64,000 nt of DNA from Polaromonas sp. (GTDB lineage: Bacteria; Pseudomonadota; Gammaproteobacteria; Burkholderiales; Burkholderiaceae_C). Shown here one piece after another: positions 1 through 64,000 of the stretch (positions are counted from its first letter, which is position 1; the number at the start of each line of letters is the position of its first letter). Under the pieces are notes generated by a model. That model was not told the DNA's origin and searched no databases. It worked only from the letters and a program-made list of their open reading frames with translations. The stretch spans positions 3,033 to 67,032 of the forward strand of contig NZ_JADMJK010000096.1 of assembly GCF_018780625.1 (NCBI RefSeq), given 5' to 3'. The position numbers and the translations under genes are program-made.

Positions 1-1
1 C

Positions 2-94
2 GATGCCTATATTGCCAAGCCCTTGCGCTACCAGGCCTTGTATGCCGTGATCGATTCCCTGCTGGTCAGGACTGCGCCGCCAGCGACCCGCTAA
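2..94 (+). CDS. C-terminal fragment of a response-regulator receiver domain protein (truncated by window start)
   Basis: Open from the window edge: DAYIAKPLRYQALYAVIDSLLVRTAPPATR*; the AKP(L) motif is typical of the end of a receiver domain. Confidence 0.6.
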   Translation, partial: DAYIAKPLRYQALYAVIDSLLVRTAPPATR

Positions 95-117
95 ACCACT
101 TAATTCACTCTGTCGCC

Positions 118-1689
118 ATGACCAGCGCCAATGCCCACTCCAACGCCACCATCCTCATCATTGATGACGAAGACCTGAACCGCAAGCTGCTCGAAGCACT
201 GTTACTGCCCGAAGGCTACCGCACCATCTGCGCCGCCAGCGGCGAAGAAGCCCTGGCCATGATTGCGCAGCAGGCACCCGACCTGATCCTGCTCGACATC
301 ATGATGCCGGGCATGGACGGTTACCAGGTGACCAGCGTTCTTAAAGCGAATCCCGCCACGTCCCGGATTCCCATCATTGTGGTGTCTGCGCTTGAAGACC
401 GCAGCGCACGCCTGCTGGGCCTTGCGGCCGGCGCCGAAGAGTTCTTGAGCAAGCCCATAGACCGGGCCGAGTTGTGCTTGAGGGTGCGCAATTTGCTCAG
501 GCTCAAGGAATTCAGCGACTTCTACCAGAACCACACCCGCATCCTTGAAGAGCAGGTGCAGGCGCGCACGGCCGACCTGCAGCGCTTTCGCTCAGCCCTG
601 GACGCCACCGCCGATGCGATTTTCCTGACAAACCGCAGGACCATGCAGTATGTCGAGGTCAATGCGACCGCCTGCACCATGCTGGGCTACACCCGCGAAG
701 AATTTTTCAAACGGGGTCCGGGATCATTCAACACCATCACGCGGGACGCGCTGGAGCGCACCTACGACGCCCTGATCGCCGGCAATGGGGCAAACCGCAT
801 GATCGAAACGCTGATGCGTTGCAAAAACGGGCGCGCGTTGCAGGTCGAAGTGCACCGGCAGGCCCAGCGCTTTGGTGACGACTGGATTATTGTCAGCGTG
901 CTGCGTGACATCACCGAACGCAAGCAGGCCCAGCAGGAAATACTTCAACTGAACGCCAGCCTGGAGCAGCGCGTGCGCCAACGCACGGCCGAGCTGGAGG
1001 AAGCCAACGAAGAACTGCAATCTTTTTCCTACTCGGTGTCACACGACCTGCGCGCCCCGCTGCGCACCATTGACGGATTCAGCAGCCTGCTTCGCAAGGA
1101 GATCGACGAGAGCGCGGCCAGCGAGCGCAGCAAGCATTGCGTGACCCGCATCAGCGCCGGGGTACTGCAGATGGGCGAGCTGATTGACGCCATGCTGTCA
1201 CTGGCGCAGGTGTCGCGGAGCAGCTTGCGCTGGGATCTTGTAGACATGAGCGCGCTGGCCCAAACGATACTGGATGGCTATCAGGAGCAGGCGCCCGAAC
1301 GAGAACTGCTGCGCGATATTCAACCCACCATCATGGCCCAGGGCGACCCGGCATTGCTCAGGCAGGTGCTCGACAACCTGCTGGGCAACGCGTGGAAGTT
1401 CACCGCCCAGCAGCCACACACCCGCATTGCATTTCAAGCCGCCACCCGCCCGGAAGGTGAAACCGTCTATACCGTGCAGGACAACGGCGCGGGCTTTGAC
1501 ATGGCCGATTCGGACAAGCTGTTTGGTGCTTTTCAGCGGCTGCACACCGCATCCGAATTTGCTGGAAATGGCATTGGCCTGGCCACGGTGCACAAAATCG
1601 TGACGCGGCATGGCGGCAAGATCTGGGCCGATTCTGCTCCGGGCCAGGGCGCGACGTTCAGTTTCACGCTGGGGCCGCCGCCCCCCTGA
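118..1689 (+). CDS. Response regulator receiver - PAS - histidine kinase (HisKA/HATPase) protein
   Basis: Receiver motifs (IIDDEDLNRKLL, LLDIMMPGMDGYQV, LSKPID), PAS (LDATADAIFLTNRR), H-box SYSVSHDLRAPLRTI, N-box DNLLGNAWKFT, G-box GNGIGLATVHKIV. Confidence 0.92.
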   Translation: MTSANAHSNATILIIDDEDLNRKLLEALLLPEGYRTICAASGEEALAMIAQQAPDLILLDIMMPGMDGYQVTSVLKANPATSRIPIIVVSALEDRSARLLGLAAGAEEFLSKPIDRAELCLRVRNLLRLKEFSDFYQNHTRILEEQVQARTADLQRFRSALDATADAIFLTNRRTMQYVEVNATACTMLGYTREEFFKRGPGSFNTITRDALERTYDALIAGNGANRMIETLMRCKNGRALQVEVHRQAQRFGDDWIIVSVLRDITERKQAQQEILQLNASLEQRVRQRTAELEEANEELQSFSYSVSHDLRAPLRTIDGFSSLLRKEIDESAASERSKHCVTRISAGVLQMGELIDAMLSLAQVSRSSLRWDLVDMSALAQTILDGYQEQAPERELLRDIQPTIMAQGDPALLRQVLDNLLGNAWKFTAQQPHTRIAFQAATRPEGETVYTVQDNGAGFDMADSDKLFGAFQRLHTASEFAGNGIGLATVHKIVTRHGGKIWADSAPGQGATFSFTLGPPPP

Positions 1690-1730
1690 CCGCCTCGGGT
1701 TGATACCGGCGAGGCATCCAAAAAACGCCC

Positions 1731-2813
1731 TCAATGTCGATGTGGATGATGCGCGTCCGGGACATGCGCATGGTTGTGGGACAAGGGTTCGTGTTGATGA
1801 ACATGGCTGTGCGTCCCGTCAGGCATCTCGTCATGCACGTGGTTGTGATGCCCATCGTCATGCCGGTGGGCGTGCTCATGCGTCATGGCTTCATGCGTGT
1901 GCGCATGCGCATGGCTTTCCATCAAATGCAGCATCACGCCCGCCAGCATGAACAAGCCGCCCAAGCCCATCAACGCGCTGGCTGACCGCTCCCCGAACGC
2001 AAAGGCCACCAAGGCACCAATGAACGGTGCGAAGGCAAATACCGATCCGGTGCGCGCTGCGCCAAAAGCGCGCTGTGCAAGCAAATAAAACCGCAAGCTA
2101 AGCCCATAACCGGTGGCGCCCACCGCAAGGAGGCCCAGTGCAGCCGTGAGCGTTGGAAGCGGTTCGCCCATGGTCGCAGCCAGCGCGGTGGTGGCAAAAG
2201 CGCCCAGCGCCGCTTTGACCAAAACCACCTGTCCAGGGTCGCGATCAGCCACGCCGCGCGACAGCGTGTTGTCCACCCCCCACGCTGCCGTGGCCAGCAG
2301 TACCGCCATCAAGCCCGCCAACTGCGCATCGCCCTGGCGGCCCTGGTCTAAAACCAGAACCATTCCACCGGCCAGCAGCAACAGCATGGCGGCCCAGACG
2401 CGCCGGTCCATCGTCTCGTGGTACAGCTTCCAGGCCAGCACCGCCGTGAACAGCGCTTCCAGCGTCAGCATCAGCGAGGCACTGGTGCCGCTGGTGCGCT
2501 GCAGTCCCCATGCCAGCGCAACGGGTCCAATGACGGCGCCAAAGCCGGCCATGGCCAGCAAGCGCCCCAGGTCGCTGCGCTGCAGGCGGGCCTCCCGTTC
2601 TACGGGCTGCCTGAGCAATGTCCCGACGACCGCCGCACCGGCATACAGCAAGGCTGCGGTGGTGAAGGCGCCCAGGCCAACTCCAAAAAATTGAACCAAA
2701 GGCGTGCTGACGCCGAACAGCCCTGCGGCCAGCAAGGCCAGCGCTCCGCCCCGAAGCGCTGGCCCACGCAAAGATGCCTGCACGGTCTTACTTGCCTGTG
2801 AAATTGGCAGCAA
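1731..2813 (-). CDS. DMT/EamA-family transporter with long His-rich C-terminal tail
   Basis: Repeated hydrophobic EamA-like TM segments; C-terminus HAHAHTHEAMTHEHAHRHDDGHHNHVHDEMPDGTHSHVHQHEPLSHNHAHVPDAHHPHRH. Confidence 0.85.
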   Translation of the reverse strand: MLPISQASKTVQASLRGPALRGGALALLAAGLFGVSTPLVQFFGVGLGAFTTAALLYAGAAVVGTLLRQPVEREARLQRSDLGRLLAMAGFGAVIGPVALAWGLQRTSGTSASLMLTLEALFTAVLAWKLYHETMDRRVWAAMLLLLAGGMVLVLDQGRQGDAQLAGLMAVLLATAAWGVDNTLSRGVADRDPGQVVLVKAALGAFATTALAATMGEPLPTLTAALGLLAVGATGYGLSLRFYLLAQRAFGAARTGSVFAFAPFIGALVAFAFGERSASALMGLGGLFMLAGVMLHLMESHAHAHTHEAMTHEHAHRHDDGHHNHVHDEMPDGTHSHVHQHEPLSHNHAHVPDAHHPHRH

Positions 2814-3138
2814 TGAAGTTGCCTGGCGGCGTGAAGAACATATAGAGCGTCTCTTTCGTCTTGTCCTTGGCAGCCGAGTCCATGAAGCTCACTTTCCATT
2901 CCTTGCCTTTCGCGCCTTCGGCCATTTCGGCCTTGTCATGTTTGACGGCTTGCCAGGATTTGTCGATCTTGCCGCTGGCCACCAGAGCGTCCTTGCGCTG
3001 GCGGGCGCAACCGAGCACGGTGGCCTCGTTGGCAGGCTTGTTGCCGTGAAAGTGACAGCCACCACCTTCGGCAGCAAAAGCGGAAGGTGCGGCGGCGAAT
3101 GCAGCGACGAGAGTGGCGATAGACAAGATGCGTTTCAT
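2788..3138 (-). CDS. DUF6488-like small secreted protein
   Basis: Signal peptide MKRILSIATLVAAFAAAPSAFA followed by EGGGCHFHGNKPANEATVLGCARQRKDALVASGKID; position between HupE and EamA. Confidence 0.6.
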   Translation of the reverse strand: MKRILSIATLVAAFAAAPSAFAAEGGGCHFHGNKPANEATVLGCARQRKDALVASGKIDKSWQAVKHDKAEMAEGAKGKEWKVSFMDSAAKDKTKETLYMFFTPPGNFIAANFTGK

Positions 3139-3180
3139 GGGAGTCTTCTTTCGGTTGAGTAAGTGAAAAATACAAGATAG

Positions 3181-3966
3181 TTAAAGGGCGTTGCGGCTGG
3201 CATCCGTCGAATTTTTTATATCCATGTCTTCATGAATAGGCTGGTGCTCCTCTGCCGGGAATCGAAAGCTGTCGGGGCTGGCATCGTGTTGGTAGCCATG
3301 CAATTGCATGAACAGCAAATAAACACCCGCGTAAATCAGGCCCATATTGGCCGCAAAGCTGAAGCGCTTGAATGACGGGCGATGCCGCCAGAACGCCAGC
3401 AGACCTACCATCACCGTCAAAGCGGCAATCTGACCGATCTCCACCCCCAGATTGAAGCTCAGGATGCGCAGCAACATGCTGGTGTTGTCGTCGCCCAGGG
3501 GCAACTGCTGCAGCCGGGTGGAAAGCCCAAAGCCATGCAGCAGCCCGAAGCCAAAGACCGCGGCCAGCAGGTTGGGCGACTTCATGTCGAAATACTTCTG
3601 AAAGCCGCCATTGTTGTCAAAGCCCTTGTAGATCACGCTGATGGCGATGATCGCGTCCACCAGATAGAAATTCCAGGTGATCTTGAAGTACGTGGCAAAG
3701 ATCAGTGTGATGCAGTGAACCAGGGTGAAAACGGTGACAAACCTGGCCACGTCCTTGAAGCTGGTCAGGAAAAATACCATCCCCAACAAGAACAGCAGGT
3801 GGTCGTAGCCCGTGAGCATATGGCTGGCACCCAACCCGATATAGCGCAAATAGCCGCCATCAAGCATGCTCTGACGGTCAGCCTCGGAAATTCCGTGGGC
3901 GAGTGCCACCAACGGCAACGCCATCAGCAGCAAGGCCATGAGGCGGCCTGCGAGTAACTTGTTCAT
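3181..3966 (-). CDS. HupE/UreJ-family membrane protein
   Basis: GYDHLLFLLGMVFFLTSFKDVARFVTVFTLVHCITL and FGFGLLHGFGLSTRL motifs of HupE/UreJ-2 proteins. Confidence 0.85.
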   Translation of the reverse strand: MNKLLAGRLMALLLMALPLVALAHGISEADRQSMLDGGYLRYIGLGASHMLTGYDHLLFLLGMVFFLTSFKDVARFVTVFTLVHCITLIFATYFKITWNFYLVDAIIAISVIYKGFDNNGGFQKYFDMKSPNLLAAVFGFGLLHGFGLSTRLQQLPLGDDNTSMLLRILSFNLGVEIGQIAALTVMVGLLAFWRHRPSFKRFSFAANMGLIYAGVYLLFMQLHGYQHDASPDSFRFPAEEHQPIHEDMDIKNSTDASRNAL

Positions 3967-4099
3967 TCAATAACTTTCTGGATTTGAGGCACGGTTGCGC
4001 ACACAGTGCGACCTGCGGCGTAAGCCGGGTCGCAAACGGGATCTTCAGAAGATGCAAATGCAAATACCCAGCGCCCCTTGCAAGGCGCTGGACATTCCC

Positions 4100-4540
4100 T
4101 CAAGCGTTGCGCTGGGGGGGCCTGAGCGGGCCTTCAAGATGCGGGGATGGCCCCAATGATTTCACCGTCTTGCTGGGTGAAAGTGGCCGAACGGTTGCGA
4201 CCGTGGCCCAGCCCGTGGTCAGCAAACCGGCCGTATTGAATCCAGCATATGCATGCACATGCTGAACCGCGCCGTCCACGCCGTCTGCTTCATCCGCTTC
4301 GTCCATGTGCACAGCCTGTCCATCGTCATCATCATGGTGGTGATGGCTGGCATCCTGGCTGTGCAGTGCGATGTGTTCCAGCTTGACGGCACGCTCTGCC
4401 ACAGCCAGCGGGCTGAACATGGTCAGTGCCTGGCAAATAATGGCAAGTAGCAGAAGAATCGCGCGAATTCGGCGGGGCATGGAGGCAGATGTTATCCTGT
4501 CTTTTCTCACGTTGTAGGGCGGATGCAATGTGTTTCCCAT
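4100..4540 (-). CDS. Small His/Asp-rich secreted or membrane-anchored protein (putative metal-responsive)
   Basis: N-terminal hydrophobic segment (IRAILLLLAIICQALTMFSPLAVA) then HSQDASHHHHDDDDGQAVHMDEADEADG. Confidence 0.55.
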   Translation of the reverse strand: MGNTLHPPYNVRKDRITSASMPRRIRAILLLLAIICQALTMFSPLAVAERAVKLEHIALHSQDASHHHHDDDDGQAVHMDEADEADGVDGAVQHVHAYAGFNTAGLLTTGWATVATVRPLSPSKTVKSLGPSPHLEGPLRPPQRNA

Positions 4541-4710
4541 TTCTCAATCGCCACAACGCCACCGGCTGAGTGATGAAGTCAATTGACACTCACCCGGCAG
4601 CATATTGCGCTGATTCCAGTGGGTTGTGGGGCTCCGAACGACTGGCTCAGACCATATATTGCGCACCGCTTTTTCGCCCAACAGGCAAATGCCCGGCGCA
4701 TACTCTGCCC

Positions 4711-5253
4711 ATGCCTGCCCTCTTGCTTCACCTGCTAAAAAAAACTGCGCTGACCGGCGCCGTCGCGCCCTCGTCCCGCTTCCTCGCCTCGGCCATGGTC
4801 CGCGCCACAGGCGAGGCGAGACATGTCGTGGAACTGGGCGCCGGCACGGGCCCCGTCACGAAGGAGTTGCGCAGCCGGCTGCCCAACGCCTCACTGATAG
4901 CAGTCGAAATACAGCCCAGTCTGGCGCAACAGCTTCGTAGCAGGTTTCCGGGGCTGGACGTGCGGCAGGACCTGGCTCACGAGGTACTGGACGGCCTCGT
5001 CTACACCGACCCGGTGGTGGTGGTGTCCAGCCTTCCCTTTCGCTCACTCCCAAAGGACATGCACGATGTGACTGTGACGAGCATCGAGCGGCTTTTGCGC
5101 AGAGTCCCCGGCTCCAAGCTGGTGCAGTTCACCTACCAGCCGCGCGCGCCCTTTGAGGCATCAGCGGATTTTCAGTGGAACAAGACCTGCTCGGTGTGGC
5201 GCAATGCACCGCCGGCGGGCGTGTGGGTGTTGCAAAGCTTGCCCGCGGCTTGA
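4711..5253 (+). CDS. Class I SAM-dependent methyltransferase (phospholipid N-methyltransferase-like)
   Basis: HVVELGAGTGPVTKEL SAM-binding motif; VVVSSLPFRSLP; start chosen at MPALLLHLLKK (longer in-frame ORF begins at 4570). Confidence 0.75.
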   Translation: MPALLLHLLKKTALTGAVAPSSRFLASAMVRATGEARHVVELGAGTGPVTKELRSRLPNASLIAVEIQPSLAQQLRSRFPGLDVRQDLAHEVLDGLVYTDPVVVVSSLPFRSLPKDMHDVTVTSIERLLRRVPGSKLVQFTYQPRAPFEASADFQWNKTCSVWRNAPPAGVWVLQSLPAA

Positions 5254-5351
5254 GCTGCGGCTCCTCGCAACCTTTCGCTTTTCATCGCCCGACATCGCGA
5301 AAAGGCAAATGGCCTACGGGAACCTTTCCCGCCATCGCTTATCATTAAGTA

Positions 5352-5783
5352 ATGCGTCGCTTTACCTTCGTCCTCATGATCGCCCTGCTGCTGTTGCGCG
5401 GCTGGATGGGCGAAGCCATGGCGACCGGGATGGCGCTGGCGCCGTTGCAGCCCCTGCCATCGGCGACACAAACAGTCGCGGCCCATGCCCATGCGCCAAG
5501 CGCGCAAATGCATGTTGGTCATGAAACCGCAGAACCCGAGGCGCTTTACGAGGCGCAGGCTGTTCACGACTGCACTGGCGGTCCTGCCAGCGAAGATCCA
5601 TCCCATGCGGGCCCTGCCCACTGCGACGCCTGCACAGCCTGCCAGGCCTGCCACACCGTGGCCTTGACGCCATTTGCCGCCAGCGCCCACCCCGTTTTCA
5701 GCGCACGTGCGCTGCCCCGCGCCAAGGCAGCGTTCTTTGCCAGCGCCGACACGGCACGCGGCCAGAAACCACCGATTTCCTGA
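5352..5783 (+). CDS. Small secreted His/Cys-rich protein (CopL/DUF2946-like)
   Basis: Signal-like N-terminus; HAHAPSAQMHVGH and HCDACTACQACHTV motifs; first gene of the + strand copper cluster. Confidence 0.55.
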   Translation: MRRFTFVLMIALLLLRGWMGEAMATGMALAPLQPLPSATQTVAAHAHAPSAQMHVGHETAEPEALYEAQAVHDCTGGPASEDPSHAGPAHCDACTACQACHTVALTPFAASAHPVFSARALPRAKAAFFASADTARGQKPPIS

Positions 5784-5898
5784 CCTCCAGGCCCGCAATG
5801 GGTCTGTACTTGCTTCCGGCACAGGCTTTACAGGCCCGTCATGCCCGGATCGTTGCGGTGCGCCAAGCATCGCCCCGTTTGTATGTCAGGAGATTTCA

Positions 5899-6243
5899 GT
5901 GAACGTCCGTTTTATTTCAACGTCGCCCGCCAGGCTGGCGTTGCTTGCCTTTTTGGCGCTGCCGGCCGCAGCCATCGCACAGGCTGCGCCCTATCCCCAA
6001 CTCGACCCCAAGCACACCATGCAGGGCGCCAGTGCCGACACGCCCGTGCCGCCCGCGCTCTACCGCTCGGTGTTTGCCGGCCTGCCCACCGGGGTGGAAG
6101 AAACCCGCGTGGACTGGAAAAAGGCCAACGCCGACGTGGGCCAGTTCAAACGAGGCCATGCCGACCTTCTGAAATGGGAACAAGAGCAGGCCAAGGCACC
6201 GCCCAAGGCCGCTGACCGCCCTTCCGGCCCACCCACCCGCTAA
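5899..6243 (+). CDS. Small secreted hypothetical protein of copper cluster
   Basis: GTG start; signal peptide (ARLALLAFLALPAAAIAQA); ends 9 bp before the TolC-family gene. Confidence 0.6.
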   Translation: MNVRFISTSPARLALLAFLALPAAAIAQAAPYPQLDPKHTMQGASADTPVPPALYRSVFAGLPTGVEETRVDWKKANADVGQFKRGHADLLKWEQEQAKAPPKAADRPSGPPTR

Positions 6244-6251
6244 AGCGCATC

Positions 6252-7436
6252 ATGAAAAAACTTTTGAACACCCGCGCAACCCCGGCATTGCGCCTGAGTG
6301 CCATGACCGTGCTACTGCTGGCCTTGAGCGGCCAAGCGCTCGCTGCACCGGATGCCGATGGCGGCGTGGCTGGACTGCAGCAACTTCTCAATGGCAAGCT
6401 GGTGGGTTTGGGCGACACCAGCGTCCCGATTGCCCGTCCGGGCGCAGACACAAGCGCCCTGGTGAACGAGTTGCTGAAAGCGCCGCTTGGCGCGGAAGCG
6501 GCCGTGCGCATCGCTTTACTGAACAATCCTGGGCTGCAGGTGTCGCTGGGAAGCGCTGGCGTGGGCCTCTCAGACACCGTCGGCGCCGCCAGCCCGGCCA
6601 GACGCAAGGCGCAGCAGACCCTCACGCGGCTGTCCACCGATGCGCGCAAGGCCTGGATTGAGGCCGTTGCCGCAGCCCAAAGCGCACGCTACGTGCGCGA
6701 GGCCAAAGAAGCCACCGAAGCCGCAGGCGAGTTGGCCAGACGCATGACGCAGGTCGGCAACATCAGCAAATTTCAGCAGGCGCGCGAACAAGCCACGCTG
6801 TCTGATGCCGCCGTGCAGCTGGCCAAATCGCAGCAGGCCGCATTCAATGCCCGCGAAAAACTCATCGTCACGCTGGGCTTGTGGGGCGCCCAAACAGGGT
6901 TTGAACTGCCCGGCGAACTGCCTGCGCTGCCGCCCCAAGCACAGGACCTGCCCGACATCGAAACCCGCGTGCTCAAACAGAGCGAGGCGCTGCGCCTGGC
7001 ACAAGTCCAGTGGCAACGCCAGTTGGCAGGGCCACGTCCGGCCAGCGCAGATGACCTGTGGGATGCCATGGGCGACGCGGCCACCGTACGCGAGTTGGCG
7101 GTCAAAACGCGCAGCGAAGCGCGCCAGGCCTACAACGACTACCGCACCACTTACGACCTGGCGCGGCATTACCGTGACGAGGTGATGCCGCTGCGCAAGT
7201 TCATCAACGACGAGGTGGTGCTGCGCTACAACGGCATGCTGCTCAGCGTGTTTGACCTGCTGGCCGATACACGCGCGCAGGTGCTTGCCACAGGCAGCGC
7301 CATCGAGGCACAGCGCGACTTCTGGCTCGCCGAGGCCGAGCTGCAAGCGATGCTGGCGGGCGCACCAGTGGCGCTTTCCTCCGGCGCGCCAGCTTCAAGC
7401 GGCACCGCAGCCGGTGGCGCTGCCGCCGCGCACTGA
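6252..7436 (+). CDS. TolC-family protein lacking apparent beta-barrel segments
   Basis: AAVRIALLNNPGLQ, ELARRMTQVGNISKFQQAREQA, LIVTLGLWG, YRTTYDLARHYRDEVMPLRKFINDEVVLRYNGMLLSVFDLLADTRAQV are TolC-family alpha-hairpin signatures. Confidence 0.85.
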   Translation: MKKLLNTRATPALRLSAMTVLLLALSGQALAAPDADGGVAGLQQLLNGKLVGLGDTSVPIARPGADTSALVNELLKAPLGAEAAVRIALLNNPGLQVSLGSAGVGLSDTVGAASPARRKAQQTLTRLSTDARKAWIEAVAAAQSARYVREAKEATEAAGELARRMTQVGNISKFQQAREQATLSDAAVQLAKSQQAAFNAREKLIVTLGLWGAQTGFELPGELPALPPQAQDLPDIETRVLKQSEALRLAQVQWQRQLAGPRPASADDLWDAMGDAATVRELAVKTRSEARQAYNDYRTTYDLARHYRDEVMPLRKFINDEVVLRYNGMLLSVFDLLADTRAQVLATGSAIEAQRDFWLAEAELQAMLAGAPVALSSGAPASSGTAAGGAAAAH

Positions 7437-7466
7437 ATTGCATAAAAAAATACCAAGGATTTCCCC

Positions 7467-8861
7467 ATGAATCGACGACATTTTTTCAACGGTGCGGCGC
7501 TCACAGCCGTCGCAGCGGCCTCGGTCAGCCGGGTCGCCATGGCCGCCCTGCCGGAGCCGGTCATCATGAGCGGGGCGGACACCGCGCCGCCGCTCGTCCC
7601 GTCCAGCGGGCGGCCCTACAACCCGGTGGTCACACTCAATGGCTGGACCTTGCCCTGGCGCATGAACAACGGCGTGAAGGAGTTTCACCTGGTGGCCGAG
7701 CCGGTGGTGCGCGAGATGACCCCGGGCTTCAAGGCCCACATGTGGGGCTACAACGGCCAGAGCCCCGGCCCCACGATCGAGGTGGTCGAAGGCGACCGGG
7801 TGCGCGTGTTCGTGACCAACAAGCTGCCTGAGCACACCAGCGTGCACTGGCACGGCCAGCGCTTGCCCAGCGGCATGGACGGCGTGTCGGGCCTGAACCA
7901 GCCGGCAATTCCGGTCGGCAAGACTTTTGTCTACGAGTTCATGGCGCGCCGCCCCGGCACCTTCATGTACCACCCGCATGCCGACGAAATGACGCAGATG
8001 GCGATGGGCATGATGGGTTTCTGGGTGACCCACCCCAAAGGCAAACACCCGCTGATTGACGAGGTGGACCGCGACTTCGTGTTCCTGCTCAACGCCTACG
8101 ACATCGACCCCGGCACCATGACGCCCAAGATCATGACCATGACGGACTTCAATCTGTGGTCATGGAACAGCCGGATTTTCCCGGGTATAGACACACTCAA
8201 TGTGCGCTTGGGCGACAAGGTGCGGATCCGCATTGGCAACCTCACCATGACCAACCACCCCATCCACCTGCATGGCCACGAGTTCAAGGTCACGGGCAGC
8301 GACGGCGGGCCGTGGCCCATGGCGGCACGTGCCCCCGAAGTCACCACCGATGTGGCCGTGGGCCAGATGCGGCAGCTTGATTTTCTGGCCGACGAAGAAG
8401 GCGACTGGGCCTTTCATTGCCACAAGAGCCACCACACCATGAACGCCATGGGCCACGCCATTCCCACCACGATTGGCGTGGACCATCGCGGCCTCGTCAA
8501 AAAACTGCAAAAAGTCATGCCCGACTACATGATGATGGGCGAGCGCGGCATGGCCGACATGGGCGAGATGGAAATGCAGATCCCCGAAAACACCGCACCG
8601 ATGATGACCGGCACCGGCCCTTACGGCGGCGTGGAAATGGGCGGCATGTTCAGCATCCTCAAGGTCCGAAAAAACCAAAAGCCTGGCGACTACAAGGACC
8701 CCGGCTGGTATAAGCAGCCGGCCGGCACCCAAGCCTATGAATGGACAGGCGCACTGCCCGATCCTGCGCGCATGAAGGCAAGCAGCACAGCCATGCCGGC
8801 AACCGCAGGCCCCGGCACCGAAGTCCAGATCCGTAAACCCATGGGCAACATGGCCCACTAA
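7467..8861 (+). CDS. Two-domain multicopper oxidase (copper oxidase)
   Basis: Twin-Arg-like start MNRRHFFNGA; HWHGQRLP, MYHPHADEM, HPIHLHGHEF, HCHKSHHTMNAMGH copper motifs; Met-rich C-terminus. Confidence 0.9.
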   Translation: MNRRHFFNGAALTAVAAASVSRVAMAALPEPVIMSGADTAPPLVPSSGRPYNPVVTLNGWTLPWRMNNGVKEFHLVAEPVVREMTPGFKAHMWGYNGQSPGPTIEVVEGDRVRVFVTNKLPEHTSVHWHGQRLPSGMDGVSGLNQPAIPVGKTFVYEFMARRPGTFMYHPHADEMTQMAMGMMGFWVTHPKGKHPLIDEVDRDFVFLLNAYDIDPGTMTPKIMTMTDFNLWSWNSRIFPGIDTLNVRLGDKVRIRIGNLTMTNHPIHLHGHEFKVTGSDGGPWPMAARAPEVTTDVAVGQMRQLDFLADEEGDWAFHCHKSHHTMNAMGHAIPTTIGVDHRGLVKKLQKVMPDYMMMGERGMADMGEMEMQIPENTAPMMTGTGPYGGVEMGGMFSILKVRKNQKPGDYKDPGWYKQPAGTQAYEWTGALPDPARMKASSTAMPATAGPGTEVQIRKPMGNMAH

Positions 8862-8898
8862 TTCACTAATCCATCAACCCTGCAACCAAGGAAATCTC

Positions 8899-9399
8899 TT
8901 GAAAAATACAATCAAACTCATCGCTGCTTGTGCAGTATTGGCGAGCGTCACAGGCACTTTTGCAGCAGGCAGTCACGGCGGCGGGCATGATGCGCAAGTC
9001 GTCGGCAAACCCGGCGTCGCCAGCAAGGTGACCCGCACCATCGAGGTTGACATGAGCGACACCATGCGCTTTACGCCCGCCAACATCAAGGCCAAACAAG
9101 GCGAGACGATCCGCTTCGTGGTGAAGAATTCGGGCCAGCTGAGCCACGAGTTTGTGCTGGGCACGGCCAAAGACCTGAAGGCGCATTACGAGGTGATGAA
9201 AAAGAACCCCGAGATGGAGCACGCCGACGACAACATGCTCACCGTCAAGCCCGGACAGACCAGTGAGATTCTGTGGCAATTCACCAAAGCGGGAACCGTT
9301 GATTTTGCTTGCCTGCATCCAGGGCACTACGACGCGGGCATGAAAGGGAAAATCGCCGTTTCACCCACTAAACGGAATGCCGAATTGGCTTCCAGGTAA
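8899..9399 (+). CDS. Cupredoxin-family copper-binding protein
   Basis: Signal peptide; MRFTPANIKAKQGETIRFVVKNSGQLSHEF and FACLHPGHYDAGMKGKIAV. Confidence 0.88.
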   Translation: MKNTIKLIAACAVLASVTGTFAAGSHGGGHDAQVVGKPGVASKVTRTIEVDMSDTMRFTPANIKAKQGETIRFVVKNSGQLSHEFVLGTAKDLKAHYEVMKKNPEMEHADDNMLTVKPGQTSEILWQFTKAGTVDFACLHPGHYDAGMKGKIAVSPTKRNAELASR

Positions 9400-9417
9400 A
9401 CACACGAAAGAAAAACC

Positions 9418-9762
9418 ATGAACATTCTTAAAAACTTCGCCCTCGGCGCCCTGCTGGCCACAACCACCCTTGTTTCTACCAGCCTGTTGGCTCAACCCGC
9501 CATGGACATGAGCGGGATGAAGGAAAAAGGCATGAGCATGGAGATGAGCAACGGCGAGGTGAAAAAAATTGACATAGAAGCGCAAAAAATTACCCTCAAG
9601 CACGGCGAGATCAAAAGCATGGACATGCCGGGCATGACCATGGTTTTTAGAACTCAGGACCCGTCTCTGCTGGACAACCTCAAAGTCGGAGACAAGGTCA
9701 AATTCAACGCTGAAAAACGCGAAGGTTTCATCGTTGTCACGGCGATTGAAGCCATCAAGTAA
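9418..9762 (+). CDS. CusF-like periplasmic copper-binding protein
   Basis: GEVKKIDIEAQKITLKHGEIKSMDMPGMTMVFRTQDP, GDKVKF; CusF family signature. Confidence 0.88.
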   Translation: MNILKNFALGALLATTTLVSTSLLAQPAMDMSGMKEKGMSMEMSNGEVKKIDIEAQKITLKHGEIKSMDMPGMTMVFRTQDPSLLDNLKVGDKVKFNAEKREGFIVVTAIEAIK

Positions 9763-9867
9763 TTTGACGGCTTTGGGGTGCGCCTGCGGCAGGCAGAGGC
9801 TTCGTTCTCGGCTGCAGCGCCCCCGCCAATCAGTTGTCCATTAACTCCCAGCTCACTCAAGGAGTAC

Positions 9868-10368
9868 ATGATGAAAAGACGTTTTCTTATTCAAGCCCTC
9901 GCCAGCCTGGCTGGCGCTTCAGCCCTGCCGCCCAGCCTGATGGCGCAAACCAAACCGCTGGTAGAGGTCTGGAAAGACCCCGACTGCGGCTGCTGCCAGG
10001 ACTGGATCAGCCACCTGGAAGCCAACGGGTTTCGGGTCAAGGTACAAGGCAGCGGCAACACGGCCGCACGGGCACGGCTGGGCGTGCCTGACAAACTGGG
10101 CTCCTGCCACACCGCGCAGGTCGGCGGCTATGCCCTTGAGGGCCATGTTCCAGCCCGCGACATTCACCAGATCCTGAAGGAGCGCCCCAAGGCCATTGGT
10201 CTTGCAGTGCCGGGTATGCCTGTCGGCTCACCAGGCATGGACGGGCCAGCCTATGGGGGACGCAAGGACCCGTATGACGTGCTGCTCGTGCTTGCGGACG
10301 GCAACTCCCGTATCTATCAGTCTTATCCCTCAAGCCAGTTGCAAGCGCCTAAAAAGAAATCATCATGA
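9868..10368 (+). CDS. DUF411 domain metal-binding protein
   Basis: VEVWKDPDCGCCQDWISHLEANGFRVKV; LGSCHTAQVGGYALEGHVPARDI; PGMPVGSPGMD; start at MMKRRFLIQ. Confidence 0.88.
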   Translation: MMKRRFLIQALASLAGASALPPSLMAQTKPLVEVWKDPDCGCCQDWISHLEANGFRVKVQGSGNTAARARLGVPDKLGSCHTAQVGGYALEGHVPARDIHQILKERPKAIGLAVPGMPVGSPGMDGPAYGGRKDPYDVLLVLADGNSRIYQSYPSSQLQAPKKKSS

Positions 10369-10440
10369 AATCCTTCTGACTATTTTTCCGTCTCACTGCA
10401 TGCTGGAAACAGCCAAAGCGGTGGACAGTCCGGAATGCCG

Positions 10441-11484
10441 TCACGGCGTCACGCTAATGCCGTTGGGCCCCTTTTCCACGCGAACGGTCGCAACGACCTT
10501 GCGATCCTTGACGTCAAGCACAGACACCGAGTTGGCGTAGATATTGGTGACGTAAGCGTATCGTCCGTCACGGTCGACGACCACGCCATGCGCACCGGCG
10601 CCGGTCACGATTGTCTTTGCGACCTTGAAACTCTCCAGATCAATCAGGCTGACCGTGCTGCCAGGCTTCTTGCGCGTACCCTGGTTGGCCACCAGCAGCG
10701 TGCGCGAGTCCGGCGTGGCGTACAGCTGGATCGGCACCGACCCGACAGCAACCTTGCGAATCACCTTGCGCGTGGCCGGGTCGATCACGGCGACGGCGTT
10801 TTCCTCAGACAGCGAGACAAAGGCAAGGCGGCCGTCCGGCGCGAAGCCGACCTGCGCCGGGCCCTTGCCTGCTGGAATTTTCGCTACCTCCTTTTGGTTT
10901 ACGGTATCGATCACCGACACTGTACCGCCCTTGAGGTTGGCGACGTAGACCTGCTTGCCGTCCGGGCTGATCCGAAGACCGTGAGGAAACTGGCCGACCG
11001 GAATCGTCGCCACGAGGTGATGCGCCGATGTGTCGATCACACTGACCGTGTTGTCGCCACCGTTGGTGACGTAGGCGAAGCGGCCGTCGGGCGACACCAC
11101 CACATGGGCCGGGTGCATGCCAACCGGAACCTTGGCGACGACGGCGTCGCTACTGGTATCGATGGCCCAGACCGCCCCGGGCTTTCCCATTGCATCGTGC
11201 TCGCCCTGGGCCATGCCCTTGTGCGCAGAAGTGTCAGCCGCCTGGCCAGGCTCGCCGTTGTTGGTCACCCATACGAGCTTGCCGTCGGGCGATACCTGCA
11301 CGTTGTGCGGCATCTTGCCGACGCGCACGCTCGCCAGCGTTTTGAACGAAGCGGCATCGAGCACGCTGACCGTGTCAGCGCCCTCATTGGCTACATACAC
11401 CTTGTCGGCGGCCAGGGTGGCGCCAGACCAGGCCAGCAGGGCCATCTGCACCGTTGTCAAAAGCCAGTTGTCTTTTCTTGCCAT
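10441..11484 (-). CDS. YVTN-family beta-propeller repeat protein
   Basis: Repeated VYVANEGADTVSVLD / AYVTNGGDNTVSVID / VYVANLKGGTVSVID blades; start chosen at MARKDNWLL. Confidence 0.88.
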   Translation of the reverse strand: MARKDNWLLTTVQMALLAWSGATLAADKVYVANEGADTVSVLDAASFKTLASVRVGKMPHNVQVSPDGKLVWVTNNGEPGQAADTSAHKGMAQGEHDAMGKPGAVWAIDTSSDAVVAKVPVGMHPAHVVVSPDGRFAYVTNGGDNTVSVIDTSAHHLVATIPVGQFPHGLRISPDGKQVYVANLKGGTVSVIDTVNQKEVAKIPAGKGPAQVGFAPDGRLAFVSLSEENAVAVIDPATRKVIRKVAVGSVPIQLYATPDSRTLLVANQGTRKKPGSTVSLIDLESFKVAKTIVTGAGAHGVVVDRDGRYAYVTNIYANSVSVLDVKDRKVVATVRVEKGPNGISVTP

Positions 11485-11536
11485 CACGATCCATCCTTGT
11501 TGATAAAAATCAGGCGAAATCTTCCGAACTGCGGCG

Positions 11537-13861
11537 TCATGTCTTGCTGCGCCGCAAACGCAGCGCATTACCAATCACAGACACCGAGCTGAAACTCATG
11601 GCCAGCGCCGCGATCAACGGCGACAGCAGCCAGCCGGTCAGCGGGTACAGCACCCCAGCCGCAATCGGGATACCCAGCGCGTTGTACAAAAAGGCAAATA
11701 CCAGGTTCTGCTTCATGTTGCCCACCGTCGCTTCCGATAGCGCACGCGCAACTGCAATCCCGCGCAGATCGCCCTTGACCAGCGTGACCTGCGCGCTGTT
11801 CATGGCCACGTCGGTCCCGGTACCCATGGCCACGCCAACATCGGCCTTGGCCAGCGCTGGCGCATCGTTGATGCCGTCTCCGGCCATCGCCACGACGCGG
11901 CCTTCCTTTTGCAGTTTCTCCACCAGCAGCAGCTTGTCGGCCGGCTTGACCTCACCATGGACCTCGTCGATGCCCAGGCGGGCTGCAACAGCCTTGGCCG
12001 TGGTCAGTCCGTCACCGGTCGCCATCACGATGCGCAGCCCGGCCGCTTTCAGCGTCGCCAGCGCCTCGGGCGTGCTGGACTTGATCGGGTCGGACACAGC
12101 CAGCAGGCCCATCAGCTGGCCATCGACTGCCAGGTGCATCACGCTGGCGCCTTCTGCGCGCAAGGCCTCGGCCTGCGGCACCAGGGCCGCGACCGAAACG
12201 CCAATCTGCTCCATCAGCGTGGTGTTGCCCAGCGCCAGCTGACGCCCGGCCACCTGCCCACGCACGCCGATGCCTGAGCCGGACTCGAAGTTCTCGGGCT
12301 TGTCCAGCACCATGCCGCGTTCGCGGGCGGCGCGCACGATGGTTTCGGCCAGCGGATGCTCGCTGCCCTGGTCCAGGCTGGCAGCCAGGCGCAGCACCTC
12401 GTCGGCCTCAAAGCCGGGCGCGGGAACGGCACGCTCAAACGTGGGGCGGCCCTCGGTGAGCGTACCGGTCTTGTCGATGATGAGGGTGTCGATCTTGCGC
12501 ATGTTCTCGATGGCCGCGGCATCGCGGAACAGCACGCCGTGCGTCGCGCCCAGGCCGGTGGCGACCATGATGGACATGGGTGTGGCCAGGCCCAGCGCGC
12601 AGGGGCAGGCAATGATCAGCACCGACACCGCGTTGATCAGGCCGAACACCCAGCGCGGCTCGGGACCAAACAGGCCCCAGCCGAAGAAGGTCAGCACGGC
12701 AATGCCCACCACCGTGACGACGAAGTAGCCCGCCACCACGTCGGCCATGCGCTGCATCGGCGCCCGGGAACGCTGGGCCTGGGCCACCATCTGCACGATC
12801 TGGGCCAGCATGGTGGACGCGCCGACGCGTTCAGCGCGCATCACCAGCGCGCCGCTGGTGTTGAGCGTGGCGCCTATCACCTTGTCGCCCACGCGCTTGG
12901 CCACCGGCATGGGCTCGCCCGTGAGCATCGACTCATCGACCGAACTGCCACCTTCGCTCACCACGCCATCGACCGGAACTTTTTCTCCGGGGCGCACGCG
13001 CAGCAAGTCGCCCACATGCACATGGTTCAGTGGCACGTCCTCTTCGGTGCCATCTTCCCGGATACGGCGGGCGGTTTTGGGCGCCAGACCCAGCAGCGAC
13101 TTGATCGCCGCCGAGGTCTGCGACCGGGCCTTGAGTTCGAGCACCTGGCCCAGCAGCGTGAGCGAGATGATCACGGCGGCCGCTTCAAAGTACACGGCGA
13201 CGCGGCCCATGGAGATGAACGAGGCCGGAAACACCTGGGGAGCGACCGTCGCCACCACGCTGTAAACGAAGGCGGCGCCGGTGCCCAGACCAATCAAGGT
13301 CCACATGTTGGGACTGCGGTTCACCACGGACTGCCATCCGCGCGAGAAGAATGGCCAGCCGGCCCAGAGGACGATGGGGATCGACAGCACCAGTTCAATC
13401 CAGGTCTGGGTAGTGGATTCAAACCACTGCATTTGATGGCCGAACATCGCCAAAACAGTGACCACGACAGTCAGCGGCAGCGTCCACCAGAAGCGGCGCT
13501 GAAAATCGCGCAATTCAGGGTTTTCATCGTCACCCAGTTCCGGCAGCAAGGGCTCGAGCGTCATGCCGCACTTGGGGCAGTTTCCCGGATGGTCCTGTCG
13601 AATCTCGGGGTGCATCGGGCAGGTGTAGATCGTGCCGGACGCCGCTGGCGGCACGTCCACAGGCAGGGAAGGTGCGAGGTATTGCATAGGGTTCGCCGCG
13701 AACTTGCCCTGGCACTTGGCGCTGCAGAAATAATAGGGCCGCCCCTCATGCGTCAGCGTGTGAGGCGACTGCTCGGTGACAGTCATGCCGCACACCGGAT
13801 CCTTGAGGTCGGTTGGCGCTGGAGGGCTGCCGCTGGGATGCTGATGCGCTTTCATGTCCAT
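11537..13861 (-). CDS. copA: Heavy-metal translocating P1B-type ATPase (Cu+/Ag+ type) with N-terminal YHS and CPMH domains
   Basis: [48 protein letters not shown]-term DPVCGMTV...[12 protein letters not shown] and [26 protein letters not shown]. Confidence 0.93.
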
Positions 13862-13885
13862 CTGGTGACCTCTTTCTATCGCTTG

Positions 13886-14335
13886 TTAGAGTTGCCAGCG
13901 AAAGGTACGGGGAGCGGATTCGCCCGGCCGGTCGATCCGGAGTTCGATCGCGCCAGGCCGCGGCGCCGGCACATCGAATGCCAGCACGCCTTCACGGTGA
14001 TGGCCACCCGGTGGCGCGCCGAGCCAGCCCGTGGGCTTGAACCTGCGACCGTCGTCGGTCGTCAAGATGGCGCTTTGAGCCAGGTCATCGCTCAAGTCGG
14101 CACTGTGCGTGTCCAGCACGACAGCGAACTCCCACTGGCTGTCCGGCAGTCCGATCGACTTCGCCGTCACCTTGACCGTCACGCCCTGCTCGCTCGACGA
14201 CTGTGCGGCGCTGGCATCAAGGCTTGTTTGGGCCAACGCCACCGAAGGCGACGTCGCCAGCCCGAGGCTAGCGCAAGCCACCCAGCCCGCGAGCATCCAT
14301 CGTTGACCAATCCTGCAGCCTCTTGTGTAAACCAT
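13886..14335 (-). CDS. Hypothetical secreted protein in copper cluster
   Basis: Signal-like N-terminus, ORF tightly packed between copA and DUF302 gene on the same strand. Confidence 0.55.
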   Translation of the reverse strand: MVYTRGCRIGQRWMLAGWVACASLGLATSPSVALAQTSLDASAAQSSSEQGVTVKVTAKSIGLPDSQWEFAVVLDTHSADLSDDLAQSAILTTDDGRRFKPTGWLGAPPGGHHREGVLAFDVPAPRPGAIELRIDRPGESAPRTFRWQL

Positions 14336-14371
14336 GTCGATCTCCTGTAGAAAAAGATTTTGTGCAGAAGC

Positions 14372-14830
14372 TCAGTCCGCAGCCAGCGCGGCGCACACCC
14401 GTTGCAGTCGCTCGCGTGCCTCCCGTGCGACCGTTGCCACTTCCGGGTTGTCTGTCAGTTGCAGCATTGCTATCGGGTCAATAAGGCCGACCGTCACCTT
14501 GCCGTCGGCATCCTGACGCACGACTACATTGCACGGCAGCAACAGGCCGATGTCAGGTTCAGCCATCAGCGCGCGGTGAGCCAGCGTGGGATTGCAGGCG
14601 CCGAGAATGCGATGCGCAAGAACATCGATGCCCAATTTGTTTTTCATCGTTGCTTGCACGTCGATCTCGGTCAAGATGCCGAAACCCTCATTTTTCAGTG
14701 CTGCACTCACCTGTTCGACGGCGGCTGCAAAGTCGGTATTTCCGAGGTAGGCGTGAAACCCGTACGATGGGGATACGGGCTTCGCATTGACCTCGGGCTG
14801 TAGGGGGCGGTCGTTAGAGGGCATGGTCAT
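14372..14830 (-). CDS. DUF302 domain protein
   Basis: YLGNTDFAAAVEQVSAALKNEGFGILTEIDVQATMKNKLGIDV...ILGACNPTLAHRALMAEPDIGLLLPCNVVV. Confidence 0.88.
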   Translation of the reverse strand: MTMPSNDRPLQPEVNAKPVSPSYGFHAYLGNTDFAAAVEQVSAALKNEGFGILTEIDVQATMKNKLGIDVLAHRILGACNPTLAHRALMAEPDIGLLLPCNVVVRQDADGKVTVGLIDPIAMLQLTDNPEVATVAREARERLQRVCAALAAD

Positions 14831-14978
14831 TTCTTTCAAGGAGTGTTAACTGTCCGGGCGTCGGACTCCACCTTGGTCAGCAGCCACCGCAACCACCTGT
14901 GCTGCCGCTGTGGCAGCCAGAGGCCTTGGGAAACAGCCTTGCCGCAGTGGGACAAAAAAAGTAAGCCACCGGTAGCGC

Positions 14979-15605
14979 TTAGCGGCTTGCCTGCGAGACT
15001 TCCGTCAATTTTCCACCCGCCAGTTTGAAGTGAAACTTGGCGCTCACCGGTGTGGACCACAGGTCTTTGTCTTTCAGTTCGCGCTGGAACGTCGGGACAT
15101 CGACCGTCACCGTGGCGGCGTAGGTACCGTCCCCCAGAAGCGCGGTGTTAGCCGAATAGTGAAGGCCACTGCTGCCCCACATCGGCGGCAAAGGCAAGTT
15201 GATGGTTTTTCCGGTTTCCTTGTTTGTCGCTGCAAAGTTGATGTTTGCGTAGGGAATGCGCGTCTTGCTCTTCGGGTCTGTCAGCTTTAACTCGACGTGA
15301 TAGCGCTCGTCGGCAGCCGGTTGATGTGCATCCCAAGTGGGCGGATTGCCCATCTGCATCCACATCGGTTCGGAACCTTCAAGTTCCAGTTGAAACAGCA
15401 TGTTGCCTGTCGCGGCACGGCCGACGAGCACCGCTTTTTTCAAAGGGTCGGCCGCTACCGCGAGCTTCTCGACTTTTGGCTCGGCAAGCTGCGCCGCAGC
15501 GCTTTTCTGACTATTTTGAGAGGTCTGCGCAGAGGTTTGAGCCCATGCGCCCGCAGAGGCTGCAGCAAGAGCGAAAGTCAAAAGGGTGTAACGAAGAGAC
15601 GACAT
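14979..15605 (-). CDS. P19/Tp34-like (iron/copper) periplasmic protein
   Basis: Signal peptide; YHVELKLTDPKSKTRIPYANINF and LPPMWGSSGLHYSANTALLGDGTYAATVTVDVP resemble Fet_P19 family core. Confidence 0.55.
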   Translation of the reverse strand: MSSLRYTLLTFALAAASAGAWAQTSAQTSQNSQKSAAAQLAEPKVEKLAVAADPLKKAVLVGRAATGNMLFQLELEGSEPMWMQMGNPPTWDAHQPAADERYHVELKLTDPKSKTRIPYANINFAATNKETGKTINLPLPPMWGSSGLHYSANTALLGDGTYAATVTVDVPTFQRELKDKDLWSTPVSAKFHFKLAGGKLTEVSQASR

Positions 15606-15785
15606 GGTGAACTCCATTCAGGAAAGTCAAGGTAAAAAGAAACACGCGCTTCGGGACAGTCCCCACAGGCCACGCGAAGAAAGATGCGGGCAAAGGTGAA
15701 AGTCATAAGCGGCATTGCCGTCAAGGGGTCTGATGTTTGAATGATTTGTCATGAACCTTTCCAGATGAACTTTTGGGGTTTCGGG

Positions 15786-16436
15786 TCAATTGGCGCTTGA
15801 ACGACGAAGTAATCGTGGAAGGAAGCGCGGTGTACGCTCCGCATAACGATCAAAGACCTCGCCAAATTGCGCACGCATTTCGGCCTCTTCAGTCAGCGCC
15901 AGGCGCCCGTACATGATCAGCAGAATCGGGAACATGACCAGGGTCAGCAGCGTCGGCCACTGCAACAGAAAGCCCAGCAGGATCAGGACAAAAGCCACGT
16001 ACTGTGGATGCCGAATCACGGCATAAGGCCCAGTGGTCGCCATCGCATGCCTGCGTTGCGCGTGGTACAGAACATTCCAGGCACTGGACAGCAGGTAAAA
16101 GCCAAAGCCCAGGAACACATAGCTTGCGATGTGCAGCAGTCCAAAGTGGGGATCACCTTTTTCGCCCAGAAGCGTAGACCACAGGTGACCTGTGTTGTGG
16201 GACAGCAGGTCAAGGTTCGGGAACTTGGTCTGTAGCCATCCTGACAACAGGTAGAGGGTCAACGGGAAGCCATACATCTCGACAAACAAGGCCACGATGA
16301 ACGCGGAGAATGCCCCAAAGGTTCGCCAGTCCCGCGCCGTTGCCGGCTTGAAAAAACTGTAGGCAAACAGGATGAAAACGGCCGAGTTGAGGGCAACCAG
16401 CAGCCATAGGCCGTAGGCCGGTTGTTCGCGGCTCAT
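15786..16436 (-). CDS. Isoprenylcysteine carboxyl methyltransferase-like membrane methyltransferase
   Basis: RHAMATTGPYAVIRHPQYVAFVLILLGFLLQWPTLLTL; start at MSREQPAYG, 4-nt overlap with upstream gene. Confidence 0.8.
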   Translation of the reverse strand: MSREQPAYGLWLLVALNSAVFILFAYSFFKPATARDWRTFGAFSAFIVALFVEMYGFPLTLYLLSGWLQTKFPNLDLLSHNTGHLWSTLLGEKGDPHFGLLHIASYVFLGFGFYLLSSAWNVLYHAQRRHAMATTGPYAVIRHPQYVAFVLILLGFLLQWPTLLTLVMFPILLIMYGRLALTEEAEMRAQFGEVFDRYAERTPRFLPRLLRRSSAN

Positions 16437-16717
16437 GATGGATTTCCTTGCTTCGGTGGCTCTGGCTTGTCCGGCCCGGCTTGTGGCTCGCCACGGCCAT
16501 GGCGATGAGCACCATGACCGTGATGCATGAAAACATGCATCAGCGGGCAGGCCAGAACCAGCAGGTAGGGCAATGCACCCAGGAAGTGGGCACGGTGCTC
16601 GCTCAGCAAAAAGTAGGCGGCGACGGCACCGAACACCACCAGGCCCAAACCGTACCGCGAGCGCCAAAATGGCGTGGCGCCCGGAGGGCAGGACTGAGAA
16701 CTGTGCTTGTCGTCCAT
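16433..16717 (-). CDS. DUF2933 domain protein
   Basis: YGLGLVVFGAVAAYFLLSEHRAHFLGALPYLLVLACPLMHVFMHHGHGAHRHG. Confidence 0.85.
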   Translation of the reverse strand: MDDKHSSQSCPPGATPFWRSRYGLGLVVFGAVAAYFLLSEHRAHFLGALPYLLVLACPLMHVFMHHGHGAHRHGRGEPQAGPDKPEPPKQGNPS

Positions 16718-16767
16718 GGGAATCTCCAGGGAGAAGGGTGTGACGCCGGCTCACCGAGCCGGTGTCA

Positions 16768-18423
16768 TCAACCCTTCACGCGAAAGTTGATCATCATGCC
16801 GCCATCTTCGTGTTCCAGGTTGTGGCAATGGAAGACATAGGTCTGGTCACCGGGGAAGTCGTGGGCGAAGTCGATCGCCACCCGCACCGTTTCGCCGGGC
16901 CAGACCAGCACGGTGTCCTTCCAGCCGAGGTCGCTCACGGTGCGGCCCTTGCCGAAACGCGCCGTGGCCGCGACCTGGGGCGGGCTGCCGATGCGTTCGA
17001 GCACCTGGAACGAAAAGCCGTGGATGTGCATCGGGTGCGGCATGCCCATCGTCGGGTTGCTGATGTTCCAGATTTCCACCGCGCCGCGTTTGACGTCGAA
17101 CGCGATCTCGTCCATGTGGAAGGTGCGTCCGTTGATCAGGAAGCGCATCTGTCCCATCGACAGCTCGATCTTGCGCTGCGCGGCGCCTTCGGTTCGGATC
17201 GGCTTGACCTGGGACAGCGTGGCCGGCAGTTTGGCGGCGACGCGATCGCCGGCCGTCACCGACAGCTTCAACACGTTGAACTCCGCGCCCAGCGGCAGCC
17301 GTGACGAGCTCATGCTGGCCATCATCCGCCCCATGCCCATACCACCCATACCACCCATACCACCAGTTCCGCCAGCAGGCCCTTCGTTTTCCATGGCATC
17401 GAACGTCAGGCTCCTGAGGAAGATGTCCTCACCGGGCTGCGCCTGGCCCGCGTCGAACAGCACATCGAGGCGCTCGCCCGGCGCGAGAAAGGCCTCGGTC
17501 ACAGTTTCGGGCCGCTCGATCAGGCCGCCGTCGGTGCCGATGACGGTGAAATCCAGCGGCGTGCTGCCCTTGACGAAGGCAAGCCGGTAGATGCGTGCAT
17601 TCGATCCATTGAGAAGCCGCAGGCGATAGGTGCGCGGGGTGACGGCCTGGACCGCATTGGGCGTCAGGTTGGCGAGCACGATGTCGCCGAGCCAGCCCAT
17701 CATGGCTTCATGGGCATCAGGCTTGTACAACAGCTTGCCCTGCGCGTCGAACTGCTTGTCCTGGATGACCAGGGGCAGGTCGGTGACGCCGAGTTGCAAG
17801 TCAAGCGACTTGCTCAGCCGGCGCTGGTCGTCGTCGTCCACCAGGAAGAAACTCGCCAGGCCGTGGTAGGCCTGCTCGGCGGTCAGCTCGTGGGCATGCG
17901 TGTGGTACCAGTAGGTGCCGCCGCGGTTGCTCACTTTGAAGTCGTACGCGTAGCGCCCGCCGGGGCCGATGGTACTGGCCGGGTGGCCGTCCATGGCGGC
18001 GGGCGTGTGCAGGCCGTGCCAGTGGATGATGGTCGGCTCGGCCAGCGCGTTGTCCAGGCTGGCCGTGAAGCGCGCGCCGCTCTCGATGCGCAATATCGGG
18101 TTCTGGTAGGCCTTGCCCGCCTGCTCGGTCTGGTACAGCAGGAACGGCGATTCGCGGCCGGGCAGAAGCGGGAAGCTCGCCGCAACGGTGCGGATTTTCA
18201 GCGGCCCGGCGACATCGAGCACCCCGAACGGCCCGCTGCCCACAGGGATGAACAGCTTTTGCTGGAAGTTCGCGGCGGCGACCGGATCGAAGGGATAGTG
18301 GCGAAACGGCCCGCCAGCCAGCGCGTTGGAACGAGGCGATCCGTAATACATCCAACCGGCCCCACCGGTGGCGGCCACGGCCGCTACCCCGCCAAACTGA
18401 AGCAATTGTCTTCTTTGTAACAT
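16768..18423 (-). CDS. Multicopper oxidase (three-domain, CueO/CopA-like)
   Basis: HWHGLHTP, YWYHTHAHELTAEQAYHGL, HPMHIHGFSFQVLER, HCHNLEHEDGGMM; Met/Gly-rich insertion GGTGGMGGMGGMGMGRMMASM. Confidence 0.92.
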   Translation of the reverse strand: MLQRRQLLQFGGVAAVAATGGAGWMYYGSPRSNALAGGPFRHYPFDPVAAANFQQKLFIPVGSGPFGVLDVAGPLKIRTVAASFPLLPGRESPFLLYQTEQAGKAYQNPILRIESGARFTASLDNALAEPTIIHWHGLHTPAAMDGHPASTIGPGGRYAYDFKVSNRGGTYWYHTHAHELTAEQAYHGLASFFLVDDDDQRRLSKSLDLQLGVTDLPLVIQDKQFDAQGKLLYKPDAHEAMMGWLGDIVLANLTPNAVQAVTPRTYRLRLLNGSNARIYRLAFVKGSTPLDFTVIGTDGGLIERPETVTEAFLAPGERLDVLFDAGQAQPGEDIFLRSLTFDAMENEGPAGGTGGMGGMGGMGMGRMMASMSSSRLPLGAEFNVLKLSVTAGDRVAAKLPATLSQVKPIRTEGAAQRKIELSMGQMRFLINGRTFHMDEIAFDVKRGAVEIWNISNPTMGMPHPMHIHGFSFQVLERIGSPPQVAATARFGKGRTVSDLGWKDTVLVWPGETVRVAIDFAHDFPGDQTYVFHCHNLEHEDGGMMINFRVKG

Positions 18424-18433
18424 AGGGTTCTCC

Positions 18434-18847
18434 TTAGCGCGCCGTCGCCGCCGGCATCCGGTCCATCATCATTTTCATCATGGCCTGCATCATGTCCATG
18501 CGCTTTTCCATCATCTGCTGGCGTGCGCCCATGTCGCCGGTCATGCCTTTCATACCGCCCATGCCGGCGCCGGACATGCCGTCCATCATGGCCATGCCGT
18601 CCTGCATGGTTTTCATGTGTTCGGCCATCAGTTTGCTGCGCTCTTCCGGGGTCTTGGCGTTCATCATTTTTTCGTGCATGCCCTGCATGGTCTTCATCTG
18701 CGCATCCATCCGGGCCATCTGGTCGGGCATGGCCATGCTGTTGGCAAACGATGTGCCCATGGGCATCGTCGGGGCGGTGTTGCAGGCGACCAGGGCGCTG
18801 GCGGCGGTGAGGGCAATGGCAAGGGGAATAAATCGAAAATGGGTCAT
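18434..18847 (-). CDS. Met-rich putative lipoprotein
   Basis: Lipobox-like ALVACN; about 34 Met in 137 residues with MM/MMM clusters. Confidence 0.75.
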   Translation of the reverse strand: MTHFRFIPLAIALTAASALVACNTAPTMPMGTSFANSMAMPDQMARMDAQMKTMQGMHEKMMNAKTPEERSKLMAEHMKTMQDGMAMMDGMSGAGMGGMKGMTGDMGARQQMMEKRMDMMQAMMKMMMDRMPAATAR

Positions 18848-18964
18848 GACAGACTCCTGGTGAGGTGGAAAAAAAATGGAATGCGGTGTGCGTTAGCACA
18901 ACTGAATTGGGATGTGCACGCGAATCGCAGAGCAAGAGGCTCCGGACCAGGCGACGAAGGACGG

Positions 18965-19423
18965 CTAGAGTGCCAGGCGCGAGAAGCGAACCCGGACGGG
19001 CAGCGCAGGGGTGGCGGGCTGCGGGTCATCAATGTTGCGGGGCGCCAGGACGACGGATGCCGCAGAGATGGTCCAGAGCACCGCAAGCAGGGGTGCCGGA
19101 CCAGGATCGGATTGAGCGAGCGTCAATTCCTGCTTGGGAAAAGAGCGTGAGCCATCGTCACAAACCTTCAGGCAGGGGGCTTTAAACTGCGAAACGTCAA
19201 TGCCGTCGGCAACGGCTCCCGCATGACCTGGCAGTATGGGAGACGCATGCGCAGCCTCGGAATATCCGGCGGCGACAACATGGGAATGCGTTTCGCGCAC
19301 CTCCAGCAGACACGCGTTTGCAACCCCTGAAGCCAAGGCAAACAGCCACACCAGCAACACCATGAATACGGTGTGGCGCGTGGTGCGGGCAGTTGAAAAG
19401 AGGTTCATATTGGGACAGGTCAC
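18965..19423 (-). CDS. Small secreted/membrane protein at cluster edge (CopL-like)
   Basis: N-terminal TM segment, ETHSHVVAAGYSEAAHASP and APCLKVCDDG motifs, second hydrophobic segment. Confidence 0.5.
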   Translation of the reverse strand: MTCPNMNLFSTARTTRHTVFMVLLVWLFALASGVANACLLEVRETHSHVVAAGYSEAAHASPILPGHAGAVADGIDVSQFKAPCLKVCDDGSRSFPKQELTLAQSDPGPAPLLAVLWTISAASVVLAPRNIDDPQPATPALPVRVRFSRLAL

Positions 19424-19514
19424 TATTGGCCCATGTTATATGCAGGCGCCGCGATGAAGTATTGATCTGTATCAAAAAATCAGCACTGACGGATGCTGGC
19501 TGCCACCACATGCT

Positions 19515-20873
19515 ATGGTTCTTTGCATGCCCAAAACCATACGCTACACCCTGCTGTCGCTGCGCGATCTCACCGTTTCTGCCGGCCCCTTCCTGCTGCT
19601 GGCCGCGATGCTGCTGGTACTGGCCTACAGCTGGCTGGACCCCAACCCGCCCAAGCGCGTCACGCTGGCCACCGGCCCGGCGCAAAGCGCCTATGAGGCG
19701 TTTGGCAAGCGTTACGCCGAGGCGCTGAAAAAGGAAGGCATTGAGGTCGTGCTTCTGCCCTCCGAAGGGTCGGCCGCCAACCTGCAGCTGCTGCGCGCGG
19801 GCAAGGCCGACCTGGGCTTTGTGCAAGGCGGCAGCAGCGCGCCGGGCAGCCCGCAGGACGAGGAACTTGAATCGCTGGGCAGCCTGTTTCTGGAGCCCGT
19901 CTGGCTGTTTTACCGGGAAGAGGCGGCGCGCCGCGTGAACCCCACAGCCACGCTGACCGCGCTGCCCGAACTCAAGGGGCTGCGCGTCAACGTCGGCACG
20001 CCGGGCAGCGGCCTGCCCAGCCTGATGGACAAATTGCTGGAAAGCAACCGGATTGACAAAAGCACGCTGGTGCTGTCCGAGCTGGAGCAAACACCGGCCA
20101 CCGTGGCCTTTCTGGGCGGCGAACTGGACGCCATCGTGTTTGCCTCGGCCCCCGAGTCGCTGATGGTGCAGATGCTGCTGCAAACCCCGGGGGTCAAGCT
20201 CATGGATTTTGCGCAGAGCGAGGCGTATTCGCGGCGCTTTGCGTTTCTGAGCCCGGCCGTGCTGCCGCGCGGCGTGGTCGATCTGGCGGCCAACATTCCG
20301 CCGCAAGACGTGCGCCTGGTGGCACCGACCACCACCCTGCTCACGCGCACCGGCACGCACCCGGCGCTGCTCCAGCTGTTTGCCCTGGCGGGCAATGACA
20401 TTCACGGCAGCGCGGGCTGGTTCAAGCAGGCCCGCGAATACCCCAAGCTGGCCAACAACGAAGTGCCGATTTCAGCCGAAGCCGAGCGCAGCATCAAAAA
20501 CGACAAGCCTTTCTTGCAGCGCTACCTGCCGTTTTGGGTGGCCAATCTGGTGGAACGCATGTGGCTGGTGATGGGCCTGATCATTGCCATCATGCTGCCG
20601 CTGTCGCGCATCGTGCCGCCGCTCTATGAGTTTCGGGTGCGCTCGCGCATTTTCAGGTGGTACGGCCAGCTGCGCGACATTGAAAACCGCATTGACAGCG
20701 CAGACAGCCCGGATGCGCTGCATGAAGAACTGGAAAGCCTGGAACACCGCGCCGAAAAAATCAGCGTGCCGCTGTCCTATGCCGACGAACTGTATGCGCT
20801 GCGCAACAATATTCAGCTGGTGCAAAAAAAGCTGCAAAGGCGGCAGATCCAGGCGCCGCGCAGCAAGCCATAA
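19515..20873 (+). CDS. TAXI-family TRAP transporter solute-binding protein with C-terminal TM region
   Basis: LATGPAQSAYEAFGKRYAEALKKEGIEVVLLPSEGSAANLQLLRAGKADLGFVQGG; GTPGSGLPSLMDKLL. Confidence 0.88.
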   Translation: MVLCMPKTIRYTLLSLRDLTVSAGPFLLLAAMLLVLAYSWLDPNPPKRVTLATGPAQSAYEAFGKRYAEALKKEGIEVVLLPSEGSAANLQLLRAGKADLGFVQGGSSAPGSPQDEELESLGSLFLEPVWLFYREEAARRVNPTATLTALPELKGLRVNVGTPGSGLPSLMDKLLESNRIDKSTLVLSELEQTPATVAFLGGELDAIVFASAPESLMVQMLLQTPGVKLMDFAQSEAYSRRFAFLSPAVLPRGVVDLAANIPPQDVRLVAPTTTLLTRTGTHPALLQLFALAGNDIHGSAGWFKQAREYPKLANNEVPISAEAERSIKNDKPFLQRYLPFWVANLVERMWLVMGLIIAIMLPLSRIVPPLYEFRVRSRIFRWYGQLRDIENRIDSADSPDALHEELESLEHRAEKISVPLSYADELYALRNNIQLVQKKLQRRQIQAPRSKP

Positions 20874-21007
20874 GCCCGGAGTGCCAGCCCAGGGCGCACC
20901 TCTTGATCCAACGCAACTTATGCGGCCTTGCGCGCGAACGAAGGTCGGCCCCTGGTTTATTTGCAGCCGTTGTGCGTTATTCTGAAAATTTTGGAAATTG
21001 GCCTTGC

Positions 21008-23707
21008 ATGACTTCAGCGACGAAAGCACCGGGTAGTAAGGCGGCGCCTTCGGCGCCAGCGTGGCATGCCTTGCAAAGCGAAAACGTGCTGGCACGGCTC
21101 GCCTGCGACCCCGCGTCGGGCTTGAGCGCCGCAGAAGTCGCGCTGCGGCAGGCCCGGGACGGCGCCAACACCCTGCCCGAGCCGCCGCGCCGCTCCGTGT
21201 TTTCCATCGTCGCGCGTCAGTTCAAGAGTCCGCTGATCTACATCCTGTTTGTGGCGGCGCTGCTGGCAGTGGCGCTGTCACATCACGGCGATGCGGTGGT
21301 GATTCTGCTCGTGGTGCTGGTCAATGCGCTGATAGGCGCATTCCAGGAAGGCCGCGCCGAGCGCTCGATGGCCTCGCTCAGGCAACTCTCGGCGTTGCGG
21401 GTGCGCGTGCTGCGGGACGGGCAGGAAACAGTGGTCGAGGCACGCAGCCTGGTGATGGGCGATCTGCTGCTGCTGGCCGCAGGCGACGCGATTGGCGCCG
21501 ATGCGCGTCTGATTGAAGAGGCACAGCTGCAGGTGGCTGAAGCGGCGCTGACCGGCGAGTCGGTGCCGGTCAGCAAAAACGTACTGGCTTTGCCAAAGGC
21601 GACCGGCCTGGCCGACCGCCACAACATGGTGTTTTCAGGCACCTACGCCACCGCCGGGCGCGCACGCGCGGTGGTGGTGGCGATTGGCACCGCCACCGAA
21701 GTCGGCCGCATTGCCAGCATGACCGAAACCGCGACCGAGCCCAAGACGCCGCTGGAGCAGCGCATCGAGCAGTTTGGCCGCTGGCTGGTGGTGGCCGCGC
21801 TGGTGCTGTTTGGTGCAGTGGTGGCGCTGGGTCTGTACCGCGAACTGCCGCTGGCCGATGTGCTGATGGTCGCCATCAGCCAGATGGTGTCGATGGTGCC
21901 CGAAGGATTGCCCGTGGCCATGACGATTGCGCTGGCCGTGGGCATGCAGCGCATGGCGGCGCGCGGCGCCATCATTCGCCGCCTGTCCGCCGTCGAAACG
22001 CTGGGCTCAACCACGGTGATTTGCACCGACAAGACCGGCACCCTGACGCGCAATGAAATGACGGTCAGCACCCTGTGGCTGCCGGGTGGGGTGGAAATCG
22101 ACGTGAGCGGGATTGGCTACGCGCCAGAGGGAAAATTCAGCGTGGAAGATGCGGCACTGGCGCCGCTGCTGCAGGCAGCAGCGCTGTGCAACGATGCGCA
22201 ACTGCTGCCGCCCGAACAAGGGCGCACCGAATGGACGGTGGTGGGCGACCCGACCGAAGGCGCGCTGAAGGTGCTGGCGGCCAAGAGCGGCATGGAACTG
22301 GACCAGTTGGCGCAAGGTGCACCGCGCGAAGCCGAGTTGCCCTTCGATTCAGACATCAAGATGATGGCCACGCGCCACCGCCTGGCCGATGCGCCGCGCC
22401 GGGTGTACATCAAGGGTGCGCCCGAAGCGGTGCTGGGCCTGTGCGCGGCCGACGGCACGGCGTTGACCCATGCCGCGCGCATGGCCGCTGAAGCCATGGC
22501 GGCGCGCGCGCTGCGGGTGCTGGCGTTTGCCGTGGTGCAAGACGACCCGCTCGATGCCGACGCGGGCTTTGCCGCGCTGGCCGGCCGCGCCCACCTGCTG
22601 GGCATGGTCGGTCAGATCGACCCGCCGCGCGAGGAGGTCAAGGCCGCCGTCGCCGAATGCCGCGCGGCCGGCATCCGGCCCGTGATGGTGACGGGTGACC
22701 ACAAACTCACAGGGCTGGCCATTGCGCGTGCGCTCGGCATTGCGCGGGAGGGCGACCGGGCCGTGGATGGCGATGAACTCGAGCGCATGAACGAGACCGA
22801 CCTTCGCAGCGCGCTGGATCAGATCGCCGTGTTTGCGCGCGTTCACCCGGCGCAAAAGCTGCGCATCGTGGAAGCGCTGCAGGCCCATGGAGAGGTCGTG
22901 GCCATGACCGGCGACGGCGTCAACGATGCGCCTGCGCTGGCACGCGCCGACGTCGGCGTGGCAATGGGGATCACCGGCACCGAGGTCGCCAAGAGCGCTG
23001 CCAAGATCGTCATCACCGACGACAACTTTTCCACCATTGTGGAAGCGGTCGAGCAGGGGCGCGTGGTCTATGGCAATCTGAAAAAGGTGATTTTGTACCT
23101 GTTCACCACCTCGGTCGATGAGGTCGTGCTACTTCTGCTGGCCTTGCTGGGCGGCTACCCGCTGCCGCTGGTGGCGGTGCAAATCCTGTGGATCAACATT
23201 GTGACCGAGGGAACGCTGACCGTGAACCTGGTGATGGACCCACCCGACGGGGACGAGATGGAGCATGAACCTATTGCGCGCAACGACCCCTTGCTGGACC
23301 GCACCATGCTCGGTCGGGTGCTGCTGATGGCCACCACTGCGGTGCTGGTGACCTTCAGCTGGTTTGTCTGGCGAATCGGGCAAGACGTGCCGATCGAGAT
23401 GGTGCGCACCGAGACCTTCACACTGCTGGCCATGTGCCAGTGGTTCAACGTGCTGAACTGCCAGTCGGCCAGCCGCTCGGCGCTGAAACTGGGCCTGCTG
23501 AAGAACCCCTGGCTGCTCGGCGGCTTGTCGCTCAGTGTGCTGCTGCAGCTGCTGGTGCTTTATTGGCCGCTGATGAACACGCTTTTCCACACCGTGCCGC
23601 TGGCCCCCGCCTCGTTGCTGCCGCTGGTCGCCCTGGCCAGTTGCGTGCTCTGGGCCGAGGAGTTGCGCAAGCTCATCGTGCGCTCACACCCGCGGCGCAC
23701 GCCATGA
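21008..23707 (+). CDS. Cation-transporting P-type ATPase (P2-type, Ca2+/H+-like)
   Basis: [58 protein letters not shown]-terminal cation ATPase domain; start chosen at MTSATKAPG. Confidence 0.93.
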   Translation: MTSATKAPGSKAAPSAPAWHALQSENVLARLACDPASGLSAAEVALRQARDGANTLPEPPRRSVFSIVARQFKSPLIYILFVAALLAVALSHHGDAVVILLVVLVNALIGAFQEGRAERSMASLRQLSALRVRVLRDGQETVVEARSLVMGDLLLLAAGDAIGADARLIEEAQLQVAEAALTGESVPVSKNVLALPKATGLADRHNMVFSGTYATAGRARAVVVAIGTATEVGRIASMTETATEPKTPLEQRIEQFGRWLVVAALVLFGAVVALGLYRELPLADVLMVAISQMVSMVPEGLPVAMTIALAVGMQRMAARGAIIRRLSAVETLGSTTVICTDKTGTLTRNEMTVSTLWLPGGVEIDVSGIGYAPEGKFSVEDAALAPLLQAAALCNDAQLLPPEQGRTEWTVVGDPTEGALKVLAAKSGMELDQLAQGAPREAELPFDSDIKMMATRHRLADAPRRVYIKGAPEAVLGLCAADGTALTHAARMAAEAMAARALRVLAFAVVQDDPLDADAGFAALAGRAHLLGMVGQIDPPREEVKAAVAECRAAGIRPVMVTGDHKLTGLAIARALGIAREGDRAVDGDELERMNETDLRSALDQIAVFARVHPAQKLRIVEALQAHGEVVAMTGDGVNDAPALARADVGVAMGITGTEVAKSAAKIVITDDNFSTIVEAVEQGRVVYGNLKKVILYLFTTSVDEVVLLLLALLGGYPLPLVAVQILWINIVTEGTLTVNLVMDPPDGDEMEHEPIARNDPLLDRTMLGRVLLMATTAVLVTFSWFVWRIGQDVPIEMVRTETFTLLAMCQWFNVLNCQSASRSALKLGLLKNPWLLGGLSLSVLLQLLVLYWPLMNTLFHTVPLAPASLLPLVALASCVLWAEELRKLIVRSHPRRTP

Positions 23708-24711
23708 CGCTCGCGCTGCTGGGAATGCAATTTATGCTGTGCGCCGCGTTGATTGCGGGCGCGGGCTATGTCCTTTGCCAGAGTGCCGATGCCATCGCAA
23801 GAGCGACCGGGCTCACGGGCGGCTGGATGGGTCTGGCCCTGCTGGCGACTGTGACCTCGCTGCCCGAACTGGCGTCGGGCATCAGCGCGGTGACGGTAAT
23901 GGATGCGCCCAACCTGGCGGTCGGCAATGCGCTGGGGGCCTGCGTGTTCAACCTGGTGTTTCTGGTGGTGATTGACGCGCTGCAGCGTCGGGAGCCGATC
24001 TATTGCCGCGCCAGCACCGCGCATTTGCTGTCGGCGGCCTTTGGTGTGGTGATGCTCGGCTTTGTGGCGATGAGCCTGCTGCTGCCCGAACGCGCGCCGG
24101 GCCTGCTCCATCTAGGGCTGTACAGCCCGGCGCTGCTGGCGCTGTATTTGCTCGCACTGCGCAGCGTGTTTGCCCATGAGCAAGCGTTACGCCCCCCGCG
24201 TGATGCGCAGGCCGACCCTGATCCCGCACCGGCAATGACCCGCGAATGGCGCCGCTTTGGCCTGGCGGCAGTGGTCGTGGTGACGGCGGGCAGTTGGCTG
24301 CCGTCCCTTGCCGACCAACTGGCGCTGGTGATGGGCTGGAGCCGGAGCTTTGTCGGCACGCTTTTCATGGCGCTGGTGACCACGCTGCCCGAAATCGCGG
24401 TCACGCTATCGGCCCTGCGACTGCGCGCGCTAGACATGGCGATAGGCAACCTGCTCGGCAGCAATTTGTTCAATGTGGCGATTCTCGCCATCGACGACAT
24501 TTTTTACGTGCGCGGGCCACTGCTTGCGGACGCATCGCCGGTGCATGCAGGAACGGCGGTCGCGGCGGTGGTGATGACCGGGCTGGTCATGGTCGGGCTG
24601 GTGATGCGGCCACAGGGCCGCGAACTGCGGGTGCTGAGTTGGGTCAGCGTGGGGCTGCTGGCGACCTACCTGTTGAATGCCGCGCTGGTGTTTCTGCATG
24701 GCGGTGCATGA
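23704..24711 (+). CDS. Calcium/sodium antiporter-family (CaCA) membrane protein
   Basis: Two Na_Ca_ex repeats: TSLPELASGISAV...NLAVGNALGACVFNLVFL and TTLPEIAVTLSAL...DMAIGNLLGSNLFNVAILA. Confidence 0.9.
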   Translation: MTLALLGMQFMLCAALIAGAGYVLCQSADAIARATGLTGGWMGLALLATVTSLPELASGISAVTVMDAPNLAVGNALGACVFNLVFLVVIDALQRREPIYCRASTAHLLSAAFGVVMLGFVAMSLLLPERAPGLLHLGLYSPALLALYLLALRSVFAHEQALRPPRDAQADPDPAPAMTREWRRFGLAAVVVVTAGSWLPSLADQLALVMGWSRSFVGTLFMALVTTLPEIAVTLSALRLRALDMAIGNLLGSNLFNVAILAIDDIFYVRGPLLADASPVHAGTAVAAVVMTGLVMVGLVMRPQGRELRVLSWVSVGLLATYLLNAALVFLHGGA

Positions 24712-24802
24712 CGCAGATATTGAACCCCTTTGACGATGCCGCCGACCACACCGCACAGCGCCTGGTCAGGAAAATACACCTGCCTGTTGAAAAGGACCGA
24801 CC

Positions 24803-25696
24803 ATGACCCCTCTTCACTCCCTTTTGGCCGTCACCGATTTTTCGGCACCGGCACGCCACGCGGCAGACCGCGCAGCGCACCTGGCCCATGAGACCGGCGC
24901 GCAGCTCACGCTGCTGCACGCGGTCCCGGGCTCCAAGCTGGACGAATTGCGGCAGTGGCTGGGAGCTGGCCACGGCGCCGAGCAGCAACTGCTCAAGGAC
25001 GCCGCAGAGCGACTGCAGACGCTGGCCAACGAGCTTGCCACGGCGCGGCGCGTGGCGATACAAGCGCAGCTGGCCACTGGCCGCGTGCTGGACGAAATTG
25101 CGCGCGAGGCCGATGCCCTGCACGCCGACCTGGTGGTGCTCGGTGCGCGCGGTGCCGGCTTTTTGCGCCGGCTGATGCTGGGCACCACGTCCGAGCGGCT
25201 GCTGCTGCGCTCAACGCAGCCACTGCTGGTGGTCAAACAGACGCCGCGTGGGCCCTACCGCCGCGTACTGGTGGCGGTGGACTTTTCACCGTGGTCGGCG
25301 CACGCGATTGAGACCGCCCGGCGCGTCGCGCCGCACGCAAGGCTGCTGCTGCTTAGCGCGTTTGAGGTGCCGTTTGAAGGAAAACTGCAACTCGCTGGCG
25401 TGGACACCCAGACGATTGAACACTACCGCCGCCAAGCCCAGGCCAGCGCCAGGCAGCAGCTCGATACGCTGGCCCACCAGGCCGGCCTCAAACCCGGCCA
25501 CTGGGATGCCTGCGTCATCGAAGGCGACGCCTGGCAGCGCATCGTGGAACAAGAGCAGGAACAGGACTGCGACCTGGTGGTGCTGGGCAAACACGGCCAG
25601 TCCGCCGCCGAAGAACTCCTGCTGGGAAGCGTGACCAAATCTGTGCTGGCCGAGGGCAGCAGCGACGTACTGGTTTCAGTGGCGCGCGCAGCATGA
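24803..25696 (+). CDS. Tandem universal stress protein (UspA)
   Basis: Two Usp domains: LLAVTDFSAPARHAADRA...LVVLGARGAGFLRRLMLGTTSERLLLRSTQPLLVV and RVLVAVDFSPWSAHAIE...LVVLGKHGQS. Confidence 0.9.
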   Translation: MTPLHSLLAVTDFSAPARHAADRAAHLAHETGAQLTLLHAVPGSKLDELRQWLGAGHGAEQQLLKDAAERLQTLANELATARRVAIQAQLATGRVLDEIAREADALHADLVVLGARGAGFLRRLMLGTTSERLLLRSTQPLLVVKQTPRGPYRRVLVAVDFSPWSAHAIETARRVAPHARLLLLSAFEVPFEGKLQLAGVDTQTIEHYRRQAQASARQQLDTLAHQAGLKPGHWDACVIEGDAWQRIVEQEQEQDCDLVVLGKHGQSAAEELLLGSVTKSVLAEGSSDVLVSVARAA

Positions 25697-27048
25697 ACTT
25701 GCAGTGGGGCGCGCTGCCCCGCACCCTGGCGAGCCTGGCGCTGGCCGCGCTGGTCTACGCGGCCGCGCCGCCGCCAGATGCGCTGCGCGCCGGCCTGGCG
25801 CTGTTTGTGCTGATTGGCAGCCTCTGGATGACGCAGGCGCTACCCCTGAGCATCAGCGCACTCATGGTGCCGCTGCTGGCCGTGTTGACGGGCCTGATGG
25901 GCGTGCGCGAGGCGCTGGCGCCCTTTGCGCATCCCATCATTTTCTTGTTCCTGGGCGGCTTTGCGCTGGCCGCCGCGCTGCAGCGCCACGGTCTGGACCG
26001 CGCATTGGCACTGGCGGTGCTGCGCCTGGCCGGCGGACACCGGGTTCGCGCCGTGTTGCTGCTGTTTGGACTGACCGCGCTGCTATCCATGTGGATCAGC
26101 AACACCGCCTGCGCCGCCATGATGCTGCCGCTGGCGCGCGGGCTGCTGCAGGACGGCGAAGCAGCCGACAGCCCCATGGGCACGCGCGAAAAATCCTTCG
26201 TGCTGCTTGGCCTGGCCTACAGCGCCAACATCGGCGGCATGGGCACGTTGGTCGGCAGCCCACCCAACGCCATTGCCGCCGCCCAGGCCGGCATTGGCTT
26301 TGCGCAGTGGCTGGCGTTTGGTGTGCCGCTGGTGGCGCTGCTGTTGCCGCTGATGATTGGCGTGCTGTACCTGACGCTGCGGCCAAGGCTGCGCGGGCGC
26401 ATCACCGTGACGCGCGAGGCGCTGGTGTGGACCCGCGAACGGCGCACCACGATGGCCGTGTTTGCGCTGACCGCGGCCGCCTGGGTGGCCAGCGCACCGA
26501 TCGGGAAAATGCTCGACATCGATGCGGACATCGACAGCCTGATTGCACTGGCCGCCCTCATTGCGCTGGTCGCAAGCGGCACACTGCGCTGGCCCGAGGT
26601 GGAGCAAGGCACCCAATGGGGCGTGCTGCTGCTTTTTGGCGGCGGGCTGGCACTGAGCGAGGTCATGCGCGCCAGCGGTGCCAGCCAGTTTCTTGCCGGG
26701 CAGTTGCTGGCACTGCTGCAGGGCGCACCCGTGCTGCTGGTACTGCTGGGCATGGTGACATTCGTCGTCTTTTTAACGGAACTGGTCAGCAACACCGCCA
26801 GCGCCGCCTTGCTGATACCGATCTTCCTCGGGGTTGCCAGCGCGCTCGGATTGCCGCCGCAACTGCTGGCCGCCGCCATTGCAGCAGCGGCGTCATGCGC
26901 CTTCATGCTGCCGGTGGCAACTCCGCCCAACGCGATTGTTTTTGCCACTGAACAAGTTTCACAGGGCACCATGATGCGCTGCGGCCTGGCCCTGAACCTG
27001 GTGTCGATTGCGGTAATCAGCGCGCTGGCAACAGCGGTTCAGTGGTGA
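25693..27048 (+). CDS. SLC13/DASS-family permease
   Basis: HPIIFLFLGGFALAAALQRHGLDRALAL; YSANIGGMGTLVGSPPNAI; TELVSNTASAALLIPI; PVATPPNAIVF. Confidence 0.92.
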   Translation: MNLQWGALPRTLASLALAALVYAAAPPPDALRAGLALFVLIGSLWMTQALPLSISALMVPLLAVLTGLMGVREALAPFAHPIIFLFLGGFALAAALQRHGLDRALALAVLRLAGGHRVRAVLLLFGLTALLSMWISNTACAAMMLPLARGLLQDGEAADSPMGTREKSFVLLGLAYSANIGGMGTLVGSPPNAIAAAQAGIGFAQWLAFGVPLVALLLPLMIGVLYLTLRPRLRGRITVTREALVWTRERRTTMAVFALTAAAWVASAPIGKMLDIDADIDSLIALAALIALVASGTLRWPEVEQGTQWGVLLLFGGGLALSEVMRASGASQFLAGQLLALLQGAPVLLVLLGMVTFVVFLTELVSNTASAALLIPIFLGVASALGLPPQLLAAAIAAAASCAFMLPVATPPNAIVFATEQVSQGTMMRCGLALNLVSIAVISALATAVQW

Positions 27049-27054
27049 AGCACG

Positions 27055-27081
27055 CGGCCCTGCAGACAAGGGGCAGGGCCG
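27055..27081. terminator. Inverted repeat between convergent genes, possible bidirectional terminator
   Basis: CGGCCCTGC(N9)GCAGGGCCG, 9-bp perfect stem; no clear T-tract. Confidence 0.4.
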
Positions 27082-27106
27082 GGCCTGACAGCCACCAGGA
27101 CAAAAA

Positions 27107-27649
27107 TCAGCCTGGCAAACCCAGGCACTGCCAACCCGCATGGCCCAGCTTTTCCAGCGTCTTGATGTTCTCTTCAAAAATTGCTTCCGCCTGCGGAAAA
27201 GCCTCGACCGCACGGTCAATGCTTTCCTCGCGCAGCAAGTGCAGGATGGCAAACGGCGCGCGGTTGGTGTAGTTGCCGATGTCGTCCGGCTCGGTGCCGT
27301 CAAACTGGAACTTCGGGTGAAAGCTGGCCAGTTGCACCACGCCTTCCAGCCCATGCTCGTCCACCACGCCTTCGGCAATTTCCAGAAAATCGTTGAAATC
27401 AAGGAAATCTTCAAATAGCGTGGGATGAATCAGCAGCGTGGTGTCGAGCTCTTGCGCTGGCGTGGCCACCAGCAGGTCGAGTTCACGGTCCAGTTCATCC
27501 AGCAAATCATCGGCATGCCGGGCGTGGCTGACCACCAGGCGCACCTGATCCTTCACATAAACAGCTTTGGCGAACGGGCACAGGTTCAGCCCGATCACGG
27601 CTTTTTCAAGCCAGTGACGGGTTTGAGTCAGGACTTCGTCGTCGGTCAT
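27107..27649 (-). CDS. DUF1415 domain protein
   Basis: TRHWLEKAVIGLNLCPFAKAVYVKDQVRLVVS; TLLIHPTLFEDFLDFNDFLEIAEGVV; start chosen at MTDDEVLTQT. Confidence 0.85.
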   Translation of the reverse strand: MTDDEVLTQTRHWLEKAVIGLNLCPFAKAVYVKDQVRLVVSHARHADDLLDELDRELDLLVATPAQELDTTLLIHPTLFEDFLDFNDFLEIAEGVVDEHGLEGVVQLASFHPKFQFDGTEPDDIGNYTNRAPFAILHLLREESIDRAVEAFPQAEAIFEENIKTLEKLGHAGWQCLGLPG

Positions 27650-27710
27650 CAGCATCTCCAGCAAGCTACACGCCATCAGCGGTCGTGAGAATTCTCGGCC
27701 CAGCAGGGGC

Positions 27711-27791
27711 CGCGGAACCGGCTTCGCCGGGCCGCAGGCGCAGCGCCCCCTCGGGGGGCAGCGCATTACACGAAGTGAAAAGCGTGGGGGC
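27711..27791. repeat. GC-rich intergenic repeat-like element with hairpins
   Basis: CCGGCTTCGCCGG hairpin plus CCCCCTCGGGGGG core followed by GCGCATTACACGAAGTGAAAAGCGTGGGGG directly abutting the ettA stop codon. Confidence 0.5.
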
Positions 27792-29453
27792 TTAATGCAA
27801 TGCCTTGAAACGCATGCGCTTGGGCTTGGCACCCTCTTCGCCCAGACGGCGCTTCTTGTCGGCTTCGTATTCCTGGTAGTTGCCGTCAAAGAAAGTCCAC
27901 TGGCTGTCGCCCTCGGCGGCCAGGATGTGGGTGGCAATGCGGTCGAGGAACCAGCGGTCGTGGCTGATGACCATCACCGAGCCGGCAAATTCGAGCAGCG
28001 CGTCTTCCAGCGCGCGCAGGGTTTCCACGTCCAGGTCGTTGGACGGCTCATCGAGCATCAGCACGTTGCCGCCGGCAATCAGCGTTTTGGCCAGGTGCAA
28101 GCGCCCTCGCTCGCCGCCCGACAGCGTGCCGACGCGTTTTTGCTGGTCGCCGCCGTTGAAGTTGAAGCGCCCGCAATAAGCGCGGCTGGGCATCTGGAAC
28201 TTGCCGACATTCAAAATGTCCAGGCCGCCCGAAACGTCTTCCCAGACGGTTTTTTCATTCGCCAGATCATCGCGGTGCTGGTCCACGAAGGCCATGCGCA
28301 CGGTCGAGCCAATCACCACTTCGCCGGCGTCCGGCTTTTCCTTGCCGGCGATCAGCTTGAACAGCGTCGATTTACCGGCGCCGTTCGGGCCGATGATGCC
28401 GACGATGGCGCCCGCCGGAACGGTGAAGCTCAGGTTGTCAATCAGCACCCGGTCGCCAAACGATTTGGTGACGTTGTGAAACTCGATGACCTGATGGCCC
28501 AGACGCTCGGCCACCGGAATGAAGATTTCATTGGTTTCGACGCGCTTCTGGTATTCAAAGTCGGACAGTTCCTCAAACCGGGCCAGGCGCGACTTGCTCT
28601 TGGCCTGGCGGGCCTTGGGGTTCTGGCGCGACCATTCCAGTTCTTTTTTCAGGGCCTTGGCGCGGGCTTCCTCGCCCTTTTGCTCCAGCGCCAGACGATC
28701 CCCTTTTTGGGTCAGCCAGGAACTGTAGTTACCCTTCCAGGGAATGCCGTGACCACGGTCCAGTTCCAGAATCCATTCGGCGGCGTTGTCCAGGAAGTAG
28801 CGGTCATGGGTGATGGCCACCACGGTACCAGGGTAACGCTGCAAAAACTGCTCCAGCCAGTCCACCGATTCGGCATCCAGGTGGTTGGTGGGTTCGTCGA
28901 GCAGCAGCATGTCGGGCTTGGATAGCAGCATGCTGCACAGCGCCACGCGGCGCTTTTCACCGCCGGACAAAAGACCGATCTTGGCGTCCCAGGGCGGCAG
29001 GCGCAGCGCATCGGCAGCGATTTCAAGCTGGTGCTCGGAGTCAGTGCCGGCCGTGGCAATGATGGCTTCCAGGCGTGCCTGCTCGGCGGCCAGCGCATCG
29101 AAGTCGGCATCTTCCTCGGCATAAGCGGCATACACGTCTTCGAGCTGGGCCTTGGCGGCAAACACCGCGCCCATGCCGGCTTCCACGCTCTCGCGTACCG
29201 TGTGCTCGGGATTGAGCTTGGGTTCCTGCGGCAGGTAGCCGATGTTCAGGCCAGGCATCGGCGTGGCTTCGCCTTCGATTTCCTTGTCAATGCCGGCCAT
29301 GATCTTGAGCAGGGTGGATTTGCCGGAACCGTTGACGCCCAGCACGCCGATCTTGGCGCCGGGGAAAAAGCTCAGGGAAACGTCCTTGAGAATCTGTCGC
29401 TTGGGCGGCACAATTTTGCCGACCTTGTTCATGGTGAATACGTACTGAGCCAT
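27792..29453 (-). CDS. ettA: Energy-dependent translational throttle protein EttA (ABC-F)
   Basis: Two ABC cassettes (GVNGSGKSTLLK; GPNGAGKSTLFK), LSGGEKRRVALC, MLDEPSNDLD, C-term typical of EttA; start MAQYVFTMNKVGK. Confidence 0.95.
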   Translation of the reverse strand: MAQYVFTMNKVGKIVPPKRQILKDVSLSFFPGAKIGVLGVNGSGKSTLLKIMAGIDKEIEGEATPMPGLNIGYLPQEPKLNPEHTVRESVEAGMGAVFAAKAQLEDVYAAYAEEDADFDALAAEQARLEAIIATAGTDSEHQLEIAADALRLPPWDAKIGLLSGGEKRRVALCSMLLSKPDMLLLDEPTNHLDAESVDWLEQFLQRYPGTVVAITHDRYFLDNAAEWILELDRGHGIPWKGNYSSWLTQKGDRLALEQKGEEARAKALKKELEWSRQNPKARQAKSKSRLARFEELSDFEYQKRVETNEIFIPVAERLGHQVIEFHNVTKSFGDRVLIDNLSFTVPAGAIVGIIGPNGAGKSTLFKLIAGKEKPDAGEVVIGSTVRMAFVDQHRDDLANEKTVWEDVSGGLDILNVGKFQMPSRAYCGRFNFNGGDQQKRVGTLSGGERGRLHLAKTLIAGGNVLMLDEPSNDLDVETLRALEDALLEFAGSVMVISHDRWFLDRIATHILAAEGDSQWTFFDGNYQEYEADKKRRLGEEGAKPKRMRFKALH

Positions 29454-29824
29454 CAGGATCACTTTGCTAAAAATAGGAAACAACGCAAAAGAAACGGGCT
29501 GCAGGCCGCCTGTACACAGGGTTCTAGGGGGCTCTTTGCAGGGGTCTTTTGCAGACGAAAACAACATCCATTACCTTGGGGGCCGACGCCTCAAATCAAG
29601 GCACGTGCATGGCGTGAATACGTCGATTATCGTTCCGTGCAACAATACCGGGGTTGGTGGCTCCAGTTGCCCTCAACATTTGGGCACATCCCTGTACTAC
29701 TTTGCAGTAATTACCGACGGTGTTTTTGGCCCGAGTCCCTGACCCCATCTGCCTATGACTGGCGGGTTGCCTTCAAACAAGGCGCCCAACAGGCCGATCT
29801 AAAGCGCCCCCTGGGTGCAACACC

Positions 29825-31579
29825 ATGACATTTGAAGAATTGAATCTGGCTCCGGCCATTCTTAAAGCCGTGCTTGAGCAAGGCTATGACACGCCCACGC
29901 CCATCCAGGCACAGGCTATTCCCGCTGTGCTCGCAGGCAGCGACTTGCTGGGCGGCGCCCAGACCGGCACCGGCAAGACGGCCGCTTTCACGCTGCCGCT
30001 GCTGCAGCGCCTGAGCACCGAGCCTCGCCTGACCAACCGGCGCGGCGTCAATGCCGTGCGCGCCCTCATCATGACGCCGACCCGCGAGCTCGCCGCCCAG
30101 GTGGAAGAAAGCGTACGCACTTACGGCAAATACCTGGACCTCACCTCGATGGTGATGTTTGGTGGTGTCGGCATGGGCGCGCAAATTGAAAAACTGCGCC
30201 GCGGCGTGGACATTCTGGTGGCCACCCCCGGCCGCCTGCTCGACCATGCAGGCCAGGGCACGCTGGACCTGAGCCAGGTGCAGATCCTGATCCTGGACGA
30301 AGCCGACCGCATGCTGGACATGGGCTTCATCCACGACATCAAGAAAGTGCTGGCCCTGGTGCCCAAGCAAAAGCAGACGCTGCTGTTCAGCGCCACGTTC
30401 AGCGATGAAATCCGCGAACTGACCAACGGCCTGCTGCGCAACCCGGTGTCGATTCAGGTGACGCCGCGCAACACCACGGTGCAGCGCATCACGCAAACCG
30501 TTCACCCGGTCGGCCGCAGCAAAAAGAAAGCGCTGCTCACGCACATCATCAACGAGCACAACTGGAGCCAGGTGCTGGTGTTCACGCGCACCAAGTTCGG
30601 CGCCAACAATGTGGCCGAACACCTGACCAAAAATGGTATTTTGGCCATGGCGCTGCACGGCAACAAGAGCCAGACCGCACGCACGCAAGCCCTGCAGGGC
30701 TTCAAGAATGGCGACATCCGCGCGCTGGTCGCCACCGACATCGCCGCACGCGGCATTGACATCGACGAGCTGCCGCACGTGGTGAACTACGAAATCCCGA
30801 ACGTCAGCGAAGACTATGTGCACCGCATCGGCCGCACCGGCCGCGCCGGCAACAGCGGCGAGGCCGTGAGCCTGGTGTGCCTGGACGAAGAAGGCTTCAT
30901 GCAGGACATCGAGCGCTTTACCAAGCAGAACATCGAAAAAATCATTGTTCCCGGCTTTGAAGCCGAGCCCGGCGAAAAAGCCGAGCCGCTGGCCATGGGC
31001 CGCCAGACCATCTGGGGCGGCCTGGGCAAGCCGCCAAGCCGCGACGTGATGCAGGCAGCCGCCAAGGCCGCACGCAGCGAAATGATGACACGCATCCGTG
31101 ACACCAAAGGCGCACAGCCTGCGCGTGGCGGCAATGGTGGTGGTGGCGGCGAACGCAGCGCCAATGCAGGCGGCCGTGGCCGCAGCCCGGCCGGCGGCAA
31201 TGGTGGTGGTGGCGAAGGTCGTAGCGACAGCCGCGGCAGCCCTTACGGCGGCGGCAATGCCGGCCGCCGCAGCCCGGCCCAGCCACGCCAGAACACCGGT
31301 TACGGCCAAGGTGGCGGCCAGCCTTCGGGCCAGCCCAGAAACGCCTATGCGCAAGCGCCCCGCGCGCACAGCAGCGAGCCGCGCAACGACTTTGACAACC
31401 AGCAGCCGGCCAGCCACGCATCGTCCGGCTTCCCTTCGTCCGGCCAGCCCACAGGCAACCGCAACAACTTCCGGGGCAGCCGCCCCAGCGGTGGCGGCGG
31501 CGCAGGCGGCCCTGGTGGCCGAAGCAGCAACAACGGACCGCGGCGCTCAGGCGGCACAGGCTCGTTCACGGGCCGATAA
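29825..31579 (+). CDS. rhlE: DEAD-box RNA helicase, RhlE-like, with long Gly/Ser/Arg-rich tail
   Basis: [47 protein letters not shown]-term [24 protein letters not shown]... Confidence 0.92.
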
Positions 31580-31624
31580 GCCCCGCCCCCTCGCCCGGTG
31601 ACCAAGCACCGGGCGGCATCAAAC

Positions 31625-31660
31625 AGGCAAGAGGCCATCGGCTCTTCTTGCCTTTTTTTT
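31625..31660 (+). terminator. Rho-independent terminator of rhlE
   Basis: AGGCAAGAGGCCATCGGCTCTTCTTGCCTTTTTTTT. Confidence 0.8.
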
Positions 31661-31769
31661 GAAAAATTCATGGCAAAAGCCCAATCAGAATGGGCTTTAT
31701 CCGCTATTTATTAAATAGCAAAAATGGGCAAGCGGGGGTTTTCAGCGCAGGCGCTGCTACTATCCCGCC

Positions 31770-32552
31770 ATGAACGCCAACGCATCCAAAATTTCCTTCG
31801 GGCTAGCCGGCCGTGTCTGCATCGTCACGGGTGGCGCGCAAGGCATTGGCGAGGCCTGCATTCGCCGCTTCGCGCGGGAAGGCGCGCACATCGTGGTGGC
31901 CGACATTGACGACCTGCGCGGCACCGCGCTGGCCCGCGAACTGGGCGGCCTGTACCTGCATTGCGACGTGGGCGACAAGGCCCAGGTCGATGCCCTGGTG
32001 GCCAGCGTCCTGGCAGCGCATGGCCGCATCGACGTACTGGTCAACAACGCCGGAATTTTCAAAGCGGCTGATTTCCTTGACGCCACCGAGGAAGATTTCG
32101 ACGCGGTCCTGCGCATCAACCTCAAGGGCGCATTCCTGGTGGGCCAGGCCGTGGCGCGCAGCATGGCCAAAGCCGGCAAGGGCAGCATCATCAACATGAG
32201 CTCGGTCAACGGTACGCTGGCCATTCCCACGATTGCCAGCTACAACGTCAGCAAGGGCGGCATCAACCAGCTCACGCGCGTGATGGCGCTGTCGCTGGCC
32301 GACAAGGGCGTGCGCGTGAACGCGGTGGCGCCCGGCACCATCGCCACCGAACTGGCGGCCCGGGCCGTGCTGACCAGCGACGAAGCCAAAGCCCGCATCC
32401 TGAGCCGTACCCCGATGAAGCGGCTGGGCGAGCCCTCGGAAATCGCCGACACGGTGGCCTACCTGGCCAGCGACGCGGCCAGCTACATCACCGGCGAGAT
32501 CGTGGTGGTCGATGGTGGACGCATGACCCTGAACTACACGGTGGCGGTGTAG
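31770..32552 (+). CDS. SDR-family oxidoreductase
   Basis: VTGGAQGIGEACIRRF, NNAGIF, SYNVSKGG, ITGEIVVVDGG. Confidence 0.93.
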   Translation: MNANASKISFGLAGRVCIVTGGAQGIGEACIRRFAREGAHIVVADIDDLRGTALARELGGLYLHCDVGDKAQVDALVASVLAAHGRIDVLVNNAGIFKAADFLDATEEDFDAVLRINLKGAFLVGQAVARSMAKAGKGSIINMSSVNGTLAIPTIASYNVSKGGINQLTRVMALSLADKGVRVNAVAPGTIATELAARAVLTSDEAKARILSRTPMKRLGEPSEIADTVAYLASDAASYITGEIVVVDGGRMTLNYTVAV

Positions 32553-32597
32553 CAAAACCCGGTTTCGGGGCGCTTAAAGCAAATCCAGACTGCCACC

Positions 32598-33848
32598 ATG
32601 CCGCCCCTGACTGACATTTCCACGCTGCTAGGCCTGTGCGTCGCGCTCGGCACAGGCCTGCTGATTGGCGCCGAGCGCGAACGCCGAAAAGGCAGCGGAC
32701 CTGCGCGCGGTGCGGCGGGTATTCGCACCTTTGCCGCCTCTGCCCTGCTGGGAGCCCTGGGTGTGCTGCTGGGCGGTGGGCTGCTGCTGGCCGTGGTGGC
32801 GCTGGTGGTGGGCGCGCTGGCCGTGGCGGCCTACCTGCGCACGCAGAGCGATGACCCGGGCATGACCACCGAGATTGCCCTGCTGCTGACCTGCCTGCTG
32901 GGCGGCCTGGCGATGCGCGACGCCAGCCTGGCCGCCGGCATAGGCGTGGCGCTGGCGGCTTTGCTGGCGGCACGAAACCGCATTCACCATTTCGTCAGCA
33001 GCGTGCTGAGCGAACGCGAGTTGCACGACGCACTGCTGTTTCTGGCCGCAGCCCTGATTGCCTTGCCGCTGGCGCCGGACCGCTTCATGGGGCCGTTCGA
33101 TGCGATCAACCCGCACGCCATCACGCGCCTGATCGTGCTGGTGATGGGTATCAGCGCGCTGGGCTATGTCGCCATGCGCGCCCTGGGGCCGCGCTACGGC
33201 TTGCCGCTGGCTGGCTTTGCCGCAGGCTTCGTGTCCAGCACGGCGACCATCCACGCCATGGGCGCGCGCGCGCAGCAGCAACCGGCGCAAATGACCAGCG
33301 CCGTGGCGGGCGCGGTGCTCTCCACCGTGGCCACCATCATCCAGATGGCCGTGGTGGTGGCCACGGTGCAGCCAGCGCTGCTCGATGCGCTGCTATGGCC
33401 GCTGCTGTTCGGCGGCGCGGCTGCCTGCGCCTATAGCCTGCCCTTCATTCCCGGGAAGGCGTCGCAGCAGCAGGAGCAGCCCAATGCAGACGCCGGCCGC
33501 GCCTTCGATCTGAAAACCGCGCTGGTATTTTCTGCGGTCGTCAGCGCCGTGTTGCTGCTGTCTGCAGGCCTGAGCGCCTGGCTGGGCGCGCGCGGCACCT
33601 TGCTGGCAGCCGCATTGACAGGACTGGTGGACACGCATGCGACCGCCGCCTCGGTCGCGTCGCTGGTCGTGGCCCACAAGCTGTCGGTGAACGCGGCGCT
33701 GTGGCCGATTCTGGCGGGACTCACCACCAACACGCTGATGAAAGTGCTGGTGGCGTTTAGCGCCGGCGGCGTACGTTATGCGGCGCGTATTGTGCCGGGG
33801 CTGGCGCTGGTGATAGTCGCGGTTTGGCTGGGTACGTTGATGGGATAA
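32598..33848 (+). CDS. MgtC/SapB-DUF4010 family membrane protein
   Basis: GLCVALGTGLLIGAERERRKG...AGIRTFAASALLGALG; C-terminal DUF4010-like TM region. Confidence 0.88.
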   Translation: MPPLTDISTLLGLCVALGTGLLIGAERERRKGSGPARGAAGIRTFAASALLGALGVLLGGGLLLAVVALVVGALAVAAYLRTQSDDPGMTTEIALLLTCLLGGLAMRDASLAAGIGVALAALLAARNRIHHFVSSVLSERELHDALLFLAAALIALPLAPDRFMGPFDAINPHAITRLIVLVMGISALGYVAMRALGPRYGLPLAGFAAGFVSSTATIHAMGARAQQQPAQMTSAVAGAVLSTVATIIQMAVVVATVQPALLDALLWPLLFGGAAACAYSLPFIPGKASQQQEQPNADAGRAFDLKTALVFSAVVSAVLLLSAGLSAWLGARGTLLAAALTGLVDTHATAASVASLVVAHKLSVNAALWPILAGLTTNTLMKVLVAFSAGGVRYAARIVPGLALVIVAVWLGTLMG

Positions 33849-33905
33849 GCCCGCAAAGCGACGCACAAGCACCGATTCAACGTCCCGCGGCCTATTTTCT
33901 GGCGC

Positions 33906-35330
33906 TCATGCCCGCGTCAATCGTTTCAACAGCCCCGCCGTCGTGCGCGGCCAGCCCATAGCGCCAAACCACGCACCGCCGGCGATGGCCGAGGCGTTCA
34001 CCAGCCCGTAGATGACCAGCGCCACGCCTTGGGCGATGAATACCCCGGTCAAGCCGCTGCCCCAGCGCAAGGCCAGCCAGCCGCCGGTGACGGCCACAGC
34101 CAGCCGCGCCACATTGCCAATCACCGGCCAGAGCAGACGCCCGGCCCCCTGCGATGCAAAGTACAGCACCAGACCCAGGCCGAAAAAGCCATAAACCGGC
34201 CCCACCGCCCGCAGGTACAGGCTGCCCGCCTCCAGCATCGCCGGGTCGCTGTTGAACAGCGACAGCCAGGCCCGTGGAAAAGCGGCCGCCCACAGACCGA
34301 TGGCTTCGGTCATCGCAAAGGCAAGGCCGGCGCCTATCCAGGTGGCTTTCAGCGCGCGCTCACGCTGGCCTGCCCCCATGCAGGTGCCGACCATCGCCAC
34401 CAGTGGCGCGCCCAGGCCGAACACCAGCGGCACCAGCAAATACTCCAGTCGCGAGGCCGTTCCGTAACCGGCAATCGCAGCCGTCCCAAAACCGCCAACC
34501 AGCGCGGTGGTGATGCCTATGGCCAGGTTGGTGGCCACGGTGGACACCGTGCCGACCAGGCCGACACGCAGGATGTCCTTGAACAGCAGCCAGCGAAAAC
34601 GGATGTGGGTCAGCGACGGACGCAGCAGGCTTTTCGGCGACCACAGATAGGCCGCCAGCGCGAGGCTGCCAACCAGGTAGTACGCCAGCAAGGCGACGGC
34701 GCCACCGGCAATGCCCAGCCCGGGCAGCGGGCCCCAGCCGAAAATCAGCAGCGGCGACAGCGGCACCAGCACCAGCGCCCCCGCAACGGTGACGACGGCC
34801 GGCACCGCCATATTGCCGGTGCCGCGAATCACGGCTGACAGTGTGTTGAAAATCCACACCAGTGCGGCGCCGGCGAACACCCAGTTGGAATAGGTCATGG
34901 CCGCCTCCAGCGCGCCGCCGGTCCCGCCCATCCTGCCATACAGCCAGCGGCCGCCGCCCAGCACCGCCAGCATGAACAGCAGCGAGAACACGCCGGCGAT
35001 GACGATGGCGTGCAGCACCAGCGCGTCGGCATCGGCCCGGCGCCGCGCGCCGAGCGCGCGCGCAATGGCCGAGGCAATGCCGCCGCCCATCGCACCGGCC
35101 GAGGTCATCTGCATCAGCATCACCACGGGAAAAACCAGGGCCATGCCGGCCAGCGCGTCAGTGCCGAGCTTGCCGACGAAATAGGTTTCCATCAGCCCGA
35201 CGCCGGCCTGCGCCAGCATGACCAGCACGTTGGGCGCGGCCAGGCGCAGCAGGGTGGACGCGATCGGCGCCTCCAGCAGCAGTCGGGTGCGGGGGTCCAT
35301 CGCGCTCACGCCGTGCCTAGGCGGTAGCAC
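33906..35330 (-). CDS. MATE-family efflux transporter
   Basis: 12-TM-like protein; LAAPNVLVMLAQAGVGLMETYFVGKLGTDALAGMALVFPV. Confidence 0.9.
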   Translation of the reverse strand: MLPPRHGVSAMDPRTRLLLEAPIASTLLRLAAPNVLVMLAQAGVGLMETYFVGKLGTDALAGMALVFPVVMLMQMTSAGAMGGGIASAIARALGARRRADADALVLHAIVIAGVFSLLFMLAVLGGGRWLYGRMGGTGGALEAAMTYSNWVFAGAALVWIFNTLSAVIRGTGNMAVPAVVTVAGALVLVPLSPLLIFGWGPLPGLGIAGGAVALLAYYLVGSLALAAYLWSPKSLLRPSLTHIRFRWLLFKDILRVGLVGTVSTVATNLAIGITTALVGGFGTAAIAGYGTASRLEYLLVPLVFGLGAPLVAMVGTCMGAGQRERALKATWIGAGLAFAMTEAIGLWAAAFPRAWLSLFNSDPAMLEAGSLYLRAVGPVYGFFGLGLVLYFASQGAGRLLWPVIGNVARLAVAVTGGWLALRWGSGLTGVFIAQGVALVIYGLVNASAIAGGAWFGAMGWPRTTAGLLKRLTRA

Positions 35331-35389
35331 GAAGCACCCGGGCTTCGCGGATCAGCAGGTTGACCAGCGCCAACCGCCAGCGCATCGGC

Positions 35390-35869
35390 CTATTCATCAT
35401 GAACGCCAGGGACAGGCGACAGGCGCTCCAGCGCTTCGTCCATCAGCGCGTGCAGGGCCAGCACGCGGTCTGAGCCCAGCAATTGATTGAGGCCCTCCTG
35501 CGCCACCCGCCAGCGCCGCTGGGCTTCGGCCCGCTTCTGGCGGCCGGCATCGGTGATGCTGACGAGGCGGCTGCGCCCGTCGCCACCGGGCGCCAGCGCC
35601 AGCCAGCCCGCCGCGACCATCGGCTTGAGGTTGCGCGTCAGCGTGGAGGCATCGACCATCATTTCGCGCGCCAGGTCCCCGGGGCGGATGGGGCCCAACT
35701 TGAGGACGTAGGACAGCAAGGAATACTGCGTGCCTTTCAGCCCGCTCTTGCCGACTTCGGCGTCGTAATGCTGCGTCACGCGGCGCATCAGCTGGCGCAG
35801 CTTCAGATTGGTGCAGCCCTGAGGCCGGAGGCCGGACAGCGCTGACGCAGATGTGACAGGATTCATCAT
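35390..35869 (-). CDS. MarR-family transcriptional regulator
   Basis: LKGTQYSLLSYVLKLGPIRPGDLAREMMVDASTLTRNLKPMVAAGWL winged helix; start at MMNPVTSAS. Confidence 0.88.
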   Translation of the reverse strand: MMNPVTSASALSGLRPQGCTNLKLRQLMRRVTQHYDAEVGKSGLKGTQYSLLSYVLKLGPIRPGDLAREMMVDASTLTRNLKPMVAAGWLALAPGGDGRSRLVSITDAGRQKRAEAQRRWRVAQEGLNQLLGSDRVLALHALMDEALERLSPVPGVHDE

Positions 35870-35873
35870 TTGA

Positions 35874-35900
35874 TTGTAGCTACAATTATTGCAGCTACAA
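35874..35900. promoter_or_regulatory. Tandem palindromic operator between marR-type and PaaI-type genes
   Basis: TTGTAGCTACAA (35874-35885, perfect palindrome) and TTGCAGCTACAA (35889-35900), centres 15 bp apart, adjacent to the marR start and in the divergent intergenic region. Confidence 0.7.
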
Positions 35901-35914
35901 CCAATGGACCCAAA

Positions 35915-36466
35915 ATGACCCCGGAACAGACACTTGACTTGTGGAACGAAGAGCGCAGCACCGTCGTTGAACGCATGCGGGCCGGCGGCGGCAAGGCGGG
36001 CCTGGCACACCCCGACATGGTGGCGGGCAAGACCGGCCTGGAAATCATGCAGGCCATGCTGGCGGGCGAACTGCCCTTTCCCCACATTGCAGAAACCCTG
36101 GATTTTTCCCTGGTGGAAGTGGCACCCGGAAAGGCCGTGTTCCAGGGCACGCCGCAGCTCAAGCACTACAACCCGCTGGGCACCGTGCATGGTGGCTGGT
36201 ATGCAACGCTGCTGGACTCGGCACTGGGCTGCGCCGTGCACACCATGATGCCGGTGGGCCGAGGCTACACAACAGCCGAACTCGGCGTCAACATCGTGCG
36301 GGCGGCCTCGCACCAAACCGGCCCGCTGCGCGCCATCGGCACCGTGCTTCACTGCGGCCGGCAGCTGGCCACCGCCGAGGCCCGCATCGTCGGGCCTGAC
36401 GGCAAGCTGTATGCCCATGCCACCACCACCTGCCTGGTGTTTGAGTTGCCGCCGCGCCAGCAATAA
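35915..36466 (+). CDS. PaaI-family thioesterase
   Basis: HYNPLGTVHGGWYATLLDSALGCAVHTMMPVG hotdog signature. Confidence 0.88.
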   Translation: MTPEQTLDLWNEERSTVVERMRAGGGKAGLAHPDMVAGKTGLEIMQAMLAGELPFPHIAETLDFSLVEVAPGKAVFQGTPQLKHYNPLGTVHGGWYATLLDSALGCAVHTMMPVGRGYTTAELGVNIVRAASHQTGPLRAIGTVLHCGRQLATAEARIVGPDGKLYAHATTTCLVFELPPRQQ

Positions 36467-36559
36467 GACCCGGCACCGTACGCCTATCGGCAGGCCGTAC
36501 AGCCTGTCGCGGCAGATTGGCGACAATCTGCTGCTTCCCCACTACCGAACGATCCCACG

Positions 36560-36970
36560 ATGCGACTTCTACACACCATGCTGCGCGTTGGCGACCTCCA
36601 GCGCTCCATCGATTTCTACACCAAGGTGCTGGGCATGCAACTGCTGCGCCGGTCCGAAAACCCGGAATACCAATACAGCCTGGCATTTGTCGGCTACGAA
36701 GGCAACCCGGCACAGGCCGAAATCGAGTTGACCTACAACCACGGCACCGACCACTACGAGATGGGAACGGCCTATGGCCACATCGCGCTCGGCGTGCCCG
36801 ATGCCTACGCGGCCTGCGAAAAAATCAAGGCGGCGGGCGGCAACGTGACGCGCGAAGCCGGCCCGGTCAAGGGCGGCAGCACGGTGATCGCCTTCGTGAC
36901 GGACCCGGACGGCTACAAGATCGAGTTGATCCAGCGCGCTGAATACGCTGAAGGCGCCGGGCTGCGCTAG
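36560..36970 (+). CDS. gloA: Lactoylglutathione lyase (glyoxalase I)
   Basis: [53 protein letters not shown]. Confidence 0.95.
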
Positions 36971-36988
36971 CCTGCAGGGCCATCTATG

Positions 36989-37009
36989 TAGCTATATTTT
37001 TTATAGCTA
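36989..37009. repeat. Short AT-rich palindrome TAGCTATA-N5-TATAGCTA
   Basis: Direct inspection, convergent intergenic region gloA/eda. Confidence 0.5.
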
Positions 37010-37053
37010 TAAGCTCCCGTGATTATTTGGCAAAAATCCTTTTTTTCTTAAAA

Positions 37054-37716
37054 TCAGGCATTCGGGCGGACCAGCTGGCAGGCCTGCTGCGCCAGCGCCG
37101 TCACCTGTGCCCAGTCGCCACGCGCCAGCGCGTCGGCCGGCGTGAGCCAGGAGCCGCCCACGCAGGCCACGTTGGGCAGCGCCAAAAACTCGGCCGCATT
37201 GGCCATGCTCACGCCGCCGGTGGGGCAAAACCGCACGTCGCCAAACGGCCCGCTCCAGGCTTTGAGCATGGCCGGCCCGCCGGCCTGCATCGCCGGAAAA
37301 AATTTGAGCTCACTCAGGCCGTCTTCCTGCGCCATCATGATTTCGCTGCCGGTGGCCACGCCGGGCAGCAGCGGCAAGCGGCCATCGCGGCAGGCCTGGC
37401 CCACGGCATGGGTGTAACCCGGACTGACCGCAAAGCGCGCGCCGGCCATGGCGCAGGCCTGTGCGTCTGCGGCGCTGCGCACCGTTCCGGCGCCCACCAC
37501 GGCGTCGGGCACCTCACGCGCAATGGCCTCAATACAGGCCAGCGCCTGCGGCGTGCGCAAAGTGACCTCCAGCATGCGGATGCCGCCCGCCACCAGCGCG
37601 CGCGCCAGCAGCACCGCCTGGCCGGTGTCCGTCAGCACAATCACGGGAATCACGGGGGCGTCCCGCATGACCTGCAAGGCGGTCAGTTTTCCGCTCACGT
37701 CTAAAGTTACATCCAC
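37054..37716 (-). CDS. eda: 2-dehydro-3-deoxy-6-phosphogluconate aldolase
   Basis: [61 protein letters not shown] start preceded by AAGGAG. Confidence 0.92.
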
Positions 37717-39524
37717 GATAAAGCTCCTTCTTCCGCTGTTAACGCCCGCTGGCGCATGCCGGCAAACAATCCCCTGCCCATGCCAACGCCGTTGCGCTGG
37801 CGCAAGCCGTCGGGCATCAGGTCCACCGGCCGCGCGGCCCATTCAACCTCGGCCACCAGCACCTGCAACTGGCCCGTCACCGCATCGACGCGGATCACGT
37901 CGCCGTCGCGCACCTTGGCCAGCGGGCCGCCCGCAGCGGCTTCGGGCGACACGTGAATCGCGGCGGGCACCTTGCCCGAGGCGCCGCTCATGCGGCCGTC
38001 CGTGACCAGCGCCACCATGAAACCCTTGCCCTGCAGCACCGCCAGCGGCGGCGTGAGCTTGTGCAGCTCGGGCATGCCATTGGCCTGCGGCCCCTGCCAG
38101 CGCACCACGCACACCACATCACGCGCCAGCTCGCCGGCATTGAAGCAGGCAAGCAAGGCTTCCTGCGAGTCAAACACGCGGGCCGGCGCTTCAATCACAT
38201 GCCGGTCATCGGGCACGGCGGACACCTTGATCACGCTGCGGCCCAGGTTGCCCTGCAGCAGCTTGAGCCCGCCCGTGGGGCTGAACGGGCGGGTGACCGG
38301 CCGCACGATGGTGTCGTCCCTGGAGTCGCCGGCGTCATGCCAGACCAGGGCGGCGCCCACCATGGCCGGCTCGCGGGTGTATTCGCGGATGCCGCCTTCC
38401 CGCACCGTCAGCACGTCCTCGTGCATGAAGCCTGCATCGAGCAATTCGCGGATCACCAGCCCGGTGCCGCCTGCCGCCTGGAACTGGTTCACGTCGGCGC
38501 TGCCGTTGGGGTAAACATGCGTCAGCAGCGGCACCACATCGGACAAGGCCGAAAAGTCATTCCAGTCAATCACAATGCCGGCCGACTGCGCCACGGCGAC
38601 CCAGTGAATCAGGTGGTTGGTCGAACCGCCGGTGGCCAGCAGCGCCACCATGGCGTTGACGATAGCCCGTTCGTCGACAAGCTGGCCAATCGGCGCAAAC
38701 CGCCTGGACTTGATGATGCCCAGCACGGTACGCGCCGCCTCGCGCGTGAGTTCGTCGCGCAACGCGCCGCCGGGCGCCACAAAAGCGGTGCCGGGCACAT
38801 GCAGGCCCATGGCTTCGAGGAGCATCTGGTTGCTGTTGGCCGTGCCGTAAAACGTGCAGGTGCCGGGGCTGTGGTAGGACTGCAGTTCAGCCTCCAGCAA
38901 GCCTTCCCGCCCGATCAGGCCCTGCGCCGCCTGCTCGCGCAGCCGGGCTTTTTCCTTGTTGGGCAGGCCCGACGGCATCGGTCCGGCCGGCACAAACACC
39001 GTGGGCAAGTGGCCAAACTGCAGCGCGCCAATCAGCAGGCCGGGCACGATCTTGTCGCACACGCCGAGCATCAGCGCGGCGTCAAACATGTCGTGGCTAA
39101 GCGCCACGGCGGTCGCCATGGCAATCACATCGCGGCTGAACAGGCTGAGCTCCATGCCGCTGGTGCCCTGCGTGACGCCGTCGCACATGGCCGGCACGCC
39201 GCCCGCCACCTGCGCCGTGGCGCCCAGCTTGCGCGCTTCGTCCTTGATCAGGGCCGGGTAGCCTTGCAGCGGCGTGTGCGCCGACAGCATGTCGTTGTAG
39301 GCGGTGACGATGCCGATGTTGGGCGCACGCTGGGTGATGACCTTGAAGCGGTCGTCCAGCGGAATGCCGGCCACCGCATGCGCAATGTTGGCGCAACCCA
39401 TGCGGTCCATGCTGGGCGGGCGCGTGCTGTCGGCGTGTAGCTGCGCCAGGTAGGCGCGGCGCGTCGGGCCGCTGCGCTCGGCAATGCGGGCCGTGATGTC
39501 TGAAACTGCGGGGTGGAGTGCCAT
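37707..39524 (-). CDS. edd: Phosphogluconate dehydratase
   Basis: IlvD/Edd family: [63 protein letters not shown]; paired with eda. Confidence 0.95.
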
Positions 39525-39542
39525 GAGGGTGCCTTATAAGTC

Positions 39543-39600
39543 TGTAACTTAATTACTGACTCTATGGTAACGGGTTACCGGGACATTTCCCCCTTTTGGG
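39543..39600. promoter_or_regulatory. Putative operators upstream of edd-eda
   Basis: TGTAACTTAATTACT (HexR-like GTAA-N5-TTAC) and GGTAACGGGTTACC inverted repeat, immediately 5' of edd on the minus strand. Confidence 0.5.
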
Positions 39601-39627
39601 TTACAGGGTGGTTACCAAACGCAGGGC

Positions 39628-40221
39628 CTATTGGAGGCTGATTTCCACGCGCCGTGCATCCGCATCGCTGCCGCTGCCGCTGCCGGTCAGCGGCCGGGGC
39701 TTGGCAAGTTCAATTTGCGCGTCCGCCACACCGGCGGCCTTCAGGGCCGCACGCACCGCCAGGGCGCGCCTGCGCGCCAAGTCGGCATTCCTGAGCGGGT
39801 CGCCGACGGCATCGTGAAAGCCTGAAATCACCAGCTTGCGGCGCCCCTGGCCTGCCTGGGCCGCCTTGACCATATCAGCCAGCGCGTCGCCCGCCCCCGC
39901 CGCCAGCTCGGCACTGCCGGAGGCAAAGTAAAACTTGACCACACCCTGTTCCACCTGGATGCTGGCCGCGTCCGCAACCGCTTGCGCCGTGGCGGCTGCG
40001 GATGCGGGCGCCTCGATCGGCGGGCTGACGGGCAACGGGAGCGCGGGGGCGGTAGCCGGGCCTGGGACCGCAGCCGGGCTTGCGGCGGCGGGCGTGGCTT
40101 TCAGGCGCGCGCGGCTTTGCTGCACCCCGAAACCGATCACCGTGGCGACGACCAGCGCCACCAACCCAAAAACCACCGTCAGTGCAAGGCCTTGCTGGCC
40201 GTCATTATTTTCAGAAAACAT
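39628..40221 (-). CDS. OmpA-family protein
   Basis: N-terminal TM; VKFYFASGSAELAAGAGDALADMV...ISGFHDAVGDPLRNADLARRRALAVRAAL. Confidence 0.85.
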   Translation of the reverse strand: MFSENNDGQQGLALTVVFGLVALVVATVIGFGVQQSRARLKATPAAASPAAVPGPATAPALPLPVSPPIEAPASAAATAQAVADAASIQVEQGVVKFYFASGSAELAAGAGDALADMVKAAQAGQGRRKLVISGFHDAVGDPLRNADLARRRALAVRAALKAAGVADAQIELAKPRPLTGSGSGSDADARRVEISLQ

Positions 40222-40267
40222 AGCCCGACTCCGGTCACGAAAAATCGTCGCATTGTAAAGTGCGACT

Positions 40268-40882
40268 GTGACCTATTCAGCCCATCCAGCGCCTCCAGCC
40301 CCTTCAGTGGCTGCACCCCGAAACCCCGCACGCATGCTGGAGACCGTCCTGCAGCAATGGGGTGGGCAGACCGACCTGTGGGTTTTTGGCTACGCCTCGC
40401 TGATCTGGCGGCCTGAATTTGAATTCACCGAAGAGCGTCTTGCCACGCTGCATGGCTACCACCGCGCGCTCAAGATGTGGAGCCGCCTCAATCGCGGCAC
40501 GCCGGAGCGGCCGGGGCTGGTGTTTGGCCTGCTGCCGGGCGGCAGTTGCAAAGGCGTGGTGTTTCGCCTGCCCCAAGCCCATGTGGCGGCGGCCCTGCCC
40601 GCCTTGTGGGCGCGGGAGATGCCCAACGCGGTGTACGACCCGCGCTGGCTGCGCTGCCGCAGCGCGTCGGGGGATGTCAAGGCGCTGGCCTTCACGCTGT
40701 CAAAGCGCAGCCCCAGCCACACCGGCGTGCTCAGTGATGAGACCTATCGGCAAATTTTCTCCGGTGCCGCCGGGCGCTACGGAAGCACCCGCGACTATGC
40801 GCAGCTGACCTACGACAAGCTGCGCGCGCTGGGCATTCACGACCAGGCGCTCGAAACACTGCTGCAACGCATCGGCCGCTGA
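40268..40882 (+). CDS. chaC: Gamma-glutamylcyclotransferase (ChaC-like)
   Basis: [58 protein letters not shown] start. Confidence 0.9.
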
Positions 40883-40980
40883 ACGGCCAGGACTGGCCAG
40901 GACGGGCACAAGTTCCTGTTGCAGACCCGGACGATGCCACCTAAAGTGGCGTCTTCACCCACCACCAAAAGGATCTCGCC

Positions 40981-41499
40981 ATGATTTTCCGTTTAACACT
41001 GGTTGCCAGCGCACTGGTCTTGAGCGCCTGCGCATCATCAACACCCAGCGGGCCGCGCGCAGTCGCTCAGCTGCAAAGCACCACCGGCAATGCCACCACC
41101 GGCACCATCAGCTTTACCCAGGCGGGCGACAAGGTGATCATTGCAGGCGAAGTGCGCGGCCTCAAACCCAACGCCGAACATGGATTTCATGTGCACGAAA
41201 AAGGCGACTGCTCCAGCGGCGACGGCCTGAGCGCCGGCGGGCATTTCAACCCCGGTGGCAAAAGCCACGGCCAGCACGCCATGGGCACGCACCATGCGGG
41301 CGACCTGCCCAGCCTGAAGGCCGATGCCAACGGCGTGGCCAAGTTCAATTTGGCGTCAACCAGCGTGACGGTCGGCAGCGGCGCGTCCGACATCATCGGG
41401 CGTGGACTGATTGTTCACCGCGACCCGGACGACTACAAAACCCAGCCCACGGGCAACGCAGGCCCCCGGCTGGCGTGCGCCGTGATCACCCGAGGCTGA
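40981..41499 (+). CDS. sodC: Superoxide dismutase [Cu-Zn] family lipoprotein
   Basis: Lipobox [66 protein letters not shown]. Confidence 0.93.
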
Positions 41500-41543
41500 G
41501 CGCCTGCCCCGGCAGGACACGGAGCGCTCCCTATACTTCAGGC

Positions 41544-42194
41544 ATGTCCGAACACACCCCCTCCATCGCCGATCTCCGAAAAAGCTACGAGCGCGCCGAA
41601 CTCAACGAAGACGCGTCGCATGCCGACCCCTTGCTGCAGTTCGACCAGTGGCTCAAGGAAGCCATCACGGCGCAAGTGCCCGAACCCAACGCCATGACAG
41701 TCGCCACCGTGGGCAGCAACCTGCGCCCGTCCACCCGCGTCGTGCTGATCAAGGGATTCGATGCCGAGGGCATTGTGTGGTTTACCAATTACGCCAGCCG
41801 CAAGGGGCAGGAACTGGCCGGCAACCCCTATGCAGCGCTGCAGTTTCACTGGGTCGAACTGGAACGCGTGGTGCGCATCGAGGGCCTGGTCGAGAAAGTT
41901 TCTGACGAGGAAAGCGACGCGTACTTTCACAGCCGGCCGCTCGATTCGCGCATTGGCGCCTGGGCCAGCCCGCAAAGCGAAGTGATTTCCGGCCGTGGCG
42001 TGCTGATCGCCAATGCCGCAAAATTTGGCGCCAAATTCTTGCTGCAGCCCCCGCGGCCGCCGCACTGGGGCGGCTACCGGCTCAAGCCGGACAACTGGCA
42101 GTTCTGGCAGGGCCGCAAAAGCCGCCTGCATGACCGCCTGCGCTACACGCAGCAAGCCGACGGTCTGTGGCTGCGCGAGCGCCTGGCACCCTGA
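41544..42194 (+). CDS. pdxH: Pyridoxamine 5'-phosphate oxidase
   Basis: [74 protein letters not shown]. Confidence 0.95.
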
Positions 42195-42199
42195 CCCTC

Positions 42200-42742
42200 T
42201 CAGCCCCGCAGGGGGCCCAGCCGCTCAATGGCCTGGTGGCGCACGGCATTCAATTGCGCGGCGCTGACGAGGCCGGGGGCGATTTCAGCCAGCGGCACCA
42301 GCACAAAAGCACGCTGCATCATGCGCGGGTGGGGCACGGTCAGGCGCGCTGAATCCATGCAGGCGCTGCCGTACAGCAGCAAGTCCAGGTCCAGCGTGCG
42401 CGGCGCGTTGCGAAAGGGCCGCTCACGCCCGGCCTGCTGCTCGATCTGCTGCAGAGCATCGAGCAGCGCGGGGGCTGTCAGGCCGGTCTGCAGCTCCACC
42501 ACCGCATTGAAGTAGGACGGCCCCGTTGCAGCGACCTCACGGCCGGCATCGGTGTCCAGTGGCGCAGTTCTATAAAGACTGGAAACCCGGCCAAGCTGTG
42601 TGCGCGGCAAGCCGTCGATGGCGTGGACGGCCTGGCGCAGCATGGCCGCCGCATCGCCCAGGTTGGCGCCCAGGGCGACATAAGCACGGACGCGCCCCGC
42701 CTGCTGCCCACCTGAGTGCATCACAGGGCTGGCCCGGCTCAA
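42200..42742 (-). CDS. folK: 2-amino-4-hydroxy-6-hydroxymethyldihydropteridine diphosphokinase
   Basis: AYVALGANLGDAAAMLRQAV; GRERPFRNAPRTLDLDLLLYG; LTVPHPRMMQRAFVLVPLAEIAP. Confidence 0.93.
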   Translation of the reverse strand: MSRASPVMHSGGQQAGRVRAYVALGANLGDAAAMLRQAVHAIDGLPRTQLGRVSSLYRTAPLDTDAGREVAATGPSYFNAVVELQTGLTAPALLDALQQIEQQAGRERPFRNAPRTLDLDLLLYGSACMDSARLTVPHPRMMQRAFVLVPLAEIAPGLVSAAQLNAVRHQAIERLGPLRG

Positions 42743-44361
42743 GCGTTCGAAGCAGCGCCCGGTGAAGACGCGTCGTTGCCGCCTTCGCCGCCTTTGGTAG
42801 AGGCACGGCTGGTGGGTTTGCGGCGGCGGCGGCGTTTTTTGGCCGGGGCCGCATCGCCGTCTTCCTGAAAAGCTTCAGCGCCCTCAGGCGCCGCGCGGCC
42901 GGCCTCGGCCCCGGATGGCTTCACAGCATCGGCAGCGGGCCGCTTCGCGCGGACCCGGGGCTGCTGGGGCTTTTGCAATTGGGCTTCGCGCACCGCTTCA
43001 ATCATGGCGTGGCGTTCATCGTCATAGGCGGTGCTGAAGGTTTCCCACCAGTCGGCCAGCGCCGGGTCAATCTCGCCAATCTGCGCGCGCAGGCGCATGA
43101 AGTCGAAACCGGCCCGAAAGCGCGGCTGATCCAGCAGGGTGTAGGGCGCACTGCCCACACGCTTTTCAAAGCGCGGCTGCATGGTCCAGATCTCGCGCAT
43201 GTCGGCGCCGAGCTTGCCGCGGCCCGAGACATCGCCAATCCGGGCGTTGAACGCATCGTCCACAGAATCCTGCAACGCCGACATCAGGTGTTCGCCGCGC
43301 TTGAGGCGGCTGTCCCAGCCCTGCCGCACCTCGGACCACAGCACGCACGACAGCAAAAAGCTGGGCGCCACCGGCTTGCCTTCGCCCACGCGGCGGTCGG
43401 TGTCCTGCAAGGCGAGTTTGAGGAAGGGGTCGTCGGCCATTTCCACCACCACATCGAGCAGCGGGTAAATGCCGGTGCCCAGCCCCAGGGTTTTGAGTTG
43501 CTCAATGCTGGCCAGCGAGTGGCCGGTTTGCAGCAGTTTCAGCATTTCGTCAAACAGGCGCGACTGCGGCACGTCGGCCAGCAGGCCGCGCATCTCGCGC
43601 AGCGGGGCTACCGTCTTGTCTTCAAACGTGAAGCCGAGCGCGTTGAGCTTGGCGGCAAAACGCACGGCACGAATGATGCGCACCGGGTCTTCGCGATAAC
43701 GCACCGCCGGGTTGCCGATCATGCGCACGATTTTCTTCTTGGCGTCCCGGATGCCGTTGTGGTAGTCCACCACCACCTGCGTCTCGGGGTCGTAGTACAT
43801 GGCGTTGATGGTGAAGTCGCGCCGCGCGGCGTCTTCTTCCATGGAGCCCCAGACGTTGTCGCGCAGCACCCGGCCCGAGCTGTCCACGGCGTGCTTCATG
43901 CCCGCCAGCTGGCTCTTGCTGGTGCGCTCGTTGCCGCCCACCTGCTCGGCCAGGCTGCTGTCCAGGTGGGCGCGAAAAGTCGACACCTCGATCACTTCAT
44001 GCTCGCGGCCCCGGCCGTAAATGACATGCACGATGCGAAAGCGCCGGCCAATGATGAAGGCGCGGCGAAACAAGGACTTGACCTGCTCGGGCGTGGCATC
44101 GGTGGCCACGTCAAAGTCCTTGGGACGCAGGCCCACCAGCAGGTCGCGCACCGCGCCGCCCACCACAAAGGCCTCAAATCCACCCTGCTTCAGGGTGCGC
44201 ACAACGTCCATGGCACGTTCATCCACCAGTTGAGGGTTGATGCCGTGTTCCTTGACGGTGACTTCCTGGCGTTTGCCAAAAGGCGACTTTTTAACCCGAT
44301 GGGCGCCGGACTCCGTGCTGCCTGATTTGCCAAACAGCTTGTCTATAAATTTTTTGATCAT
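42739..44361 (-). CDS. pcnB: Poly(A) polymerase I
   Basis: GFEAFVVGGAVRDLLVGLRPKDFDVATDATPEQVKSLF; RRDFTINAMYYD; basic C-terminus KKRRRRRKP. Confidence 0.94.
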   Translation of the reverse strand: MIKKFIDKLFGKSGSTESGAHRVKKSPFGKRQEVTVKEHGINPQLVDERAMDVVRTLKQGGFEAFVVGGAVRDLLVGLRPKDFDVATDATPEQVKSLFRRAFIIGRRFRIVHVIYGRGREHEVIEVSTFRAHLDSSLAEQVGGNERTSKSQLAGMKHAVDSSGRVLRDNVWGSMEEDAARRDFTINAMYYDPETQVVVDYHNGIRDAKKKIVRMIGNPAVRYREDPVRIIRAVRFAAKLNALGFTFEDKTVAPLREMRGLLADVPQSRLFDEMLKLLQTGHSLASIEQLKTLGLGTGIYPLLDVVVEMADDPFLKLALQDTDRRVGEGKPVAPSFLLSCVLWSEVRQGWDSRLKRGEHLMSALQDSVDDAFNARIGDVSGRGKLGADMREIWTMQPRFEKRVGSAPYTLLDQPRFRAGFDFMRLRAQIGEIDPALADWWETFSTAYDDERHAMIEAVREAQLQKPQQPRVRAKRPAADAVKPSGAEAGRAAPEGAEAFQEDGDAAPAKKRRRRRKPTSRASTKGGEGGNDASSPGAASNA

Positions 44362-44416
44362 GATTCTCTAAATACTTTGCAGGGCAGACGGTCAGACGGT
44401 AGTTGCGCTGCCCGCA

Positions 44417-45106
44417 CTAAAACAGGTCGAGTATGCGCCATCCGCGCTCTGTCGCCAGGGCACGCAAACGGTCGTCCGGGTTGGTCGCCACCGGGTGCGT
44501 CGCTTTTTCAAGCAGGGCCAGATCGTTCATGGAGTCGGTGTAGAAAGTGGTTTCCACGTCGTCCCAGCCCAGATTGCGGGCCGCCAGCCATTGCGCCATG
44601 CGCGTCACCTTGCCCTCGCGGGCCGATGGCGTGCCTTTGATCTCACCGGTCGGCCACCCCAGCGCGTCGCGCTCCAGCTCCACCGCAATCAGCTCGTTCA
44701 CGCCAAAAGCCTCGGCAATCGGCCGGGTCACAAACTCGTTGGTGGCCGTCACGATCACCAGTTCATCGCCGGCCGCCCGGTGCTGCTGAACCAGCGCCTG
44801 GGCTTGCACGGTGATGACTTTTTGGACCACCTCGCCCATGAAACGCGCATGAGCAGCTTCGGATTTTATAGCACCCTGGGTCCGGATGGCCTGGGTGGCG
44901 AAGCGCACATAGTCATGCACATCGAGCGTTCCGGCGCGGTATTGTTCAAAGAACTCGGCGTTGCGGCGCTTGAATTCAGTGGCGTCGCACCACCCCAGCG
45001 CAATGGTGAACTCCCCCCACTCGTAGTCGGAATCGATGGGGATCAGCGTATGGTCCAGATCGAACAAGGCCAGCTTGCGGCGGGCATTCACTTTTTTTGA
45101 ACTCAT
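44417..45106 (-). CDS. HAD-family hydrolase (HAD-IB, phosphoserine phosphatase-like)
   Basis: LALFDLDHTLIPIDSDYEW; VTATNEFVTRPIAEAFGV; TFYTDSMNDLALLEKATHPVATNPD. Confidence 0.9.
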   Translation of the reverse strand: MSSKKVNARRKLALFDLDHTLIPIDSDYEWGEFTIALGWCDATEFKRRNAEFFEQYRAGTLDVHDYVRFATQAIRTQGAIKSEAAHARFMGEVVQKVITVQAQALVQQHRAAGDELVIVTATNEFVTRPIAEAFGVNELIAVELERDALGWPTGEIKGTPSAREGKVTRMAQWLAARNLGWDDVETTFYTDSMNDLALLEKATHPVATNPDDRLRALATERGWRILDLF

Positions 45107-45810
45107 TCACTCTCCAGCATTGATTTAAGCAGCGGAACGGTGATGGCCCGCTTGGTTTGCAGCGCGTAGCCATCGAGCTTGTCGAGCAACTGCATCAAGC
45201 TTCCCAGATCCCGCGAAAAACGCGTCAGCATGAAATCCATCACATCGTCGCTCAAAAATACGCCCCGTGCATCGGCTTCGCGCCGCAGCACGGCACGCCG
45301 CTCGGCATCGTTCAAGGCCTGCAGGGCAAACACATTGCCCCATCCCAGGCGGGTTCGCAAGTCTTCCCGCAGGGGCAGATCGGCGGGCGGCACGTTGCCG
45401 GCCGCCACGACCCAGCGCGGGTGGCCGTCGTCGGTGCTCAGCGCATTGACAAACCAGTTGAAGGCCGCGCGCTGCTGCGCGGGCGTATACAAGTGGCAGT
45501 CATCCATGATGACGGCGGACCAGGATTCGTTGAACTCAGGCGGCTCCAGCATGGAGGCGTCCATCCATCCGCTGGAGGCGCCCTGCCCGCGCAAGGCTTC
45601 GCTGACCGCCTTGAGCAGATGGCTTTTGCCGCTGGCCTCTTCGCCCCACAGGTAGATGGGGACAGGAGATGGCAAGAGGCCGCCAGCGGCAGCTTCAAGG
45701 TGCTTGACGGCCGCCGCATTCGGCCCGGCAAAAAAATTGGCGAACGAGGGGTCGGAAGCCAATCCGATGTCCAGTGCGATCTGTTTCATGCCTTTCATGG
45801 CGGTGTTCAT
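45103..45810 (-). CDS. hda: DnaA regulatory inactivator Hda
   Basis: KQIALDIGLASDPSFANFFAGPNAAAVKHL; WGEEASGKSHLLKAV; LRTRLGWGNVFALQAL; DLGSLMQLLDKLDGYAL. Confidence 0.92.
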   Translation of the reverse strand: MNTAMKGMKQIALDIGLASDPSFANFFAGPNAAAVKHLEAAAGGLLPSPVPIYLWGEEASGKSHLLKAVSEALRGQGASSGWMDASMLEPPEFNESWSAVIMDDCHLYTPAQQRAAFNWFVNALSTDDGHPRWVVAAGNVPPADLPLREDLRTRLGWGNVFALQALNDAERRAVLRREADARGVFLSDDVMDFMLTRFSRDLGSLMQLLDKLDGYALQTKRAITVPLLKSMLESE

Positions 45811-46877
45811 CCTTGGTAGAGCTTGCTGGCCAGGTAGCTGCCCCGCACCCGGCGAATGCCCACCAGCAGCACCGCGCTGGCGGGCAACGCAATCAGCAAG
45901 CCCAGAAAGCCAAACAACTGCCCAAACGCCAGCAGGGAAAAAATAACAGCCAGCGGATGCAGGCCAATGCGCTCGCCCACCAACCGGGGCGTGAGGTAAA
46001 TGCTCTCGACCAGCTGCCCGGCGCCATACACGCCCGCGACCACCAGGACGGCGTACCAACTGCCAAACTGCAGCAGGCCGGCGAGCATGGCCAGAATCAA
46101 GCCCAGGCCAAACCCGAGATAGGGGATGAAAAACGCCAGCCCGGTGAACACGCCCACCGGCACGGCCAGGTCAAACCGAAACAGCGCCAGCGCCACACTG
46201 AAATAAATCGCCAGCACCCCCATCACCAGCAACTGGCCGCGCAGGTACTGGCCCAGCACCTTGTCGGCCTCTTGCGTGAAACTGTCGAACGAGGCGCGCA
46301 TCTTGGGCGGCACCAGCTCGACCATGCGGGTGACAAAGCGGCTCCAGTCGTTCAGCAGAAAAAACAGCGCCACCGGAATCAGTATCACGTTGCCCACGAT
46401 GGTCAGGGCCACGCTGCCGCCCAGCTTGAGCGACGACATGACCGAGCCGAAGGCATCTTCAAAGTTTGCATTGAGGTACTTGAACACAAAGGTCTTGATG
46501 CTTTCGACGTCCAGCGACAGCTTGACGCCAAACTGCGCCAGCCAGGGACCCAGCGAGTCGTTGAGCCGTGCGGCCAGCACCGGCAACTGTTCGCGCAGCA
46601 AAGGCAGTTCCTTGGCAAAAATCGGCACCACCAGCAGCATGACGGACAAAAGAGCGAGGATGAACAAGGTTTCAACCAGCAGCACGGCCAGTACACGCGG
46701 CAGCCGGCCCCGCCCCATGTTGTCGAGTTTGTCCACCACCGGCGTAAGGACGTAGGCCAGCACGGCCGCCACCATGAAAGGCGTCAAGACCGGCCCGAGC
46801 AACCACAAGGCCAGCACCACCAGCGCAGCGATCAGACACCAGGTCGCGGTGCGTTTTTGGGTCGAAGTGAATTGCAT
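45807..46877 (-). CDS. AI-2E/PerM-family transporter
   Basis: Multi-TM; FFIPYLGFGLGLILAMLAGLLQFG; LTPRLVGERIGLHPLAVIFSLLAFGQLFGFLGLLIALPASAVL. Confidence 0.92.
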   Translation of the reverse strand: MQFTSTQKRTATWCLIAALVVLALWLLGPVLTPFMVAAVLAYVLTPVVDKLDNMGRGRLPRVLAVLLVETLFILALLSVMLLVVPIFAKELPLLREQLPVLAARLNDSLGPWLAQFGVKLSLDVESIKTFVFKYLNANFEDAFGSVMSSLKLGGSVALTIVGNVILIPVALFFLLNDWSRFVTRMVELVPPKMRASFDSFTQEADKVLGQYLRGQLLVMGVLAIYFSVALALFRFDLAVPVGVFTGLAFFIPYLGFGLGLILAMLAGLLQFGSWYAVLVVAGVYGAGQLVESIYLTPRLVGERIGLHPLAVIFSLLAFGQLFGFLGLLIALPASAVLLVGIRRVRGSYLASKLYQG

Positions 46878-46993
46878 ACAGCCTGACAGGGGTGAACCCT
46901 TAGAATCTTAGGCTGAATTCTATCGGGCTCGCGCAATGGTGCCCGGACTGAACCACAGCCCTCATACCCCCAGCCTTACCCAACCCAAGCAGC

Positions 46994-48034
46994 ATGACCA
47001 CTTCCTCCTCTTCTCCCTTGAGCTACAAAGACGCCGGCGTTGACATTGACGCGGGCGACGCCCTGGTTGAACGCATCAAGCCGCTGGCCAAAAAAACCAT
47101 GCGCGAAGGCGTGCTGGCCGGCATCGGCGGCTTTGGCGCCCTGTTTGAAGTGCCCAAGCGCTACAAGGAACCGGTGCTGGTCAGCGGCACCGACGGCGTG
47201 GGCACCAAGCTCAAGCTGGCCTTTGAATGGAACATGCACGACACCGTCGGCATCGACCTGGTGGCCATGAGCGTCAACGACGTGCTGGTGCAAGGCGCAG
47301 AGCCGCTGTTTTTCCTCGACTACTTCGCCTGCGGCAAGCTCGATGTCGACACGGCCGCAGCCGTGGTCGGCGGTATTGCCAGGGGCTGCGAGCTCAGTGG
47401 CTGCGCGCTGATAGGCGGCGAAACCGCTGAAATGCCCGGCATGTACCCCAGCGGTGAATACGACCTGGCCGGCTTTGCCGTCGGCGCGGTCGAAAAATCA
47501 AAGATTTTGACCGGCAAGGACGTGACCCCCGGCGACGTGGTGCTCGGCCTGGCCAGCAGCGGCGTGCATTCCAATGGTTTCAGCCTGGTGCGCAAATGCA
47601 TCGAACGCGCAGGCGCAGATCTGCCCGCCACGCTGGACGGCAAGCCGTTCAAAGAGGCCCTGATGGAGCCAACCCGCCTGTATGTCAAGAATGTATTGGC
47701 GGCCCTCGCAGCTCACCCGATCAAGGCGCTGGCCCACATCACCGGCGGCGGCCTGCTGGAAAACATTCCCCGCGTGCTGCCCGAAGGCACGGCCGCGCAC
47801 CTGGTCAAAGGCAGCTGGCCACAGACCGAACTGTTTGCCTGGCTGCAAAAAACCGCCGGCATCGACGACATCGAGATGAACCGCACCTTCAACAACGGCA
47901 TCGGCATGGTCGTGGTGATTGACGCGGCCAGCGCCGCCGCTTGCGCCGCCATGCTGCGCGAAGCGGGCGAGACGGTTTATGAGATTGGGGTGATTGCGGC
48001 GCTGGGCGACGGCGCCGCCGTCATCGTCGGCTAG
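46994..48034 (+). CDS. purM: Phosphoribosylformylglycinamidine cyclo-ligase
   Basis: [70 protein letters not shown]. Confidence 0.97.
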
Positions 48035-48081
48035 GCAGCACAGCACAGCGGCTGATGGCAATACCCCGAAAGTAGAGCCTC

Positions 48082-49287
48082 ATGCCCCAACCCGCCAGCG
48101 CCGCCCCTCGCCGCCTCCCCGCCGCCATCTGGGCGCTGGGTTTTGTCAGCCTGCTGATGGACATTTCTTCCGAGATGATCCACAGCCTGCTGCCGGTTTT
48201 CATGGTGACGGTGCTGGGCACCAGCATGTGGGCGGTCGGGCTGATTGAAGGCGCTGCCGAGGCCACGGCGCTCGTCGTCAAGGTGTTCTCGGGCGTGCTC
48301 AGCGACTACTGGGGCAAGCGCAAGCCGCTGGCGGTGCTGGGCTACGGCCTGGGCGCCGCATCCAAGCCTCTCTTTGCGCTGGCGACCACGTCCGGCATGG
48401 TGCTGGCGGCCCGCCTGATCGACCGCGTTGGCAAGGGCATGCGTGGCGCACCGCGCGACGCGCTGGTGGCCGACCTGGCGCCATCCGGCATGCGAGGGGC
48501 GGCGTTTGGGCTGCGCCAGTCGCTGGACACCGTGGGTGCTTTTGTCGGCCCCTTGCTCGCCATGGGCCTGATGCTGCTTTGGGCCAACGACTTTAGGGCG
48601 ATTTTCTGGGTCGCCATGGTTCCGGGCTTCATGGCGGTGGCGCTGCTGCTGTTTGGCGTGCAGGAACCCGAGCGCGCCCAGGCACCCCGGGGAACGCCGC
48701 GCGTCAACCCGATCAGCCAAGCCAACTTGCGCCGCCTGAGTACCCCGTACTGGCGCGTGGTCGCGATTGGCGCCGTGTTTACGCTGGCCCGTTTCAGCGA
48801 GGCGTTTTTGCTGCTGCGCGCGCTGCAGGGCGGCCTGCCGGTGGCGTACACGCCGCTGGTGCTGATCGGCATGAACATCGTCTACGCCCTCGGCGCCTAC
48901 CCCTTTGGCAAGCTGTCGGATGCCGTCAGCCACCGCACGCTGCTGGCATGGGGCCTGGTGGTATTGATTGCTGCCGATATAGTGCTGGCGTCCGGCAGCA
49001 GCCTGGGCTGGATCGCGGCTGGCGTTGTGCTGTGGGGGCTGCACATGGCCATGACCCAGGGCCTGCTCGCCACCATGGTGGCCGACACGGCACCACCCGA
49101 CCTGCGCGGCACGGCTTTTGGATTTTTCAACCTGGTCAGTGGCCTGGCGATGCTGCTGGCCAGCACTGTGGCGGGCGTGCTGTGGGACCAGTTGGGCGCA
49201 CCGGCCACCTTCTTAGCGGGCGCATTGTTCAGCCTGCTGGCAATGGCGCTGCTGTGGTGGTGGCGCAGGGCGCCCCCGTCCGTCTGA
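48082..49287 (+). CDS. MFS transporter
   Basis: 12-TM MFS pattern; SLLMDISSEMIHSLLPVFMV; DYWGKRKPLAVLGYGLGA; IDRVGKGMRGAPRDALVAD. Confidence 0.92.
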   Translation: MPQPASAAPRRLPAAIWALGFVSLLMDISSEMIHSLLPVFMVTVLGTSMWAVGLIEGAAEATALVVKVFSGVLSDYWGKRKPLAVLGYGLGAASKPLFALATTSGMVLAARLIDRVGKGMRGAPRDALVADLAPSGMRGAAFGLRQSLDTVGAFVGPLLAMGLMLLWANDFRAIFWVAMVPGFMAVALLLFGVQEPERAQAPRGTPRVNPISQANLRRLSTPYWRVVAIGAVFTLARFSEAFLLLRALQGGLPVAYTPLVLIGMNIVYALGAYPFGKLSDAVSHRTLLAWGLVVLIAADIVLASGSSLGWIAAGVVLWGLHMAMTQGLLATMVADTAPPDLRGTAFGFFNLVSGLAMLLASTVAGVLWDQLGAPATFLAGALFSLLAMALLWWWRRAPPSV

Positions 49288-49306
49288 CGCTGCACCCTTT
49301 TTTAAT

Positions 49307-50266
49307 TTAAAGCCGCGACTGTATCTTGGCCTGCAGCGTCAGGTAGCGTTCGGCCCTTGCGCCGCCCAAGGCCACGGCCCGGGCGACTGCCGCAGCAGCT
49401 TCCTTGAAGCGGCCCTGTTCAAACCGCACCTGCGCCAGGTTGTTCCAGGCATCGGCAAAGTCAGCGTGCTGGCTGGCCGCTGCCTGGTAGGCCGCAGCGG
49501 CGCGTTCCAGTTGACCCTGCGCATAGGCGGTGTTGCCGGCGCCCAGCATGGCCGCCCGCTGACCCGGCCAGGCCGTCAACGCGGTGGCATAGGCGGTCTG
49601 CGCGGCAGCGGGCCGCACGCGCTCAAGGGCTGCCGCCGCTGCCGTGTAGGCCTCGGGCTGGGCCGTGACCGGCAAGCGCGAGGGCTGCAGCGCCACCATG
49701 GACCAGTAGTCGCCGCGAGCCCATATCCGCTCAAAGGTAAACAGCGACATCTCCAGCCGCTCCGTCACGCCGGAGTGCAGCATGATGGTGTTGCGTTCGC
49801 GGTCAAAGCCGATGACCACCGCGTAGTGCCACAGCGGTGAAAAGGAAAAGGCGAGGTTTTGCAGCACCAGCACCGGATTGCCGCCAGCCACTTCGCGCAG
49901 CAAGTCCTCGAGTTGCGGCGCCAGCGGATAGGCCAGCAGACCCTGGCGGCGACTGGCGGCCAGCATCTCCACCTGCAAAGAGCCCTGGCGTCCGGGCAAA
50001 TACACCTGATCGGTGAGGTCGTCCGGCAGCACCGGAACACCGGCCGTTTGCGCCACCATGGCCAATGCGGCCGGCCCGCAGTGGTACTGCTCCTGCGGAA
50101 AAAAAGGTACGTCCCTGATCTGGACCACCGCCGGCAAATTAGCAGGCCAGCGCTGATCGAGCTGGCTCACCTGCGGCGTGGCGCAACCGGCCAGCCCCAG
50201 CAGAAGCATGCAAACAAAAACCCCCGCCGCAGCGGGGGTCCTGGCGCAGGCGCGCAACCAGTTCAT
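49307..50266 (-). CDS. PA2778-like C39-family cysteine peptidase with TPR repeats
   Basis: VPFFPQEQYHCGPAALAMVAQTAG; WHYAVVIGFDRERNTIMLHSG; TPR-like C-terminus; lipobox LAGCA. Confidence 0.87.
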   Translation of the reverse strand: MNWLRACARTPAAAGVFVCMLLLGLAGCATPQVSQLDQRWPANLPAVVQIRDVPFFPQEQYHCGPAALAMVAQTAGVPVLPDDLTDQVYLPGRQGSLQVEMLAASRRQGLLAYPLAPQLEDLLREVAGGNPVLVLQNLAFSFSPLWHYAVVIGFDRERNTIMLHSGVTERLEMSLFTFERIWARGDYWSMVALQPSRLPVTAQPEAYTAAAAALERVRPAAAQTAYATALTAWPGQRAAMLGAGNTAYAQGQLERAAAAYQAAASQHADFADAWNNLAQVRFEQGRFKEAAAAVARAVALGGARAERYLTLQAKIQSRL

Positions 50267-50649
50267 CGAACCGATCGTGTGAAAGGAAACACCTTGGTCA
50301 GGCCAAAAATGTCCGTGATCAACAAGACAATGAACACGGTGAAGATCAGTCCGAGAATACCGCCGGCGGGGGCCTGGTCAACGCGTGAAGCGAGTTGCGA
50401 CACCTCGGAGTCGGACATGGCCCTGACGCGCTCGGTGGCAGCATCGCCACTGACGCCCTGGGCTTGCAATGCACTGCGAATATCTTCGCGGGCCAGGAAA
50501 GCCGTGACCTTGTCGCGGTTGGCGTCGGCCGAAGCCACGGACATGGACTCGTCCGTCGACACGATGCTGGCCTGAGCCGTCAGGGGCAGGCCCATTAAAG
50601 TGGTGCTGGCAATCAGCACGGAAGCCACAAAGCGTTTAAACGGGTTCAT
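50263..50649 (-). CDS. PA2779-like small membrane protein
   Basis: DKVTAFLAREDIRSALQAQGVSGDAATERVRAMSDSEVSQLASRVDQAPAGGILGLIFTVFIVLLITDIFGLTKVFPF; 4-nt overlap with the PA2778-like gene. Confidence 0.87.
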   Translation of the reverse strand: MNPFKRFVASVLIASTTLMGLPLTAQASIVSTDESMSVASADANRDKVTAFLAREDIRSALQAQGVSGDAATERVRAMSDSEVSQLASRVDQAPAGGILGLIFTVFIVLLITDIFGLTKVFPFTRSVR

Positions 50650-50815
50650 TGGTTGAAGTCCTCCGGTTATCTGTCAGAAAGGGCGGGCGACAGGCAACTG
50701 TCAACTGCACTGCCAGCCCGACGCCAAGTTAGTCAGTCACGCATCAACCGTCAACGCAACTTACACGCAGAAACATCAAATATTGGCAAGGGCAAGGTTT
50801 TGGCGTGTCGCCGAC

Positions 50816-51667
50816 TCAGTCACAGGAGCGGCGCAACTCGGCCAGGCGCTCGCCAATAGCGTCCATGTCCAGCGCATCCTCGGCATGTGCGAGGTAGGTT
50901 TCCAGGTCGGCCACCGCGCGCGCTACTTCACCCTGGACTGCCCAGGCCAGCCCACGGTCACGGTACTCAAGCCAGGCATCGGGCTGCAGCACGATCAGGC
51001 GGTCCTGCACTGCAATCAGGCGCTGCCAGTCCTCCTGGGTCCGGTGAATGTCCTTGAGGTTGCGCAGCATGCGGCTGATGATCTCGCGCGGCGGCGCCGA
51101 CTGCAGGTACAGGCCCATGGGAACCTCAAACTCGTCGGCCATGCCGCCGCGCGGCTTGAAGGGCTCCAGCCGCTCAGCCAGTTCTTCGCGGCTCAGGGAC
51201 TGGCCACTGAAGGGGTCAATCAGCACCTGGCCCTTGGGCAGGTTGACCTTGACCATGAAATGCCCGGGAAACGCCACGCCCCGCGCGTTCAGGTCCAGGC
51301 CCAAAGCCAGTTCCAGCCACAGCACCGCCAGCGTGATCGGAATGCCGCGCCGCGTGCGCAGCACCGCGTTCAGGTAGCTGTTGTCCGGGTCGTAGTAGTC
51401 ATTGACGTTGCCGCCAAAGCTCAGATCGTAGAAGAAAAACTGGTTGAGCGCACGCAGGCGTTGCAGGGCGGGCGCATCAGTGGGCAGGCGTCGCTTCAGC
51501 CGCGCCAGCAGCTGGTCGACATCGCCGAGCACCTGCTGCACATCCAGGTCCGGGTAGTCGTCCTGGGCCAGGCTGATGGCGGCTTCGAGCAAGGGAAAAT
51601 GCTCATCGCTTTGCACCAGACTGGAAAAATACTGCAGTGGAGAGGGAACGGCCAGATTTAATTGCAT
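50816..51667 (-). CDS. SirB1-family (transglutaminase-like/TPR) protein
   Basis: LNQFFFYDLSFGGNVNDYYDPDNSYLNAVLRTRRGIPITLAVLWLELA; GVAFPGHFMVKV. Confidence 0.9.
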   Translation of the reverse strand: MQLNLAVPSPLQYFSSLVQSDEHFPLLEAAISLAQDDYPDLDVQQVLGDVDQLLARLKRRLPTDAPALQRLRALNQFFFYDLSFGGNVNDYYDPDNSYLNAVLRTRRGIPITLAVLWLELALGLDLNARGVAFPGHFMVKVNLPKGQVLIDPFSGQSLSREELAERLEPFKPRGGMADEFEVPMGLYLQSAPPREIISRMLRNLKDIHRTQEDWQRLIAVQDRLIVLQPDAWLEYRDRGLAWAVQGEVARAVADLETYLAHAEDALDMDAIGERLAELRRSCD

Positions 51668-51761
51668 GGTGCTACTTTCTCACAAACCGAAGCACAGTGT
51701 GAACCAGGAAATGCAGTGCGGTTTGCCCTTGATCAAGCTGAAGCAAACCCCGCCCGTTTTA

Positions 51762-53330
51762 TTAGCGCCGGAGCAGTTGGCGAAGCTTGAGCCTGAACGC
51801 CCAAAGAGCTACAAAATAAATAGCTGCCGATGCAGACAGAACAAGGGCCAACAACCCAATTCGTTGTAAATACTGGCTTTTCAGGCCAACCCAGTTCACA
51901 CGCGCTTCAGCCCATAGCAAAAATACCGCCAGCAGCGCGCTGGCGACCGCAACCTGCAGCGCAAACACGCCCCAGCCGGGCGCTGGCTTGTAGCTGCCGC
52001 GCCGCATCAGGCCCAGCAGCAGCCACAGCGCATTGATCAGCGCACCAATGCCGATCGCCAGCGCCAGCCCGGCATGCTGGAAATACGGCACCAGCGCCAG
52101 GTTGAGCAACTGCGTGACCACCAGCACCACCACCGCGATGCGAACCGGTGTCTTGATGTCCTGGCTGGCATAAAAGCCCGGCGCCAGCACCTTGATGGCC
52201 ACCAGGCCCAGCAGGCCGGCGCCATAGCCCATCAGCGCACGCGTGGTTTGCAGCACATCGCGGTCGGTAAACGCGCCATAGTGGTAGAGCGTGGCAACCA
52301 GCGGCTCGGCAAAGGTCAGCAAGGCCACCGCACAGGGCACCGCCAGCACCACCACGATGCGCAGGCCCCAGTCCAGCATGGCCGAGTATTTGGCGGCATC
52401 GTTTGCCGCCTTGGCGGCCGCCAGTTGCGGCGTCAGCACCACACCGATGGCCACCCCCAGCATGGCGGTGGGAAACTCCATCAGACGATCCGCGTAGGTC
52501 AGCCAACTGACACTGCCGGGCGTGAGGTGGGAGGCGATCTGGGTGTTGATCAGCAGGGAAATTTGCGCGACGCTGACGCCCAGCAAGGCGGGAACCATCA
52601 GCTTTGCGATGCTTTTGGTCGCCGGATCAGCCCAGGCGTCTTTGACAACCGAAAAGTTAAACCGGATTTTTGGCAACAGCCCAAGCCGCAGCAAGGCAGG
52701 CACCTGCACCGCCAATTGCAGCAGGCCGCCCAGCATCACGCCGCCGACCAGGGCGAACATGGGCTCAATGCCTTGCGCCCTTAACCAGGGCGCGCCCAGC
52801 CAGGCCGCGCCAATCATGGACAAATTGAGCAGCACCGGCGTGGCGGCAGGCACCGCAAAATGCCGCCAGGTATTGAGCACGCCAGAAGACAACGCCACCA
52901 GTGACATGAAGCCGATATAGGGAAACATCCAGCGCGTCATGAACACGGCGGCTTCAAAGCCGCGCGGGTCCTGCTTCAGGCCGCTGGCCATGGCCCAGAC
53001 CAGCACCGGCGCCGCCGCCACGCCGGCCACGCAGGTCAGCAGCAGCGCCCAAGTCAGCAGCGTCGCCACCCGGTCAATCAGCAGCTTGGTGGCGGCCTCG
53101 CCGTTTTTTGCCTTGCTGGCCGCCAGCACGGGGACAAAGGCCTGGCTGAAAGCCCCCTCGGCAAACAGCCGGCGAAACAGGTTGGGAATGCGAAAGGCCA
53201 CGTTGAAGGCATCGGTCATGGCGCTGGCGCCAAAGGTCGATGCAATCAGGAGTTCACGCGCCAAACCAGTGATGCGGGAGAGCAGCGTGAACAGGGAGAC
53301 GGTGGAGGCGGATTTAAAAAGTGACACCAC
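51762..53330 (-). CDS. murJ: Lipid II flippase MurJ (MviN)
   Basis: STVSLFTLLSRITGLARELLIASTFGASAMTDAFNVAFRIPNLFRRLFAEGAFSQAFVPVL. Confidence 0.96.
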   Translation of the reverse strand: MVSLFKSASTVSLFTLLSRITGLARELLIASTFGASAMTDAFNVAFRIPNLFRRLFAEGAFSQAFVPVLAASKAKNGEAATKLLIDRVATLLTWALLLTCVAGVAAAPVLVWAMASGLKQDPRGFEAAVFMTRWMFPYIGFMSLVALSSGVLNTWRHFAVPAATPVLLNLSMIGAAWLGAPWLRAQGIEPMFALVGGVMLGGLLQLAVQVPALLRLGLLPKIRFNFSVVKDAWADPATKSIAKLMVPALLGVSVAQISLLINTQIASHLTPGSVSWLTYADRLMEFPTAMLGVAIGVVLTPQLAAAKAANDAAKYSAMLDWGLRIVVVLAVPCAVALLTFAEPLVATLYHYGAFTDRDVLQTTRALMGYGAGLLGLVAIKVLAPGFYASQDIKTPVRIAVVVLVVTQLLNLALVPYFQHAGLALAIGIGALINALWLLLGLMRRGSYKPAPGWGVFALQVAVASALLAVFLLWAEARVNWVGLKSQYLQRIGLLALVLSASAAIYFVALWAFRLKLRQLLRR

Positions 53331-53423
53331 GGGAGTTTAGGTGACAACTTTGCAGCCAGCATATAATCATGGGCTTCGCTTGCAACATCTGCAGACTCCT
53401 CCCAGGATTAAAGGAAACTATTT

Positions 53424-53741
53424 ATGGCAACCGCCAAACCCAAGAAAAAGAACCCCCGCCTCGCCTCCGGCCGCAAACGCGTCCGCCAGGACGTCAAACT
53501 CAACGCTGCGAACACCTCGCTGCGTTCGAAATACCGCACCGCTGTGAAAAACGTCGAAAAAGCCGTTCTCACCGGTGACAAAACCAAAGCCACAGAAATG
53601 TTTGCCAAGGCACAGAGCATTGTGGACGCAGTTGCCGACAAGGGCATCTTCCACAAGAACAAGGCAGCGCGCGACAAGAGCCGCCTGTCCGCCAAGGTGA
53701 AAGCCCTGGCACTGAAAGTCGAAGAACCAAAGGCCGCCTAA
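53424..53741 (+). CDS. rpsT: 30S ribosomal protein S20
   Basis: [39 protein letters not shown]; divergent from murJ. Confidence 0.96.
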
Positions 53742-53816
53742 CTTTTAGGCAAACCGCCCGGACTGGATTTTTAACCAATACAGTCCGCCGTTTTGTAGGG
53801 TGCGCTGCAAGCGAAG

Positions 53817-53857
53817 TAAAAAAACCACCAGCGTGTCACGCTCTGGTGGTTTTTTTA
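53817..53857 (+). terminator. Rho-independent terminator downstream of rpsT
   Basis: AAAAAACCACCAGCGTGTCACGCTCTGGTGGTTTTTTT. Confidence 0.85.
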
Positions 53858-53901
53858 TGTGCAACGTTCAAGGCCTGCAAGCTGCGGCCTCACTCCGAAC
53901 G

Positions 53902-54219
53902 TCAGCGTTTGGGCGAATCGGGAATCAGGCAGGCTTCAGCCATCTGCAAATCGTTGTCTTTGGCAAAGTTGATCGCAAAGTCCCAGGCCATAGGCTCGGC
54001 GTCGCGTAATTGCGCGTTGACGACCACGCACTTGATGCCGTTGACGACCGTGGGTACGCACCAGGGCGAATACGTCAGGTGACTGCCCGGTTGGGGACCG
54101 CCGGGGCGGAACTGGCTCATCACACCGCACAACCTGTCCGCCCAGTCGCTGGGCCGGAAGGTTTTGCCATCGCGGGTGACGCCCTGAATGAAGACTTCTT
54201 TAGCGGAGTTGGAGACCAT
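53902..54219 (-). CDS. DUF3579 domain protein
   Basis: EVFIQGVTRDGKTFRPSDWADRLCGVMSQF; SPWCVPTVVNGIKCVVVNAQLRDAEPMAWDFAINFAKDNDL. Confidence 0.88.
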   Translation of the reverse strand: MVSNSAKEVFIQGVTRDGKTFRPSDWADRLCGVMSQFRPGGPQPGSHLTYSPWCVPTVVNGIKCVVVNAQLRDAEPMAWDFAINFAKDNDLQMAEACLIPDSPKR

Positions 54220-54473
54220 CGGGTGGAGGGTTTGAGCGTGCCAAGGGACGAGGGTAATGCCCGATGCTGCATCGCACAACTATTCTATCTTATATAAGAC
54301 TCAGCGCTGCTTGCGGGTCCGGCACCTGCGGGCCGGACACCTTGCAAGACCCCTGCTTGCGGTGAGGCACCGCCGCAACAAGAGACAGTGAGCACTGCGC
54401 CTAAAATCACATCAGATTCGCAGCCGTATATCGCGGCCTCCTTTTTTTGACGATTGCCCCCGGAGCTTTTTCC

Positions 54474-55688
54474 ATGACCGCTGCCCTGCCCCTTCCTATT
54501 GAAGCCGCGTCCCCCCATGTGATGACGACCTATGCCCGTTTGCCGATCGCGCTGTCGCATGGCCAGGGTTGCCGGGTCTGGGATGTCAATGGCAAGTCCT
54601 ACCTCGATGCGCTGGGCGGTATCGCCGTCAACACCCTGGGACACAACCACCCCCGGTTGGTGCCTGCCCTGCAAGAGCAGATCGGCAAGCTGATTCACTG
54701 TTCCAACTACTACCATGTGCCGCTTCAGGAAACGCTGGCGGCCAAGCTGGTGGAACTGTCCGGTCTGGAAAATGTTTTTTTCTGCTCGACCGGACTGGAA
54801 GCCAACGAGGCAGCACTGAAACTGGCGCGCAAGTTCGGCCATGACAAAGGCATTGAGCGCCCCGAAATCGTGGTCTACGAGAAGGCCTTTCACGGCCGCA
54901 GCATTGCCACGCTGAGCGCCACCGGCAACCCCAAGGTGCAGGCAGGCTTTGGCCCGCTGGTCGAAGGCTTTATCCGCGTTCCCCTCAACGACTTTGAGGC
55001 GCTGAAAGCGGCCACCGCCAACAACCCGAACGTGGTCGCGGTGTTTTTTGAGGCGATCCAGGGCGAAGGCGGCGTCAACAGCATGCGCGACGAATACCTG
55101 CAGCAAGCGCGCCAGCTCTGCGACGAACGCGACTGGCTGCTCATGATTGACGAGGTGCAGTGCGGCATGGGCCGCACCGGCAAATGGTTTGCGCACCAGT
55201 GGTCCGGCATCAAGCCCGACGTGATGCCACTGGCCAAGGGGCTGGGCTCAGGCGTTCCCGTAGGCGCTGTGGTGGCCGGCCCCAAGGCCGCCCATATTTT
55301 TGCCCCCGGCAACCACGGCACCACCTTTGGCGGCAACCCGCTGGCCATGCGGGCCGGCGTGGAAACCATCCGCATCATGGAAGAAGACGGCTTGCTGGCC
55401 AATGCGGCCCGGGTCGGCGACCACCTGCGGGCCGCACTGACCCGGGAACTGGCCAGCCTCAAGGGCTTCAAGGAAATCCGCGGGCGCGGCCTCATGCTGG
55501 GCATCGAGTTGACCATCCCTTGCGGCGACCTGGTCAGCCGCGCCGCCGAGCATGGCCTGTTGATCAGCGTCACGGCCGACACCGTGGTGCGCATCGTGCC
55601 GTCGCTGATCCTGAGCACGGCCGAGGCCGATGAGATCGTGGCCATTTTGTGCCCCCTGATCAAGCAATTTCTGCAGGAAAAAGAATGA
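54474..55688 (+). CDS. argD: Acetylornithine/succinyldiaminopimelate aminotransferase
   Basis: SYLDALGGIAVNTLGHNHPRLVPAL; VFFCSTGLEANEAALKLAR; LLMIDEVQCGMGRTGKWFAHQ; HGTTFGGNPLAM. Confidence 0.95.
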   Translation: MTAALPLPIEAASPHVMTTYARLPIALSHGQGCRVWDVNGKSYLDALGGIAVNTLGHNHPRLVPALQEQIGKLIHCSNYYHVPLQETLAAKLVELSGLENVFFCSTGLEANEAALKLARKFGHDKGIERPEIVVYEKAFHGRSIATLSATGNPKVQAGFGPLVEGFIRVPLNDFEALKAATANNPNVVAVFFEAIQGEGGVNSMRDEYLQQARQLCDERDWLLMIDEVQCGMGRTGKWFAHQWSGIKPDVMPLAKGLGSGVPVGAVVAGPKAAHIFAPGNHGTTFGGNPLAMRAGVETIRIMEEDGLLANAARVGDHLRAALTRELASLKGFKEIRGRGLMLGIELTIPCGDLVSRAAEHGLLISVTADTVVRIVPSLILSTAEADEIVAILCPLIKQFLQEKE

Positions 55689-56623
55689 CCATGAGCAGCC
55701 CCATGAAACCCCTCAAGCATTACCTGCAGTTCAGCGACCTGAGCGCGAGCGACTACGCCTACCTGTTTGAGCGCACCGCCCTGATCAAGAAAAAGTTCAA
55801 GGCCTACGAAAAGCACCAGCCCCTGATTGACCGCACCATGGTCATGATTTTTGAAAAGGCCTCGACCCGCACGCGCGTCAGCTTTGAGGCCGGCATGTAC
55901 CAGCTGGGCGGCACGGTCGTCAACCTCACCACCGAAGGCAGCCAGCTGGGCCGCGCCGAGCCGATCGAGGACAGCGCCAAGGTCATCAGCCGCATGGTCG
56001 ACCTGGTGATGATCCGCACCTTCGAGCAGACCAAGATCGAGCGCTTTGCCGCGCATTCACGCGTGCCGGTCATCAACGGCCTGACCAATGAGTTCCATCC
56101 CTGCCAGATCCTGGCGGACATCTTTACCTACATCGAGCATCGCGGCTCCATTGCGGGCAAAACGGTGGCCTGGGTCGGCGACGGCAACAACATGGCCAAC
56201 ACCTGGCTGCAGGCCAGCGAAATCCTGGGTTTCAAGGTGCACCTGAGCACACCCGGCGGCTACGAGGTCGACCAGTCGATCGCCGGCATCCGCTCGGCCG
56301 ACAGCTACGAGGTCTTCAAGGACCCCATGCAGGCCTGCGCCGGTGCCGACCTGGTCACCACCGATGTGTGGACCAGCATGGGCTACGAGGCCGAGAACGA
56401 AGCGCGCAAAAAAGCCTTTGCCGACTGGTGCGTGGACCGCGAGATGATGCAGGCCGCCAAGCCCGACGCCCTCTTCATGCATTGCCTGCCGGCGCACCGC
56501 GGTGAAGAAGTCGAAGCCGACGTGATTGACGGCCCGCAGTCCGTGGTGTGGGACGAGGCCGAGAACCGCATGCATGTGCAAAAGGCGCTGATGGAATACC
56601 TTTTACTGGGCAGGGTTGCCTGA
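55685..56623 (+). CDS. argF: Ornithine carbamoyltransferase
   Basis: FEKASTRTRVSFEAGMYQLGG; FHPCQILADIFTYIEHRG; FMHCLPAHRGEEV; ATGA overlap with argD. Confidence 0.96.
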   Translation: MTMSSPMKPLKHYLQFSDLSASDYAYLFERTALIKKKFKAYEKHQPLIDRTMVMIFEKASTRTRVSFEAGMYQLGGTVVNLTTEGSQLGRAEPIEDSAKVISRMVDLVMIRTFEQTKIERFAAHSRVPVINGLTNEFHPCQILADIFTYIEHRGSIAGKTVAWVGDGNNMANTWLQASEILGFKVHLSTPGGYEVDQSIAGIRSADSYEVFKDPMQACAGADLVTTDVWTSMGYEAENEARKKAFADWCVDREMMQAAKPDALFMHCLPAHRGEEVEADVIDGPQSVVWDEAENRMHVQKALMEYLLLGRVA

Positions 56624-56642
56624 CGCCCTGCGGGTCAAAAAA

Positions 56643-57416
56643 TCAGCCGCGCCCCACAAACGGCATGTTGGTGGCCATGATGGTCATAAACTGGATGTTG
56701 GTGGACAGTGGTAGCGCGGCCATGTGCACCACCGCATCGGCCACTTCGCTGGCGTCCATCATCGGTTCAATCGCGATCTCGCCGTTGGCCTGCAGCACGC
56801 CTTTGGTCATGCGCGCCGACAACTCCGTCAGGGCGTTGCCAATATCAATTTGACCGCAGGCAATGTTGTACTTGCGGCCGTCGAGCGAGATGGATTTGGT
56901 CAGGCCCGTGATGGCGTGCTTGGTCGCGGTATAGGACGCTGAATTGGGCCGGGGTGCATGGGCGGAGATCGAGCCGTTGTTGATGATGCGGCCGCCCTGG
57001 GGCAGTTGTTCCTTCATCAAGCGGAACGCCCCCTGGGCGCAAAGAAACGAGCCCGTCAGGTTGATGTTGACGACGTTTTGCCATTGCTCAAAGGCGATGT
57101 CCTCAAAATTGACGCCTATGCCGCTCACGCCGGCGTTGTTGACGAGCACATCGAGCCGGCCATACACCGCCTTGATTTTGGCAAACAGGGCGTCCACTGA
57201 TTCAGGCTGGCTCACATCAGTGGGCACGGCCAGGGCGCGGCCCGTGCCGGACTCCTGGGCCACGGCATTGAGCGGCTCGATGCGCCGCCCGGCCAGCACC
57301 ACGCGGTAGCCGTCCCGCAACAAGGCCAGCGCCACGGCCCGGCCAATGCCGGTGCCTGCACCCGTCACGAGGGCAACTTGATGGTGCGCCGGGTTGTTCA
57401 GATTGCTTTGGGTCAT
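56643..57416 (-). CDS. SDR-family oxidoreductase
   Basis: [39 protein letters not shown]. Confidence 0.92.
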
Positions 57417-57560
57417 GGTGTACCTGTGTGTTTTTACGTCGCTGTGTCGGGGTTGTTGATTCGGCCAACAGCCACCGCGGATCCCTTGAATTGTGCATGA
57501 GGACGACGCAACTCCTGCGCCGTTGCATTTCGGCGCAAAGACCCGAAAAAAAACAGCTGA

Positions 57561-58061
57561 TTACTTGTGCTGGCTGTGATCCATCGGCATCTTGTCGTGG
57601 TTCATGGCGGGCATGCTGCCCATTTTGGCGCCAGGCGCGACCGTGGCCACCGGCACTTTCAGCTCCACCTTGCTCTCGGCGCCCCTGGCGTCCTTGAACA
57701 CCAGCGTCAGCGGCACGCTGCCGCCCTTGGCCAGCGGTACCTTCAGGTCCAGCAGCATGACGTGGTAGCCGCCGGGCTTGAGTGCCAGCGTCTTGCCGGC
57801 GGGAATATCGAGTATGGGAACCGGGCGCATTTTCATGATCTCGCCTTCCATCTTCATTTCATGGACTTCCGTGACGCCCGCCACCGGCGACGAGACACCG
57901 ACCAGCTGGGCGCCGTCCCTGGCGCTGATGTTCATGAAGGCGCCGGTCGCCTTTTGGCCGGCCACTGTGGTGCGGACCCAAGCGTCTTTGACTTCGACGG
58001 TCTGGGCGTAGACGCTGCCAGAGGCCAGGGCGGCGATCAGGGTCAGGGTTTTGAGTTTCAT
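57561..58061 (-). CDS. PCu(A)C-family copper chaperone
   Basis: VKDAWVRTTVAGQKATGAFMNI; VTEVHEMKMEGEIMKMRPV; LKPGGYHVMLLDLKVPL; Met/His tail MGSMPAMNHDKMPMDHSQHK. Confidence 0.92.
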   Translation of the reverse strand: MKLKTLTLIAALASGSVYAQTVEVKDAWVRTTVAGQKATGAFMNISARDGAQLVGVSSPVAGVTEVHEMKMEGEIMKMRPVPILDIPAGKTLALKPGGYHVMLLDLKVPLAKGGSVPLTLVFKDARGAESKVELKVPVATVAPGAKMGSMPAMNHDKMPMDHSQHK

Positions 58062-58272
58062 GGTGTTTCCTTTAATGAATTGAAAAATGGACGTGATGCG
58101 ACGAACGAGCGTCCAGGTGGTGAGACAGCAAAAAATCGGTTTCAAGTGGGGGGACGCTGCGGCCCGGGCCATGGCCAGCGGCTGGGCTAAAGCCCTGAAA
58201 TTCCGTGGAATATCAATTAAATCAACCTGCAGCGCTTATGAAGCGGACCTGAGGCGCTATGAATTTAATATT

Positions 58273-58632
58273 TCAAGACAGGGTGGGCGGCCCGCGCGCA
58301 GGCGGCGGCGCGGCAGTGAGCGCGGCAAGATGGTCGACCGCAATGCCTGGCAGCACATCAGCCGGCGGCTGAGGCGGCTCGGCGGCGAGGCGCGCCAACG
58401 GCGGCGGCGCGCTGGTGGCGGCGCACAGGGGGCAGTCGAGCGCCGGGCTGGCGGCGTCCCGGCCGCCGTCATCGGAGGTGAACAGCACCTTCATCACCCC
58501 GGCGCTGGAGCAGATCAGCTCCATGGCCTGCGGCTTGACGATGGGCGAAGCCACCGCCACGCCGACCGACAATGCGAACCACACCAGCACGAAGCGGGCG
58601 ATCAGGTGGGCATTGCGCAGGGTTTGCATCAC
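58273..58632 (-). CDS. DUF2946-family small protein
   Basis: VMKVLFTSDDGG...ALDCPLCAATSAPPPLA; located upstream of the PCu(A)C gene on the same strand. Confidence 0.75.
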   Translation of the reverse strand: MMQTLRNAHLIARFVLVWFALSVGVAVASPIVKPQAMELICSSAGVMKVLFTSDDGGRDAASPALDCPLCAATSAPPPLARLAAEPPQPPADVLPGIAVDHLAALTAAPPPARGPPTLS

Positions 58633-58662
58633 AGGAGTTTACATGGCGGCCAAGGCGCAGAC

Positions 58663-59898
58663 TCAGGCCAGCGCGGGCTGGTCGCCATACAGCCAGGGCA
58701 GGTCCAGCAGCTTTTCGCCCAGCACCAGTAGCGACGCATTGCGCGCCAGGCGCAGCGCGCCGTCGGCATGAAAGATCTGGCCGTTGCGCAGTGAACGGGC
58801 CTGCACCCGGGCATTGCGCTGCCAGCGCCTGAGGGCATAGCGCTGCAGCAGCGCGGGCACCTCGAAGGCCGGATCTTGCGCCAGGCCCAGGGCCCGACCG
58901 AGTTCGGCAGCATCTTCAATCGCCATGCCCGCGCCTTGCGCCAGGTAGGGTCGCATCGGGTGTGCGGCATCGCCCAGCAAGGCCACCCGGCCTTGCGCCT
59001 GCTGGTACGCACCGCGCATCGGCGGGCGGTCGCACAGCGGCCAGAGCCGCCAGCCGACGGCGGCGCCGTCATCCACCGGGGCATCGCCGCACGCCGTCAC
59101 CGCATCAATCAGTTCGCGCAGCGGCGCTGCCGTGTGCGCCAGCGCCGCCTGCAGCCCGGCGGCGTGGGCCGCGTGGTCCCAGCTTTGCAGGTCGCGCTCG
59201 ACCTGTCCGTGCACGATGGCCACCACGTTCAGCCAGTCGCCGCCGCGCACCGGGTACTGCACCACATGTAGCCGGGGGCCCAGCCAGGCCGTGACCTGCT
59301 GGCTGCGCAGCCGCTCGGGCAGGCTGGCCTGCGGCAGCATGGCGCGGTAGGCCAGGTGGCCGGTCACGCGCGGCAGGCCGTCGTTCAGCAGTTGCTCGCG
59401 CACGCGGCTCCACAGGCCGTCAGCGCCAATCAGCGCATCGCCTTCCACCTCCAGGCCTTCGGTGGTCTTGATCGTCACCACCGATCCGCTGTCGGTAAAC
59501 CGGGCCACTGCGCTGCTGAGGTTGAGCCACAGGTTGCTGCGCGCCTGCAACGCGCCCAGCAGCAAGCCATGCAGGTCAGCGCGGGCAATGGTGGCATAGG
59601 GCGCACCGTAGACCTGTACAGCCCGGGCGCCCAGCGGCAGCACGCCCAGCGCCTGACCCGACAGGGCATCGCGCACCTGCAGCCGGTCCGGAAACGCCGC
59701 AACGCGCGCCAGTTCAGCCTCCAGCCCCCAGCCGTGCAGCACCCGCACGACGTTGGGCCCGAGCTGCACACCGGCGCCCACCTCGCTGAAGGCGGGTGCC
59801 CGTTCATACAGCCGCACATCCCAGCCAGCGCGCGACGCCGACAAAGCCGCCGCCAGCCCGCCTATGCCGCCGCCCACCACCAGCGCCTGCCGCATCAT
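58663..59898 (-). CDS. FAD-dependent monooxygenase (salicylate hydroxylase-like)
   Basis: [71 protein letters not shown]. Confidence 0.92.
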
Positions 59899-62858
59899 TG
59901 GGCCAGCAGTTGCCTGAGCACGAAGGGCAGGATGCCGCCGTTGCGGTAGTAGTCCACTTCAATCGGCGTGTCGATGCGCAGAATCACCGTGATTTCCTGG
60001 CGCGAACCGTCGGCCCGCGTGATGACCAGCTGGGCCTCGCTTTGCGGCTTGAGGTCGGGGTTCGGAATCACGTCAATGACCTCGGAGCCGACAAGCTGGA
60101 GGGTCTGCCACGACTCGCCTGGCTTGAACTGCAGCGGCAGCACCCCCATGCCGACCAGGTTGCTGCGGTGAATGCGCTCAAAACTCCTGGCGACCACGGC
60201 CTTGATGCCCAGCAGCTGCGTGCCCTTGGCGGCCCAGTCGCGGCTGGAGCCGGTGCCGTATTCCTCGCCTGCGAAAACCACCGTGGGCGTGCCCTCGGCC
60301 ATGTACTTCATGGCGGCGTCGTAGATCGGCATTTTCTGGATCACGCTCTCAGGCACGCGGCTGGCCGGGTGGTACAGCGTGACGCCGCCCTCCTCGCGCG
60401 AGCCTTCCTGGTCGGCCGGGATCATCAGGTTCTTGATGCGCACGTTGGCAAAGGTGCCGCGCACCATCACATCGTGGTTGCCGCGGCGCGAGCCATAGCT
60501 GTTGAAGTCGGCCGGGAGCACGCCGTGGGCCTGCAGCCACAAGCCGGCGGGCGAGCTGGCCTTGATGGAACCGGCGGGTGAGATATGGTCGGTCGTGATC
60601 GAGTCGCCAAACAGCGCCATGATGCGCGCGCCTTTCACAGAAATAGCATCAGCCTGGCCTGTCGCCTTTTCTGTACTAGCCGCTTCTATTTCCATGGCAA
60701 AGTCCTTGAAGAACGGCGGCTCGGCAATGTAGGTGCTGGCCGGCCAGGTGTAGCTGGTGCCGCTGACGCCCTTGATCTTTTCCCACAGCTTGCCCGGCTC
60801 GGTCTTGACCTTGGCGTAGTTGGCCCTGAACGCCTTGCCGCTCATGGCGTACTTCATGAGCTTTTCAATCTCTTCGCTGGTCGGCCAGATGTCGCCCAGA
60901 TAGACGTCCCTTAACTTTCCATCCTTGCCCTTGCCCTGCCCGACCGGCTCGGTCATCAGGTCGCGCCGCACCGTTCCGGCAAGGGCGTAGGCCACCACCA
61001 GCGGCGGGCTGGCCAGGAAGTTGGCCTTGATGTTGGGGTGGATGCGCGCCTCGAAGTTGCGGTTGCCCGACAGCACGGCGGCGCACACCAGGTCGCTTTT
61101 GGTAATCGCTTCGTTCAGCTCGGGCGTCAGGTCGCCCGAGTTGCCGATGCAGGTGGTGCAGCCATAGCCGGCCAGCGAAAAACCGAGTTTTTCCAGATAG
61201 GGCATCAGGCCGGTCTCCGTCAGGTATTCGGTCACGATGCGCGAACCCGGCGCCAGCGAGGTCTTGATGTGCGGCTGGACCTTCAGGCCGGCTTCCACGG
61301 CTTTCTTGGCCAGCAGCCCGGCCGCCAACAGCACGCTCGGGTTGGAGGTGTTGGTGCAACTCGTGATGGCGGCGATCAGCACGTCGCCATTGCCCACGGT
61401 CAGGCTTTTTCCGGGCGGCTTGGCCGTGGCTCTGGCCGTGGCAGGGCTGTTTTCATGCGCCATCACGGGGCGGTTGCTTTCCATTTCAACCACCGAGCGT
61501 GCGGCGCCCAACGGTGTCGGCGGCGCGGCGGGCAAAGTGTCGGGCCGTCCCTCGTCGCTACGGCGCACCTGGTGGCGGGTCTCCAGCAGCGCGGCGGGCT
61601 GGTTAAAGCCGTTGCTGGCAATCGGCTGGCTGAACAACGCGGCAAACTGGCTGGCCACCTGGCCCAGCTCGATGCGGTCCTGCGGCCGCTTGGGGCCGGC
61701 CAGGCTGGGCGTGACATCGCCCAGGTCGAGCGTGACCACCTGCGAGTAGTCAATGTCGCCCGCCTTGGCCACGCCGAACAGGCCTTGCGCCCGAAAGTAG
61801 GCCTCCAGCGCTTCCATCTCGGCCTTGGTTCGACCAGTGCCCTTGAAGTAGGCCATGGTTTTTTCATCGACCGGGAAGAAGCCCATGGTGGCGCCGTATT
61901 CAGGCGCCATGTTGCCAATGGTGGCGCGGTCGGGCAGCGCCAGGCTGCGCGTGCCTTCGCCAAAAAACTCCACGAACTTGCCCACGACCTTTTCACGGCG
62001 CAGGGTTTCGGTCACGCGCAGCACCAGGTCGGTGGCGGTCACGCCTTCGCGCAGCCGGCCGGTCAGCTCCATGCCGACCACGTCGGGCGTCAGCAGGTAG
62101 ACCGGCTGGCCCAGCATGGCGGCCTCGGCTTCAATGCCGCCCACGCCCCAGCCGACCACGCCAATGCCGTTGATCATGGTGGTGTGGCTGTCGGTGCCGA
62201 CCAGCGTGTCGGGGTAGTACACATCGCCCTTGGTCTTATGGACGCCGCGCGCCAGGTATTCCAGGTTGACCTGGTGCACGATGCCAAAGCCAGGCGGCAC
62301 CACGCCAAAGGTGTCAAAGGCCTGCATGCCCCATTTCATGAACTCGTAGCGCTCGCGGTTGCGCTGGAATTCCAGCTTCATGTTCAGGTCCAGCGAGTTC
62401 TTTTTACCAAAGTGGTCGACCATGATGGAATGGTCCACCACCAGGTCGACCGGCACCAGCGGCTCGATCGACTTCGGGTTCTTGCCCAGTTTCAGGGCCA
62501 CGCTGCGCATGGCGGCCAGGTCGGCCAGCAGCGGCACACCGGTAAAGTCCTGCAGCACCACGCGCGACACGACAAACGGGATTTCCTCGGTGCGGGCTGC
62601 GTTGGGCTGCCAGTTGGCCAACTCCTCGACATGGGCTGCGGTGACCTTTTTGCCATCGCAGTTGCGCAGCACCGACTCGAGCACGATGCGCAGGGACACC
62701 GGAAGGCGCGACACATTCGGAAACTGCCTGGCCAGCGCGGGCAATGAGTAAAACTTGCCCGCCTTGCCGGAGGCAGTCTTGAAGTTTTTCAGTGTCGATG
62801 CAAAGGCGTGTGCGCGCGAGCGGAAAGGGGCGCGTGCGGGGGTGGGTGATTTGGCCAT
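59895..62858 (-). CDS. acnA: Aconitate hydratase A
   Basis: [78 protein letters not shown]; start [12 protein letters not shown]. Confidence 0.96.
60640..60692. repeat. Inverted-repeat-bounded element inside acnA coding sequence
   Basis: GAAATAG...CTATTTC ends; encodes in-frame [18 protein letters not shown] between conserved AcnA blocks. Confidence 0.5.
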
Positions 62859-62972
62859 GGCGATCTCCTTGTTGTTAAAGCATGCACCGCCATTTTGGCA
62901 CTGCCCCGGCCAACCCTGCAAAGCACGGCCGCAAGCCCTGCGCCAATCCGAGCTTTGCGCAGCGCGCAAAAA

Positions 62973-62997
62973 GAAAAGCGGCCGAAGCCGCTTTTTT
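62973..62997 (-). terminator. Rho-independent terminator downstream of acnB
   Basis: AAAAGCGGCCGAAGCCGCTTTTTT: stem AAAGCGGC/GCCGCTTT with flanking T/A tracts. Confidence 0.75.
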
Positions 62998-63014
62998 AGG
63001 GGAAGACGAAGCTT

Positions 63015-64000
63015 TTATACAGCCACGCGGTCTTTCACAGTTTCGGCCAGGTCGGTGTAATCCTTGACCTGGTCAAAGTTCAGGTATTGATACACCTGTT
63101 CGCTGGCGACCGTGAGGACTTGCATGTCGGCCATGTACTCTGCCTTGGTCGGAATCCGGCCCAGCTTGGAGCAAATCGCGGCCAGTTCGGCAGATCCCAG
63201 GTACACGTTGGAGTTTTTGCCCAGGCGGTTAGGGAAATTGCGGGTCGAGGTGGAGAACACGGTCGCGCCCTCTTTGACCTGCGCCTGGTTGCCCATGCAC
63301 AGGCTGCAGCCCGGCATTTCCATGCGCGCGCCCGCAGCGCCCAGCACGCCGTAATGGCCTTCATCGCTCAGTTGCCTGGCATCCATCTTGGTCGGTGGCG
63401 CCATCCAGAGCTTGACCGGAATGTCGCGCTTGTTTTCAAGCAGCTTGGAGGCGGCACGGAAGTGGCCGATGTTGGTCATGCAGCTGCCGATGAACACTTC
63501 ATCGATCTTGGCACCGGCCACATCCGACAGCGTTTTCACGTCGTCCGGATCATTTGGGCAGGCCACGATGGGTTCGTGGATGTCGGCCAGGTCGATCTCG
63601 ATCACGGCTGCGTACTCGGCGTCCGCGTCGGCCTGGAGCAGTTGCGGATTGGCCAGCCACGCTTCCATGGCGGCAATGCGGCGATTGATGGTGCGCACAT
63701 CCGAGTAGCCCGTGGCAATCATCCACTTGAGCATGGTGATGTTGCTGGTGATGTACTCGATGATCGGTTCCTTGTTCAGGTGCACCGTGCAGCCGCCGGC
63801 AGAGCGCTCGGCCGACGAATCGCTCAATTCGAACGCCTGCTCGACCTTCAGGTCAGGCAAGCCTTCGATTTCCAGGATGCGGCCCGAGAAAATGTTGACC
63901 TTGCCCTGCTTGGCCACGGTCATCAGCCCCGCCTTGATGGCGTACAGCGGGATGGCGTTGACCAGGTCACGCAAGGTCACGCCAGACTGCATCTTGCCCT
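63015..64000 (-). CDS. acnB: Aconitate hydratase B (C-terminal part; truncated by window end)
   Basis: [65 protein letters not shown] open to the window edge. Confidence 0.93.

Follow-up and report, generated by a model that had tools for sequence, protein, structure and literature searches.

The window, that is, the whole 64-kb stretch of DNA analysed here, carries on its plus strand a copper operon in which a TolC-like gene is followed by that of a multicopper oxidase (MCO). The open reading frame at 6252-7436 (+) is intact and encodes a protein of 394 aa, in which the TolC-type landmark motifs quoted by the initial annotation are present. The features of the operon and of this protein are as follows.

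5352..5783, plus strand: DUF2946/CopL-like small exported protein, first gene of the conserved operon; profile matches below the curated cut-offs
5899..6243, plus strand: smallN, an exported protein of ~114 aa with the motif DWKxANxxVGQFxRGHxDxLKWE
6252..7436, plus strand: barrel-less protein derived from a TolC-type outer-membrane factor (OMF); export signal without lipobox Cys (residues ~1-31); two long hairpins in the AlphaFold2 model (helices 115-167/173-208 and 266-327/333-368); low-complexity Ala/Gly C-terminal tail
6565..6615, plus strand: site 1, first beta-hairpin missing, 45 residues fewer than in full-length homologues; junction after residue 113, at about 6590/6591
6732..6791, plus strand: periplasmic tip of the first helical hairpin, GELARRMTQVGNISKFQQAR region; good conservation with full-length forms
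7014..7090, plus strand: site 2, second beta-hairpin missing, net 46-47 residues fewer; junction at about residue 260, at about 7031/7032
7212..7277, plus strand: periplasmic tip of the second helical hairpin, EVVLRYNGMLLSVFDLLADTRA region; equally conserved in barrel-less and full-length forms
7467..8861, plus strand: MCO, 464 aa, with a twin-arginine-type signal; main Cu-ligand motifs HWHG, HPHAD and HPIHLHGH all kept
8899..9399, plus strand: cupredoxin (CopI/plastocyanin-like)
9418..9762, plus strand: CusF-like periplasmic copper-binding protein
9868..10368, plus strand: DUF411 protein with a DCGCC motif, last gene of the conserved operon

Convergent with the operon, genes for a YVTN beta-propeller protein and a CopA-type copper ATPase occupy 10441-13861 on the minus strand of the window, and genes of both kinds recur near several related operons. 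A second, larger MCO-like open reading frame (551 aa; 16768-18423, minus strand) lies about 6 kb past the copper operon and contains the Met/Gly-rich stretch GGMGGMGGMGMGRMM.

OMFs are textbook outer-membrane ducts. Relatives of the window protein were gathered from GTDB species genomes and then aligned, as a set of about 100 homologues and later as one of 150 sequences. In the former alignment, the window protein matched full-length TolC-type lipoproteins of the same operon type over its whole length, except that about 45 and about 47 residues are cleanly missing at exactly the two places where these relatives carry barrel strands. It has 18 residues at site 1 versus 63-67 in the full-length forms, and 30 at site 2 versus 71-78, while the other segments are colinear (18/18, 128 versus 126-131 in the helical middle, and 90/90 at the end). 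The gaps fall after residue 113 and at about residue 260, the second junction being uncertain by some 10 residues, and both lie within the stretches in which the initial annotation had placed them. The absent segments correspond to residues 97-141 and 289-337 of the model of L014, a full-length relative, where they are written TLPNPHFSIGRFVEGRKVEIERGIGFNVIGLLTLPWRARYQSQQH and MGLTRSTGFINALDAKYSRNTTFDNATGDKEIKRGWELELPLPIFDWGG and represent the signature segments of the barrel. In profile searches, the window protein matched PF02321 (OEP) with 26.1 bits, above the cut-off of 22, but its best stretch covered profile positions 94-187 only, whereas L014 matched positions 2-187 with 79 bits. No NCBIfam model matched the window protein.

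A sequence search of the PDB returned no relative, and a comparison of folds was therefore needed. AlphaFold2, run on a single chain with a 59-row alignment, gave a model of helices only, without any strand (pLDDT 84.4, pTM 0.82). In contrast, the model of full-length L014 (pLDDT 79.2, pTM 0.77) contained exactly four strands, at 102-110, 113-123, 302-312 and 318-327, all of which fall in the segments absent from the window protein. For both models, Foldseek against the PDB returned significant E-values only for OMFs of the TolC/OprM/CusC type; the TM-scores of the window model, which is a monomer, were so close for folded OMFs and for barrel-unfolded CusC mutants that they did not separate a trimer-like from a splayed, monomer-like form. 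The two helical hairpins per chain of an OMF are thus present in the model, and the four strands per protomer are absent from model and alignment alike. The window protein has lost both beta-hairpins, as had been proposed from the sequence, and we consider this nearly certain.

Barrel-less orthologues, which we call clade A, were found in 25 genomes of two genera: 18 of the 87 genomes of the window's genus, each with one uninterrupted match, and 7 genomes of a second genus. The orthologues thus share both deletions. An order-wide search (E<=1e-55) of 399 drawn genomes added no member to the clade, and in plasmid records the matches were all below 60% identity, none of the 30 listed standing out as barrel-less. 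In the alignment of 150 sequences, site lengths were bimodal without overlap: all 21 clade-A sequences had 18 and 30-31 residues at sites 1 and 2, and all 108 full-length forms had 63-67 and 71-78. A deletion confined to a single genome was rejected on the identical site lengths in many genomes. The single intermediate was L177 (8683-9939, plus strand, genome G057), with 38 and 46 residues, a divergent sequence of another family. In this MCO-linked TolC relative the first hairpin is mostly gone and the second reduced, with LSLPLFSG kept; it is possibly an intermediate or a separate loss. Genome G024 carries a barrel-less and a full-length MCO-linked copy together (L120 and L128), which would allow their roles to be compared within a single cell. 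The window's own genome gave one match to the subfamily, and no full-length copy was found in its assembly, which is 89% complete.

We further found a second barrel-less clade, clade B, comprising L172-L176 and L195-L210, TolC-like open reading frames 5' of the MCO with smallN at the N-terminus. It is more widespread than clade A, with near-full-length matches in 24 genomes of 11 genera, and the two clades together bring the genomes that carry the barrel loss to about fifty. The clade-B frames are short, mostly 369-416 aa from stop to stop, and lack both hairpins. Their junctions differ from those of clade A, with 26 and 6 residues at the two sites in all 21 sequences fetched. Of these loci, 20 have the gene directly upstream of the same MCO, and the remaining one lies at the end of a contig. 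Support for both clades was strong (A 100/99, B 100/100), and their neighbours in the tree were full-length forms. The fuller tree required two changes for the barrel loss. A reduced tree joined the clades with support of 33/0, and an AU test did not reject a single barrel-less clade (p 0.424). These data are compatible with one loss of the barrel as well as with two, and the different junction lengths make us lean towards two losses or later erosion.

The gene order CopL/DUF2946, smallN, TolC-like, MCO, cupredoxin, CusF/DUF411 is the same in clade A and in full-length Comamonadaceae relatives. SmallN matched no Pfam or NCBIfam family, and neither of the two small operon proteins (CopL/DUF2946-like and smallN) matched any barrel family. 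SmallN is a candidate new partner of TolC-type proteins. In clade B the barrel-less protein carries smallN as an N-terminal fusion, and the clade-A member L096 does so separately; no such fusion occurred among the full-length forms tested, and at loci with the fusion a stand-alone smallN gene was not detected. These fusions point to joint action of smallN and the barrel-less protein. A fusion of the latter to the MCO was not seen. None of 23 clade-A stretches, one of them the whole 64-kb window, contained an adaptor or RND gene; in the stretches read, such genes were clear at 2 of 20 clade-B loci and absent from 72 of 84 loci of full-length forms. The window genome encodes several RND pumps and, separate from this operon, a complete pump of the CusCBA type, which has its own OMF with a barrel. 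The suggestion that the protein had been repurposed alongside the multicopper oxidase fits the strict conservation of the operon, the smallN fusion, and the lack of adaptor and RND genes near clade-A loci.

The blocks around ELARRMTQVGN and LRYNGMLLSVF, at the two tips, are among the most conserved in barrel-less and full-length forms, and the second is not more variable in the former than in the latter. The strongest selection is therefore on the periplasmic end. We propose that a TolC-type OMF was stripped of both beta-hairpins and, in the window's lineage, of its lipid anchor as well. The product would be an all-helical protein, exported by its signal peptide to the periplasm, where the retained helical hairpins and conserved tips would contact smallN and probably the MCO of the next gene. 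Together with smallN, it would hold or stabilise the Cu(I)-oxidising MCO, and the cupredoxin, CusF and DUF411 proteins would work alongside the MCO in periplasmic copper detoxification. That the window protein resides in the periplasm and is not an outer-membrane channel we hold to be very probable. Contact with smallN is suggested by the fusions and contact with the MCO by gene order alone, and as a partner of the oxidase the protein can, from sequence, be named only tentatively. We infer a role as scaffold or stabiliser, and our confidence is evenly poised on the statement as a whole, namely an exported, all-helical periplasmic protein that is not a duct and acts as a structural or stabilising partner in copper detoxification.

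Conservation of the tips could be explained equally by docking to an adaptor encoded elsewhere. In one rival reading, a trimeric helical tube would still form, with its tips docked on an adaptor that belongs to an RND pump or to another pump and its far end in the periplasm, either as a vented conduit or as a competitor or regulator of full-length OMFs. The conserved tip motifs and the CusCBA-type system and RND pumps of the genome are compatible with such a tube. However, none of the 23 clade-A loci has an adaptor or pump gene nearby, and clade B has its fusion with smallN instead of with an adaptor. The 72 of 84 full-length loci without adaptor or RND genes further indicate that conserved tips need not be adaptor sites. 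We therefore consider the tube unlikely.

An N-terminal lipobox is a feature of this MCO-linked subfamily and is not universal among OMFs. Of 110 full-length forms, 107 had one in the aligned region and two of the other three are truncated sequences; it was kept in 4 of the 18 clade-A and none of the 5 clade-B forms tested. The window protein reads LSGQA where full-length relatives have L-x-GC, and its hydrophobic export signal is kept. CusC without its N-terminal Cys is reported to have a misfolded barrel and opened helices (PMC4486845); since this mutant fails to fold its barrel, anchor and barrel are linked. Lipobox loss is therefore in keeping with a protein that no longer has to insert into the membrane, and with the export signal retained it strengthens the view, already put forward in the initial annotation, of a soluble periplasmic helical protein. 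The four clade-A members that keep a perfect lipobox (L011, L094, L095 and L097) may, judging from this motif, still be tethered to the outer membrane, and clade A is therefore not all soluble. They speak for a helical lipoprotein that lost its barrel yet remains attached to the inner face of the outer membrane and works there, held by a lipid of its own or by a lipidated partner. Against such a tether, the Cys has been lost in the window protein and its closest relatives (LSGQA), in 14 of 18 clade-A forms and in 5 of 5 clade-B forms tested, and as an account of the window protein we regard it as decidedly unlikely.

Purifying selection on clade A is clear though somewhat relaxed, since dN/dS was 0.10-0.38 for clade-A pairs and about 0.09 for full-length pairs; clade-A alignment columns were also more variable on average. 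Both observations would suit a non-functional relic that lost its barrel and is decaying, kept by operon position only. Yet the reading frames are open at every fetched clade-A and clade-B locus, dN/dS is well below 1, the site lengths are cleanly bimodal and the spread extends to 11 genera, which makes a relic very improbable. A pseudogene was rejected on the open frames and dN/dS. Strands might also be supplied in trans, by full-length protomers mixing with the short protein or by a separate strand-bearing protein, and G024 does have a short and a full-length MCO-linked copy; since the window genome yielded one subfamily match and no full-length copy (assembly 89% complete), and neither small operon protein has a barrel-family match, we give this hardly any credence. 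An assembly or sequencing artefact, conceivable for an assembly fragmented into 259 contigs, is refuted by the same two site lengths in 21 of 21 clade-A sequences, carriers including G160 and G278 (one contig each) and G024 (9 contigs), so that full-barrel orthologues beside an assembly deletion are excluded and its probability is close to nil.

The closest comparison to the periplasmic protein proposed here is with the full-length MCO-linked TolC-family lipoproteins of Burkholderiales (such as L014, L012 and L017), which share its operon, tips, small upstream protein and colinear helices at about 41% tblastn identity. They differ in having a lipobox Cys and, in two hairpins, four predicted strands, neither of which the window protein has. 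CusC, OprM and TolC (3PIK, 1WP1 and 1EK9) have in common with it the internal repeat of helical hairpins, but they are trimeric outer-membrane ducts with a 12-strand barrel and adaptor and pump partners, whereas the window protein has no strand and its operon no partner gene. A laboratory analogue is provided by the C1S and deltaC1 mutants of CusC (4K34 and 4K7K), which lack the lipid anchor and have an unfolded barrel and splayed helices; in these engineered proteins, which are discussed in PMC4486845, the barrel residues are present but unfolded, whereas the barrel-less proteins described here are natural and the residues are gone. A TolC-like protein of Clostridioides difficile, with a "very intriguing omission" in its beta-barrel domain (PMC8809574), resembles the window protein in being a TolC homologue with an incomplete barrel. 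That organism, however, has a single membrane, an S-layer location was proposed and some barrel was still modelled (PMC8809574), whereas the host here has two membranes; and many monoderm TolC-like genes adjoin adaptor and pump genes (PMC8809574), unlike the clade-A loci. The nearest functional precedent for an MCO stabiliser is PcoB, the outer-membrane copper channel of Caulobacter, whose periplasmic part stabilises PcoA, the MCO of its own operon (PMC12509749). PcoB itself is unrelated, a barrel protein whose N-terminal domain is disordered, unlike the all-helical window protein. In the open-access literature searched, we came across no description of an OMF lacking its barrel in a two-membrane bacterium, which is not proof of absence; the C. 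difficile protein is the nearest case.

Collectively, the same loss, kept in about fifty genomes, suggests that a periplasmic helper protein arose here from a membrane channel. In the widest form of this reading, for which we claim only limited confidence, an outer-membrane export duct of two-membrane bacteria would have been converted, possibly twice, to a soluble periplasmic scaffold for a copper-oxidising MCO and later fused with its small partner; by implication, the full-length MCO-linked TolC proteins would act mainly via their periplasmic domain, and not as ducts. The natural excision of the barrel, while helices, tips, operon and selection persist, sets the two halves of an OMF apart, and indicates that the periplasmic half of a TolC-type protein has its own job in this copper operon. 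A natural barrel-free helical domain of an OMF is useful for structural work, and the role of the widespread orphan TolC protein beside MCOs is now directly testable.
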